NCBI GenBank assembly: GCA_944386015.1 | Contig: CALWZK010000015.1 | Location: 1-42,668, forward strand | DNA: 42,668 bases | Direction: 5' to 3' | Origin: an uncultured Faecalibacterium sp. | GTDB taxonomy: Bacteria; Bacillota; Clostridia; Oscillospirales; Ruminococcaceae | Shown here: in pieces, positions 1 through 42,668 of the stretch | Layout: each line of letters opens with the position of its first letter | How positions within the stretch are numbered: the first letter of the stretch is position 1 | The notes under the pieces: model-generated | What the model was told of the DNA's origin: nothing | Databases searched by the model: none | What the model saw: only the letters and a program-made list of their open reading frames with translations | Position numbers and translations under genes: made by a program

Positions 1-60
1 GACGATGTCGCCCTGCTCCACGCGGTACTGCTTACCGCCGGTAACGATGATTGCGTACAT
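1..60 (-). CDS. rplU: 50S ribosomal protein L21, N-terminal fragment
   Basis: The first 20 codons of a gene running off the left edge read MYAIIVTGGKQYRVEQGDIV, the highly conserved start of bacterial L21, a 23S rRNA-binding protein of the large subunit. The ATG is at 60-58, preceded by AGGATG about 6 nt upstream. It lies downstream of lgt in the same direction but has its own strong promoter. Its usual partners (a ysxB-like protein and rpmA) would lie outside the window. Only the N-terminus is visible, but the match is very specific. Confidence 0.93.
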   Translation of the reverse strand, partial: MYAIIVTGGKQYRVEQGDIV

Positions 61-148
61 GTGTTTCATCCTTTTCTGTGTACTCGCTGGCCGTCAAGGC
101 AGGCCCGGACCCGGGCCATTTCAGGCGCCTACGCCAAGCGGCTGATAC
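61..148 (-). promoter_or_regulatory. rplU 5' leader, probable L21 leader RNA
   Basis: The 88-nt transcribed leader between the rplU -10 box and its ATG contains a GC-rich hairpin, GGCCCGG-GT-CCGGGCC (about 104-119), preceded by a smaller GGCGTAGGCGCC palindrome. L21 operons of Firmicutes commonly carry an autoregulatory L21 leader element, and its position here fits. The covariance match is not checked, so the assignment is inference from position and structure. Confidence 0.45.
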
Positions 149-177
149 AGTATACCAGAAAACCGCGCCGATTGCAA
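149..177 (-). promoter_or_regulatory. Sigma-A promoter for rplU
   Basis: On the minus strand a TTGCAA -35 box (177-172), exactly 17 nt of spacer and a TATACT -10 box (154-149) lie about 90 nt ahead of rplU and downstream of the lgt stop. rplU is therefore probably transcribed independently of lgt. Confidence 0.8.
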
Positions 178-223
178 GAGGAAAACGCAATTTTCCGGCG
201 ATTCTTTTTACTGTAGAACGTTG

Positions 224-1273
224 TTATTCCCCTTCGCCCTGGATGCGCTGGTCCAGCATCTGTTTCAGGTGCTCGTTGTACTCCCTGGTGCGGTCCAGGA
301 ATTCCTGCCGGGGCAGGGCGGCATAGGCCTGCTCCACCGGCAGTTCCACGGCCTGGCCTGTCTTTTTGGCGGCCTGGGCCTGGAGCTTGCGGTTGTCCGC
401 CGAGACGGCCAGGTTGACCATCAGAGCCTGGTTTTTGTACTTGCGGCTGAGGATCACCTGGGCGATCAGGCCGCCGACGATGGCCACGGCTGCCACCAGC
501 TGGGAAGCCCGCAGGCCCAGGGCGGGCACCAGCAGCAGGCTGTCGGTCCGCAGTCCCTCGATCCAGAACCGGCCCAGGCCGTACCAGATGGCGTACAGCA
601 GGGCAATATCGCCGTTGAAGCGGCGTTTTTTCATGTAGAGCCGCAGGGCCACAAAGCCCACCAGGCACCAGATGCTCTCATACAGGAAGGTGGGGTGCAC
701 CGGCATGGTGGGGTCGATGGTGACCCCGTTGGGCACCGTCACGGTGCTGCCGCTGAGGTAGGCCTCGGTGGCAGCGCTGTACATGCCCCAGGGCAGGGTG
801 GTGTTGCAGCCGAAGGCCTCCTGGTTGAAGAAGTTGCCCCAGCGGCCCAGGCACTGGCCGATCAGAAAGCCCATGGCAGTGAGGTCAAACATGGGCAGCA
901 CCGGGATTTTGCGCCACTTGCAGGCCAGGCCGCCAAAGATGATGGCGCCAATCACGCCGCCGTAGATGGCGATGCCGCCCTGGCGTATATCCAGCATCTC
1001 CCAGATGCTGTTGTAGGCAATGGGCGACATGGCCACATAATAGATCCGGGCGCAGATGATGGACATCACCACGCCCACCACCAGCACATCCACCATGGCA
1101 TCGCCGTCAATGCCGAACTCGGCGCAGTGACGGAACGCAAACACCATGGCCAGCATGATGCCCACCGCAATCACGACGCCGTACCAGTAGATGTTGATGC
1201 CTCCAATGGTGAAGGCCACCCGGTTGATCTCAAAGCTGAGACCCAGACCCGGGAAGGTTACGAGATTTGTCAT
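224..1273 (-). CDS. lgt: Prolipoprotein diacylglyceryl transferase
   Basis: Lgt transfers the diacylglyceryl group of phosphatidylglycerol to the lipobox cysteine of prolipoproteins in the cytoplasmic membrane; the solute-binding lipoprotein at 14421-15959 is one expected substrate. The 349-residue product is a multispanning membrane protein and carries the family signature GRWGNFFNQE at residues 143-152. The ATG at 1273 follows an AAGGAGG site. The protein is longer than usual: after the last membrane span (about residue 270) there is a charged, Ala/Gln/Glu-rich tail of roughly 75 residues, probably cytoplasmic. It is the last gene of the run M15-like, yfmF, yfmH, lgt, 21 nt after the yfmH stop. 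Confidence 0.96.
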   Translation of the reverse strand: MTNLVTFPGLGLSFEINRVAFTIGGINIYWYGVVIAVGIMLAMVFAFRHCAEFGIDGDAMVDVLVVGVVMSIICARIYYVAMSPIAYNSIWEMLDIRQGGIAIYGGVIGAIIFGGLACKWRKIPVLPMFDLTAMGFLIGQCLGRWGNFFNQEAFGCNTTLPWGMYSAATEAYLSGSTVTVPNGVTIDPTMPVHPTFLYESIWCLVGFVALRLYMKKRRFNGDIALLYAIWYGLGRFWIEGLRTDSLLLVPALGLRASQLVAAVAIVGGLIAQVILSRKYKNQALMVNLAVSADNRKLQAQAAKKTGQAVELPVEQAYAALPRQEFLDRTREYNEHLKQMLDQRIQGEGE

Positions 1274-1294
1274 GGTTTATACCTCCTTGGGGTG

Positions 1295-2596
1295 TCAGTC
1301 GTTGTCCGCAGAATCCCCTGCCGCCGAGCCGTCGGGCAGAATCCGCACCCGGGCCATCCGGCCGGGCTGCAGAATCTTCTGCAAAGCTACGTCGGCATCC
1401 TCGGCCGTCAGGCCGGCCAGCATCTCGATCTGCTGGGCCACCGTCTGGCCCATCAGGGCAAAGTCCGCCATCTGGCTGGCGGCGTCCTCTACATTTTCCA
1501 GGTTTTCCACCAGCTGGCCGTACTTTTCGTTTTTGCACAGGGTGAAGACCTCCCGGTCCACTCCCTGGGCCCGGACCCGCTCGATCTCGTCCAGCAGCAG
1601 CTGCTCCACCTGATCGGGGGTGTCGCTTTCGCCGGTGAACAGGATGCAGCAGCAGCCGTCCACCCGCAGCACCTCGCCCCCGAAGCCGGGGTTCACCAGG
1701 CCTTCATCGTACAGCCGGCGGTACAGCGGGGACATGCCGCCGCTGATGCAGCACAGCACCAGCTCATACAGCATTTCGGTGCGGCCGTCCCCGGGGGCCA
1801 GGGGCTCCTCTTTATAGCCGATGCCGAAGCAGGGCTTGGACACCGCCATGGGGAGGGTTTTCCAGGTCTGGACCAGGGTCATGGGCTCTTCCACCCACAG
1901 CCGCCGGGCAGCCGGGCTGGTGACCGGCTTGTCCAGCCCCGCCCGGGCGCAGGCGTCCAGCACCTGCCGGGCGGTGATGTTCCCTGCCGCCGCCAGCACC
2001 AGGTTGGAGGGGGCGTAGAAAGCTTTGCAGCAGTCGTACAGCATCTCAGGGGTGATCTTTGCGATGCTCTCGCAGGTGCCTGCAATGTCGCTGCGGATGG
2101 GGTGGGTGTGGTACAGGCACTGGCACAACTCGGTAATCAGCCGCCAGTCGGGGCTGTCCTGGTACATTTTGATTTCCTGGGCAATAATTCCCTGTTCCTT
2201 TGCCACCGTTTCCTCGGTAAAATAGGGATGGGTCACCATTTCCAGCAGCACATCCAGGCTCTCCTCCACCGCGTTGGTGGCGGTGAAGTAGTAGCAGGTG
2301 CGGTCAAAGCTGGTGAAGGCGTTGGCGTTGGCGCCGGTGCGGGCAAACTTGGCAAAGGCATCCCCTTCCTGGTCCTCAAACATCTTGTGTTCCAGGTAGT
2401 GGGCCACACCGGCGGGGAGGGTCAGTTCCTCCTCCCCCAGCCGGAAGTGGAGGTCGATGGAGCCGAACCGGGCCGCCACAATGGCGTGGGCGGCGGAGTA
2501 GCCCGGCATGGGCCGCACCAGCACCGTCAGCCCCGAGGGCAGTACATAGCGCTCATTGCCGGCACAGTCCAGAATGGCGCGAAGATGATCAGACAT
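1295..2596 (-). CDS. yfmH: M16 family zinc peptidase, YfmH/YmfH type
   Basis: The 433-residue protein has the inverted zinc motif HxxEH of pitrilysin-like M16 peptidases (HYLEH, residues 66-70) and the distal acidic ligand region in EQGIIAQEIKMY near residue 147, so it should be the catalytic half of the pair. The start ATG overlaps the end of yfmF by 8 nt, implying translational coupling and probably a heterodimer. In Bacillus subtilis the homologues YmfF/YmfH sit beside the reductase YmfI and are needed for normal 5-aminopentanol modification of elongation factor P; this functional link is known for Bacillus and is only inferred here. No YmfI lies next to the pair. Confidence 0.9.
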   Translation of the reverse strand: MSDHLRAILDCAGNERYVLPSGLTVLVRPMPGYSAAHAIVAARFGSIDLHFRLGEEELTLPAGVAHYLEHKMFEDQEGDAFAKFARTGANANAFTSFDRTCYYFTATNAVEESLDVLLEMVTHPYFTEETVAKEQGIIAQEIKMYQDSPDWRLITELCQCLYHTHPIRSDIAGTCESIAKITPEMLYDCCKAFYAPSNLVLAAAGNITARQVLDACARAGLDKPVTSPAARRLWVEEPMTLVQTWKTLPMAVSKPCFGIGYKEEPLAPGDGRTEMLYELVLCCISGGMSPLYRRLYDEGLVNPGFGGEVLRVDGCCCILFTGESDTPDQVEQLLLDEIERVRAQGVDREVFTLCKNEKYGQLVENLENVEDAASQMADFALMGQTVAQQIEMLAGLTAEDADVALQKILQPGRMARVRILPDGSAAGDSADND

Positions 2597-3869
2597 AGGC
2601 CCCCTCCTTTGTGGTCAAGAGATAGCTGACCGACAGGCTGAACCGCCGTAGCACCGAACGGACCTGGTCCACGGTGACGGCGGCCAGATCGGCCCGGGCC
2701 TGCTGGGGGGTGGTGATGGCGCCGCCCCGGATCATCTCCATGGCGTACCAGCTCTCGATGCTGCCCAGGGAGTCCTCGATGCCGGCCAGGCCGTCCATCA
2801 GGCCCCGGCGGCAGTCTTCCAGCTCCTGGCTGGTGATGGGGCCGGTGCACAGGTCGGCCAGCTCGTTCAGAATGGCATTCTCGGCCCGGGCGGCGTCCCC
2901 CGGCTCAATGCCGCTGGACACCACCATGCTGCCGGTGAAGCTCTGGAAGGAGGAGGCACAGTAGTAGCACAGGTGATCCCGCTCCCGGACGTTCAAAAAC
3001 AGCCGGCTGGTGACGCTGCCGCCATAGAGGGCCATGGCCAGCCGGAAGGCGGCCAGCTCGGCCAGATCCATCGGCTTGCCCAGGGTGAAGGCCAGGCACA
3101 GCTTGGCCTGGACCATATCAAAGGTTTCCACCTTGTGGACCGGGATCTGCCGGGGCATGGCCAGGAAGGCCATGGGGCCGACGGGCCGGCGGCGGATTTT
3201 GCCCAGTTCTTCCATAAAAGCGGCTTCCACCCGCTGGGTTTCGGCGGGGGTGCAGCCCAGAACCATCAGTTCAATGGAAGCGGTGGAGAGCATTTCCTCA
3301 TAAGCGGCGGCCAGGTCCTGGCCGGTGAGGCCGTCCACCTCTTCCAGGTAGCCCTCCTGCCGGATGCCCATGGGGCTGTCCCCATAAAACTCCCGGGCGG
3401 TCTGGCGCATGCAGTACAGCCGCTTGTCGTTCAGTTCGTCCTCCAGGGACTGGCGGAGCATCTGCTTTTCGATGGCCACCGCCTCGGCGTCAAAGGCGCC
3501 GTCGGCCATGCAGGGGTGGAAGGCCACCCCCAGCACCAGCTCGGTGTAGGCCTGGCTCAGGGATTCCCCCGCCAGGGCAAACCGGTCCTTGATGCCGGTG
3601 ACGCTGACGCACAGGTTCCGGCTGGCCCCCATGGGCCGGCCGTCCACCGCCAGGTCGGCCCCGTACAGCCGGGCCAGCTTTTTGGTCAGGCCGGTCATGT
3701 CGGGGCAGCCGGCATAGCCCCGCTCCATCACCAGCGGCAGCAGGGCGTGGGCCGTGGCGGTTTCCCGCCGGGCCGGAAAGGTAAAGTGAATGCTGATCCG
3801 GCACCGGTTCAGTTTTTGGGCCGGGTCATAGGAGAGATGCACCCCAGGTGCAAGCTGCTTACGTTCCAA
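2589..3869 (-). CDS. yfmF: M16 family protein without zinc motif, YfmF/YmfF type
   Basis: This 426-residue protein has the M16 fold but no HxxEH: the equivalent region reads ATAHALLPLVMERGYAG. It is therefore the probable non-catalytic partner of the downstream zinc peptidase. The start is TTG at 3869, supported by an AGGAGG site 10 nt upstream and by the product beginning MERKQLAPGVHL. A perfect GC hairpin (3886-3902) sits directly against the Shine-Dalgarno and could affect translation. Pairs of one active and one inactive M16 subunit are well known, as in mitochondrial processing peptidase. The role in EF-P modification is transferred from Bacillus. Confidence 0.88.
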   Translation of the reverse strand: MERKQLAPGVHLSYDPAQKLNRCRISIHFTFPARRETATAHALLPLVMERGYAGCPDMTGLTKKLARLYGADLAVDGRPMGASRNLCVSVTGIKDRFALAGESLSQAYTELVLGVAFHPCMADGAFDAEAVAIEKQMLRQSLEDELNDKRLYCMRQTAREFYGDSPMGIRQEGYLEEVDGLTGQDLAAAYEEMLSTASIELMVLGCTPAETQRVEAAFMEELGKIRRRPVGPMAFLAMPRQIPVHKVETFDMVQAKLCLAFTLGKPMDLAELAAFRLAMALYGGSVTSRLFLNVRERDHLCYYCASSFQSFTGSMVVSSGIEPGDAARAENAILNELADLCTGPITSQELEDCRRGLMDGLAGIEDSLGSIESWYAMEMIRGGAITTPQQARADLAAVTVDQVRSVLRRFSLSVSYLLTTKEGAYV

Positions 3870-3885
3870 TCTGATAGATCCTCCT

Positions 3886-3902
3886 GGCCCGGGGTCCGGG
3901 CC
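3886..3902 (-). promoter_or_regulatory. Hairpin abutting the yfmF ribosome-binding site
   Basis: GGCCCGG-ACC-CCGGGCC on the minus strand forms a perfect 7-bp GC stem immediately followed by AGGAGG. Read from the plus strand it is followed by a T-rich run and resembles a terminator, but no plus-strand gene feeds into it. It lies between the M15-like stop and the yfmF start and may act as a weak attenuator or translational modulator. Confidence 0.4.
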
Positions 3903-3929
3903 TTTTGTGTTTCGTTTTTTTGGGGCGGC

Positions 3930-4763
3930 TCAGCTGAGCTGATGGACCGCCACAAATTCCTCCAGGGACAGGCCGCTGGCCGCGATGGCCCGGGCATTCT
4001 CCACCCCTACATACCGCCAGTGCCAGGGCTGGTACACCATGCCGGTGACAGCCTGGCAGTCCTTCGGCCAGCGGAGGATGAAGCCATAGTCGGCGGCGTA
4101 GGCCTCCAGCCAGCGGAAGGCGTCGGTGTCGGCAAAGCCGGTGTCCAGGGTGGTGTAGTCGGCGGACAGGATATCCGCCGTCAGGCCGGTGCCGCTCTCG
4201 TTGCAGCCGGGCCGGGGCACGATGGCCGCTGCACGGCTGTCTGCCTCCTCCTCCGACATGCCCTCATCCAGATAGGTCTGTTTCCGGGCGTCAAAGGCCT
4301 GCTGCTGGCGGTCGGGGCTCTGGTAGCCCTCCACCAGGGTCAGCTGGATGCCCACCTCCTGCGCTGCAGCGGACATGGATTTCCAGGCCTGGGCCGCCTG
4401 CTGTTCCAGCTGCTGGCCCGAGGCCTCGTCCGCCACCGCCAGGGTGGGGGCGGTGTCATCGGCCTGGGGGAGGTTGTTGTTCACCAGCACCAGATAGGGG
4501 TCGCTGGCGTCAAAGACATAGCCTGACAGGTCATAGCTGGGGGCGATGAAGTCCTGCCCGCCCCCCATCCGTTTGCTGATCCGGGGCAGAGCCCAGAGGA
4601 TGAGGCCGGTCATCAGCCCCACCAGGACGGCGCAGGCCGACAAAAAGAGAACCCAGTTGCGGATCAGCCGGATTCTGCGGCGGCGGCGCCGGGCCAGCCA
4701 CTGTTCCCGCGTCAGGCGGGGCCGGCCGGCGGCGCTGGCCGGGGGTCGTTGTTTGTGTTCCAT
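3930..4763 (-). CDS. Membrane-anchored M15/VanY-like protein, predicted catalytically dead
   Basis: The 277-residue protein has a basic N-terminus, one transmembrane segment (about residues 35-59) and an extracytoplasmic M15B D-Ala-D-Ala carboxypeptidase domain. Family landmarks are clear (GYxS, GxxxxGLxxDI, PWHWRYVG), but the key residues differ. The GYRS arginine is Gln148. The first zinc histidine of SEHQTGLAVD is Ser190 in CNESGTGLTAD. The catalytic glutamate of EPWH is Gln245. Asp197 and His248 remain. An active zinc peptidase is therefore unlikely; a wall-binding or regulatory pseudoenzyme is possible. It is the first gene after the promoter at 4832-4860, ahead of the M16 pair and lgt. 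The codons were read directly from the DNA and are not frameshift artefacts. Confidence 0.85.
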   Translation of the reverse strand: MEHKQRPPASAAGRPRLTREQWLARRRRRRIRLIRNWVLFLSACAVLVGLMTGLILWALPRISKRMGGGQDFIAPSYDLSGYVFDASDPYLVLVNNNLPQADDTAPTLAVADEASGQQLEQQAAQAWKSMSAAAQEVGIQLTLVEGYQSPDRQQQAFDARKQTYLDEGMSEEEADSRAAAIVPRPGCNESGTGLTADILSADYTTLDTGFADTDAFRWLEAYAADYGFILRWPKDCQAVTGMVYQPWHWRYVGVENARAIAASGLSLEEFVAVHQLS

Positions 4764-4831
4764 GGTCGCTCCCTTGTTTGCAGTTGAGCGCTCCGGGCCG
4801 GAGGCCGGGGCCTCCGCAGAGCTCGCAGACT

Positions 4832-4860
4832 AGTATACCGCTTTTGCCGCCGTCTGTAAA
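4832..4860 (-). promoter_or_regulatory. Sigma-A promoter for the M15-like/yfmF/yfmH/lgt run
   Basis: The -35 box TTTACA (4860-4855), 17-nt spacer and -10 box TATACT (4837-4832) lie 69 nt upstream of the ATG at 4763 and downstream of the lysC terminator. Confidence 0.8.
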
Positions 4861-4906
4861 CGCTGAAAAAAGTTAAAGAATTGTGTCATTTTCCTCCCCT
4901 GGACAG

Positions 4907-4936
4907 AAAAAGAGCCGCCGGTTGAAACGGCGGCTC
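4907..4936 (-). terminator. Intrinsic terminator after lysC
   Basis: On the minus strand GAGCCGCCG-TTTCAAC-CGGCGGCTC forms a perfect 9-bp stem with a 7-nt loop, followed by TTTTT. It starts 16 nt after the lysC stop and closes the pheB-hom-thrB-lysC operon. Confidence 0.92.
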
Positions 4937-4952
4937 GGGCAAAAGCAAAAAC

Positions 4953-5414
4953 TCAGTGGAACAGGCTGTCGTGGATGGCGCTGACGGCGCGGTCGGCCTC
5001 TTCCTTGTCGATGATGCAGGAGATCTTGATCTCGCTGGTGGAAATCATGTGAATGTTGATGTTGCTGTTGGACAGGGCCTCGAACATGCTGGCGGCCACA
5101 CCGCTGTGGCTCTGCATGCCGGCGCCCACGATGGACACCTTGGCGCAGCTGTTGTCGCAGGTGACCTCGGAGAACTTGGCGCTCTCCTTCAGGGTGCGCA
5201 CCGCAATGGGGGCGTCGCCCTGGGAGCAGGTGAAGATGACGTCCTTCTTGCCCTCGCGGCCGGTGGACTGGAGAATGATGTCCACGTTGATCTTCTTCTG
5301 GGCCAGCAGGCCGAAGATCTTGAAGCTCATGCCGGGCTCATCGGGGACGTTCATGATCGTGACGACAGAGACATCGGTGTCTTTGGCGACACCCTTGATC
5401 AGCATACCTTCCAT
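4953..5414 (-). CDS. lysC: Probable internally initiated aspartokinase beta subunit
   Basis: Within lysC, TTAAGGAGG (AAGGAGG at 5432-5426) lies 11 nt ahead of an in-frame ATG at 5414, which would give a 153-residue product covering both ACT domains. A second ATG follows three codons later. Bacillus subtilis aspartokinase II is known to make its beta subunit from an equivalent internal start near codon 247, and the same position is seen here. The local codons (GTT AAG GAG GTT GCA AAA GAA) are unusually A/T-rich for this GC-rich gene, as expected if an accessible initiation region is under selection. Confidence 0.75.
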   Translation of the reverse strand: MEGMLIKGVAKDTDVSVVTIMNVPDEPGMSFKIFGLLAQKKINVDIILQSTGREGKKDVIFTCSQGDAPIAVRTLKESAKFSEVTCDNSCAKVSIVGAGMQSHSGVAASMFEALSNSNINIHMISTSEIKISCIIDKEEADRAVSAIHDSLFH

Positions 5415-6152
5415 TTCTTTTGCAACCTCCTTAACCACTGTGCCCGGCACCGGGTTCAGGCTGGAGAGCACCTCCAGCTCCACGTTGTATTTCTTGGCAA
5501 GCTCCACGCTGCGGTTGTTCAGCACCTGGGCACCCAGGCTGGCCAGCTCCAGCATTTCGTCAAAGGTAATCTCAGGCAGCTTGCGGGCATTGCGCACCTT
5601 GCGGGGATCGGCGGTGTAGACGCCCTCCACGTCGGTGAAGATCTGGCAGCGATCGGCGTGCAGGGCAGCCGCAATGGCCACTGCACTGGTGTCCGAGCCG
5701 CCGCGGCCCAGGGTGGTGATGTCGTCCAGCTTGTTCAGCCCCTGGAAACCGGCCACAACCACCACGCGGTTGCGCTCCAGCTCCGAGGTGATCCGCTCGG
5801 TGTCCATCCGCCGGATCCGGGCCTTGGTGTAGGCACGGTCGGTGCGGAAGCCTGCCTGCCAGCCGGTGAGGCTGGTGGCGTGGCAGCCCAGCTCGTTCAG
5901 AGCCATGGCCAGCAGCGCGATGCTGATCTGCTCGCCGGTGGCCAGCAGCATATCCATCTCGCGGGCGGAGGGGTTATGGGTAATCTCTGCCGCCTTGGCG
6001 ATCAGGTCGTCGGTGGTGTCGCCCTGGGCGGACACCACCACAACCACGTCATTGCCTGCATTGTGGGTGTTGGCCACAATGCGTGCCACGTTGAAAATAC
6101 GCTCGCGGTCGCGGACCGATGAGCCGCCGAACTTTTGTACGATCAACGCCAT
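4953..6152 (-). CDS. lysC: Aspartokinase (alpha subunit, full-length product)
   Basis: This enzyme phosphorylates aspartate in the first step of the lysine/threonine/methionine pathway. The 399-residue protein begins MALIVQKFGGSSV, the kinase signature, has the substrate-binding region TTLGRGGSDTSAVA, and ends in two ACT domains expected to bind amino-acid effectors. I place the start at the ATG at 6152, behind a GAGGAGAG site, rather than at the in-frame GTG three codons upstream. It is the last gene of pheB-hom-thrB-lysC. Inside the gene a very strong Shine-Dalgarno precedes Met247, which would give a second product (separate entry). Feedback inhibition is expected from the ACT domains, but the effector cannot be read from sequence. 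Confidence 0.96.
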   Translation of the reverse strand: MALIVQKFGGSSVRDRERIFNVARIVANTHNAGNDVVVVVSAQGDTTDDLIAKAAEITHNPSAREMDMLLATGEQISIALLAMALNELGCHATSLTGWQAGFRTDRAYTKARIRRMDTERITSELERNRVVVVAGFQGLNKLDDITTLGRGGSDTSAVAIAAALHADRCQIFTDVEGVYTADPRKVRNARKLPEITFDEMLELASLGAQVLNNRSVELAKKYNVELEVLSSLNPVPGTVVKEVAKEMEGMLIKGVAKDTDVSVVTIMNVPDEPGMSFKIFGLLAQKKINVDIILQSTGREGKKDVIFTCSQGDAPIAVRTLKESAKFSEVTCDNSCAKVSIVGAGMQSHSGVAASMFEALSNSNINIHMISTSEIKISCIIDKEEADRAVSAIHDSLFH

Positions 6153-6235
6153 ACTTGTCACTCTCCTCTTTGTCTTCCTCTATCAACAGTGGGCGTTCAT
6201 CCCCAAATGGTTTTGGTTCTTCCCTTTTCCCTCTG

Positions 6236-7141
6236 TCATTCCACTGTGGCGCCGGTGTTGTCGGCATCCAGGCGCAGCAGCGTAAATGCTTCACATCCGT
6301 CCAGGCCCTCCAGGGTTTCGAGGCCCTGCTCCAGGCTGGCATAGAACTTTTCGGCCCCGCTGCGCTCAGCCACCGCCATGACGGTGCTGCCTGCGCCCGA
6401 GACATAGACGGCCAGGGCCCCGCACTCTTTGGCCAGGGCGAAGACCTCCTTGGAGCCCGGCATCAGGGGGATGCGGTAGGGCTGGTGGAGCCGGTCCTCG
6501 GTGGCGATGGGCAGCAGGTCGTGGCGGCCGTCACAGAAAGCCGCCGGCAGCAGCGCCGCCCGGGACAGGTTGAACACCGCGTCCTTGTGGGCGATCTGGG
6601 CCGGCAGGGCCGCCCGGGCTGCCTCGGTCAGCAGCTTGTAGTCGGGCACGATGGCCGCAAAGCTGAGGCTGGGGTCCACATCCCGCTTGACCGAGTAGAC
6701 CTGGCCGTTTTCAAAGACGCTGGTGGTCAGGCCTCCCAGCAGGGCGGGGGCCACGTTGTCGGGGTGGCCCTCAATGGCAGTGGCCAACGTCAGCAGCTCC
6801 TGGGTGTTGAGCACATCCCCCAGCATCCGGTTGGCCCCCAGCAGGCCCGCGATGATGCAGGCCGAAGAGGAGCCCAGGCCCCGGGCCATGGGGATGGGGT
6901 TGGTCTGGACGATCTTCAGGGGCGGGATCTTTTTGCCCACCCGGTCGAACAGGCTCTTGGCCGAGCGGTAGATCAGGTTGGTCTCGTTGCGGGGGATGCG
7001 GGTGCCGTCCGCCGCCGAGATATCCAGCCTGTCGCTCTCCTCAAAGGTGGCGGTGTTGTACAGGGTGACAGCCAGGCCCACCGCATCAAAGCCGGCGCCC
7101 ACGTTGGCGCTGGTGGCCGGGACGGATACCTTGATTTTCAT
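6236..7141 (-). CDS. thrB: Homoserine kinase
   Basis: This GHMP-family kinase converts homoserine to O-phosphohomoserine for threonine synthesis. The 301-residue protein has the N-terminal PATSANVGAGFDAVGLA motif and the GHMP phosphate-binding loop PMARGLGSSSA (residues 84-94). The ATG at 7141 follows GGGGAGGGG. The gene sits 16 nt after hom and 83 nt before lysC in one operon. thrC is not in the window. Confidence 0.96.
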   Translation of the reverse strand: MKIKVSVPATSANVGAGFDAVGLAVTLYNTATFEESDRLDISAADGTRIPRNETNLIYRSAKSLFDRVGKKIPPLKIVQTNPIPMARGLGSSSACIIAGLLGANRMLGDVLNTQELLTLATAIEGHPDNVAPALLGGLTTSVFENGQVYSVKRDVDPSLSFAAIVPDYKLLTEAARAALPAQIAHKDAVFNLSRAALLPAAFCDGRHDLLPIATEDRLHQPYRIPLMPGSKEVFALAKECGALAVYVSGAGSTVMAVAERSGAEKFYASLEQGLETLEGLDGCEAFTLLRLDADNTGATVE

Positions 7142-7157
7142 CTGTGCCCCTCCCCTT

Positions 7158-8393
7158 TTATTCTTCCTCGGGCAGGCAGCGGAGGATCAGCCGGACGCTG
7201 CCCCCCACTGCGCCGATCTTGCGGGTGACTTCCTCCAGGGCCGGGCCGTTGGCCTGGTCCATCCGGTAAGAGCAGCCGTCGTAGTGTTCCGCCACCAGGC
7301 GGCCCTTGCCGCAGATGGCCTCCACCACTGCCGGGGCAGCCCCTTCCACACGCACATAGTATGCCGCGGGGGCCGGGTCGGTGAGCATTCCCTCCACCGG
7401 TTCCGCCGGCTGCCAGAAGAGGCTGTCATGCATCCGCACACCGTGCTTCAGGGCGTCCACCACGTCGGCCACCACCGCGCTGGCGGTGGGCAGCTTGCCG
7501 GCGCCCTTGCCGTAAAAGACCACGTCGCCCAGCATGTCGCCCCGGATCTTGACGGCGTTGAACACGTCGTCCACGCCGGCCAGCTGGTTGGACTTGGGCA
7601 CCAGGCAGGGCTCCACGCCGGCGGCCACCTTGCCGCCGGGCAGCAGTTTCATCCAGGCGATCAGCTTGATGACGCAGCCCAGCTTTTCGGCGGCCTGGAT
7701 GTCCTCCACCGTCACGTCACGGATGCCGCGGGTGGGAATATTCTGGGGGTAGATGTGGTGGCCGCAGACCAGGGAGGAGAGGATGGCGATCTTGCGGCAG
7801 GCGTCCCGGCCGTCCACATCGTCGCTGGGGTCCTTGGTCTCGGCGTAGCCCAGCTGCTGGGCGATCTTGAGCGCCTCGGCAAAGCCCATGTTTTCCCGGG
7901 CCATTTTGGTCAACATAAAGTTGGTGGTGCCGTTGACAATGCCCTCCACGCTGGTGATGACGTTGGCCGACAGGCACTGGTGCATGGGGGTGATGATGGG
8001 GGTGCCGCCCCCCACCGAGGCCTCAAACAAAAAGGCGCAGTTGTGGCTCTTGGCCAGGCCCAGCAGCTCGGCGCCGTAGGTGGCCACCATCTCCTTGTTG
8101 GAGGTGCAGACGCTGCGGCCGCTCTCCAGGGCCTGTTTGACGTAGGGATAGGCAAACCGGGTGCCGCCGATGGTCTCCACCACCACCTTCACCTCGGGGT
8201 CGGCCAGGATGACGTCGATGTTCTTGACAAACAGCGCCGCGTCGGGGCGGTCCGAGAAATCCCGGACGTCCAGAATATACTTGACTTCCACCGGCTCGCC
8301 GGCCCGCCGGGCCACGCTGGCGGCGTTGCGGTTCAAAACTTCATACACGCCGCTGCCCACAGTGCCGAACCCTAAAATTGCAATCTTAGCCAT
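7158..8393 (-). CDS. hom: Homoserine dehydrogenase
   Basis: The enzyme reduces aspartate semialdehyde to homoserine with NAD(P)H. The 411-residue protein has the Rossmann loop GFGTVG (residues 8-13), the catalytic-region motif TSNKEMVATYG, the substrate domain VNGTTNFMLTKM, and a C-terminal ACT domain from about residue 345 (YYVRVEGAAP), giving the long Gram-positive type with allosteric control. The ATG is at 8393. It lies 35 nt downstream of the pheB-like gene and just ahead of thrB, so the operon supplies the threonine/methionine branch together with aspartokinase. Confidence 0.96.
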   Translation of the reverse strand: MAKIAILGFGTVGSGVYEVLNRNAASVARRAGEPVEVKYILDVRDFSDRPDAALFVKNIDVILADPEVKVVVETIGGTRFAYPYVKQALESGRSVCTSNKEMVATYGAELLGLAKSHNCAFLFEASVGGGTPIITPMHQCLSANVITSVEGIVNGTTNFMLTKMARENMGFAEALKIAQQLGYAETKDPSDDVDGRDACRKIAILSSLVCGHHIYPQNIPTRGIRDVTVEDIQAAEKLGCVIKLIAWMKLLPGGKVAAGVEPCLVPKSNQLAGVDDVFNAVKIRGDMLGDVVFYGKGAGKLPTASAVVADVVDALKHGVRMHDSLFWQPAEPVEGMLTDPAPAAYYVRVEGAAPAVVEAICGKGRLVAEHYDGCSYRMDQANGPALEEVTRKIGAVGGSVRLILRCLPEEE

Positions 8394-8428
8394 AAGTCTT
8401 GCCCTCTCCTATCCTTATTTTCTGCAGC

Positions 8429-8860
8429 TCAGACGTCGTAGCCCAGCCGCACCCCCACCACGGTGGGCTGGCGGCTCAGCATGGCGGTCAGCTCGTCGGG
8501 GGTCATCTGCATGGTATCGGTCCGGATGGTGACCGCCACCTGGGCCGTGCCGTTTTCGGGGGTGGCCTGGTTGATGGTGACGATGCTGGCCCCGGCACTG
8601 CTGATGCCGGCCAGCAGGCTTTGCAGCGCGCCGGTCTCATCCCGCAGGGTGGCCATGACGGTGATCAGCTCCCGTCCGTTTTCTGAATCGAAGATGCAGT
8701 CCTTGTACTTATAAAATGCGCTTCGGGACAGCCCCACGCTGCGGGTGGCCGCTGAAATATTCCGTGCCTGGCCGCTGGCCAGCAGCTCCTTGGCCCGGAT
8801 CACTTTCAGGAAAACCTCCGGCAGCACCTGTGCGTCCACTAGATAAAATCGGCGCTCCAA
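8429..8860 (-). CDS. pheB: HTH-ACT protein of the PheB/UPF0735 family
   Basis: The product (143 residues from the chosen start) begins ERRFYLVDAQVLPEVFLKVI, typical of PheB-family proteins, followed by a helix-turn-helix-like stretch (ISAATRSVGLSRSAFYKYKD) and a C-terminal ACT domain. Such proteins commonly precede hom in Firmicutes and are thought to sense an amino acid and regulate the pathway, although the effector is not established. I choose the TTG at 8860: GAGGTGA, a strong anti-SD match, lies 5 nt upstream, whereas the in-frame GTG at 8869 overlaps that same site. It is the first gene of the operon behind the promoter at 8900-8928. Confidence 0.85.
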   Translation of the reverse strand: MERRFYLVDAQVLPEVFLKVIRAKELLASGQARNISAATRSVGLSRSAFYKYKDCIFDSENGRELITVMATLRDETGALQSLLAGISSAGASIVTINQATPENGTAQVAVTIRTDTMQMTPDELTAMLSRQPTVVGVRLGYDV

Positions 8861-8899
8861 TCTGTTCACCTCTCAAGCACAACTGTTCTTGCAGGAAAT

Positions 8900-8928
8900 A
8901 TAATAGCATCCGCCCCCCTGCATTGCAA
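8900..8928 (-). promoter_or_regulatory. Promoter for pheB-hom-thrB-lysC, embedded in an inverted repeat
   Basis: The -35 box TTGCAA (8928-8923) and -10 box TATTAT (8905-8900) are separated by 17 nt. The -35 box lies in the loop, and the spacer forms one arm, of the hairpin at 8906-8940, so hairpin formation in DNA or RNA and promoter use are physically linked. Confidence 0.78.
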
Positions 8929-8940
8929 GGGGACGGATGC
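8906..8940 (-). terminator. Hairpin between the PBP gene and pheB, likely terminator
   Basis: GCATCCG and CGGATGC arms flank C-rich/G-rich inner arms around a loop containing TTGCAATGC. It begins 65 nt after the PBP stop. In the minus direction it is followed only by TATTATATTT, a weak T-run; on the plus strand it is followed by GTTTTTGG. It probably ends the PBP transcript imperfectly. Confidence 0.5.
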
Positions 8941-9005
8941 GTTTTTGGCACAATCGCCAGTTTTCACTTGAGTAAAGCCCGGTTTGATATCCGAATTGTC
9001 CCGAA

Positions 9006-11543
9006 TCAGTCGGTATCCACGTCGGTTGTGTCGACGTTGGAGGAAACCACCCCGCCGCCGTGGTCATAATTGCAGGTGGCGGGCAGGTCATCGGCCTTGT
9101 AGTAGCCCGCTGCGGTGCTGGGGCAGCTGGAGGTTGCCAGCAGGCCGCTCTGGGTGCAGTAGGACCGCTGGACCACGCCGTCGGCCATGGGGAACTCCTT
9201 GTACTCGTAGCCCTCCTGGACCTGGTTCATCAGGGCCCTCCAGGCCTCCACGCAGATGCGGGTCTTGGCCTGGCTGCCCAGGGTGTTGGTCATATCATAG
9301 GGAGAGTCATAGCCCCACCACACAGCGGTGACGTAGTAGGGGGTGCCGCCCACAAACCACAGATCCTTTTCATCGGTGGTGGTACCGGTCTTGCCGAAGG
9401 AGCGCATCCCGCCGGTGGTGGGATAGCGGCCGGAAGCGGTACCCACGCTGCTGTACAGGACGTTCTGCAGCAGCTGGTTCATGATGGTGGCGGTCTGGGG
9501 GGTCAGGGCCTGGTAGCTGGTGGCGTTGTTTTCCAGGTAGATGTTGCCGTCCCGGTCCAGCACACGGGTGTAGAGGTGGGGGGTGGTGTACTGGCCGTCA
9601 TAGAAGATCTGGAACGCCGCAGCCAGGGCCATGGGGGTGACGCCGTGGGTCTGGCTGCCCATGACCATGGGGGCGAGGCCCACATCGTTCACCGGGTCCA
9701 GGGTATTCAGCTGCAGGGTGTTGTAAATAAAGTTGAAGATGGTGCTGGCGCCCACCAGGTCGCCCACCCGCACCGCGATGGTGTTCAGGGAGCGGGCCAG
9801 GCCGTTCCACAGGGGCAGATCCTTGTTGTCGCCGTAGTTGCCGCCGTAGTTCTGGGGCCAGCTGCGCCAGGCGTTGGGATAGGCCTTCAGGGCCTGGTCC
9901 GACAGGCCGGACAGTCCGTTGCGGCGGCAGTAGTCGTCGTCCCGGATCACCATGTCGCTCTTCAGGTAGAGGGGCGAGTTGTTCAGCATGGTGGACCAGT
10001 TGACCAGGCCGTACTCAATGCCCAGGGCATAGGCGCCGATGGGCTTGATGGCCGAACCGGTCTGCCGGGTGACGCTGTAGGCGCGGTTGAGGGTCAGGTC
10101 CCGGGTCTTTTCGCCCAGGCCGCCCACGATGGCCACCACGTTGCCGTCATAGTCCAGCATGACCATGGCGGCCTGGGTGCGGACGTTGCGGTAATAGGTG
10201 ACGGTGCCGTCCTCGGCGGTGGTGGTCTTCAGGGTGCCGTCGGCGTTGTAGACGGGGGTGTCGTCCTCCGACAGGGAGGAGACCGCCTCCTCATGCCAGC
10301 CCGCCGGGAAGTAAGCGTCGTTGGTGTTGAGCATCAGCTCTTCCATCTGGGACTGGATCTTGGGGTTGACGGTGGCTTCGATGGTGAAGCCGCCGGTGTA
10401 CAGCATCTGCTGGGCCGCTGCCTCGGTGATCCCCTCCTTCTCCATGATGTCATCCACCACTTCCTCAAAGAGGGCGTCGGTGAAGTAGGAGTTGTTGGTG
10501 GCAGTGGTCTTGGAGGTGTCCTCCTCGGCCAGCACCAGGGGCTGGGCAATGGCATCCTGATATTCCTCCTCCGAGATGATCCCCTGGTCCTTCATATTAT
10601 AAAGGAGGAAATTCCGGCGGTTGATCAGGTTCTCGGGGTTGGTATAGGGGTTGTAGTTGGTGGGGTTTTTGGTGATGGAGGCGATGGTGGCGCACTCCCA
10701 CAGGGTCAGCTGGCTGACATCCTTGTTGAAGTATTCCATGGCCGCCGTCTGGACACCCTGGATGGTGCCGGTGAAGCTGATGGTGTTCAGGTAGGCCTCC
10801 AGGATGGTCTCCTTGGAGTAGTTCCGGTACAGGGAGTAGGCCCGGTAGATCTCACGGACCTTTCGCAGCGCGCCTTTCAGGCCGCTGGAGCTGTCATCAT
10901 CGGTGAGGTTTTTGATCAGCTGCTGCTCGATGGTGGATGCGCCCTGCTTGGAGCTGTAAATGGGCAGGATATACTCGTTGACCATGGCGCCCACCGTCCG
11001 CTTGAGGTTGAAGCCGGGCTCGCTGTAGAAGTCCTTGTCCTCGGTGCAGATGAAGGCGTACTGGAGGTAGGTGGGGATCTGTTCCAGATCCACCCACATC
11101 CGGTGGCTGTTGCTGGAGCGGAGGGTGGCATACTCAACCTGCTCCCCGGTGTCGGGGTCGCTGGCCACCACCACGCTGGACTGGCTCAGCTCGATGCTGT
11201 CCAGATCCAGCAGGTCGCCGTCGTTGGCCGTGGCCTGGACGGCGTAAAACACCAGGCAGACCGCCAGGGCACAGCCGGCCATGATCCCCAAACAGAATAC
11301 GGTGGCCGCCAGCCGGAACAGCCCCCGGAGAATCGGGTGCTTTTTCCGGGGCCGCTCGGGCTCCTGATCCCGCTGGGGCCTCCGGGGGGTACGGGGAGGC
11401 TGTCCGCCGCCCGCCGGGCGGGACGGGGCAGACTCTCTGCGGCTGTGGCTGGTATCCACCCGCCGCCGGCCGGAACCCGATGCGGCGCTGTGGCTGCTGC
11501 TCCCCGCTTCATCACTGCGGTGAATGCGCCTCATTTCATTCAT
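9006..11543 (-). CDS. Class A penicillin-binding protein (glycosyltransferase-transpeptidase)
   Basis: This bifunctional peptidoglycan polymerase has a basic cytoplasmic tail, a transmembrane segment (LAATVFCLGIMAGCALAV), a GT51 domain with the EDKDFYSEPG motif and GASTIEQQLIKNL, and a transpeptidase domain with SAIK as the active-site SxxK, SLN, and KTGTT. The C-terminus is short and ends in a repetitive NVDTTDVDTD tail. I choose the ATG at 11543 (845 residues) because AAGGAGG lies 14 nt upstream; the in-frame TTG at 11570 would contain that site within the coding region. ATG codon 4 of the chosen frame is another option. It resembles PBP1a/PonA. It is monocistronic, divergent from the small BofC-like gene. 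Confidence 0.93.
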   Translation of the reverse strand: MNEMRRIHRSDEAGSSSHSAASGSGRRRVDTSHSRRESAPSRPAGGGQPPRTPRRPQRDQEPERPRKKHPILRGLFRLAATVFCLGIMAGCALAVCLVFYAVQATANDGDLLDLDSIELSQSSVVVASDPDTGEQVEYATLRSSNSHRMWVDLEQIPTYLQYAFICTEDKDFYSEPGFNLKRTVGAMVNEYILPIYSSKQGASTIEQQLIKNLTDDDSSSGLKGALRKVREIYRAYSLYRNYSKETILEAYLNTISFTGTIQGVQTAAMEYFNKDVSQLTLWECATIASITKNPTNYNPYTNPENLINRRNFLLYNMKDQGIISEEEYQDAIAQPLVLAEEDTSKTTATNNSYFTDALFEEVVDDIMEKEGITEAAAQQMLYTGGFTIEATVNPKIQSQMEELMLNTNDAYFPAGWHEEAVSSLSEDDTPVYNADGTLKTTTAEDGTVTYYRNVRTQAAMVMLDYDGNVVAIVGGLGEKTRDLTLNRAYSVTRQTGSAIKPIGAYALGIEYGLVNWSTMLNNSPLYLKSDMVIRDDDYCRRNGLSGLSDQALKAYPNAWRSWPQNYGGNYGDNKDLPLWNGLARSLNTIAVRVGDLVGASTIFNFIYNTLQLNTLDPVNDVGLAPMVMGSQTHGVTPMALAAAFQIFYDGQYTTPHLYTRVLDRDGNIYLENNATSYQALTPQTATIMNQLLQNVLYSSVGTASGRYPTTGGMRSFGKTGTTTDEKDLWFVGGTPYYVTAVWWGYDSPYDMTNTLGSQAKTRICVEAWRALMNQVQEGYEYKEFPMADGVVQRSYCTQSGLLATSSCPSTAAGYYKADDLPATCNYDHGGGVVSSNVDTTDVDTD

Positions 11544-11663
11544 AGCGTTCCAAACATCCTCCTTATGCAATCTTCCCTCTATCTGGTTTCACTCCTGCCG
11601 GCAGCCGGCGGGAGGATGCATTTTTCTCAGTATGGGCGTACACCCGGCGGTGTACAGTCCTGC

Positions 11664-11678
11664 GTGTTATTATAACAC
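11664..11678. promoter_or_regulatory. Perfect palindrome with a -10 box in the PBP/BofC-like divergent region
   Basis: GTGTTAT-T-ATAACAC is a perfect 7-bp inverted repeat around one base. It contains a consensus TATAAT -10 box for the PBP gene on the minus strand (11674-11669), with no good -35 box at 17-18 nt. Such symmetry over a -10 box is typical of an operator, but no regulator can be named. Confidence 0.4.
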
Positions 11679-11780
11679 ACTTGTCCGGTGAAAGTACAGC
11701 ATCCCGCTGTGAAATTTGGCATCTATTGTGTGAAATGGGCCTCTTTTGCCCATACTACCGCCGAAAGGAGCCCGGGTTTT

Positions 11781-12176
11781 ATGCGTAAACTTTGGTATTA
11801 TCTGTTCTACAGCCTGTGTGCGTTTGCCATTGCCTTCAGTTTTTACTGGATGGCCACCATGCCGCCGCGGTCCCGGACGCCGGCCCGGTCTGCCTCCTCC
11901 GGCGCCAGCAGCCCTGCCCTGCGGGCCGGCAACTCCCTGTCCGGCGTGCCCCAGGAGGAGGAAGAAACCGAAGAGGAGGGCTACTACCTGTGCGACGAGG
12001 GCGGGCGGCTGGCGGTTTACCGCTGCACCGCCGACGGCGTCCCCCGTCAGCGGCTGGAGCTCACCGACATCTACGTCAACCTGCTGCCCGAGCAGGACGC
12101 CGTCCGGTTCAAGGCCGGCTGCCTGGTCTGGAGCCGCCAGGAGCTGGAGACTCTGCTGGAGGACCTGGGGGCCTGA
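11781..12176 (+). CDS. Small membrane protein with BofC C-terminal-like domain
   Basis: The 131-residue product starts at the ATG at 11781 behind AAGGAG. It has one N-terminal membrane segment (YYLFYSLCAFAIAFSFYW), a low-complexity Arg/Ser/Ala linker, an acidic stretch (EEEETEEEG) and a C-terminal domain. That domain's pattern, YYLCDEGGRLAVY...LPEQDAVRFKAGCLVWS then LETLLEDLG, resembles the BofC C-terminal domain found in many Clostridia. BofC itself is a sporulation forespore protein; this architecture is more general and its role is unknown. It is divergent from the PBP gene, and the SDR-like gene follows behind its own promoter. Confidence 0.7.
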   Translation: MRKLWYYLFYSLCAFAIAFSFYWMATMPPRSRTPARSASSGASSPALRAGNSLSGVPQEEEETEEEGYYLCDEGGRLAVYRCTADGVPRQRLELTDIYVNLLPEQDAVRFKAGCLVWSRQELETLLEDLGA

Positions 12177-12180
12177 ACGG

Positions 12181-12210
12181 TTGACATCCGCCCGCCTGTT
12201 AGTGTATACT
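12181..12210 (+). promoter_or_regulatory. Promoter for the SDR-like gene
   Basis: A consensus TTGACA (12181-12186), 18-nt spacer and TATACT (12205-12210) lie 41 nt before the ATG. The -35 box begins 4 nt after the BofC-like stop codon. Confidence 0.82.
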
Positions 12211-12251
12211 GACTGAAAACATTCCGTCACTTTTACAGGAGGGCTTTTTAT

Positions 12252-12935
12252 ATGTCCAAGACCTATCTGATCACCGGTGCGACCTCCCCGCTGGGGCTGG
12301 TGCTGATGGACCGGCTGCTCCCCACCCTGGCCGAGGGCGACCTGATTCTGGCCCAGGGCAGCGGCGATCTGGCACGGCTGGCCAGCCTCTGCCAGTCCCG
12401 GCCCGGGTTCATCCGCCCCTATGACGTGGACTTCACCCAGCCCCTGGCGGTCCGCGCCTTCCTCAGCGACCTGGCGGACAGCTACCCTGTCCCCACCCAT
12501 CTGATCCACCTGGCCGGCATGCGGGATCTCCCCGCCCCCTACGCCTGCTTTGACGAGGAGCGGTTCATCGAGAGCCGGGCTGTCCTGCTGGACAGCGCCG
12601 CCCTGCTGTGCAAGGCTTTCCTGCCCCGGATGGCCGAGGCCGGCGGGGGCCGGGTGGTGTTCCAGCTGCCCAGCGGCCTGCCGGATGTGCCCGCAGGCCA
12701 GATGGCCGCTTCCTCCACCCTGAAAAGCGCCCTGGAGGGGCTGGCCCGGTCTCTGGCGGAGGAATACGCCGCAGCCGGCCTCACCGTCAACTGCATCCTC
12801 CCCGGCCCCTTCCGCACCGAGTCGGGGGACCCCGGCCCGGTGAGCCCCGCCGACGTGGTGCCGGCGGTGCTGTTCCTGCTGAGCGAGGACGCCGCCAAGA
12901 TCACCGGCGTCACCCTGCCGGTGGGCACCCTCTAA
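12252..12935 (+). CDS. Degenerate short-chain dehydrogenase/reductase-fold protein
   Basis: The 227-residue product follows the SDR plan: an N-terminal nucleotide-binding start (TYLITGATSPLG), LIHLAGM in the NAG position, a helix ALEGLARSLAEEYAAAGLTVN, then the NCILPGPFRTE loop. Key positions have drifted. The middle glycine of TGxxxGxG is Pro13, and the active-site tyrosine of YxxxK is Ser154, while Lys158 remains. Ordinary SDR catalysis is therefore doubtful. It resembles FabG-type reductases in outline only and may be a pseudoenzyme or use a different mechanism. AGGAGGG precedes the ATG at 12252, and promoter and terminator show it is transcribed alone. Confidence 0.75.
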   Translation: MSKTYLITGATSPLGLVLMDRLLPTLAEGDLILAQGSGDLARLASLCQSRPGFIRPYDVDFTQPLAVRAFLSDLADSYPVPTHLIHLAGMRDLPAPYACFDEERFIESRAVLLDSAALLCKAFLPRMAEAGGGRVVFQLPSGLPDVPAGQMAASSTLKSALEGLARSLAEEYAAAGLTVNCILPGPFRTESGDPGPVSPADVVPAVLFLLSEDAAKITGVTLPVGTL

Positions 12936-12946
12936 AAACCGGACAA

Positions 12947-12984
12947 GGCCCCGGCAACCTCTGTGCTGCCGGGGCCTGTTTTAT
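12947..12984 (+). terminator. Intrinsic terminator after the SDR-like gene
   Basis: GGCCCCGGCA (12947-12956), a 10-nt loop and TGCCGGGGCC (12967-12976) make a perfect 10-bp stem followed by TGTTTTATT. Confidence 0.92.
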
Positions 12985-13006
12985 TCTTCTGTCAGCGGCA
13001 GCCTTC

Positions 13007-13345
13007 TCAGCCGGGCTGGATGTCGTGGGTCAGCAGCCGCTTGCAGGTCAGGTCCATCCCCAGGGCCCCCAGGGGCGCGGTGATGAGGATGGCCAGCACC
13101 GCCACCGACAGGACAATCTGTCCGCAGGGCAGGCCCATGGCCAGGGGCACCGAGCCGATGGCCGCCTGGACGGTGGCCTTGGGCAGGTAGGCGATCATGC
13201 AGAACAGCCGCTCTTTCCGGTTCAGCTTGGTGCCCGCCACACAGAGGCTCACACCCACCGACCGGAACAGCAGCGCCAGCAGGATCATCAGCACAGCCGC
13301 CGGGCCGGCGCTGAGGGTGTAGCGGATATCCACCGCCGCCCCCGC
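13007..13345 (-). pseudogene. Cation:proton antiporter, 3' remnant
   Basis: Only the last ~110 residues of a CPA-type Na+(K+)/H+ antiporter remain: GAAVDIRYTLSAGPAAVL, then RSVGVSLCVAGTKLNRKERL, then YLPKATVQAAIGSVPLA and the final ILITAPLGALGMDL. Full-length members exceed 400 residues and have about a dozen membrane spans. The homology begins just after the stop of the small gene at 13362-13478, and the reading frame upstream of it is unrelated. There is no start codon with a ribosome-binding site at the junction. This looks like a deletion that removed the 5' three quarters. I consider it non-functional. Confidence 0.8.
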
Positions 13346-13361
13346 TTGTAAAGGGGTATTT

Positions 13362-13478
13362 TCAGCCCTGGAGCTCTTCCATGGCCTCCCGCATGTTGTC
13401 AGCAGAAAAGAGGAACGCCCCGCTCCTGCTGTATACCTCCACATGGCCGCCCACATACCGGATCTCGATGTCGCTCAT
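13362..13478 (-). CDS. Small conserved-type protein, 38 residues
   Basis: The ATG at 13478 is preceded by GAGGAGAG at good spacing and encodes MSDIEIRYVGGHVEVYSRSG followed by AFLFSADNMREAMEELQG. The pattern (H-x-EVY, FLFSAD, then an amphipathic EAxEEL helix) resembles tiny proteins common in gut Oscillospiraceae genomes; no function is known to me. An extended -10 box (TGC TATTCT, 13547-13542) lies upstream. Translation initiation looks genuine. The truncated antiporter begins directly after its stop. Confidence 0.6.
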   Translation of the reverse strand: MSDIEIRYVGGHVEVYSRSGAFLFSADNMREAMEELQG

Positions 13479-13603
13479 CTTCTGTCTCTCCTCTCTGTCT
13501 GCGTTTGGCGGGAGCTCCCGGCTCCCTCTTGTTCTGAGGATAGAATAGCAGAAGAAAAGTCCTATAATTTACCCTTTCAAAAGTTTTTTGCGCTTTTGGG
13601 CGC

Positions 13604-13631
13604 AAAAAAGCCCCCGCCGGCGGGCGGAGGC
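13604..13631 (-). terminator. Terminator after the CBS-domain gene
   Basis: On the minus strand a 9-bp stem (GCCTCCGCC/GGCGGGGGC, one T-G pair) with a 4-nt loop is followed by TTTTTT. An overlapping perfect inverted repeat, TTTTTTGCGC/GCGCAAAAAA (13584-13593 and 13600-13609), follows directly and may reinforce termination. Confidence 0.85.
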
Positions 13632-13643
13632 TGGGATGCAATT

Positions 13644-14096
13644 TTAAACCTGGGCGGAGCAGGCGGCCTGGCTCATCTGGCTGGCCTGCTCGCAGCGGCG
13701 GGATTTGTCGTAGCAGTAGCGGATGATGGCCTGGCGACGGACGATCCCAATAAATACGCCCCGGTCATCCACCACCGGGACGAAGTTCTGGTTCATGGCG
13801 GCCTCGATCAGCTGGTCCATGCTGGTGTTGACGGTCACCGGCAGGTAATCCCGCTTGCGCTCAAAGCTGCTGATGGGGATGTCCTCGGCGGCCTCAATGT
13901 CCAGGCCGTGGTGCCGCTTGATCCCCCACAGCAGGTCACCTTCGGTGAGGGTGCCCACATACTCCCCCTTGCGGTTGAGGATGGGAATGGAAGCGTAGCG
14001 GTTGTTCTCCCACTTTTCCAGGGTCTGCCGGAGGGTGAAATCATCGTAAACGTACATCAGATCCTGCTTGGGGGACAGGAAAAACAAAATATTCAT
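13644..14096 (-). CDS. Tandem CBS-domain protein
   Basis: The 150-residue product consists of two CBS motifs: the first around TLRQTLEKWENNRYASIPIL to GDLLWGIKRH, the second around SMDQLIEAAMNQNFVPVVDD to GIVRRQAIIRY. CBS pairs bind adenosyl ligands and usually regulate a partner; as a free-standing protein its partner is unknown. I use the ATG at 14096 (MNILFFLSPKQDL) behind AGGAG at 10 nt; an in-frame TTG two codons upstream would be too close to that site. It is transcribed alone, with a terminator downstream. Confidence 0.88.
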   Translation of the reverse strand: MNILFFLSPKQDLMYVYDDFTLRQTLEKWENNRYASIPILNRKGEYVGTLTEGDLLWGIKRHHGLDIEAAEDIPISSFERKRDYLPVTVNTSMDQLIEAAMNQNFVPVVDDRGVFIGIVRRQAIIRYCYDKSRRCEQASQMSQAACSAQV

Positions 14097-14102
14097 ATCC
14101 AA

Positions 14103-14420
14103 TAAGCTCCTGCTTGTATGATTTGCCAGATTCGGAAAGTTCTGTTTGCAGCGCGGTGCCGCAGGGAGAAATGGTCCATCATGTCCTCCCCCTTTCTCCC
14201 CTCTATTTTAGCATTTTCGCACAGCGAAATAAAGTTCCGCACGAATTTTTTAGATTTTATTCACAACTGATTTTGGCGTTTTGCGAAAATCCATACCAAA
14301 TCCATGCACAAGCATCTGTTTTGTGCTATACTAAAGTTATCCCTGGGCATCCGGCCTGCTGTTCTGTTTCAGTATAGCAGATGCCGGTGCCGAATCTTGC
14401 CAAAGGAGGCCGGAAAGCCC
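14103..14420. promoter_or_regulatory. Divergent intergenic region between the CBS protein and the lipoprotein
   Basis: This AT-rich 318-nt region holds no gene I can support. On the plus strand an extended -10 box, TGC TATACT (14327-14332), probably serves the lipoprotein and leaves an ~85-nt leader. On the minus strand TTTATT-17 nt-TAAAAT (14233-14205) is a candidate CBS-gene promoter whose spacer contains the palindrome TTTCGC-ACA-GCGAAA (14215-14229). GCGAAAA recurs near 14284, suggesting a shared operator. Confidence 0.5.
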
Positions 14421-15959
14421 ATGCACCTGTTTTCCCCTGCCCGCCTGGCCCGCCGGGCGGCAGCGGCGGCGCTGGCCTGTCTGCTGCTGGCCGGCTGTTC
14501 CAGGCCTGCGGTCCTGCAGCCCTCTTCTTCGGAGCAGGCCAGTTCTGCCGCCTCATCCGGTGACAGCCAGGCCCAGAACCAGCCCGCCCGGTTTGCCATC
14601 GCCGTCAGCGAGGGGAACTATAACCCCTACCTGACAGCCAACACCCTCACCGAGCAGGTGGCCAGCCTGGTGTTTGAAAAGCTGGTCCGCATCTCCCCCC
14701 GGATGGAGCTGGAGATGCGGCTGGCCGAATCGGTCCAGTCCGCCGGCAATATGGTGACCATCACCCTGCGCAGCGGCTGCACCTTTGCGGACGGCACCCC
14801 CATCACCGCCAATGACGTGGCAGCCAGCCTGCTGGCGGCCAAGGCCAGCAGCTCCTACGCCGGGCGGCTGTCCAACATGACCGGCGCCCAGGCGATGGGG
14901 GACAATGTGGTCCAGCTGACCCTGGCAAGCCCCGACAGCCTGTTCGGCTATCTGCTGGACCTGCCCATCATGAAGGCGGCCGAGGTCAGCGCACCCCAGC
15001 CCACCCCCAGCGGGCGGTACACCTATGGGGCCGAGGAAAACACCCTCACCCGCAACGACCGGGCGCCTTTCCCTGAGGACGGGCCCGGCACCATCTGGCT
15101 GACCCCCGTCAGCGATTACGCCGAGCTGGTGACCCAGCTGGCCATGGGGGACATCAGCTTCTACCTGGCCGAGGAGAGCGCCGCTTCGGCGGTGGCCACC
15201 TCCGAGAGCTATTTCCGCACCAACACCCTGCTGTTCCTGGGGGTGAACAGCGGGTCCAGCAACCCCCTGTGCAGCACCAGCCAGGGCCGGGCGGCCCTCA
15301 GCGCCGCCCTCTTCCGGCAGGACCTGGCCGACCGGTTCGCCAGCGCCAGCCCTGCCCTCGGCGCCCTCAACGGGCTGTATGAATGCGTCCGGGGCCAGCA
15401 GGTGATCTCCTCCGAGGCCGACTCAAACGGCCTGGCCGCCTCCATGGCCGCCCTGGGCTACAGCTGGAACGAGGAATCCGGCCGCTATGAAAACGGCTCC
15501 GGCCAGCCCGCCAGCGTCAATATCCTGGTCTGCGGCAGCTCGGCCGACCGGGTGTATTCCGCCCGGCTGCTCCAGCAGCAGTGGGCCGAAGCGGGGATCG
15601 AAGTCACCCTCACCCAGGCCGACGATTTCTCCGCCTACCTGCAGATGGTACAGGATCGCCAATTTGAACTGTACATCGGTGAAATGAAGTTGTATAATAA
15701 TATTGACCTCTCGCCGTTCTGGAGCGGCAGCGCCCGCTATGGGCTGGCTGTCACCCAGCAGCTGCTGGACGCCTACAATCTGATGCGGGCCGACAGCTCT
15801 GCCGCCGGCGCCTTTGAGGCCCTTTTCGCCGAACAGATGCCCTATATTCCTCTGCTGTGGAGGGGCGGGGTCACCGTTTCCAACCGCCGCACCAGCGGCG
15901 TGGTGTCCAGCGTCAGCGACCTGTACTACTCTCTCGCCAGCCTTTCCCTCACAGAGTAA
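14421..15959 (+). CDS. Family 5 (peptide-type) solute-binding lipoprotein, orphan
   Basis: This is an extracytoplasmic binding protein of an ABC importer. It has a lipoprotein signal peptide with the lipobox LLAGC (Cys26), a Ser/Gln-rich linker, and then the SBP_bac_5 fold: NPYLTANTLTEQVASLVFEKL, FADGTPITANDVAASLLAAK, and LQMVQDRQFELYIGEMKLYN near the C-terminus. The start at 14421 is set by AAAGGAGG and by the signal peptide, giving 512 residues, normal for the family. No permease or ATPase gene is nearby, so it must work with components elsewhere. Near its 3' end (15670-15698) the codons carry a promoter-like sequence pointing at asp23. Confidence 0.9.
   Translation: MHLFSPARLARRAAAAALACLLLAGCSRPAVLQPSSSEQASSAASSGDSQAQNQPARFAIAVSEGNYNPYLTANTLTEQVASLVFEKLVRISPRMELEMRLAESVQSAGNMVTITLRSGCTFADGTPITANDVAASLLAAKASSSYAGRLSNMTGAQAMGDNVVQLTLASPDSLFGYLLDLPIMKAAEVSAPQPTPSGRYTYGAEENTLTRNDRAPFPEDGPGTIWLTPVSDYAELVTQLAMGDISFYLAEESAASAVATSESYFRTNTLLFLGVNSGSSNPLCSTSQGRAALSAALFRQDLADRFASASPALGALNGLYECVRGQQVISSEADSNGLAASMAALGYSWNEESGRYENGSGQPASVNILVCGSSADRVYSARLLQQQWAEAGIEVTLTQADDFSAYLQMVQDRQFELYIGEMKLYNNIDLSPFWSGSARYGLAVTQQLLDAYNLMRADSSAAGAFEALFAEQMPYIPLLWRGGVTVSNRRTSGVVSSVSDLYYSLASLSLTE
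15670..15698 (+). promoter_or_regulatory. Candidate intragenic promoter for asp23-fakA
   Basis: TGTACA (15670-15675), exactly 17 nt, and TATAAT (15693-15698) lie inside the lipoprotein gene, 316 nt before asp23. The codons there (TTG TAT AAT AAT ATT) are unusually A/T-ending for this gene, which fits dual constraint. It is inferred only from pattern. Confidence 0.45.
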
Positions 15960-16013
15960 GCGCAGCACAGCGTTTCAGCATTTCAAATTTCAATCAGAAG
16001 GAGCAGAGCGATT

Positions 16014-16364
16014 ATGATCACTACGCATTTTCCCTTGGGCGATGTCCGCTTTTCCGCCGAGTACTTCTCGACGCTGGTAGGCGAAGCCGCCAAGAGCTGC
16101 TACGGTGTGGCCGCCATGGCCCCCCGGGGTGTGGCCGATACGGTCAAGAGCCTGGTGCGCGGCGAGGATTTCGCTGAAAAAGGCGTCCGCGTCACCTCTG
16201 AAAACGGCCGCCTGGTCATCGAAATCCACATCGCTGTCGGCTATGGGCTGAATATTTCCACCGCTGCCCAGAGCATTACCCACCGCGTACAGGACGAAGT
16301 CGAACACGCCACCGGCCTGCGTGTGGCCCGGGTGATCGTGTCGGTGGACGACGTGATTGCCTGA
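16014..16364 (+). CDS. Asp23/Gls24 family envelope stress protein
   Basis: This 116-residue protein has the Asp23 pattern: an N-terminal beta region (THFPLGDVRFSAEYFSTLVG), CYGVAAMAPRGVADTVKSL, then IVIEIHIAVGYGLNI-like and VARVIVSVDDV strands. It corresponds to the B. subtilis YloU class, placed next to the fatty acid kinase FakA in many Firmicutes and peripheral to the membrane in staphylococci. The start ATG at 16014 follows AGAAGGAG. The downstream gene begins 56 nt after its stop, with no terminator between them. Confidence 0.93.
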   Translation: MITTHFPLGDVRFSAEYFSTLVGEAAKSCYGVAAMAPRGVADTVKSLVRGEDFAEKGVRVTSENGRLVIEIHIAVGYGLNISTAAQSITHRVQDEVEHATGLRVARVIVSVDDVIA

Positions 16365-16420
16365 TCAAAACCAACACAACTCCCCGGGTGCGCCCGTGGG
16401 CTGACAAGGAGTAAAAAGCA

Positions 16421-18127
16421 ATGATTAGTGGTAAAATTCTGCGTGACGCCATCATCTCAGGCGCAAACAACATCAACAACCAGCGCTCCCGCGTGGACGA
16501 GCTGAACGTCTTCCCTGTGCCGGACGGCGACACCGGCACCAACATGGGGATGACGGTGGGCGCGGCCGTCCGGGAGCTGGAAGCCCTGAGTGCTGACTGC
16601 ACGGTGGGTGAAGCCGCCAAGACCGCTGCTTCCGCCATGCTGCGGGGTGCCCGCGGCAACTCGGGCGTCATCACCAGCCTGCTGTTCCGGGGCTTCTCCA
16701 AGGCCCTGGAGGGCAAGAAGGAGGCCGGCGCCGAGGATCTGGTCAGCGCCCTGGAAAAGGGCGTCCAGGCCGCATACAAGGCCGTCATGAAGCCCACCGA
16801 GGGCACCATCCTGACGGTGGCCCGCATCGCCTCGGAGGAGGCACGGGCCAGCAAGATCGCCGATGTGCCCGAGCTGTGGGATCTGGTGCTGTCCGCCGGC
16901 CAGCGGGCCCTGGACAACACCCCCAACCAGCTGCCTGTCCTGAAGAAGGCCGGCGTGGTGGATGCCGGGGGCCAGGGCATCATGATCATCTTTGAAGGCA
17001 TGGGCAAGGTGTTCCACGGCGAGGACGTCATCCCCGCCGCCGAGGGCACCCAGAACAAGGCCAAGCTGTCCACCGCCAACGCAGGCCGCGGCGTCTTCAC
17101 CGACGACCTGATGAAGGTGGAGGACATCAAGAACGGCTACTGCACCCAGTTCCTGATCCACAAGGAGGACGGCGCCAGCGCCGCCAAGATCCGTGCCTTT
17201 GCCGAGTCCAACGGCGACAGCGTGGTCTGCATCGAGGACGACGACGTCATCAACCTCCACGTCCACACCGCCGACCCCGGCAAGATCCTCACCGAGGCCA
17301 TCAAGTACGGCTATCTGACCAACTTCAAGATCGAGAACATGCACGAGCAGTTCCTGGCCCGCCAGAAGCAGGGCAAGAGCCTGGAAAAGCAGGCCGAGGC
17401 CGAGCAGAAGCAGCGGGTGTCCGACGCCATCGCCAGCGAGTTCGTCTACGCCGCCGTGGATCCCAGCCGCGACTACGGCTTTGTGGCTGTGGCTGCCGGC
17501 GAGGGCCTGAAGGCCGTCTTCACCGACCTGTCGGTGGACGCTGTTGTCTCGGGCGGCCAGACCATGAACCCCGCCACCGAGGACATCCTGGCCGCCGTCC
17601 AGAGCGTCCCCGCCAAGACCGTCTTTGTGCTGCCCAACAACAAGAACATCATCATGGCCGCCGAGCAGGCTGAAAAGCTGGCCGACCGCCGTGTGGTGGT
17701 CCTGCCCACCCGGACCATTCCCATGGGCATCACCGCCATGCTGAACTTTGACCCCACCGCCTCGGTGGAGACCAACACCATCAACATGATGAAGGCTGCC
17801 GACAATGTGTCCACCGGCCTCATCACCTACGCCGCCCGGGACAGCGAGTACGACGGCCGCAAGATCCGCAAGGGCGAGATCATGTCCCTGGAAAACGGCA
17901 AGATCGTCGCCACCTCCAATGACCTGACCAAGGCCACCTATCGCCTGGCCCGCAGCATGTGCAAGAAGGACACCAGCTTTGTGACCATCATCTCGGGCTG
18001 CGACGTCAGCGACGAGGACGCCGAGCGCACCACCGAGATCGTCAAGGCCAAGTGCCCCAGCCATGTGGAAGTCAGCCACATCCGGGGCGGCCAGCCGGTC
18101 TACTATTATATGATCAGCGTCGAGTAA
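16421..18127 (+). CDS. fakA: Fatty acid kinase catalytic subunit FakA (DAK2/DegV-like)
   Basis: FakA phosphorylates acyl groups carried by FakB (DegV-family) proteins, feeding exogenous fatty acids into phospholipid synthesis. The 568-residue protein has the DhaL/DAK2 nucleotide domain at the N-terminus with the metal-binding PVPDGDTGTNM (Asp35, Asp37), ARGNSGVITSLLFRG, and VDAGGQGIMII, followed by the FakA middle and C-terminal domains (FVLPNNKNI, MGITAMLNFDP). AAGGAG precedes the ATG at 16421. It pairs with Asp23 as YloU-YloV do in Bacillus. No fakB is in the window. Confidence 0.95.
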   Translation: MISGKILRDAIISGANNINNQRSRVDELNVFPVPDGDTGTNMGMTVGAAVRELEALSADCTVGEAAKTAASAMLRGARGNSGVITSLLFRGFSKALEGKKEAGAEDLVSALEKGVQAAYKAVMKPTEGTILTVARIASEEARASKIADVPELWDLVLSAGQRALDNTPNQLPVLKKAGVVDAGGQGIMIIFEGMGKVFHGEDVIPAAEGTQNKAKLSTANAGRGVFTDDLMKVEDIKNGYCTQFLIHKEDGASAAKIRAFAESNGDSVVCIEDDDVINLHVHTADPGKILTEAIKYGYLTNFKIENMHEQFLARQKQGKSLEKQAEAEQKQRVSDAIASEFVYAAVDPSRDYGFVAVAAGEGLKAVFTDLSVDAVVSGGQTMNPATEDILAAVQSVPAKTVFVLPNNKNIIMAAEQAEKLADRRVVVLPTRTIPMGITAMLNFDPTASVETNTINMMKAADNVSTGLITYAARDSEYDGRKIRKGEIMSLENGKIVATSNDLTKATYRLARSMCKKDTSFVTIISGCDVSDEDAERTTEIVKAKCPSHVEVSHIRGGQPVYYYMISVE

Positions 18128-18152
18128 GCCGACCGGCAGCGGGGATTGGTTA

Positions 18153-18181
18153 TTGACAAAACTTCCCGCGTCTCCTATAAT
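18153..18181 (+). promoter_or_regulatory. Consensus promoter for the riboswitch-ATPase transcript
   Basis: A perfect TTGACA (18153-18158), 17-nt spacer and perfect TATAAT (18176-18181) start 26 nt after the fakA stop. This is the strongest promoter sequence in the window, consistent with control by premature termination downstream. Confidence 0.92.
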
Positions 18182-18188
18182 GGGAGGC

Positions 18189-18290
18189 ACATGAGGGAGT
18201 AATTCCGCGCACCACAGGCGCGAGGCCGGCCCGTCAGGACGACCCATTGCAGATGGGTTCGGGCAGCTTTTGATAGAATGAGACTCATGC
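18189..18290 (+). ncRNA. yybP-ykoY (Mn2+) riboswitch aptamer
   Basis: The leader shows the expected plan. The 5' P1 strand ATGAG (18191-18195) runs straight into the conserved GGGAGTA loop. Then come a GCGC hairpin, a second helix CCCAT/ATGGG, and the closing GAATGAGACTCAT with P1 3' strand CTCAT (18284-18288). yybP-ykoY elements sense Mn2+ and control Mn efflux systems, including P-type ATPases, matching the downstream gene. The P1 3' strand is also the 5' arm of the terminator, so ligand-stabilised P1 should prevent termination and turn expression on. Identity rests on motif and context; no covariance score was computed. Confidence 0.8.
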
Positions 18291-18321
18291 ATCGGAGGGA
18301 CTTCCGGTGCATGAGTTTTTT
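18284..18321 (+). terminator. Riboswitch expression-platform terminator
   Basis: CTCATGCATCGG (from 18284) pairs with CCGGTGCATGAG (ending 18315), followed by TTTTTT. It shares CTCAT with the aptamer P1 helix, so terminator and P1 are mutually exclusive. Confidence 0.88.
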
Positions 18322-18377
18322 GTTTTATCAGGCTAACCGGCATTTTGTCCCCATGGAACTGTAAGAGGAGTAATGGC

Positions 18378-21029
18378 ATGAAACAAGAGTATGTGCAAAC
18401 CCCGCAGGAGCTGCTGGCCCAGCTGGAATCCACCCCGGAGGGCCTCAGCAGCCGGGAGGCCGCTGCGCGGCTGGAAAAGTACGGCCCCAACAAGCTGAAG
18501 GACGCCGAGAAGCCCACCCTGCTTCAGCGGTTCATCGAACAGCTGAAAGACCCCATGCTGATCATCCTGATCATCGCGGCGGCGGTGTCGGCGGTGACCA
18601 ACTTCATCTCCCACGAGAGCTTCGCCGAGGTGTTCATCATCCTGATCGTGGTGCTGCTGAACGCGGTGCTGGGCGTGTTCCAGGAGAGCAAGGCCGAGGC
18701 CGCCATCGAGGCCCTGCAGACCATGACCGCCGCCACCTGCAAGGTGCTGCGGGACGGCAAACAGACAGCCCTCCACAGCGATGAGCTGGTGCCCGGCGAC
18801 GTGGTGCTGCTGGAGGCCGGCGACGCCGTCCCCGCAGACGGCCGTCTGCTGGAGAGCGCCAGCCTCAAAATTGAGGAGGCCGCCCTCACCGGCGAAAGCG
18901 TGCCGGTAAACAAGATCATCGACGCCCTGGGCCTGGGCAAGGGCCAGGAGGATGTGCCTCTGGGCGACCGGAAAAACATGTGCTATATGGGCTCCACCGT
19001 GGTCTATGGCCGCGGCAAGGCCCTGATCACCCGCACCGGCATGGACACCGAGATGGGCAAGATTGCCGGCGCCCTGGCCAGCACCGACCAGGAGCAGACC
19101 CCGCTGCAGCGGCAGCTGGAACAGCTCAGCGGCGTGCTGTCCAAGCTGGTGCTGGGCATCTGCCTGTTCATCTTTGTGTTTGACCTGATTGTGGCCGGCT
19201 CCTTCACCCTGGATTCGGTGCTGTCCACCTTCATGGTGGCAGTGTCCCTGGCTGTGGCCGCCATCCCCGAGGGCCTGGCCACCGTGGTGACGGTGGTTCT
19301 GTCCATCGGCGTCACCAACATGAGCAAGCGCAACGCGGTGATCCGCCGGCTCACCGCCGTGGAAACCCTGGGCTGCACCCAGGTGATCTGCTCGGACAAG
19401 ACCGGCACCCTGACCCAGAACAAGATGACGGTGGTCCGGCACCTGGGCGAGACTGCCCCCCTGGCCACCGCCATGGCCCTGTGCAACGACGCCATCCTGA
19501 ACGACCAGGGCCAGGCCGAGGGCGAGCCCACCGAAGCTGCCCTGGTGAACTTTGCCGCCAAGGAGGGCCTGCCCAAGGGCCAGCTCTCCGCCGCAGAGCC
19601 CCGTGTGGACGAGGCGCCCTTTGATTCTTCCCGCAAGATGATGAGCACCATCCACGCCTCGGGCAGCGGCTATGTCCAGTACACCAAGGGCGCCCCTGAC
19701 GAGATCCTCAAGCGGTGCACCAGCTATCTGGAAAACGGCAAAGTGCTGCCCATGACCGACGACAAGCGGGCCGAGTTCCTGAAGGCCAACAAGGAGATGG
19801 CCGACCAGGCCCTCCGCGTGCTGGCCGCCGCCAAGCGGGAATGGGCCGAAAAGCCCGCCAGCAACGAGCCCGCCTTCCTGGAGCAGGATCTGTGCTTTGT
19901 GGGCCTTACCGGCATGATTGACCCGGTGCGCCCCGAGGTGAAACCCGCCATCCAGGAGTGCCGTGAGGCCGGCATCCGCCCGGTGATGATCACCGGCGAC
20001 CACAAGGACACCGCCGTGGCCATCGCCAAGGAGCTGGGCATCATCACCAACGCCAGCCAGGCCATCACCGGCGCCGAGCTGGACAAGATCCCCGACAGCG
20101 AGATCGGCCAGGCCGTCAAGAAGTACGGCGTCTATGCCCGTGTGCAGCCTGAGCACAAGGTGCGGATTGTCACCGCCTGGAAGTCCAACGGCGCCATCAC
20201 CGCCATGACCGGCGACGGCGTCAACGATGCCCCCTCCATCAAGGCCGCCGACATCGGCGTGGGCATGGGCATCACCGGCACCGACGTCACCAAGAATGTG
20301 GCAGACATGGTGCTGTCCGACGACAACTTTGCCACCATCGTGGGGGCCGTGGAGGAGGGCCGCCGGATCTACGCCAACATCCGCAAGGCCATCCAGTTCC
20401 TGCTGGCCTCCAACATGAGCGAGGTGCTGGGCGTGTTCTGCGCCACCCTGCTGGGCTTCACCCTGCTCAACCCCGTCCACCTGCTGTTCATCAACCTGAT
20501 CACCGACTGCTTCCCCGCGCTGGCGCTGGGCATGGAGCAGGGCGAGGCCGACATCATGAAGCGCAAGCCCCGCAACTCGAAGGACGGCATCTTTGCCGGC
20601 GGGCTGGGCTTCGACATCGCCTACCAGGGCCTGCTGATCTCGGTCATCACCCTGGCCTCCTATATCATCGGCCACTGCATGGAAGTGGGCTACTTTGAGA
20701 TGCCCCACGGCGTCAGCGACGACGGCATGACCATGGCCTTCCTGACCATGAGCATGTGCGAGATCTTCCACAGCTTCAATATGCGCAGCCAGCGCAAGAG
20801 CGTCTTTACCCTGCACACCCACAACAAGGTGCTGTGGGGCGCCATGCTGGGCAGCCTGGTGCTGACCACCATCGTGCTGGAAGTGCCCTTCGTGGCCGAT
20901 ATGTTTGGCTTCACCCCCGTGGACCTGAACGAGTACCTGGTCGCTCTGGTTCTGGCTTTCCTAGTCATCCCCATCGTGGAGATCGTCAAGGCCATCCAGC
21001 GCGCTGTCTCCAAGTCCAAGGCCGCCTGA
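18378..21029 (+). CDS. P2A-type cation-transporting ATPase (probable Mn2+/Ca2+ exporter)
   Basis: This 883-residue P-type ATPase has the actuator LTGESVPV (TGES 171-174), phosphorylation site DKTGTLTQ (Asp340), ITGDH, and hinge TGDGVNDAP (611-617), with ten predicted membrane spans. Transport-site residues resemble SERCA-type pumps: PEGL in M4, SNMSEV in M5, and NLITD in M6 (Asn, Thr and Asp kept). It is therefore type IIA, exporting Ca2+ or Mn2+. The upstream Mn2+-type riboswitch favours Mn2+ as physiological substrate (inference). The ATG at 18378 follows GAGGAG; in-frame codons further upstream lie in the leader. A terminator follows. Confidence 0.95.
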   Translation: MKQEYVQTPQELLAQLESTPEGLSSREAAARLEKYGPNKLKDAEKPTLLQRFIEQLKDPMLIILIIAAAVSAVTNFISHESFAEVFIILIVVLLNAVLGVFQESKAEAAIEALQTMTAATCKVLRDGKQTALHSDELVPGDVVLLEAGDAVPADGRLLESASLKIEEAALTGESVPVNKIIDALGLGKGQEDVPLGDRKNMCYMGSTVVYGRGKALITRTGMDTEMGKIAGALASTDQEQTPLQRQLEQLSGVLSKLVLGICLFIFVFDLIVAGSFTLDSVLSTFMVAVSLAVAAIPEGLATVVTVVLSIGVTNMSKRNAVIRRLTAVETLGCTQVICSDKTGTLTQNKMTVVRHLGETAPLATAMALCNDAILNDQGQAEGEPTEAALVNFAAKEGLPKGQLSAAEPRVDEAPFDSSRKMMSTIHASGSGYVQYTKGAPDEILKRCTSYLENGKVLPMTDDKRAEFLKANKEMADQALRVLAAAKREWAEKPASNEPAFLEQDLCFVGLTGMIDPVRPEVKPAIQECREAGIRPVMITGDHKDTAVAIAKELGIITNASQAITGAELDKIPDSEIGQAVKKYGVYARVQPEHKVRIVTAWKSNGAITAMTGDGVNDAPSIKAADIGVGMGITGTDVTKNVADMVLSDDNFATIVGAVEEGRRIYANIRKAIQFLLASNMSEVLGVFCATLLGFTLLNPVHLLFINLITDCFPALALGMEQGEADIMKRKPRNSKDGIFAGGLGFDIAYQGLLISVITLASYIIGHCMEVGYFEMPHGVSDDGMTMAFLTMSMCEIFHSFNMRSQRKSVFTLHTHNKVLWGAMLGSLVLTTIVLEVPFVADMFGFTPVDLNEYLVALVLAFLVIPIVEIVKAIQRAVSKSKAA

Positions 21030-21069
21030 ACCGCGCTTTTTCCCGCCGCGCAGCTTTGACAATGCAACA

Positions 21070-21114
21070 ACGGGCCTGTGTTCCCCCTTTTTGGCTGGGG
21101 CGCAGGCCCGTTTT
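21070..21114 (+). terminator. Terminator after the P-type ATPase
   Basis: ACGGGCCTG (21070-21078) pairs with CAGGCCCGT (21103-21111) around a 24-nt loop, followed by TTTC. Confidence 0.7.
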
Positions 21115-21202
21115 CTAAAGCGGCGATGTGGAAACAGAAAAAATTTCAGCCAAATCTATCCAAAAAGCAAAAAAATCCCCTTCCCTTTTGGTTATTTCCT
21201 GC

Positions 21203-21266
21203 TATACTATGGGGTGTCCGGACAAGTCAGTTTTTTGAACAAAACGTCCTGCCCGGACGGTCCCCA
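21203..21266 (+). promoter_or_regulatory. ktrB extended -10 promoter and structured leader
   Basis: An extended -10 box, TGC TATACT (TATACT 21203-21208), lies about 115 nt before ktrB. The transcript would immediately form a long-range stem: TGGGG-T-GTCCGG (21210-21221) with CCGGAC-GGT-CCCCA (21253-21266), enclosing a 31-nt loop. A second hairpin, GCGGCC...GGGCCGC (about 21280-21301), sits before the Shine-Dalgarno. No known riboswitch class is recognised. Confidence 0.5.
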
Positions 21267-21321
21267 GTCTTAAATGGCGCGGCCTGCCCCGGCGGGCCGC
21301 AGCGGCAAGCAAGGAGATTTT

Positions 21322-22620
21322 ATGTTTGAGTTCATCAAAAAGCAGTCGCCGGTGCGGGTCATTGCCCTGGGCTTTGCACTGGTGATCCTGCTGGGGTCGG
21401 TGCTGCTCATCATGCCTTTCAGCGTACAGGAAGGCGTGGACGTGGCCTACATCGACACCCTGTACACCTCCACCAGCGCGGTCTGCGTCACCGGCCTGAT
21501 CGCGACGGATGCAGGCGACACCTTCACCTTTGTAGGGCAGCTGATCCTGGCGGCCCTCATCCAGGTGGGCGGCCTGGGCGTCACTTCGGTGGGCGCGGGC
21601 ATCATCCTGGCCATGGGCCGCAAGATCAACCTGAAGGAGCGCAGCGTCCTGCAGGAAGCCCTGAACCTGGATTCGGCCCAGGGCATCCTGCGCTTTCTAA
21701 AAAGCATCTTCCTGATGACCCTCTGCTTTGAGGGCGCGGGCGCAGCGCTCAGCTTCCTGGTGTTCGTGCAGGATTATCCGCCCCTGCGCGCCCTGTGGAT
21801 CAGCATCTTCCACTCGGTGGCAGCCTTCAACAACTCGGGCTTCGACATCCTGGGCAACTACCAGAACCTGATCCCCTACCGTGACAACGTCCCCCTGAAC
21901 CTCATCACCTGCGGGCTCATCATCTTCGGCGGCATCGGCTTTTTGGTCATCCGGGATGTGCTGCACAACCGCTTCCGCTGGAAGAAGTTCTCGATGCACA
22001 CCAAGGTGGTCATCAGCGTCAGCGCCGTGCTGATCGTGGTGGGCGCCATCCTGCTCAAGCTGACCGAGAACATCACCTGGCTGGGCGCTTTCTTCCACAG
22101 CGTTTCGGCCCGTACCGCCGGCTTCTCCACCTACCCTCTGGGCGAGTTCAACAGCGCCGGCCTGCTGGTGCTGATCGTGCTGATGTTCATCGGCGCTTCG
22201 CCCGGATCGACCGGCGGCGGCATCAAGACCAGCACCTTCTTCGTCCTGCTGCAGGGCATCAAGTCCGCCGCCACCAACCGGGGCGAAAAAGCCTTCCGCT
22301 ACTCCATCCCCTCCGGCGCTTTCCGCAAGGCGGCGGTCATCACCCTGATCGCCGTCAGCGTGGTGCTGACCGGCACCTGGCTGCTGCTGGTCTTTGAGCC
22401 CCAGCTGCGGCTGGTGGACGCCCTGTTCGAAATCACCAGCGCCTTCGGCACGGTGGGCCTTTCCACCGGCATCACCACCACGCTGGGCGTGCCCGCCAAG
22501 CTGGTGTCCATCCTTATCATGTACATCGGCCGCCTTGGCCCGCTGACCATCGCCTCGGTCTGGTATTTCGACAAGGGCGAGCGCGTCAGCTACCCCGAAG
22601 GCAACATCGCCATCGGTTGA
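21322..22620 (+). CDS. ktrB: K+ uptake membrane subunit KtrB (TrkH/KtrB family)
   Basis: KtrB is the channel-like subunit of a K+ importer. The 432-residue protein shows four pore repeats with filter-type motifs: TSAVCVTGL, FNNSGFD, SARTAGF and SAFGTVGLSTG, each followed by a hydrophobic helix, plus the GASPGSTGGGIKTST loop after the third. The ATG at 21322 follows AAGGAG at 5 nt. ktrA begins 14 nt after its stop, so the pair is co-transcribed and should assemble in the membrane with the cytosolic KtrA ring. Confidence 0.95.
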   Translation: MFEFIKKQSPVRVIALGFALVILLGSVLLIMPFSVQEGVDVAYIDTLYTSTSAVCVTGLIATDAGDTFTFVGQLILAALIQVGGLGVTSVGAGIILAMGRKINLKERSVLQEALNLDSAQGILRFLKSIFLMTLCFEGAGAALSFLVFVQDYPPLRALWISIFHSVAAFNNSGFDILGNYQNLIPYRDNVPLNLITCGLIIFGGIGFLVIRDVLHNRFRWKKFSMHTKVVISVSAVLIVVGAILLKLTENITWLGAFFHSVSARTAGFSTYPLGEFNSAGLLVLIVLMFIGASPGSTGGGIKTSTFFVLLQGIKSAATNRGEKAFRYSIPSGAFRKAAVITLIAVSVVLTGTWLLLVFEPQLRLVDALFEITSAFGTVGLSTGITTTLGVPAKLVSILIMYIGRLGPLTIASVWYFDKGERVSYPEGNIAIG

Positions 22621-22634
22621 CAGGAGGAAACAAA

Positions 22635-23315
22635 ATGTTTGGTAAAGCAAAGAAAGCAAAGGGCTCCTACGGCATCGTGGGGCTGGGCCGTTTCGGCATG
22701 GCGCTGGCCATCGAGCTGGCCGAGGCCGGCGAGGACCTGGTGGTCCTGGACCAGGACGAGGAGAAGGTCCGCGCCCTGCGGGACTACACCGAGGCCGCCT
22801 ATGTGGTCAAGGCCCTGGACAAAAAGACCCTGGAGGAGACCGGCATCCAGAACTGCGACGTCGCCGTGGTCTGCATCGGCGAGAAGATGGACGTCTCCAT
22901 CCTGACCACCCTGCACCTGGTGAGCCTGGGCATCCCCACCGTCATCGCCAAGGCCGCCAGCGAGGAGCAGGGCCAGGTGCTGCGGAAACTGGGGGCCCAG
23001 GTGGTCTACCCCGAGCACGACATGGCCATCCGGCTGGCCCACCGGCTGGAGACCACCGGCATGCTGGACTTTGTCCAGCTGAGCGAGCGGGTCAGCATCT
23101 CCAAGCTGGAAGTGCCCCCCAAGATGATCGGCCGCACCGTTGTGGACGTCAACCTCCGCGGACGCTTTGGCCTGAACATCATCGCCATCGAGAACGGCGG
23201 CAAGGTCAACGAGACCGTCGGCCCCGACACCACCTTCCAGGAGGGGGACATCCTCTTTGTCTCCGGCAACAAGAACGCCGCCAACAACCTGATCGAGTGG
23301 CTGGAAAACCACTGA
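22635..23315 (+). CDS. ktrA: K+ uptake regulatory subunit KtrA (RCK protein)
   Basis: The 226-residue cytosolic protein has an RCK_N Rossmann domain with GLGRFG (residues 16-21) and the acidic strand end VVLDQDE, followed by an RCK_C domain (VSISKLEVPPKMIGRTV to GDILFVSGNK). KtrA rings bind ATP/ADP and gate KtrB; the RCK_C domain of several homologues binds c-di-AMP, which is possible but not shown here. AGGAGG precedes the ATG at 22635; the in-frame ATG at 22617 overlaps the ktrB stop and has no such site. Confidence 0.94.
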   Translation: MFGKAKKAKGSYGIVGLGRFGMALAIELAEAGEDLVVLDQDEEKVRALRDYTEAAYVVKALDKKTLEETGIQNCDVAVVCIGEKMDVSILTTLHLVSLGIPTVIAKAASEEQGQVLRKLGAQVVYPEHDMAIRLAHRLETTGMLDFVQLSERVSISKLEVPPKMIGRTVVDVNLRGRFGLNIIAIENGGKVNETVGPDTTFQEGDILFVSGNKNAANNLIEWLENH

Positions 23316-23347
23316 TGACCCCCCTGCATCCTTAAAACACAGACAAA

Positions 23348-23391
23348 CAGCCCGCCCGCCGGTTTTGCGCCGGCAGGCGGGCTGTTTTTTG
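23348..23391 (+). terminator. Terminator between convergent ktrA and polC
   Basis: AGCCCGCCCGCCGG pairs with CCGGCAGGCGGGCT around TTTTGCG, followed by GTTTTTTG. On the minus strand the same hairpin is followed by GTTTGTCTG, so it may also end the long pyrH-polC operon, less efficiently. Confidence 0.9.
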
Positions 23392-23407
23392 CATCTATGG
23401 GCTTTTC

Positions 23408-26400
23408 TCAGAAGAAGGACACCTGGCTGCTCTCGGGCAGGCTGCCCAGGGCGCCGATCTGGCGCAGGCGGTCGATCACCGCGCTGGTAACCCCCGAGGC
23501 CTGCTGCAGCTCCTCCACCGAGAGGTAGTCCTCCCCGTGGATGGTGACGTTTTCCAGGGCCAGGGCGGCGCTGGCACCCAGGCCCTTGAGGGCCGCAAAG
23601 GGCAGGCGGACTTTTCCGTCCTCCAGCACATACTTGACGCCCCGGCTCTTGCCGATCTGGATGGGGAGGAATTCATACCCCCGCATCAGCATCTCGTTCA
23701 CCAGCTGGAGGGAGACCAGCAGGTCTTCATCCTTGGCGTTCTTTTCCTCTTTCAGGCGGCGGTTGACCTCGTTCATGTGGGCCCGGGCCACGTCGGGCCC
23801 GCCCACCGCGGCGTCGTAGTCGATGTCGTCGCCACGGACGGTGAAGTAAACCGCATAGAAGGCCTGGGGATAGTAGATCTTGTACCACATCAGCCGGATG
23901 GCGCTCATCAGGTAGGCCACCGCGTGGGCCTTGGGGAACATATACTTGATCTTGCGGCAGGACTCAATGTACCAGTCGGGGACATCGTGTTCCCGCATGG
24001 CCTCCTCCCAGCCGGGCTGGAAGCCGCCCTTGGCCACCTTGCCCTTTCGGACCGCCTCCATGATGTCGAAGGACATCTTGGGCTCCAGGCCCTTGCGGAT
24101 CAGGTACAGCATGATGCTGTCACGGCAGCCGATGACCTCGGCGATGGTGCAGGTGCCGTTGCGGATCAGCTCATCGGCGTTGTTGGTCCAGACGTCGGTG
24201 CCGTGGGACAGGCCCGAAATCTGGATCAGCTCCGAGAAGTTCTTGGGCTTGGCCTCCACCAGCATCTGGCGGACAAAGTTGGTGCCCATCTCGGGGATGC
24301 CGAAGGTGCCGGTCTGGCTGTCGATCTGGTCGGGGGTGACCCCCAGGGCCTCGGGGCTGGTCAGCAGGCTGTAGACCTTGGGGTCGTTCATGGGGATGCT
24401 GTCCACCGGCACCCCGGTGTACTCCTCAAAGTACTTGTAGAAGGTGGGCATATCGTGGCCCAGCTCGTCCAGTTTCAGCAGGGTGTCGTGGAGGTATTTG
24501 AATTCAAAGTGGGTGGTCAGCAGGCCGCCGGCCACGTCGTCGGCGGGGTGCTGGATGGGGCAGAAATCGTAAATCTCGCTGGTGGCAGGCACAACCACCA
24601 TGCCGCCGGGGTGCTGGCCGGTGGTCCGCTTGACCCCGGTGCAGCCCAGGGTCAGCCGGTTTTCCTCGGCGTGGTTCACCGTCATCCCCCGCTCTTCCAA
24701 ATACCGCTTGACGTAGCCGTAAGCGGTTTTATCCTGGATGCCCGACACGGTGCCCGCCTTGAAGACGTTCTCCTTGCCGAACAGCTCCTCGGTGTAACGG
24801 TGGACGCTGCTCTGGTATTCGCCTGAGAAGTTCAGGTCGATATCCGGCTCCTTGTCGCCGTAGAAGCCCAGGAAGGTCTCGAAGGGGATGTCGTGGCCGT
24901 CCACCAGCATGGGGGTTCCGCAGACCGGGCAGTTCTTGTCGGGCAGGTCGAAGCCGTCCTCCACGCTGCCGTCGGTGATGAACTCGCTGTGCTTGCACTT
25001 GGGGCAGCGGTAGTGGGGCGGCAGGCTGTTGACCTCCGAAATCCCCGAGAAGTGAGCCACAGCCGAGGAGCCGACCGAACCACGGCTGCCCACCTGGTAG
25101 CCGCCGGCGTTGGAGTAGGCCACCAGCTTGACGGCGATGACGTACAGAACGGCGTAGCCGTGGCCGCAGATGGAGTCCAGCTCCTTCTGCAGGCGCTCCC
25201 GCACCAGGTCGGGCAGGGGGTCGCCATAGTCCTCCTTGGCCTTTTTCCAGGTGGCCTCCCGCAGCTGCTCCTCCGCCCCCTCGATGCTGGGGGGATAGGT
25301 GCCCCGGGGGATGGCCCGGACGGTGTTGTCAATCAGGGCGGCGATCTTGTTGGGGTTGGTGATGACAATCTCCTTGGCCTTTTCGGGGGGCAGGTAGTCA
25401 AACTGGGCCAGCATGTCCTCGGTGGTGCGGTAGTAGAGGGGCGGCTGGTGGTCGGCGTCCTTGAAGCCGGCCGCCGCCTGCATGACGGTGCGGTAGACCG
25501 CGTCCTCCGGCTCCTGGAAGTGGACGTCGCCGGTGGCGATCACCGGCTTGTGCAGGTCTTCGCCCAGCTGGATCACAGTGCGGTTGAAGTCCTTCACCTT
25601 CTCGATGCTGTCCACCCGGCCCTCCCGGACCATGTAGGCGTTGTTGCCCAGGGGCTGGACTTCCAGGATGTCGTAGTAAGCGGCGATCTTTTTCAGCTCC
25701 TCGTAGGGGCGCTGCTCCACAATGGCACGGTACAGTTCGCCGGCCTCACAGGCCGAGGTCACCAGCAGGCCCTCCCGGTACTGGTTCAGCAGGCTGCGGG
25801 GCACCCGGGGCTTTTTGAAGAAGTAGTCCAGATGGGCCCTGCTGACAATCTTATACAGGTTTTTCAGGCCCGACTGGTTTTTCACCAGCAGGATGATGTG
25901 GTAGTATTTTTTCTTCAGCACCTCCCGGTTGCCGCCAAGGCCGGTGTTGATCTGGCTGATGCAGGTGATCTGCTTTTCCTCCAGGTCCCGCAGCATGACG
26001 CAGAAGATCCGGCCCAGGGCCCCGGCATCCTCGCAGGCCCGGTGGGCCTCGTAGTCGGGCAGCTCCAGGTGCTTGTTGATGGTGCCCTGCTTGTAGTTGT
26101 GAAGGCCGGGGTACATGGTCTGGGCCATGGTCAGGGTGTCGATGTAGGAGGCGTCAAACTTGATGCCGGTGCGCCGGGCCGCCGCCCGCAGGAAGCGGAT
26201 GTCAAAGCCGTTGGCGTTGTGGGCCACCAGCACCCGGCCCCCGGCAAAGTCCAGGAAAGCCTGCAGGGCCTCTCCCTCCTGGGGGGCGTCGGCCACCATC
26301 TCGTTGGTGATGCCGGTGAGCTCGGTGATCTTGGGGGTGATGGATTTGGGGGGCTTGACAAAGGTGTCGAACTCGTCCACTACTTCCCCGTTGCGCACCA

Positions 26401-27697
26401 GCACCGCGCCGATCTCGGTGAGGTACTCGCAGCCGGGGTCCAGGCCGGTGGTCTCGGTGTCAAAGACGCAGAACTCCCCCTCCAGGGGCTGGTCCTGGGT
26501 GCCATAGACACAGGGGACCATGTCGTCCACAAAGTAGGCCTCACAGCCATAGATCAGCTTGAAATTGGGGTCGGACTTGTGGATGTCGTCGGCGGCCAGC
26601 ATGGCCTCGGGGTAGCCCTGGCAGACGCCGTGGTCGGTGATGGCGATGGCAGGGTGGCCCATCTTGTGGGCCAGCCGGACAATGCCGCCGGGGTCACAGA
26701 AGCCGTCCAGGGCGGACAGCTTGGTGTGGAGGTGGAGCTCCACCCGCTTTTCGGGGGCATGGTCCTCCCGGCGGCGGCGCTCCACGATCAACACGTCATA
26801 GGGATAGACGATGTAGTCGTGCTCGTATTTGTCGTAGGCGCAGTCGCCCCGCACCAGCAGGGTGGTGCCGTTCTTGATGCCCTCCCACTTGGAGCAGTCC
26901 TCCCCCTCCTGGGCCCGGACCTTCAGGTTGATGGAGCCGGTGTAGTCGGTGATGGAGACGCTGTAGATCTTGCGGAAGTTGCCCTTGACCTCGGTGGCGA
27001 AGACGTCGCCCCAGATCATGCACTTGCCGCCCTCGCCCCCCAGGTCCTTCAGGGGGGTGAGGTCCTTGGGCTTGAACATCTTGCCGTGGAAGATCTGGAC
27101 CGGCTTGTCGGTGAGGTCGATGCCATCCACCTGGATGGAAGGGCCGGTGCGCTTGGCCTCGAACTGGACCACCGGCGGGGCGGCCTTTTCTTCCAGCTTC
27201 TTTTCCAGCTCCCGGCGCTCGGCCTCCCCCGCCGCCGACACCAGGTGGACGGCGGGCCGCTGGCCGGTGTGGTTTTCCACCCGGTCGGCCAGCAGGTTTT
27301 CAAACCCCAGGTCCTGCAGAAAGCCGGTGCCGTTGCGGACCCCCACCGTGATGGTGGTGCCCTGGATGGACAGGGTGCACCGGTCCAGGAAGCCGTTGAT
27401 GGGGATGCCGTCCCGCTTCATCTCCTCGAAGATGTCCTGCAGGGTGGCCTCGGTGAGGCTGGCGTAGGGGTAGCAGTTGTGGATCAGCAGCTCAAAGCCC
27501 TCGTAATCGGGCTGCAGAGACGCCAAAAGCCGCGCACACAGGCCTTTGTCCAGCGGCGCGGCACTTTGCAGGGTAAAGATGACCTTTTGCTCGGCCCGCA
27601 GCATCAGGGCGTGTTCCACCATCACCTTGCCGAAACAGGCGGCAAAGTCGGGGTCGGCCATGAACTGGGGCCAGAGCTGGGATACCAGTGGTTTCAA
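23408..27697 (-). CDS. polC: DNA polymerase III alpha subunit, PolC type
   Basis: This is the main replicative polymerase of Gram-positive bacteria. The 1429-residue protein has the PolC N-terminal domain, an OB-fold region (about 210-310), a split PHP domain starting VELHLHTKLSALDG, an inserted 3'-5' exonuclease with DTETTG (413-418), and the polymerase palm with PDIDLNF (Asp952, Asp954). A four-cysteine zinc element (CPKC...CPVC) lies just before it, and the GIQDKTAYGYVKRY helix follows. The start is TTG at 27697, supported by AAAGGAG 7 nt upstream. It ends the pyrH-to-polC operon, 12 nt after the acetyltransferase stop. Confidence 0.97.
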   Translation of the reverse strand: MKPLVSQLWPQFMADPDFAACFGKVMVEHALMLRAEQKVIFTLQSAAPLDKGLCARLLASLQPDYEGFELLIHNCYPYASLTEATLQDIFEEMKRDGIPINGFLDRCTLSIQGTTITVGVRNGTGFLQDLGFENLLADRVENHTGQRPAVHLVSAAGEAERRELEKKLEEKAAPPVVQFEAKRTGPSIQVDGIDLTDKPVQIFHGKMFKPKDLTPLKDLGGEGGKCMIWGDVFATEVKGNFRKIYSVSITDYTGSINLKVRAQEGEDCSKWEGIKNGTTLLVRGDCAYDKYEHDYIVYPYDVLIVERRRREDHAPEKRVELHLHTKLSALDGFCDPGGIVRLAHKMGHPAIAITDHGVCQGYPEAMLAADDIHKSDPNFKLIYGCEAYFVDDMVPCVYGTQDQPLEGEFCVFDTETTGLDPGCEYLTEIGAVLVRNGEVVDEFDTFVKPPKSITPKITELTGITNEMVADAPQEGEALQAFLDFAGGRVLVAHNANGFDIRFLRAAARRTGIKFDASYIDTLTMAQTMYPGLHNYKQGTINKHLELPDYEAHRACEDAGALGRIFCVMLRDLEEKQITCISQINTGLGGNREVLKKKYYHIILLVKNQSGLKNLYKIVSRAHLDYFFKKPRVPRSLLNQYREGLLVTSACEAGELYRAIVEQRPYEELKKIAAYYDILEVQPLGNNAYMVREGRVDSIEKVKDFNRTVIQLGEDLHKPVIATGDVHFQEPEDAVYRTVMQAAAGFKDADHQPPLYYRTTEDMLAQFDYLPPEKAKEIVITNPNKIAALIDNTVRAIPRGTYPPSIEGAEEQLREATWKKAKEDYGDPLPDLVRERLQKELDSICGHGYAVLYVIAVKLVAYSNAGGYQVGSRGSVGSSAVAHFSGISEVNSLPPHYRCPKCKHSEFITDGSVEDGFDLPDKNCPVCGTPMLVDGHDIPFETFLGFYGDKEPDIDLNFSGEYQSSVHRYTEELFGKENVFKAGTVSGIQDKTAYGYVKRYLEERGMTVNHAEENRLTLGCTGVKRTTGQHPGGMVVVPATSEIYDFCPIQHPADDVAGGLLTTHFEFKYLHDTLLKLDELGHDMPTFYKYFEEYTGVPVDSIPMNDPKVYSLLTSPEALGVTPDQIDSQTGTFGIPEMGTNFVRQMLVEAKPKNFSELIQISGLSHGTDVWTNNADELIRNGTCTIAEVIGCRDSIMLYLIRKGLEPKMSFDIMEAVRKGKVAKGGFQPGWEEAMREHDVPDWYIESCRKIKYMFPKAHAVAYLMSAIRLMWYKIYYPQAFYAVYFTVRGDDIDYDAAVGGPDVARAHMNEVNRRLKEEKNAKDEDLLVSLQLVNEMLMRGYEFLPIQIGKSRGVKYVLEDGKVRLPFAALKGLGASAALALENVTIHGEDYLSVEELQQASGVTSAVIDRLRQIGALGSLPESSQVSFF

Positions 27698-27709
27698 TGG
27701 GTTTCTCCT

Positions 27710-28207
27710 TTAAAGCAGCTCTTTTTCAAAGCAGACAAAGTCGGTATCATACAGCCGGGCCTGGCCCGCAGGGCGGAAGTTCAGCCCGGCATAGGCCCGG
27801 AGGGCCCGGCGGTTTTCCCGGCCCACCAGGATGCGGCAGCTCCGGCAGCCCATAGCGGCCAGCCGGTTGACGGCGTCTGCCAGCAGACGCCCGCCCATCC
27901 CCTGGCCTTCCCAGGCGGGGGCCACCAGCAGCCGCACCACTTCCCCCGCCGGCTCCAGAGCACGGTTCCAGCAGGGCAGGGCGGCGGTGTCGGGGTCGTC
28001 AAAGTCCAGGGCATAGGCCCCCGCCAGGTCCCCTGCCGACGTCCGGGCGCAGAACAGCCTGCCCCCGGCCTGATCGGCCGCCAGCGTGGCCTGGTCCGGG
28101 TACCATTCATCCCAGGGGCAGTCGGGGCGGGCCGCCGCATTCCGATACAGCGGCAGCAGTGCGGCCAGGTCGTCAGCCGATGCTGCCGCTGTCAAAATTT
28201 CGCTCAC
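27710..28207 (-). CDS. GNAT family N-acetyltransferase
   Basis: The 165-residue protein has the GNAT core: VVRLLVAPAWEGQGMGGRLL, where QGMGGR is the acetyl-CoA loop, then NRLAAMGCRSCRILVG and ENRRALRAYAGLNF. The substrate is not predictable. It starts with GTG in a GTGA overlap with the ispG stop, implying translational coupling, and polC follows at 12 nt. It occupies the slot where other Firmicutes have proS or nothing, so it looks like a lineage-specific insertion into a conserved operon. Confidence 0.85.
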   Translation of the reverse strand: MSEILTAAASADDLAALLPLYRNAAARPDCPWDEWYPDQATLAADQAGGRLFCARTSAGDLAGAYALDFDDPDTAALPCWNRALEPAGEVVRLLVAPAWEGQGMGGRLLADAVNRLAAMGCRSCRILVGRENRRALRAYAGLNFRPAGQARLYDTDFVCFEKELL

Positions 28208-29250
28208 AGTTTATAAATCTCCTCCATGAACTGGTCCAGGATGTTATCCCCCACCAGCTTGCGCACCGGCTGGCCGTGGATGAACAGCAGGGCCTCGTCC
28301 TTGCCGCCGGCAATGCCGATGTCGGCCTCCCGGGCTTCGCCGGGGCCGTTGACCACGCAGCCCATCACCGCCACCTTGATGGGCTTTTTGTAGCCCTGGA
28401 GCCGGCGCTCCACCTCATTGGCGATCTCGGTGCAGGGGTACTGGGTGCGGCCGCAGGTGGGGCAGGTGATGACCTCGGGCCCTGCCACCGGGAAGCCCAC
28501 TGCCCGCAGGATGTTGTAGCCGGCCTCCACTTCCTTTTCGGGGTCGGCGGCCAGAGACACCCGGATGGTGTCGCCGATGCCCTCCATCAGCAGCCCGCCG
28601 ATCCCCATGCCGGATTTCAGCAGGCCCATCTGATAGGTGCCCGCCTCGGTGACCCCCACATGGAGGGGGTAGTCGGTGACCGCAGACAGCTGGCGGTAAG
28701 CCTCCATCATCCGGGGGACGTTGGAGCTCTTGATGGAGATGACAATGTTGTCGAAATCAAACTTTTCCAGCAGCCGGACGTGGTACAGTGCACTCTCCAC
28801 CATGGCCTCGGGCACCGGGGCGCCGTACTTGGCCAGGATGTGCTTTTCCAGGCTGCCTCCGTTGACCCCGATGCGGATGGGGATGTTCCCGGCCTGGCAG
28901 GCCCGGACCACTTCCTTCACCCGGCTGTCGTCCCCGATGTTGCCGGGGTTGATGCGGATTTTGTCCACACCCACCGCCGCGCAGGCCAGGGCGGCCCGGT
29001 AGTCAAAGTGGATATCCGCCACAATGGGGATGTTCACCGCCTGCTTCACCGCCTCGATGCATTTGGCATCCTCGGGGGTGGGGCAGGTGACCCGCAGGAT
29101 CTGGCAGCCCGCCGCCTCGCACCGCTTGGCCTGGGCCACGTTGCCCTCGATGTCCTGGATGGGGACATTGAGCATGGTCTGGACCGCAATGGGGTTGGAG
29201 CCGCCAATGGTCACATTTCCGATTTTTACTTCACGCTTGGGCTGGCGCAT
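28204..29250 (-). CDS. ispG: 4-hydroxy-3-methylbut-2-en-1-yl diphosphate synthase
   Basis: IspG is the penultimate enzyme of the MEP isoprenoid pathway and uses a [4Fe-4S] cluster. Seen here are an N-terminal TIM-barrel domain (ADIHFDYRAAL, RINPGNIG) and the C-terminal cluster domain with CPTCGR and GCVVNGPGEA supplying the cysteines and glutamate. Length is 348 residues from the ATG at 29250, which is set by CAGGAGG 11 nt upstream; an in-frame GTG 11 codons earlier would put that site inside the gene. It lies directly after rseP, whose stop is at 29276. With dxr upstream, the operon holds two MEP enzymes. Confidence 0.96.
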   Translation of the reverse strand: MRQPKREVKIGNVTIGGSNPIAVQTMLNVPIQDIEGNVAQAKRCEAAGCQILRVTCPTPEDAKCIEAVKQAVNIPIVADIHFDYRAALACAAVGVDKIRINPGNIGDDSRVKEVVRACQAGNIPIRIGVNGGSLEKHILAKYGAPVPEAMVESALYHVRLLEKFDFDNIVISIKSSNVPRMMEAYRQLSAVTDYPLHVGVTEAGTYQMGLLKSGMGIGGLLMEGIGDTIRVSLAADPEKEVEAGYNILRAVGFPVAGPEVITCPTCGRTQYPCTEIANEVERRLQGYKKPIKVAVMGCVVNGPGEAREADIGIAGGKDEALLFIHGQPVRKLVGDNILDQFMEEIYKL

Positions 29251-29275
29251 GGTTTTGCAAACCTCCTGTATTCCA

Positions 29276-30412
29276 TCAGGCACCGGTGATTAAACGCAGT
29301 ACATCGTTGTAAGTGGCGAAGATCATCAGCCCGAACAGCAGGATGAAGGTCGCCAGGGTGAGGCTCTCCTGGAGCCGCTGGGAGACGGGGCGGCGGATCA
29401 CCGCCTCCACCGCCAAAAACACCAGCCGCCCGCCGTCCAGGGCGGGGATGGGCAGCAGGTTGAGCACCCCCAGGTTGACGGTGATCAGCACCAGCAGCTC
29501 CAGCAGGTCGGTGAGGCCATAGCTGGCAGCCTGGCCGATGGCCGACACAATCCCCACCGGGCCCGAGAGGTTGTTGATGCTCTCCCGGCCCCGCAGCAGG
29601 TCCACCAGGGAGGTGAAGATGATCCGCCCGTAGTACAGCTCGCTGTTGACCGTCTCTTTCAGGACGTTGGCGGGGGTCTTTTCCAGGGCGTAGACGGTGA
29701 AGCCGATGTTCATCCGGGCATTGCCGTTTTCATCGGTGTAGCTGTCAAACCGGACCCCCGGCAGCTGGACCAGCTTGCCGTCCCGGCGGACGGTGAAGTC
29801 GGCCTGGGTGTTCTGGGTGCGGACCAGCTCATACAAAATGTCGTTGGCAATGAAGCACCGGCGGCCGTTCACCGCCACAATCTCGTCCCCCGCCTGGAGC
29901 CCCGTCTGGCCGCAGAGAGCGCCGTCGGCAATGCTGTAGATCACCCGGCTGGCGATGGGGTCGGACCGCAGGGCGATCAGCCCCAGCAGCACCACAAAGC
30001 CCAGCACAAAGTTCATCAGGGGGCCGGCGGCCATGACAATGGCCCGCTTCCAGATGGCGGCCTCGGGGAAAGGCATCCCGGTGCGCTTGTCGGGAGGGAT
30101 GGGGTTCCAGGATTCCAGCTGGTCCTCTTCTTCCTCTTCCCCATCCTCGTCGGCGTCCCGCTCCTGCTGGGCCGCGTTGGATTCGGGGCTGCCCTCCCCC
30201 TCCATGGCCACATAGCCGCCGATGGGCAGAAGCCGGAGGGTATACTGGGTACCCCCCACAATTTTTTTGAACAGGGCCGGGCCCATCCCGATGGAGTATT
30301 CGTTCACCTGGATGCCCGACAGCTTGGCGGCCGAAAAATGCCCGAACTCATGGATGGCAATCACTGCGCCGAAGATCAGCACAGCGGCCACAAAGGTGAT
30401 GATGACTGACAT
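29276..30412 (-). CDS. rseP: RIP metalloprotease (site-2 protease) RseP/RasP
   Basis: This intramembrane zinc protease cleaves anti-sigma factors or signal-peptide remnants in the membrane. The HEFGH active site is at residues 21-25 in the first membrane segment, a PDZ domain occupies the centre (GLQAGDEIVAVNGR), and the second zinc site is in LLPIPALDGGRLVF. I use the ATG at 30412 (MSVIITF), giving 378 residues. Between the GYVAMEGE strand and the second membrane segment there is an unusually acidic insertion of about 45 residues (71-115) with runs of Glu/Asp. It lies downstream of dxr. Confidence 0.94.
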   Translation of the reverse strand: MSVIITFVAAVLIFGAVIAIHEFGHFSAAKLSGIQVNEYSIGMGPALFKKIVGGTQYTLRLLPIGGYVAMEGEGSPESNAAQQERDADEDGEEEEEDQLESWNPIPPDKRTGMPFPEAAIWKRAIVMAAGPLMNFVLGFVVLLGLIALRSDPIASRVIYSIADGALCGQTGLQAGDEIVAVNGRRCFIANDILYELVRTQNTQADFTVRRDGKLVQLPGVRFDSYTDENGNARMNIGFTVYALEKTPANVLKETVNSELYYGRIIFTSLVDLLRGRESINNLSGPVGIVSAIGQAASYGLTDLLELLVLITVNLGVLNLLPIPALDGGRLVFLAVEAVIRRPVSQRLQESLTLATFILLFGLMIFATYNDVLRLITGA

Positions 30413-30467
30413 ACATTTCCCTCTCGGACGGCGCCCCGCGCCGCCTGGCCCCCCTCGGGGCCTGTTG

Positions 30468-31619
30468 TTACAGATGGCTGTGGACGAAGGCCCGGGCCAT
30501 CCGGTCGCACTCGTACACATCTGCCAGAGTATAGCTGCCGCCGAAGCTGTCGCTGTCCACCACAGCCTCCACCAGGCGGCCAATATCCAGAAATCCGATC
30601 TTGTCTTCCAGGAACAGCTTCACAGCTTCCTCGTTGGCGCCGTTGGCGGCGCAGGGGCCCAGGCCCCCTTTGGCGATGGCCTTTTTGCAGGCGGCCAGGC
30701 AGCGGAAGGTCTCCTCGTCCGCCACGTCAAAGGTCAGAACTTTCAGGGCGGTGAAGTCCAGCTCGGGGGCCACCGGCCCGCCCCGCCGGGGCCAGGTCAG
30801 GGCGTACTGGATGGGAATCCGCATATCGGGGACCCCCATCTGGGCGATGATGGAGTTGTCGCTGAACTGGACCGCCGAGTGGATGATGCTCTGGCGCTGG
30901 ACCACAATCTGGATCTTCTCGGGGGGCAGGCCGAACAGCCACACCGCCTCGATCAGCTCCAGGCCTTTGTTCATCAGGGTGGCGCTGTCGATGGTGATCT
31001 TGGCCCCCATGCTCCAGTTGGGGTGTTTGAGGGCGTCCTCTTTCTTTTTGTTCCGCAGCTGGTCGGTCTTCATCCCGAAGAAGGGCCCGCCCGAGGCGGT
31101 CAGCAGGATTTTGGTGAGGGATTTGGCGCTCTCCTTGTCCTGGAGGCACTGGAAGATGGCGGAGTGCTCGCTGTCCACCGGCAGCAGCTTGACGCCGCAG
31201 CGCTCCACCGCCTGGGTGACCAGGCGGCCGCCGGTAACCAGGCTCTCCTTGTTGGCCAGGGCCAGGTCGTGGCCGCTCTCGATGGCGCTGAGGGAGGCCC
31301 CCAGGCCCGCAATCCCCACCACGCTGTTCAGCACCACATCGGTGCCCTCCATGGCGGCCAGCTGGCGCAGGCCCTCGGGGCCCCGCAGCAGCTGGGGGGC
31401 GCCGGCGCGGCCCGCCAGGGCGGCGTCCAGCTTTTGGGCTGCATCCGGGTCGGTCATGCAGACCGCTTTCGGGTGGAATTCCTCAATCTGCTGGAGCATC
31501 TGGTCCACATGGCGGTGGGCCGACAGGCCGAAGACCTCATAGCCTTCCGCCCGGACCACGTCCAGGCTCTGGGTGCCGATGGAACCGGTGGAGCCCAGCA
31601 GGGTAATTTTCTTTGCCAT
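30468..31619 (-). CDS. dxr: 1-deoxy-D-xylulose-5-phosphate reductoisomerase
   Basis: Dxr makes 2-C-methyl-D-erythritol 4-phosphate, the committed MEP step. The 383-residue protein shows the NADPH loop LLGSTGSIGTQ (residues 7-17), ALANKESLVTGG, the metal/substrate site PVDSEHSAIFQCL, and LLTASGGPFF. It also has the conserved HPNWSMGAKITIDSATLMNK. AGGAG lies 10 nt before the ATG at 31619. It sits 26 nt after the cdsA stop in the conserved operon. Confidence 0.97.
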   Translation of the reverse strand: MAKKITLLGSTGSIGTQSLDVVRAEGYEVFGLSAHRHVDQMLQQIEEFHPKAVCMTDPDAAQKLDAALAGRAGAPQLLRGPEGLRQLAAMEGTDVVLNSVVGIAGLGASLSAIESGHDLALANKESLVTGGRLVTQAVERCGVKLLPVDSEHSAIFQCLQDKESAKSLTKILLTASGGPFFGMKTDQLRNKKKEDALKHPNWSMGAKITIDSATLMNKGLELIEAVWLFGLPPEKIQIVVQRQSIIHSAVQFSDNSIIAQMGVPDMRIPIQYALTWPRRGGPVAPELDFTALKVLTFDVADEETFRCLAACKKAIAKGGLGPCAANGANEEAVKLFLEDKIGFLDIGRLVEAVVDSDSFGGSYTLADVYECDRMARAFVHSHL

Positions 31620-31645
31620 AGGAGTGTTTCTCCTCTCTCAACAAC

Positions 31646-32506
31646 TCAGCAGTAGAACACCGCAGTGATGACCATGGACACAAAGGGGGCAATGAACATG
31701 ACGCTGTCGAACCGGTCCAGGATGCCGCCGTGGCCGGGGAAGATGGTGCCGTAGTCCTTGATGCCGCACTGGCGCTTGACCACGCTGGCGAACAGATCGC
31801 CGTAGATCCCCAGCACCGCCGCCACCACCCCCAGCAGGGCGATGATCAGGTACATGGACACCCCGATGTTGCTGCGGGTAAAAGCCTCGGTGCGGTCGGC
31901 CACCACCGAATAGATCACCGTGATGATGACCCCGAACAGCATGGTGCCCAGCACCCCGCCGACGGCCCCTTCCACCGTCTTTTTGGGGCTGACCTTGGGG
32001 CACAGCTTGTGTTTGCCGAAGGCGCGGCCTGCGAAATAGGCGCAGGTGTCCCCGCCCCAGGCAAAGCAGAGGATCAGCAGAATGAAGAAGATGGCGTCAT
32101 AGCTGTATTGTTCCACCGGCAGCAGGACCTTCAGGTGGATCAGGGAATAAAAGCAGAAGACAATAATCCCCGAGAACATCAGCAGGCCGCTGACCTTCTG
32201 GTAGCTGACGGTGCCGTTGCGCACCACCAGGTAGATGCAGTAGAACAGGATCAGGGCAAAGGATGCCGCCATCACGGCCCCCCGCGGCTTCTGGTAGCTG
32301 GACAGCATCACCAGCAGGGTGTAGGGCACCTGGACCGCATACAGCAGCCAGTCCTTCCGGTCAAAGCCGAGGGCGGCGTATACCTCGTGCATCCCGATCA
32401 GGGCCACCGCCGCCACCACCAGGTTGAACACCATGGTGTTGAAGGTCAGCATCACCAGGACCAGGACCACTATGCCCACCAGGGCTGTAATCACTCGTGT
32501 TTTCAT
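31646..32506 (-). CDS. cdsA: Phosphatidate cytidylyltransferase
   Basis: CdsA makes CDP-diacylglycerol from phosphatidic acid and CTP in the membrane. The 286-residue protein has about eight membrane segments and the family signature near the C-terminus: SPKKTVEGAVGG, then GDLFASVVKRQ, KDYGTIFPGHGGILDRFDS. AAGGAG precedes the ATG at 32506. It is positioned between uppS and dxr as in most Firmicutes. Confidence 0.96.
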   Translation of the reverse strand: MKTRVITALVGIVVLVLVMLTFNTMVFNLVVAAVALIGMHEVYAALGFDRKDWLLYAVQVPYTLLVMLSSYQKPRGAVMAASFALILFYCIYLVVRNGTVSYQKVSGLLMFSGIIVFCFYSLIHLKVLLPVEQYSYDAIFFILLILCFAWGGDTCAYFAGRAFGKHKLCPKVSPKKTVEGAVGGVLGTMLFGVIITVIYSVVADRTEAFTRSNIGVSMYLIIALLGVVAAVLGIYGDLFASVVKRQCGIKDYGTIFPGHGGILDRFDSVMFIAPFVSMVITAVFYC

Positions 32507-32536
32507 CGTTTCTCCTTACTTCGCGGTTTTCTCCCC

Positions 32537-33253
32537 TCAGATGCCGCCGAACCGGCGGGAGCGCCGGTTGTACTCCTCAATGGCAGCATCCAGGTCGGCC
32601 GGGGTGAAGTCGGGCCACAGAACGTCCATCTCCACCAGCTCGGAATAGGCGGCCTGCCACAGCATGAAGTTGGACAGGCGCTTTTCCCCGCTGGGCCGCA
32701 GGATCAGGTCCGGGTCCCGCTGGCCGGCGGTGTACATCCGGTCGGCCATCATCTGCTCGGTGATGGCCTCCGGGTCCAGTTTGCCCTGGGCAGCCTCCCG
32801 GGCCAGGGCCCGGGCCGCCCGGACAATCTCCTGGCGGCCGCCGTAGTTGATGGCGATGTTCAGCACCATGCCGGTGCGGTCGGCTGTGTCCGCCTCGATC
32901 TCGTCCATCAGCTTCTGGTAACGGGGCTCCAGGGCGGTGCGGTCCCCCAGGAACACAATTTTGTTGTTCCGGCTTTTGTAATCAAAGGCCTTGATGAGGT
33001 ATTCCCCGAACAGCTTCATGATAGCCCCCACTTCCTCGGGGGGGCGCTTCCAGTTTTCGGTGGAAAAGGCGTAGAAGTACACCGATGCCAGCCCCAACTG
33101 GTCGCAGTAATCTGCAATCTGCTGGAACACCTCGGCCCCTTTTTTGTGGCCGGCGGTGCGGGGCAGGCCCCGCTTTTTGGCCCAGCGGCCGTTGCCGTCC
33201 ATGATGATTCCCACCGACAGCCCGCGTGCAAACGTGTCAGGATGCTGCGGCAT
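32537..33253 (-). CDS. uppS: Isoprenyl transferase (undecaprenyl diphosphate synthase)
   Basis: UppS extends farnesyl diphosphate in cis with isopentenyl units to make the wall-carrier lipid. The 238-residue protein has the catalytic motif MDGNGRWAKKRGLPR (Asp19), HKKGAEVFQQIADYC, FYAFSTENWKRP, and the C-terminal RPSGEKRLSNFMLWQ (RxSGxxR) and AAYSELVEMDVLWPDF. The ATG at 33253 follows AGGAGG at 8 nt; upstream in-frame codons lie behind the frr terminator hairpin and lack a site. Dxr and IspG in the same operon supply its precursors. Confidence 0.96.
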   Translation of the reverse strand: MPQHPDTFARGLSVGIIMDGNGRWAKKRGLPRTAGHKKGAEVFQQIADYCDQLGLASVYFYAFSTENWKRPPEEVGAIMKLFGEYLIKAFDYKSRNNKIVFLGDRTALEPRYQKLMDEIEADTADRTGMVLNIAINYGGRQEIVRAARALAREAAQGKLDPEAITEQMMADRMYTAGQRDPDLILRPSGEKRLSNFMLWQAAYSELVEMDVLWPDFTPADLDAAIEEYNRRSRRFGGI

Positions 33254-33303
33254 TGTTTTTACCTCCTGTTCCGGCCGGGGCAAACCCCCGGGCCGGTTAT
33301 CGC

Positions 33304-33336
33304 AAAAAGTGCCGCGCACCTCCCAGCACACGGCAC
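33304..33336 (-). terminator. Terminator-like hairpin between frr and uppS
   Basis: On the minus strand GTGCCGTGTGC pairs with GTGCGCGGCAC (two G-T wobbles) and is followed by TTTTT. It lies 25 nt after the frr stop inside an otherwise continuous operon, and I see no good promoter between it and uppS. It probably acts as a partial terminator lowering downstream expression relative to pyrH-frr. Confidence 0.8.
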
Positions 33337-33361
33337 CTCCTGTTTCCTGGATGATTTCGGA

Positions 33362-33916
33362 TTAAACCGACATAATCTCCTTCTGCTTTTCTTCCACGGC
33401 CTTGTCGACCAGCTTGATGAATTTATCGGTGACCTTCTGGACATCCTCTTCCATGGTCTTCTGGGTGTCCTCGGTCAGCTCGCCGGCCTTCTTCATGGCC
33501 TTGGCCTTATCCATGGCGTCGCGGCGGACGTTGCGGATGGCCACCTTGGCCTCCTCGCCCATCTTGGACACGTCCTTGGCCAGCTGGCGGCGGCGCTCCT
33601 CGTTGGGGGCGGGGAAGTTCAGCCGGATGGTCTGGCCGTCGTCGATGGGGTTGATGCCCACGTCGCTGGCCTGGATGGCCTTGCTGATGGGGCGCAGCAG
33701 GCTGCGGTCCCAGGGGGTGATGGTCAGGGTGCGGGCCTCGCTGACGGCCACCGACGCCACCTGCTGGATGGGGGTGGGCGCACCGTAGTAGTCCACCGTC
33801 ACCTTATCCAGCACGGCAGGATTGGCCCGGCCTGCGCGGACGGAGGCAAGCTCCCGCTCCAGATGCTCCACCGAGTTTTTCATCTTGTCCTCGAATACCT
33901 TGGTATTGCTGCTCAT
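33362..33916 (-). CDS. frr: Ribosome recycling factor
   Basis: RRF works with EF-G to split post-termination ribosomes. The 184-residue protein has normal length and diagnostic stretches: LASVRAGRANPAVLDKVTVDYYG near the N-terminus (split here as RAGRANPAVLD and VTVDYYGAPTP), NIxxxG-type ASDVGINPIDDG, and IRLNFPAPNEERRRQLAK. The start ATG at 33916 follows CAGGAG. It is 84 nt after pyrH, in the universal pyrH-frr order. Confidence 0.97.
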   Translation of the reverse strand: MSSNTKVFEDKMKNSVEHLERELASVRAGRANPAVLDKVTVDYYGAPTPIQQVASVAVSEARTLTITPWDRSLLRPISKAIQASDVGINPIDDGQTIRLNFPAPNEERRRQLAKDVSKMGEEAKVAIRNVRRDAMDKAKAMKKAGELTEDTQKTMEEDVQKVTDKFIKLVDKAVEEKQKEIMSV

Positions 33917-34000
33917 AGTCGTTTATCTCCTGTTCGTTATCGTATCCTGCCGGGCTGGGCAGCCCAGTTTTCACCGTGATAATGGTAGTATACCGTCCCG

Positions 34001-34711
34001 TCAGCCCTCGTAGACCAGGGTACCCACATTTTCGCCCTGGACAGCCCGGGCGATGTTGTCGGGGTCGGCCAGGTCAAACACCAGGATGGGCAGCTTGTTG
34101 TCGCGGCAGAGGGTGGCCGCGGTGCCGTCCATGACGGCCAGCTGGTCCTCCAGCACCTTGGAGAAGGTGAGGGTGTCGTACTTTTTGGCGTCGGGGTACT
34201 TGTGGGGGTCCTTGTCGTAGACGCCGTCCACCATGGTGGCCTTGAACATCACGTCGGCGGACACCTCCACGGCCCGCAGGGCGGTGGCGGTGTCGGTGGA
34301 AAAGAAGGGGTTGCCGGTGCCGCCCCCAAAGACGGCCACCTTGCCCGCCTCCATGGCGGCCAAGGCCGCCTTGCGGTCGAACACCGGGGCCACCTTGGGC
34401 ATCTCGATGGAGGAGAACACCTCGCTGGGCACCCCCAGCTGGGCCAGCTTGTCCGAGACGGCCAGCGCGTTCATGACAGTGGCCAGCATCCCGATCTTGT
34501 CGGCCAGGGTGCGCTCCATCTTGCCGCTGGTGCGGCCGCGCCAGAAGTTGCCGCCGCCCACCACGATGCCGATCTGGACCCCCAGGTCATAGGCCTTCTT
34601 GACGCCGCCGCAGATGGAATCCATGGCTGCCTCGTCAAAGCCCGAGCCTTTTTCGCCGCCCAGGGCCTCGCCGCTGATTTTCAAAAGGATACGGTTGTAT
34701 TTCAGTCCCAT
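34001..34711 (-). CDS. pyrH: UMP kinase
   Basis: PyrH phosphorylates UMP to UDP for nucleotide and UDP-sugar supply. The 236-residue protein begins MGLKYNRILLKISGEALGG, with GIVVGGGNFWRG, the GGGTGNPFFSTDTA substrate loop and DGVYDKDP, all typical of the amino-acid-kinase-fold UMP kinase. The ATG at 34711 has GGAG 10 nt upstream. It is the first gene of the operon behind the promoter at 34758-34786; rpsB-tsf, often upstream in other Firmicutes, is not adjacent here. Confidence 0.97.
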   Translation of the reverse strand: MGLKYNRILLKISGEALGGEKGSGFDEAAMDSICGGVKKAYDLGVQIGIVVGGGNFWRGRTSGKMERTLADKIGMLATVMNALAVSDKLAQLGVPSEVFSSIEMPKVAPVFDRKAALAAMEAGKVAVFGGGTGNPFFSTDTATALRAVEVSADVMFKATMVDGVYDKDPHKYPDAKKYDTLTFSKVLEDQLAVMDGTAATLCRDNKLPILVFDLADPDNIARAVQGENVGTLVYEG

Positions 34712-34757
34712 AAAACAATCACTCCGCACAATTTCAGTATCAATGCTTATCGTGCCT

Positions 34758-34786
34758 ATTTTACAATAAAACCGGCCCAAAGTAAA
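34758..34786 (-). promoter_or_regulatory. Promoter of the pyrH-to-polC operon
   Basis: The -35 box TTTACT (34786-34781), 17-nt spacer and -10 box TAAAAT (34763-34758) lie 47 nt upstream of pyrH. It is the only clear promoter for the roughly 11-kb operon. Confidence 0.68.
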
Positions 34787-34868
34787 CAGGAAAAGCGTCT
34801 TTCGCCCGGGGGGATTTGCCAAAAGGCTGTTTCTCTCCCGCCGGGCCCCATTTCCCGGGGAAATTGCC

Positions 34869-35561
34869 TCAATTTTCTGAAAAAGTTTTCCGCAGTGCCC
34901 GCAGGGCCTGCTTTTGTTCGGGGGAGATCCGGCGGCTCTCCAGGGCCTTCTGCACCGCCTTGGCCCGCACCCAGGGGGAAAGCCGGGGCTGGGCCACCCA
35001 GGGCCAGGCGGCCTCCGGCTGTTTGGCCAGGGCGGTGGCAAAGTACCAGGCCACCATCATCCGCACATAATATTCCTCCGACTGCACCCCCGCTGCCCAT
35101 TCCAGATATTCGGGCCGGAACTGGTCATCGAGATAATAGCGCATCAGCATCCCCAGGCCGTAGCGGATGGTGTAGGTTTTATCCGAGGCAATCCACCGGC
35201 GCACCGGCTCCAGCAGCCGGCCGGTGTGGCGGGCAAACACTTTGGGGCTGGTGGTGTCGCAGGTGGCCCAGTTGTCGATCCAGGGCAGGAAGGCCTCCAC
35301 CCGGGCCAGGGCGGTGTCATAATCCTTGATCCGCTCCAGCAGGAAGCCGTGGAGGTTGTCCTCCTCATAGTACCGGTGGGGCAGCTGCCCCAGAAAGGCC
35401 TCCACCTCGGGGGTGCCGGCCAGCTCCCTGGCCAGGGCCCGCAGGGCGGGCGTCCGCACCCCGATCACCTTTTCAGGGGGCACGGTGGGCATCAGCCTGC
35501 ACTGGAAGGCCTGGTAGCCGGCATCCTGCAGGGCAAAGAGTCGTTCCTGAATGGTTTCCAT
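34869..35561 (-). CDS. AlkD-like DNA alkylation repair protein
   Basis: The 230-residue all-helical HEAT-like protein matches the AlkD family of DNA glycosylases that remove alkylated purines without base flipping. Typical stretches are VIGVRTPALRALARELAG, the YYEEDNLHGFLL region, WIDNWATCDTTSPK, which contains the family WxxxD active-site region, and YYVRMMVAWYFATAL. The ATG at 35561 follows AAGGAGGG, with a clear promoter upstream. It ends 158 nt before pyrH and is probably transcribed separately. Confidence 0.9.
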   Translation of the reverse strand: METIQERLFALQDAGYQAFQCRLMPTVPPEKVIGVRTPALRALARELAGTPEVEAFLGQLPHRYYEEDNLHGFLLERIKDYDTALARVEAFLPWIDNWATCDTTSPKVFARHTGRLLEPVRRWIASDKTYTIRYGLGMLMRYYLDDQFRPEYLEWAAGVQSEEYYVRMMVAWYFATALAKQPEAAWPWVAQPRLSPWVRAKAVQKALESRRISPEQKQALRALRKTFSEN

Positions 35562-35581
35562 GGCGTTTCCCTCCTTCGTCT

Positions 35582-35610
35582 ATCTTACCGGAAAGGCGGG
35601 CGGGTGTAAA
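35582..35610 (-). promoter_or_regulatory. Promoter for the alkD-like gene
   Basis: The -35 box TTTACA (35610-35605), 17-nt spacer and -10 box TAAGAT (35587-35582) lie 20 nt ahead of the ATG, leaving a very short leader that just contains the Shine-Dalgarno. Confidence 0.75.
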
Positions 35611-35633
35611 GCGTTCTTTTTCCATTTTCGCTC

Positions 35634-35662
35634 TGGACTTTTCCGAAAAAGTCTGGTATAAT
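35634..35662 (+). promoter_or_regulatory. Promoter for tRNA-Gly
   Basis: TGGACT (35634-35639), 17 nt and a consensus TATAAT (35657-35662) lie 13 nt before the mature tRNA 5' end. Confidence 0.75.
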
Positions 35663-35675
35663 GTCTTTCACACAT

Positions 35676-35750
35676 GCGGGTATAGTACATCGGCTAGTAT
35701 AACAGCCTTCCAAGCTGTGGAGGTCGGTTCGATTCCGATTACCCGCTCCA
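35676..35750 (+). tRNA. tRNA-Gly(UCC)
   Basis: A complete 75-nt cloverleaf: acceptor GCGGGTA/TACCCGC, discriminator T with encoded CCA, anticodon stem ACAGC/GCTGT with loop CTTCCAA (anticodon TCC, decoding GGA), and T arm with GGTTCGATTCC. It has its own promoter and a terminator immediately after. Its intact 3' end borders the prophage, making it the likely integration target. Confidence 0.96.
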
Positions 35751-35753
35751 ACG

Positions 35754-35798
35754 AAAACCGGCTCAGATACTTAGGTATCCGGGCCGGTTTTCTTTTTT
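35754..35798 (+). terminator. Terminator of tRNA-Gly
   Basis: AAAACCGGC (35754-35762) pairs with GCCGGTTTT (35783-35791), with an inner perfect GATAC-TTAG-GTATC stem, followed by CTTTTTT. Confidence 0.9.
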
Positions 35799-35819
35799 GT
35801 ACCGCACTTTGTACCGCAC
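35796..35819 (+). repeat. Two exact tandem copies of a 12-bp unit next to the tRNA
   Basis: TTTGTACCGCAC occurs at 35796-35807 and again at 35808-35819, head to tail, right after the tRNA terminator. Short direct repeats at a phage attachment end can be recombinase arm-binding sites or part of the attachment core. No second copy elsewhere in the window was noticed. Confidence 0.75.
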
Positions 35820-35922
35820 TTTTTGTTTTATATCACTTTTTCAGCCCTTTCTGCAGTAGAACGGGATTCGGTGACGCGGATTTTAAACCATCTTTTTTTG
35901 GGGAAAATCCGAAATTTTCTGC

Positions 35923-36753
35923 TTACAAAAGAGAAAAGCCCTGCTGTGGTGAAACAGCAGGGCTTTCGTCATTTTGTAAATTCAGATTTTCAATGATTTT
36001 TCGTTCGCGCTCTGATAACGTCCAGATCTTAGCCGTGGTGTCTGTAGTGGCGAAGGTCCGCTCCACGTCCGTTTTTTGGGCAGCGGCTCGGTCCGAGATC
36101 AGCAGTGCTCCGCCAAAGGCTTCTTTGCCTTCGGCCCGCATGGCATCCAGGGCGCGGACAAACACCGCCTCACGCCGGGGCAGCTCATAGGGCACACCAT
36201 GACGGGCCAGAGCCAACACTCCCTGGGTGGTCAGCAGGTTGGGCGGATACTGGTAGACCGTCCGCCGGAGGCTGGGGCCCTTGCGCTGGGCTGCTTTAAT
36301 GGCCTCGCCCAGGTCGGGGGCAATCTCCACCACGTTTTCACCGTAAGATGTGACAAAGGCGGTGTTGACCTGGGCCCCATTGTGGTAGGTGATCTTGCTG
36401 TCGCTGAAAATGACGCTGGCGCCGATCCGGGTGTAGCCCAGGGCCGTCAGGGCCGGTGCAAACAGAAAATAGGGAATCTGGTGTTCCTGGTAGAATCGCA
36501 CGATTTTGGCCAGACAGGAAAAAGGAGGATTGTCCAGGACGACTGCCCCCGCCGGGTACTCAAAGGCCTCATAGTCACCGCCCGGCCAGAAAGGACGGAC
36601 GGTTTTGTCCGGGTCGATGCCATACCGCCGGCAGGCCCAGTCTTTTACGGCTGCATAGATGGCGGGCGGGGTGTAGCAGTCGTCGGTGGTTTTTTTGGGC
36701 TTGAACTTTTCCACAAAGCCCTCGTAATCATTGAATTTTTCTTTTCGGGTCAT
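35923..36753 (-). CDS. Phage DNA adenine methyltransferase-like protein
   Basis: The 276-residue protein has a CYTPPAIYAAVKDW start region, an RPFWPGGDYEAF segment in the place of the AdoMet-binding motif, and LDNPPFS, the (D/N)PP(Y/F) catalytic motif of N6-adenine methyltransferases. TDDCYTPP-type proteins are common in gut phages. The exact class is uncertain and motif I is non-canonical. AAAGGAG precedes the ATG at 36753. Its last ~15 codons overlap a terminator hairpin. It lies between the tRNA and a second copy of the tRNA 3' end, apart from the tail-lysis cassette. Confidence 0.65.
   Translation of the reverse strand: MTRKEKFNDYEGFVEKFKPKKTTDDCYTPPAIYAAVKDWACRRYGIDPDKTVRPFWPGGDYEAFEYPAGAVVLDNPPFSCLAKIVRFYQEHQIPYFLFAPALTALGYTRIGASVIFSDSKITYHNGAQVNTAFVTSYGENVVEIAPDLGEAIKAAQRKGPSLRRTVYQYPPNLLTTQGVLALARHGVPYELPRREAVFVRALDAMRAEGKEAFGGALLISDRAAAQKTDVERTFATTDTTAKIWTLSERERKIIENLNLQNDESPAVSPQQGFSLL
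35934..35964 (-). terminator. Terminator inside the 3' end of the methyltransferase-like gene
   Basis: On the minus strand AGCCCTGCTGT-TTCACC-ACAGCAGGGCT is a perfect 11-bp stem followed by TTTCTCTTTTG. The stop codon lies 9 nt beyond the hairpin, so the gene's last codons are also its terminator. Confidence 0.75.
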
Positions 36754-36782
36754 AGAGTTTTCTCCTTTCTAAATATAAATAG

Positions 36783-36821
36783 GCCCCCGGCACCCGCTCC
36801 AACGAGTGGCTGCCGGGGGCT
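36783..36821 (-). terminator. Hairpin after the holin gene
   Basis: GCCCCCGGCA and TGCCGGGGGC flank a 19-nt loop; on the minus strand it is followed by CTATTTATATTT. It probably ends the lysis cassette. The loop carries the 14-bp copy of the tRNA 3' end. Confidence 0.6.
36792..36805 (+). repeat. 14-bp copy of the tRNA-Gly 3' end (candidate attachment site)
   Basis: ACCCGCTCCAACGA is identical to 35741-35754, which spans the tRNA acceptor 3' strand, CCA and four following bases, in the same orientation. The two copies bracket about 1.05 kb containing only the methyltransferase-like gene and the tandem repeats. Confidence 0.6.
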
Positions 36822-36826
36822 CCAAT

Positions 36827-37069
36827 TTACTTGCCGGTGGACTGGTAGACCTTCAGGGTCTGGTCGGCCTTGATGGCCGCCGGGGTGAAGCTGTTGTTCT
36901 TCCACCAGGCGGCCAGGGATGCGGCCACCGTCAGGCCGGTGGTTACCAGGCTCTCCAGCTGACTGTCCTCGATGGGCAGGACCGGCTTGCCGGCCGCCGA
37001 CAGGATCTGGTTGGTGAGGGCCAGGGCCAGACAGGCGGTGCGGGCGATGGTACCGACGGAAATGTTCAT
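36827..37069 (-). CDS. Phage holin, SPP1-family type
   Basis: The 80-residue protein matches the SPP1-type holin pattern: MNISVGTIARTACLALALTN (first membrane segment), a PIEDSQLESLV linker, a second membrane segment (TTGLTVAASLAAWW), then KNNSFTPAAIKAD. Holins permeabilise the membrane so that the endolysin reaches the wall. It lies 17 nt after the XhlA-like gene and two genes downstream of the GH25 lysin. Confidence 0.88.
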   Translation of the reverse strand: MNISVGTIARTACLALALTNQILSAAGKPVLPIEDSQLESLVTTGLTVAASLAAWWKNNSFTPAAIKADQTLKVYQSTGK

Positions 37070-37085
37070 GGTGTGCTCCTTTCTT

Positions 37086-37319
37086 TTAGGTGCGGTGTTC
37101 CAGTTTTTCTTCCAGGTCGCTGATCCGGTGGTCGGCGACTTTCATTTTTTCTTCCAGCACCGGTACACGCTGGGCGAAGTTGTTGTGCTCCCGGACTTCC
37201 CGGGTCAGCTCCTCCAGCTTGGTGTCGGTGACGGCCTGGCTTTTGCTGTTGGCGATCAGGACGCCCACCAGGGTCACTGCCCCCGACACGATGGCCGCGA
37301 CGATGCTTTCCACCGGCAT
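37086..37319 (-). CDS. Small membrane/coiled-coil lysis protein (XhlA-like)
   Basis: The 77-residue product has an N-terminal membrane segment (SIVAAIVSGAVTLVGVLIAN) and a charged coiled coil rich in Glu/Arg/Lys (TKLEELTREVREH, MKVADHRISDLEEKLEH). This order resembles phage accessory holin or haemolysin XhlA-like proteins, with the orientation reversed relative to some. The ATG at 37319 overlaps the lysin stop as TGATG, so it is translationally coupled. Confidence 0.75.
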   Translation of the reverse strand: MPVESIVAAIVSGAVTLVGVLIANSKSQAVTDTKLEELTREVREHNNFAQRVPVLEEKMKVADHRISDLEEKLEHRT

Positions 37320-37942
37320 CACCCCCGCAGCTGGGTCAGGCCGGCACGGGCGATGATGGTCGGGTAGTCCTTGTAGGCGTGGGAGATGTCCACGTTGCCG
37401 GCGATGCCGTCCAGACGCCCCGTGCTGGTGTACTGCCACATCCCGTGCTTGCGGGTGGGGCGCTTGCTGCGGTAGTCGGCGATCCAGAGATCATAGGCCG
37501 CCAGGCGGTCCATGTTCAGTTCGGTCTGGCTGTAATAGGTGTAGGTGTACACCATGGCATACAGCCCCCAGCTCTCGATGGCGTCCGCCGCGGCGATCAC
37601 CAGGTCGGTGAGGGCGTCGGCGGAAAGCGGTTTCAGCTTGTTGTCCTCCACGTCCACCGCCACCGGCAGGGTGAAGGTCTTCCCCTCCAGGGCCTGGTGG
37701 AGCTTGGCCAGCTCGGCCTGGACGGTGGCGGCGTCCTGGGCGTAGGTGTAATAGTAGACGCCCACCGGGATGCCCAGCCGCCGGCAGGCGGCATAATTGG
37801 TCTCAAACATGGGGTCGGTGTAGATGCCGCCGAAACTCTTGTTGGTGCTCACCGTTTTCAGCATGGCGCCGCCGATCTTCCCTGCCAGCTTGTCCCAGTT
37901 GATGGTCCCCTGGTAGCGGCTGACGTCGATGATGTCTTTCAT
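37319..37942 (-). CDS. GH25 endolysin (muramidase)
   Basis: The 207-residue protein is a single GH25 lysozyme domain: DVSRYQG near the N-terminus (Asp6), the barrel strands GVYYYTYA and LPVAVDVEDN (Glu99 as the likely acid), WIADYRSKRP, and MWQYTSTGRLDGI at the end. It cleaves the MurNAc-GlcNAc bond at lysis. There is no separate wall-binding domain and no signal peptide, so it depends on the holins. The ATG at 37942 overlaps the upstream stop as ATGA. Confidence 0.93.
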   Translation of the reverse strand: MKDIIDVSRYQGTINWDKLAGKIGGAMLKTVSTNKSFGGIYTDPMFETNYAACRRLGIPVGVYYYTYAQDAATVQAELAKLHQALEGKTFTLPVAVDVEDNKLKPLSADALTDLVIAAADAIESWGLYAMVYTYTYYSQTELNMDRLAAYDLWIADYRSKRPTRKHGMWQYTSTGRLDGIAGNVDISHAYKDYPTIIARAGLTQLRG

Positions 37943-38382
37943 GGTCTTTCCCCTTTCCCCCAATGGATCAGTGTATAATGCGGTTTTTCTTCGCCGAACC
38001 AGCGCCACCGCAGCCAGTCATCCAGGACGGCGGCCGCCATGGCCACCAGCACCCAGAACAACGAAAACGGCAGGCAGATCTGGCCCAGCAGATTGCAGGG
38101 CAGGTCCGAATAATCCCAGACGCCCCAGCCCAGCCACAGGTTGACGATGCAGCCAGTGACGAACTCCAGGGGCGTGACGATGCAGGCCGAGCCGATCACC
38201 CCCTGGAGCACCAGGGGCATCTCCCAGGGGATCACCTCATTGATTGCCCCGATCAGGACAAAGCAGACCCCGCCCAGGATAAACATGGTCCAGTGGCTGC
38301 GGCCCCGCCACAGCAGCTCCAGCACCACATACAGACAGCCCCCGCACACTGCGAGGGCTGTTTCTTTTGCGATTGCCTTCAC
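37939..38382 (-). CDS. PF06541-like integral membrane protein
   Basis: The 147-residue hydrophobic protein has about four membrane segments and recognisable motifs: ELLWRGRSHWTMFILGG, then ITPLEFxxG-like IVTPLEFVTG, CIVNLWLGWGVWDYSDLP and CLPFSLFW. These match the family annotated as putative ABC transporter permease (CmpB-like) that recurs in Firmicute phages; there is no evidence it belongs to an ABC transporter. It starts with GTG in a GTGA overlap. Its position directly before the endolysin suggests a lysis-related role, such as an antiholin or membrane accessory (inference). Confidence 0.75.
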   Translation of the reverse strand: MKAIAKETALAVCGGCLYVVLELLWRGRSHWTMFILGGVCFVLIGAINEVIPWEMPLVLQGVIGSACIVTPLEFVTGCIVNLWLGWGVWDYSDLPCNLLGQICLPFSLFWVLVAMAAAVLDDWLRWRWFGEEKPHYTLIHWGKGERP

Positions 38383-38996
38383 GCCGTCTCACCTCCCGGC
38401 AGGGGGACGCTGTCATAGTCCACCGGGATGGCCTCCAGGGCCTCCAGGGTGGACGCTTCCCGCATGGCCACCTCCTGGGCCTGCTGGTAGCTCACCAGGC
38501 TGGTGACCCGGGCGTCGATGGCGAAGGCCAGGGCCGTCAGGTTTTCCAACGTCCAGGCCTGGCACTCCTCCCCGGTGGCGTTCCAGGTCAGGGCGTAGGG
38601 CTGGGCGGTCTGAGCGGCCAGGGTGGCGCTCATGATCTTGGAGGTGAGCTGCTGCTGTTTTTCGGCGGTAATGGCATAATACTGGCCGTCGGTCCACTGC
38701 ATGGGGTGGCAGAGCAGATAGTCGGACAGCTGGGCCTTACTCTCGGCGATCCGCTCCACCTTCCGGGCGGCCAGCTGTTCCGCCTGCCAGGCCTCGAAGG
38801 CCGGCATGTTGGGCGCACAGCTGACAACGGTGCCCCGGGCCACTTCCAACTCCACAAAGCCCTGGTACTGGTCAAAGGTACTGCGGTCCAGGCTGTCCGG
38901 CCACCAGTAAAACCCCGCCGGGGCGGTGAGGCCGGGCCAGCTTTCCAGGGCCGGATACTGGCCGGCCTCAGATTTGGTCTTGTTCAGAATGTACAT
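38379..38996 (-). CDS. Phage tail-associated DUF4376-like protein
   Basis: The 205-residue protein starts at the ATG at 38996 behind GGAGGG, which lies inside the last codons of the upstream gene. The N-terminal half is Trp/Tyr-rich (ESWPGLTAPAGFYWWPDS), followed by a helical region (KVERIAESKAQLSDYLLC) and a C-terminal helical part resembling DUF4376 (LTALAFAIDARVTSLVSYQQ). Such genes sit after tail fibres and may encode fibre chaperones or accessory proteins. The function is not shown. Confidence 0.6.
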   Translation of the reverse strand: MYILNKTKSEAGQYPALESWPGLTAPAGFYWWPDSLDRSTFDQYQGFVELEVARGTVVSCAPNMPAFEAWQAEQLAARKVERIAESKAQLSDYLLCHPMQWTDGQYYAITAEKQQQLTSKIMSATLAAQTAQPYALTWNATGEECQAWTLENLTALAFAIDARVTSLVSYQQAQEVAMREASTLEALEAIPVDYDSVPLPGGETA

Positions 38997-38997
38997 A

Positions 38998-40413
38998 TCA
39001 GCCCTCCAAAGTCTTGACCCGGGCGGTCAGGGCATCCACCTGGGCCTGGATGTCCACGCCGCCGCGGCCGATGCACCGCTGCGCCAGGGTGGTGTGGAAC
39101 ACCGGCCGGCCGTCGGAGCCCTGGGCTTGTTCCCCCGTGCCGCCGGCGGGAATGGTCACCGCCGGGATGGTGAAGGTATACCGCTTGGAGGCCGGCAGGT
39201 AGTCGTCCTTGCTGGCCTGCACCTCGATGGCGTGTTCCCCAGCCCCCATCAGGCGGGTGTCGATGGGGATGCTGATCTGTGTCCCGGCATTGGGGGTGCC
39301 GCTGTAGACCTGCACCCCGTCCAGGGCGGCGTACACGGTGATGGCGCCGGTGCTGGCCACCCCCGACACAGAGACGGAAAAGTCAAAATCAAAGGGCACC
39401 GGTTTGCTGCCCATGGCCTCTGCCGGGCCGCCGATGGTCACCCAGCCGCTGTTGATGGTCTGGGTCTCGCCTGTGACGTAGGGGCCGGAGGCGCCCAGAT
39501 CATCCACAGCGCAGGCCCTGTAGGCGATGGTACCCCAGTCCTCGCTAATGGTGTCGGTCTGGGTCAGACTGTTGACTTGGGCCACCTGCTGCCATGCACC
39601 GCCATCCACCTGGCGCTCGTAGATGTAGCTCTCCACTGTGCCGTCGGGATCAGTGGCGGCTGTCAAGGTGATGGTGATCGTTCCGCTGGTGCCTACGTTG
39701 GCAACGTCGATGGATGCCGGTGCGGTAGGAGGTTGATTGGTAGTGATAGTACCATCATCCATAATGTAAAGTGACTGAGGCAAACAAAATGCCGGACGAA
39801 CACCCCGATCAGATTCAGCTCTCCATGCATCAGCCTTACCATCAGAATTGATATAACTTACACCATCACTTTCATCGCTAAAGTTGCCATCATAACCGCA
39901 AAAAGGGGTTCTACTGGAATATGCTGCAGCAAAACCTGTACTTTCGTTGTAAGCAATACGTTTTGCGTCTTTACTGCCTACAAAATAACTTAATGTTACG
40001 CCTTCAACCGGAAATTGCCCAGTCAAATTGTATTCCTTCATACTTAAAAGGAATATTTTGCAACTGAGTCCATCATCACCACTTTTTACGGTATAGTCAT
40101 TACCGTGCCCTGGCCGATACGGAATTTTTACAGTGGGGATTGCACTCCGGATTTCCGGGTCGAGCGAAGCGATGAAACCATCAAGTGAGTCATGCAACCA
40201 CAAATCAATGGAGGAGTTCTCATAGTCATTGTCCATTCCAGAAGCTCTCTGGACTCCCATGACCTTTTCCCGGAGAAAAAGTGTCATGGCCTCGAATCCG
40301 CGATAGTCGTCCGATGGAGAACCCTGCTGCATAACGATATAACTCTTTGGAACGCCCCATTCGTTGAGCACTATTTTTTCTCCACTGGTAAGTTCGCCAA
40401 GTTGTTTTGCCAT
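38998..40413 (-). CDS. Receptor-binding-type tail protein: DUF6273 + FnIII + Ig-like
   Basis: The 471-residue protein has three parts. The head (about residues 1-220) matches DUF6273, a C-type-lectin-like fold: DYENSSIDLWLHDSLDGFI, VKIPYRPGHG, KIFLLSMKEYNL, FPVEGVTLSYFVGSKDAKRI and GVRPAFCLPQSL. A fibronectin type III domain follows (SIDVANVGTSGTITITLTAA, ESYIYERQVDGGAW), then an Ig-like region and a short C-terminal coiled coil (VDIQAQVDALTARVKTLEG). The head DNA is clearly more AT-rich than both flanks, indicating a swapped module. It probably binds a host surface ligand. AAGGAGGG precedes the ATG. Confidence 0.8.
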   Translation of the reverse strand: MAKQLGELTSGEKIVLNEWGVPKSYIVMQQGSPSDDYRGFEAMTLFLREKVMGVQRASGMDNDYENSSIDLWLHDSLDGFIASLDPEIRSAIPTVKIPYRPGHGNDYTVKSGDDGLSCKIFLLSMKEYNLTGQFPVEGVTLSYFVGSKDAKRIAYNESTGFAAAYSSRTPFCGYDGNFSDESDGVSYINSDGKADAWRAESDRGVRPAFCLPQSLYIMDDGTITTNQPPTAPASIDVANVGTSGTITITLTAATDPDGTVESYIYERQVDGGAWQQVAQVNSLTQTDTISEDWGTIAYRACAVDDLGASGPYVTGETQTINSGWVTIGGPAEAMGSKPVPFDFDFSVSVSGVASTGAITVYAALDGVQVYSGTPNAGTQISIPIDTRLMGAGEHAIEVQASKDDYLPASKRYTFTIPAVTIPAGGTGEQAQGSDGRPVFHTTLAQRCIGRGGVDIQAQVDALTARVKTLEG

Positions 40414-40440
40414 ACTCTATCCCTCCTTTCACCCAAAGTC
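39725..40440 (-). other. AT-rich module encoding the receptor-binding head
   Basis: Across this ~700-bp stretch codons end mostly in A or T (for example GAT GGT GTA AGT TAT ATC AAT TCT), whereas flanking phage DNA is strongly GC-ending. The shift coincides with the end of the DUF6273 domain on one side and the gene's ribosome-binding site on the other, as expected of a domain-sized exchange. Confidence 0.7.
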
Positions 40441-41496
40441 CACTTCGATCAAACTATACATGGTATTGGGCTTCCGCTGGGCCACCGGGATGTTCTCGGT
40501 CATCTGGACAAAGCCGCCGCCCATTTCGGGCAGCAGGGAGGCCGGGACTTTGCCGTCTGCGCCGAGGCCGGCCACCCCCTCGGGGGTGTTCACCGGCAGC
40601 ACCGACACAGAGATTTTCCCGTCCTCCCCCACCCCTGCCACGCCGCCGGGGACGTTGATCTGCAGGGCGGTGCCCACGTTCACCACGCCAAAGCCCTGGC
40701 CGGCAGAGTCTTTCCCGCCGGACAGCAGGGCCAGGCTGGCGGCCAGGGCCGACCCGGGCGGCTCTTTGGCCCGGAAACGGACTTTGCCCTCCAGGGCCTG
40801 GAGCACCGGGGCCATGCCGGCGGCGGCTGCGGCCTCCAGGCTCTCGGTGTGGAGGGCCGCCGCCGGGAAATAGCTTGCCTGGGCTTCTGGGACGGTCACG
40901 TCGGCATACCAGGGATAGGCGCCGCCGGTGTCCTGGGCCCAGCTCTCGGCGGGAATGGTGATTTCCACCAGCCTGGAGCCCCCCGCCGTCTGCTGGACCA
41001 TGCTTTCCAGCAGGGCCTGGGCTTCCTCGGCGGTGATGAAGGCGTCGGCGTGGTAGTTGATCTGGACCTCCACCTCGCTGCTGATCTGGATTTTCACCGG
41101 GAAGTCCCGGACATCCGGGGCGACGCCGGGGGTATAGGGGTAGACCCACTGGGGGTGATCCCCCAGGCAGCCGTAGAAAATCAGGGTTTCGGCGCTGTCG
41201 GCCGTCTTGGCGAACAGGCCGTATTCATTGATGGAAAAGCCCTCCTGGAGCCCGCCGTTCATGTCCGAGCGGTATTCCACCGTCAGGGAAACGGCGTCAC
41301 CGGTGCGGACGGGGGCGGTGGATGTGGCCCGGGCCACCGGCGCCACCAGGTCGGTGAGGGCCGCCATGGCCTCCAGGCTGTCGGGCTTGCCGCTGCCCAC
41401 CATGGCCCGGGTGATGGTGAGGGTCTGGCCGGCCAGCAGGCTGGCGATCAGCCCCCGGCCGGCATTGGTGGGGGTAAAACCGTAAAGATCAGGCAT
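40429..41496 (-). CDS. Phage tail fibre / collar protein
   Basis: The 355-residue protein begins with a P2-H-like fibre N-terminus (GFTPTNAGRGLIASLLAGQ, TITRAMVGSGKP, GFSINEYGLFAK) that attaches to the baseplate. A helical middle follows, and the C-terminal region has two copies of a fibre repeat, GVAGVGEDGKISVSVLP and GVAGLGADGKVPASLLPEMGG. I choose the ATG at 41496 behind GAGGAGGG; it overlaps the tail protein I stop by 8 nt. Gene order J, I, H-like fibre is that of P2-type phages. Confidence 0.88.
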   Translation of the reverse strand: MPDLYGFTPTNAGRGLIASLLAGQTLTITRAMVGSGKPDSLEAMAALTDLVAPVARATSTAPVRTGDAVSLTVEYRSDMNGGLQEGFSINEYGLFAKTADSAETLIFYGCLGDHPQWVYPYTPGVAPDVRDFPVKIQISSEVEVQINYHADAFITAEEAQALLESMVQQTAGGSRLVEITIPAESWAQDTGGAYPWYADVTVPEAQASYFPAAALHTESLEAAAAAGMAPVLQALEGKVRFRAKEPPGSALAASLALLSGGKDSAGQGFGVVNVGTALQINVPGGVAGVGEDGKISVSVLPVNTPEGVAGLGADGKVPASLLPEMGGGFVQMTENIPVAQRKPNTMYSLIEVDFG

Positions 41497-42157
41497 TGTG
41501 TCCCTCCTCAATCTGCGATAGTGTGGTTCTCGAGATGGTGCCGCCGCTGCCGGCTGCCAGCCGGATCACCGCCGGGACCAGCACAAACACCGGCGGCAGG
41601 GTGGTCCTGGCATAGCTGCCGCAGGGGGCCGCAGCCACCCGGACGGGGCGGCTTTCCATCGGGGTGACGGTGGTGATGCTGTCCAGCCAGGAGGACAGCC
41701 GTTTCACCGAGGCCAGCACCCGGCGCAGCTCCTCCAGGGCCTCGGGGGTGATAGTGACCCCCTCTGCCCCGACGGTGGCCCGGAAGTGGTGGGGCTCGCC
41801 CCCGTACTCAAACCACTCCTGGATCTGGCCGCTGCCAAAGATAGACTGGATCAGCCGATCCACCGCCGCCGGGGTGCCCATCCGGGCATAGAACAGCAGA
41901 GACTGGCGCACCAGGGTGCGCTTGACCTCCACTGCATAGTCCGCACGGTAGGCCGGGGTGCGCAGCTCGGCGGCCAGGTAGTCCAGCAGCTGTTCCGGCA
42001 CCCGGTCCAGCCCCGCCCAGATCACCATCCGGTCGGCCAGGACCAGCAGCTTGTCCACCTGGCGGCCGATGGCGTAGGCCAGGGCCCGGGTCCGGGTCTG
42101 GCTGGAAAGGTTCTGGGGCAGGATCTGGGTGAACCGGCTGCCTTTCAGTTCAATCAT
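41489..42157 (-). CDS. Phage tail protein I (P2 gpI-like)
   Basis: The 222-residue baseplate protein has family features: LPQNLSSQTRTRALAYAIGR near the N-terminus, LLDYLAAELRTPAYRADY and VKRTLVRQSLLFYARMGTPAAVDRLI. I choose the ATG at 42157 (MIELKG), 7 nt after GGAGGG; the earlier ATG at 42172 overlaps that site. It overlaps the gpJ-like stop by 8 nt and works with gpJ in the contractile-tail baseplate wedge. The C-terminal ~50 residues are less conserved. Confidence 0.9.
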   Translation of the reverse strand: MIELKGSRFTQILPQNLSSQTRTRALAYAIGRQVDKLLVLADRMVIWAGLDRVPEQLLDYLAAELRTPAYRADYAVEVKRTLVRQSLLFYARMGTPAAVDRLIQSIFGSGQIQEWFEYGGEPHHFRATVGAEGVTITPEALEELRRVLASVKRLSSWLDSITTVTPMESRPVRVAAAPCGSYARTTLPPVFVLVPAVIRLAAGSGGTISRTTLSQIEEGHNA

Positions 42158-42668
42158 CTTCCAGCCCTCCATACCGGACCACGGCGTCCCCCTCCAGGGC
42201 CGCGATTTTGATCTTGCTGACGGCGGTGTAGACCGGGGCGGTGATTTCCAGCCGCTTGGCCCCGGCTTTCATCATCAGCTCGTGGAGCTTGGAGGGGTTG
42301 ATGTCCCGGCCGATGGTCCGCTGCCAGGTCTTGTACTCCTCCACCGCCTGGGTCACCGCCTGCTGGATGGCCACCGCCTGGGCGGCCTGGCTGCGGTTGA
42401 TCCAGTAGGTGACGTCGATGGTATAGGCCACCTTCTGGGGCGCCGACACATGAACCAGGTCGGTCATGGGGCGGCGCAGCCGGGCGGACAGGTGATCCAG
42501 CATCCCCTGGATCATCTCGGGGCCCGGGTCGGAGCCGTCGGTCAAAACAAACACCAGGTCCACCGTGCCGGCGGCCTGGCTGCTCTCGGTCTCCACATCC
42601 CCCACCGCCGCCGAATAGCTCATGGCGTGGTAGCGGTAGGCGTCCTCGGGGCCGGCGGTGGAGTAGGC
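42150..42668 (-). CDS. Baseplate J family protein, C-terminal part
   Basis: This open frame runs off the right edge; 172 residues are visible. AGPEDAYRYHAMSYSAAVGD, then VDLVFVLTDGSDPG, MTDLVHVSAPQKVAYTIDVT and GRDINPSKLHELMMKAGAKR match the C-terminal half of P2 gpJ/baseplate J proteins, which build the wedge of contractile tails. The internal ATG at 42623 is not the real start because the homology continues through the edge. Confidence 0.92.
   Translation of the reverse strand, partial: AYSTAGPEDAYRYHAMSYSAAVGDVETESSQAAGTVDLVFVLTDGSDPGPEMIQGMLDHLSARLRRPMTDLVHVSAPQKVAYTIDVTYWINRSQAAQAVAIQQAVTQAVEEYKTWQRTIGRDINPSKLHELMMKAGAKRLEITAPVYTAVSKIKIAALEGDAVVRYGGLEDD

Follow-up and report, generated by a model that had tools for sequence, protein, structure and literature searches.

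A maintained series of probable VanY/LdcB-type (M15B) pseudoenzymes upstream of ymfF-ymfH-lgt in Faecalibacterium

The locus and its genes

The window, the whole stretch of 42,668 nucleotides that was analysed, comes from an uncultured species of Faecalibacterium, an abundant gut commensal. Close to its first letter it encodes a protein related to the VanY/LdcB-type carboxypeptidases, members of family M15B. The open reading frame that an earlier note had placed at 3930-4763, with no strand given, is present on the minus strand, and the plus-strand frame over the same positions does not encode it. The features of the locus are the following.

4953..6161, minus strand: lysC, aspartate kinase, upstream neighbour in a separate unit
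4912..4936, minus strand: terminator-like hairpin after lysC
4832..4860, minus strand: promoter-like sequence TTTACA-17-TATACT, with a core conserved in each of the 10 genus upstream regions that were aligned
3930..4763, minus strand: gene for the probable VanY/LdcB-type (M15B) pseudoenzyme, 277 amino acids, ATG start
4593..4652, minus strand: membrane anchor, about residues 38-57, with an Arg-rich stretch before it (hydropathy and sequence)
4005..4415, minus strand: VanY (PF02557) domain, residues 117-253 (Pfam and fold model)
2589..3869, minus strand: ymfF (yfmF), M16 peptidase-like, next gene of the unit
1295..2596, minus strand: ymfH (yfmH), M16 peptidase with the motif HYLEH
224..1273, minus strand: lgt, prolipoprotein diacylglyceryl transferase

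The promoter, membrane anchor and ribosome site that the earlier note had described can all be located. The TTTACA-17-TATACT promoter occurs once against 0.2 occurrences expected from shuffling, and its conservation was judged by comparing the -35 and -10 cores in the upstream regions of 10 of the 31 genus genomes; the ribosome site AAGGGAG lies five bases 5' of the ATG, and the 19-residue window from residue 38 has a mean Kyte-Doolittle hydropathy of 2.55. Given the hairpin after lysC, the gene seems to open its own transcription unit, ahead of ymfF-ymfH-lgt; ymfF stands beside it in 30 of 31 genus loci.

The YmfF protein of the window scores 252.9 bits, below the NCBIfam cut-off of 285, and has no HxxEH in its sequence; the motif occurs somewhere in 2 of the 30 genus YmfF rows. 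Homologous M16B pairs form heteromeric peptidases, and Bacillus subtilis YmfF/YmfH cleaves lanthipeptide precursors with low efficiency, according to the accessible part of PMC8960859; YmfF and YmfH are also counted among the putative proteases of the inner spore membrane in the accessible part of PMC13393411.

The VanY domain is recognised by Pfam over residues 117-253 with an E-value of 1.8e-30, above the Pfam cut-off, and the nearest solved relatives in sequence are YodJ/LdcB and VanYB (phmmer). The curated NCBIfam cut-offs are not reached (vanY_BG 87.9 of 400 bits, vanXY 83.5 of 250, LdcB 75.6 of 275), nor are they by the intact second VanY-type protein of the same genome. With the window protein so far below these thresholds, a role as a glycopeptide-resistance gene is unsupported.

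The active site and the predicted fold

In the three best phmmer alignments to solved M15B enzymes, Arg, His and Glu stand opposite Gln148, Ser190 and Gln245 of the window protein. Residues 148, 190, 197, 245 and 248 are Q, S, D, Q and H, so that both the three replacements and the two retained residues, Asp197 and His248, are as the earlier note had read them. Two further pocket changes had gone unmentioned there: Asn replaces a conserved Ser at position 188, and Trp a conserved Tyr at position 232. The positions of the principal codons are given below.

4320..4322, minus strand: codon 148, Gln for the carboxylate-anchoring Arg (SpLdcB Arg120)
4200..4202, minus strand: codon 188, Asn for the conserved Ser (matched by spacing to SpLdcB Ser151)
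4194..4196, minus strand: codon 190, Ser for the His that is the first zinc ligand (SpLdcB His153)
4173..4175, minus strand: codon 197, second zinc ligand, retained as Asp
4029..4031, minus strand: codon 245, Gln for the catalytic Glu (SpLdcB Glu204)
4020..4022, minus strand: codon 248, third zinc ligand, retained as His

In SpLdcB, Arg120 forms a salt bridge to the product carboxylate and is Arg or Lys in LdcB orthologues, the zinc ligands are His153, Asp160 and His207, and Glu204 is the equivalent of Gln245 in the window protein (PMC4087270). The E204A variant of SpLdcB is weakened and not reported to be dead, so Gln245 by itself does not prove inactivity, and weak metal binding is possible since Asp197 and His248 remain. 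The positions with which LdcB reads its substrate (Arg148, Ser188 and Tyr232) are all changed, and this makes it less likely that the original D-Ala ligand is still bound. The retained Trp247 and the remaining core would leave a cleft, but one that probably no longer reads a terminal D-Ala. As a candidate M15B carboxypeptidase, the protein has the VanY-domain sequence and the predicted fold and lacks the His-Asp-His zinc triad, the Glu of EPWH and the carboxylate-binding Arg (or Lys); it has the sequence marks of a pseudoenzyme, with catalytic residues lost, the gene under selection and an M15B fold predicted.

A structure prediction, which the earlier note had proposed, gives an M15B fold. 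The model of residues 84-277 has a pLDDT of 92.1 and a pTM of 0.87, and because 9 of the 15 rows of its input alignment were canonical relatives these values show compatibility of the sequence with the M15B fold and do not prove that the protein folds. VanYB is the first Foldseek match in the PDB (6a6a, TM 0.81, E 1.2e-17), followed by BsLdcB (TM 0.76), BaLdcB, VanXYc and VanXYg; hedgehog domains appear in the list at E-values above 1 only. A previous model, built on an alignment of only 7 rows, was of low quality (pLDDT 61) and was discarded.

Distribution and loss of catalytic residues in the genus

A syntenic copy is found in all 31 Faecalibacterium genomes of the genus set, which includes that of the window, and none has an internal stop. 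The ymfF gene follows directly in 30 loci and the contig ends at this point in the other (G017). Upstream, lysC is seen in 22 of 31 loci, most of the other nine having been read with flanks of at most 1.5 kb; two genomes (G020 and G025, loci L092 and L093) have no lysC within about 5 kb. The conserved synteny and the grouping of the 31 copies in one clade (support 100/98) rule out a misplaced paralogue.

At the five sites the 31 copies read QHDEH in seven, QSDQH in four, RHDEH in three and QQDAH in two, with QSDEH, QSSER, QSSQR, QRLQH, QSEEH, MADQH, QSEQH, QSEQR, QLDQH, QQDEH, LHDEH, QYDAH, QYDEH, RYDEH and RHDQH in one copy each. The carboxylate-anchoring Arg is missing in 26 of 31, the first zinc His in 19 and the Glu in 14, and all five catalytic residues are kept in three copies. 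The Gln/Ser/Gln combination, whose conservation across related genomes the earlier note had proposed to examine, is not a common feature: the exact set QSDQH occurs in only 4 of 31 copies, and it is the loss as such that the genomes have in common. Similar losses in many genomes, the nearest at 90% identity, also rule out an artefact of a single assembly. That nearest relative (G001, locus L004) has Gln148 and Ser190, yet Glu at position 245. After loss of the zinc His, Glu245 seems to be free to vary.

In eight genomes (seven QHDEH and one LHDEH) the Arg alone of the five sites is lost. These keep the zinc ligands and the Glu, which is more than a purely non-catalytic role would require, and their proteins may still be zinc enzymes. 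Position 153, Gln in canonical enzymes, is Arg in 18 of the 27 altered rows (for example L016-L024), one of which also has Arg148, as though the charge had shifted along the helix. The loss of Arg148 together with Arg153 in the rows with an intact zinc site would be a possible change of specificity.

In a survey of 295 genomes of the order, the Gln form of the motif EPWH[x]RYVG was found in three, all Faecalibacterium, and the Glu form in 133; four members of the genus had been drawn, and the zero-mismatch DNA patterns undercount both forms.

Orthologues outside the genus and a second VanY-type gene

Twelve loci from outside the genus, a non-random set, were selected because of their wide flanks from the matches in 119 genomes drawn from the family. 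In nine of them (L078-L085 and L094; not L087, L095 or L096) the gene precedes ymfF-ymfH-lgt, and all nine of these syntenic orthologues are RHDEH.

The genome of the window also encodes an intact second VanY-type protein (RHDEH) at G000:C10:37656-38225 (L001:1414-2340, minus strand). Such a second gene is found in 29 of the 31 genus genomes, not in G009 and G027; 28 of the 29 copies are RHDEH and the remaining one, a fragment, is HDEH where covered. The second copies form a clade of their own (100/99). Matches to the S11 D,D-carboxypeptidase family number 3-6 per genome in all 31 genomes, so trimming capacity is probably redundant. Simple relief of the first copy by the second is an incomplete account of the losses, since both copies are intact at the covered sites in G017 and G018, and G009 has an intact first copy with no second one found.

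When the intact paralogue was used as query in a viral scan, no relative was found. One IMG/VR contig (L098:1246-2100) encodes an intact VanY protein that begins with a hydrophobic stretch and is 36-43% identical to the window protein; the contig is possibly cellular DNA in a viral bin.

Selection and pocket-focused change

The dN/dS of the gene is 0.11-0.30 in 15 close pairs (NG86), which include one pair (G010/G030) with a dS of merely 0.02. The intact second copy gives 0.11-0.30 in 14 pairs, ymfF 0.02-0.27 and lysC up to 0.12, and in the pairs compared the dN of the pseudoenzyme gene is higher than that of lysC and ymfF. Among eight full-length pairs in which the first zinc His is missing from both members, dN/dS is 0.09-0.21 for the VanY domain by itself, and the gene as a whole departs strongly from neutrality (Fisher p 8e-10 to 2e-24). 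All 31 genus copies have a hydrophobic segment, with a window mean of at least 1.89. A recent pseudogene is ruled out by the absence of stops in all 31 copies, the low dN/dS and the conserved promoter core, and the same evidence (31 of 31 copies stop-free, dN/dS of 0.11-0.30 in 15 pairs, promoter core kept in 10 of 10) upholds the view that the gene is maintained and not decaying. Intact orthologues in close relatives, named in the earlier note as the sign of recent decay, are not what is seen: the nearest relatives also lack the Arg and the His, the very nearest (90%) having the Glu, and fully intact copies are confined to three deep-branching genomes. The gene thus looks like an old, maintained pseudoenzyme rather than a recent decay.

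Within the domain, 36 columns are invariant in 41 canonical rows and 17 of these vary among the 27 altered rows. The varying columns account for 8 of the 9 in the pocket and for 9 of the 27 elsewhere (Fisher p 0.006), a p-value that is no more than indicative, the pocket list having been drawn up after the alignment had been seen. The list holds the residues named in PMC4087270 that are also invariant in the canonical rows, with Tyr191, Gln125 and Ser151 placed by their spacing from neighbouring motifs rather than by structure overlay. The canonical rows comprise the nine syntenic orthologues from outside the genus, the 29 second copies and the three intact genus rows; 16 other VanY proteins, one of which has His for Arg, are omitted, and G027 stands outside the 27-row altered clade. 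Some of the eight varying pocket columns vary little, the last His in 3 of 27 rows. Judged from the alignment, the loss is concentrated in the pocket.

Order of events

In a protein tree built without the five columns, the three intact copies are the earliest branches and G027 (RHDQH) comes next, followed by the clade of 27 genomes, 26 of which lack the Arg. The minimum numbers of changes between canonical and altered states on this tree are 2 for Arg, 2 for the first His, 2 for Asp, 7 for Glu and 3 for the last His; on the independent YmfF tree of 30 rows, from which G017 is missing because its contig ends, they are 2, 2, 2, 8 and 3, and G027 pairs with the intact G009. Replacements of His190 follow lineage, with Ser, Ala, Arg or Leu in one part and Gln or Tyr in another. 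Since the outgroups are canonical and the replacements are lineage-specific, we infer that the His was lost at least twice and after the loss of the Arg, although parsimony counts of this kind do not separate loss from regain.

Proposed evolution from enzyme to pseudoenzyme

The reading preferred here, which is probable and somewhat short of strongly so, is that in Faecalibacterium an ancestral M15B carboxypeptidase was turned into a maintained non-catalytic protein. The ancestor would have been a working membrane-anchored M15B carboxypeptidase encoded before ymfF-ymfH-lgt. By parsimony, the carboxylate-anchoring Arg would have been lost near the base of the 27-genome clade, and the first zinc His and the catalytic Glu later, with Asp and the last His following in some lineages. 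From the known mechanism, a protein with neither the first zinc ligand nor the catalytic Glu, such as that of the window, would not be expected to cut stem peptides. It is very probable on sequence grounds that the 19 proteins from which the zinc His is missing, that of the window and 18 orthologues, are inactive and maintained. A binding or regulatory role related to peptidoglycan has about even chances; the protein might now act by binding, as a guess in the manner of EnvC or DipM, as an extracellular adaptor for stem peptides or for a wall enzyme.

The changes in the pocket could also be taken as a shift of specificity rather than the death of an enzyme, in which the loss of Arg148, with Arg153 and Asn188, altered the substrate, part of the genus still has a peptidase and the zinc-poor lineages came later. 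All eight Arg-only genomes keep His190, Asp197, Glu245 and His248 and all eight have Arg153, as do 18 of the 27 altered rows overall. This is nevertheless rather unlikely, since the first zinc ligand is missing from the window protein, which has Gln at 153, and from 18 other orthologues, and since residue 245 switches between canonical and other states 7 or 8 times on the two trees, as expected of a residue that has become irrelevant. A more conservative proposal, that the protein is still an ordinary carboxypeptidase by way of Asp197, His248 and a substitute ligand, could draw on the retention of these two residues in the window and on Glu189, beside the lost His, a position where 25 of the 27 altered rows have Glu and the other 2 have Asp. 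Glu189 is, however, equally kept in the canonical enzymes, and Asp197 or His248 is lost or changed in QSSER, QSSQR, QRLQH, QSEEH, QSEQH and QSEQR, so that no single metal site is common to the clade; the proposal is accordingly improbable.

Slow decay of a redundant gene, its activity covered by the second VanY-type gene and several S11 carboxypeptidases, would fit the presence of the second copy in 29 of 31 genomes, the 3-6 S11 matches in every genome and the dN above that of lysC and ymfF, but decay is hard to reconcile with 31 stop-free copies, a dN/dS in the range of the intact copy, a promoter core kept in all 10 aligned regions and a hydrophobic segment in all 31 copies; of the alternatives it is given the lowest probability. 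An elaboration of the preferred reading, conversion to a maintained non-catalytic protein, would make the protein a receptor anchored in the membrane, which would either sense stem peptides, free or nascent, or hold a wall enzyme and would signal to the adjacent, probably co-transcribed YmfF-YmfH pair, its role having changed first, with the loss of the Arg, and its zinc site having then been dismantled independently in several lineages. As a whole this is a long shot, and a functional link to YmfF/YmfH, suggested by gene order, is speculation.

Relation to known inactive peptidases

The window protein shares with LdcB/DacB (YodJ) and the VanY-type enzymes the Pfam VanY domain, the predicted fold, the Asp, the last His, the Trp and the structural core, and differs from them in the replacement of the first zinc His, the Glu, the Arg and the pocket Ser and Tyr. 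The hedgehog N-domain is treated as an M15 pseudopeptidase, with its status called open, in the accessible part of a 2024 review of inactive metallopeptidases (PMC11266112). It is a likeness in that an M15-type fold is used for binding; hedgehog, as described there, is an animal signalling protein that keeps its zinc ligands, whereas the window protein is a bacterial M15B protein that has lost the first. The degenerate LytM (M23) proteins EnvC, NlpD and DipM, as portrayed in the portions of the literature available, are likewise inactive relatives of wall peptidases kept for regulation, but they belong to family M23 and their activation of enzymes has been demonstrated, whereas for the window protein it is a guess. 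The M16 pseudo-subunits of the alpha-MPP type, in the same accessible part of the review (PMC11266112), provide the case of an inactive homologue beside active ones, which the neighbouring YmfF, also without HxxEH, recalls; alpha-MPP differs in having the M16 fold and in being, on that account, the obligate partner of an active subunit, and no such partner is known for the window protein.

In the accessible main text of that review VanY and peptidoglycan do not occur, and the literature search found no described bacterial M15B pseudoenzyme, which is weak evidence, subscription papers having lain mostly outside the search. For M23/LytM, the sources as far as available describe catalytically inactive relatives that control wall hydrolases, and none was found for bacterial M15B. 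The genus-wide series of selectively maintained, probable M15B pseudoenzymes is real; it is ordinary in kind, pseudoenzymes being common, and unusual in its family and in the side-by-side presence of intermediate stages. One gene at one locus in one genus is represented in natural genomes by intact, arginine-less, zinc-less and fully dismantled forms, and with these stages side by side, the sequence of steps by which a pseudoenzyme arises can be tested directly.
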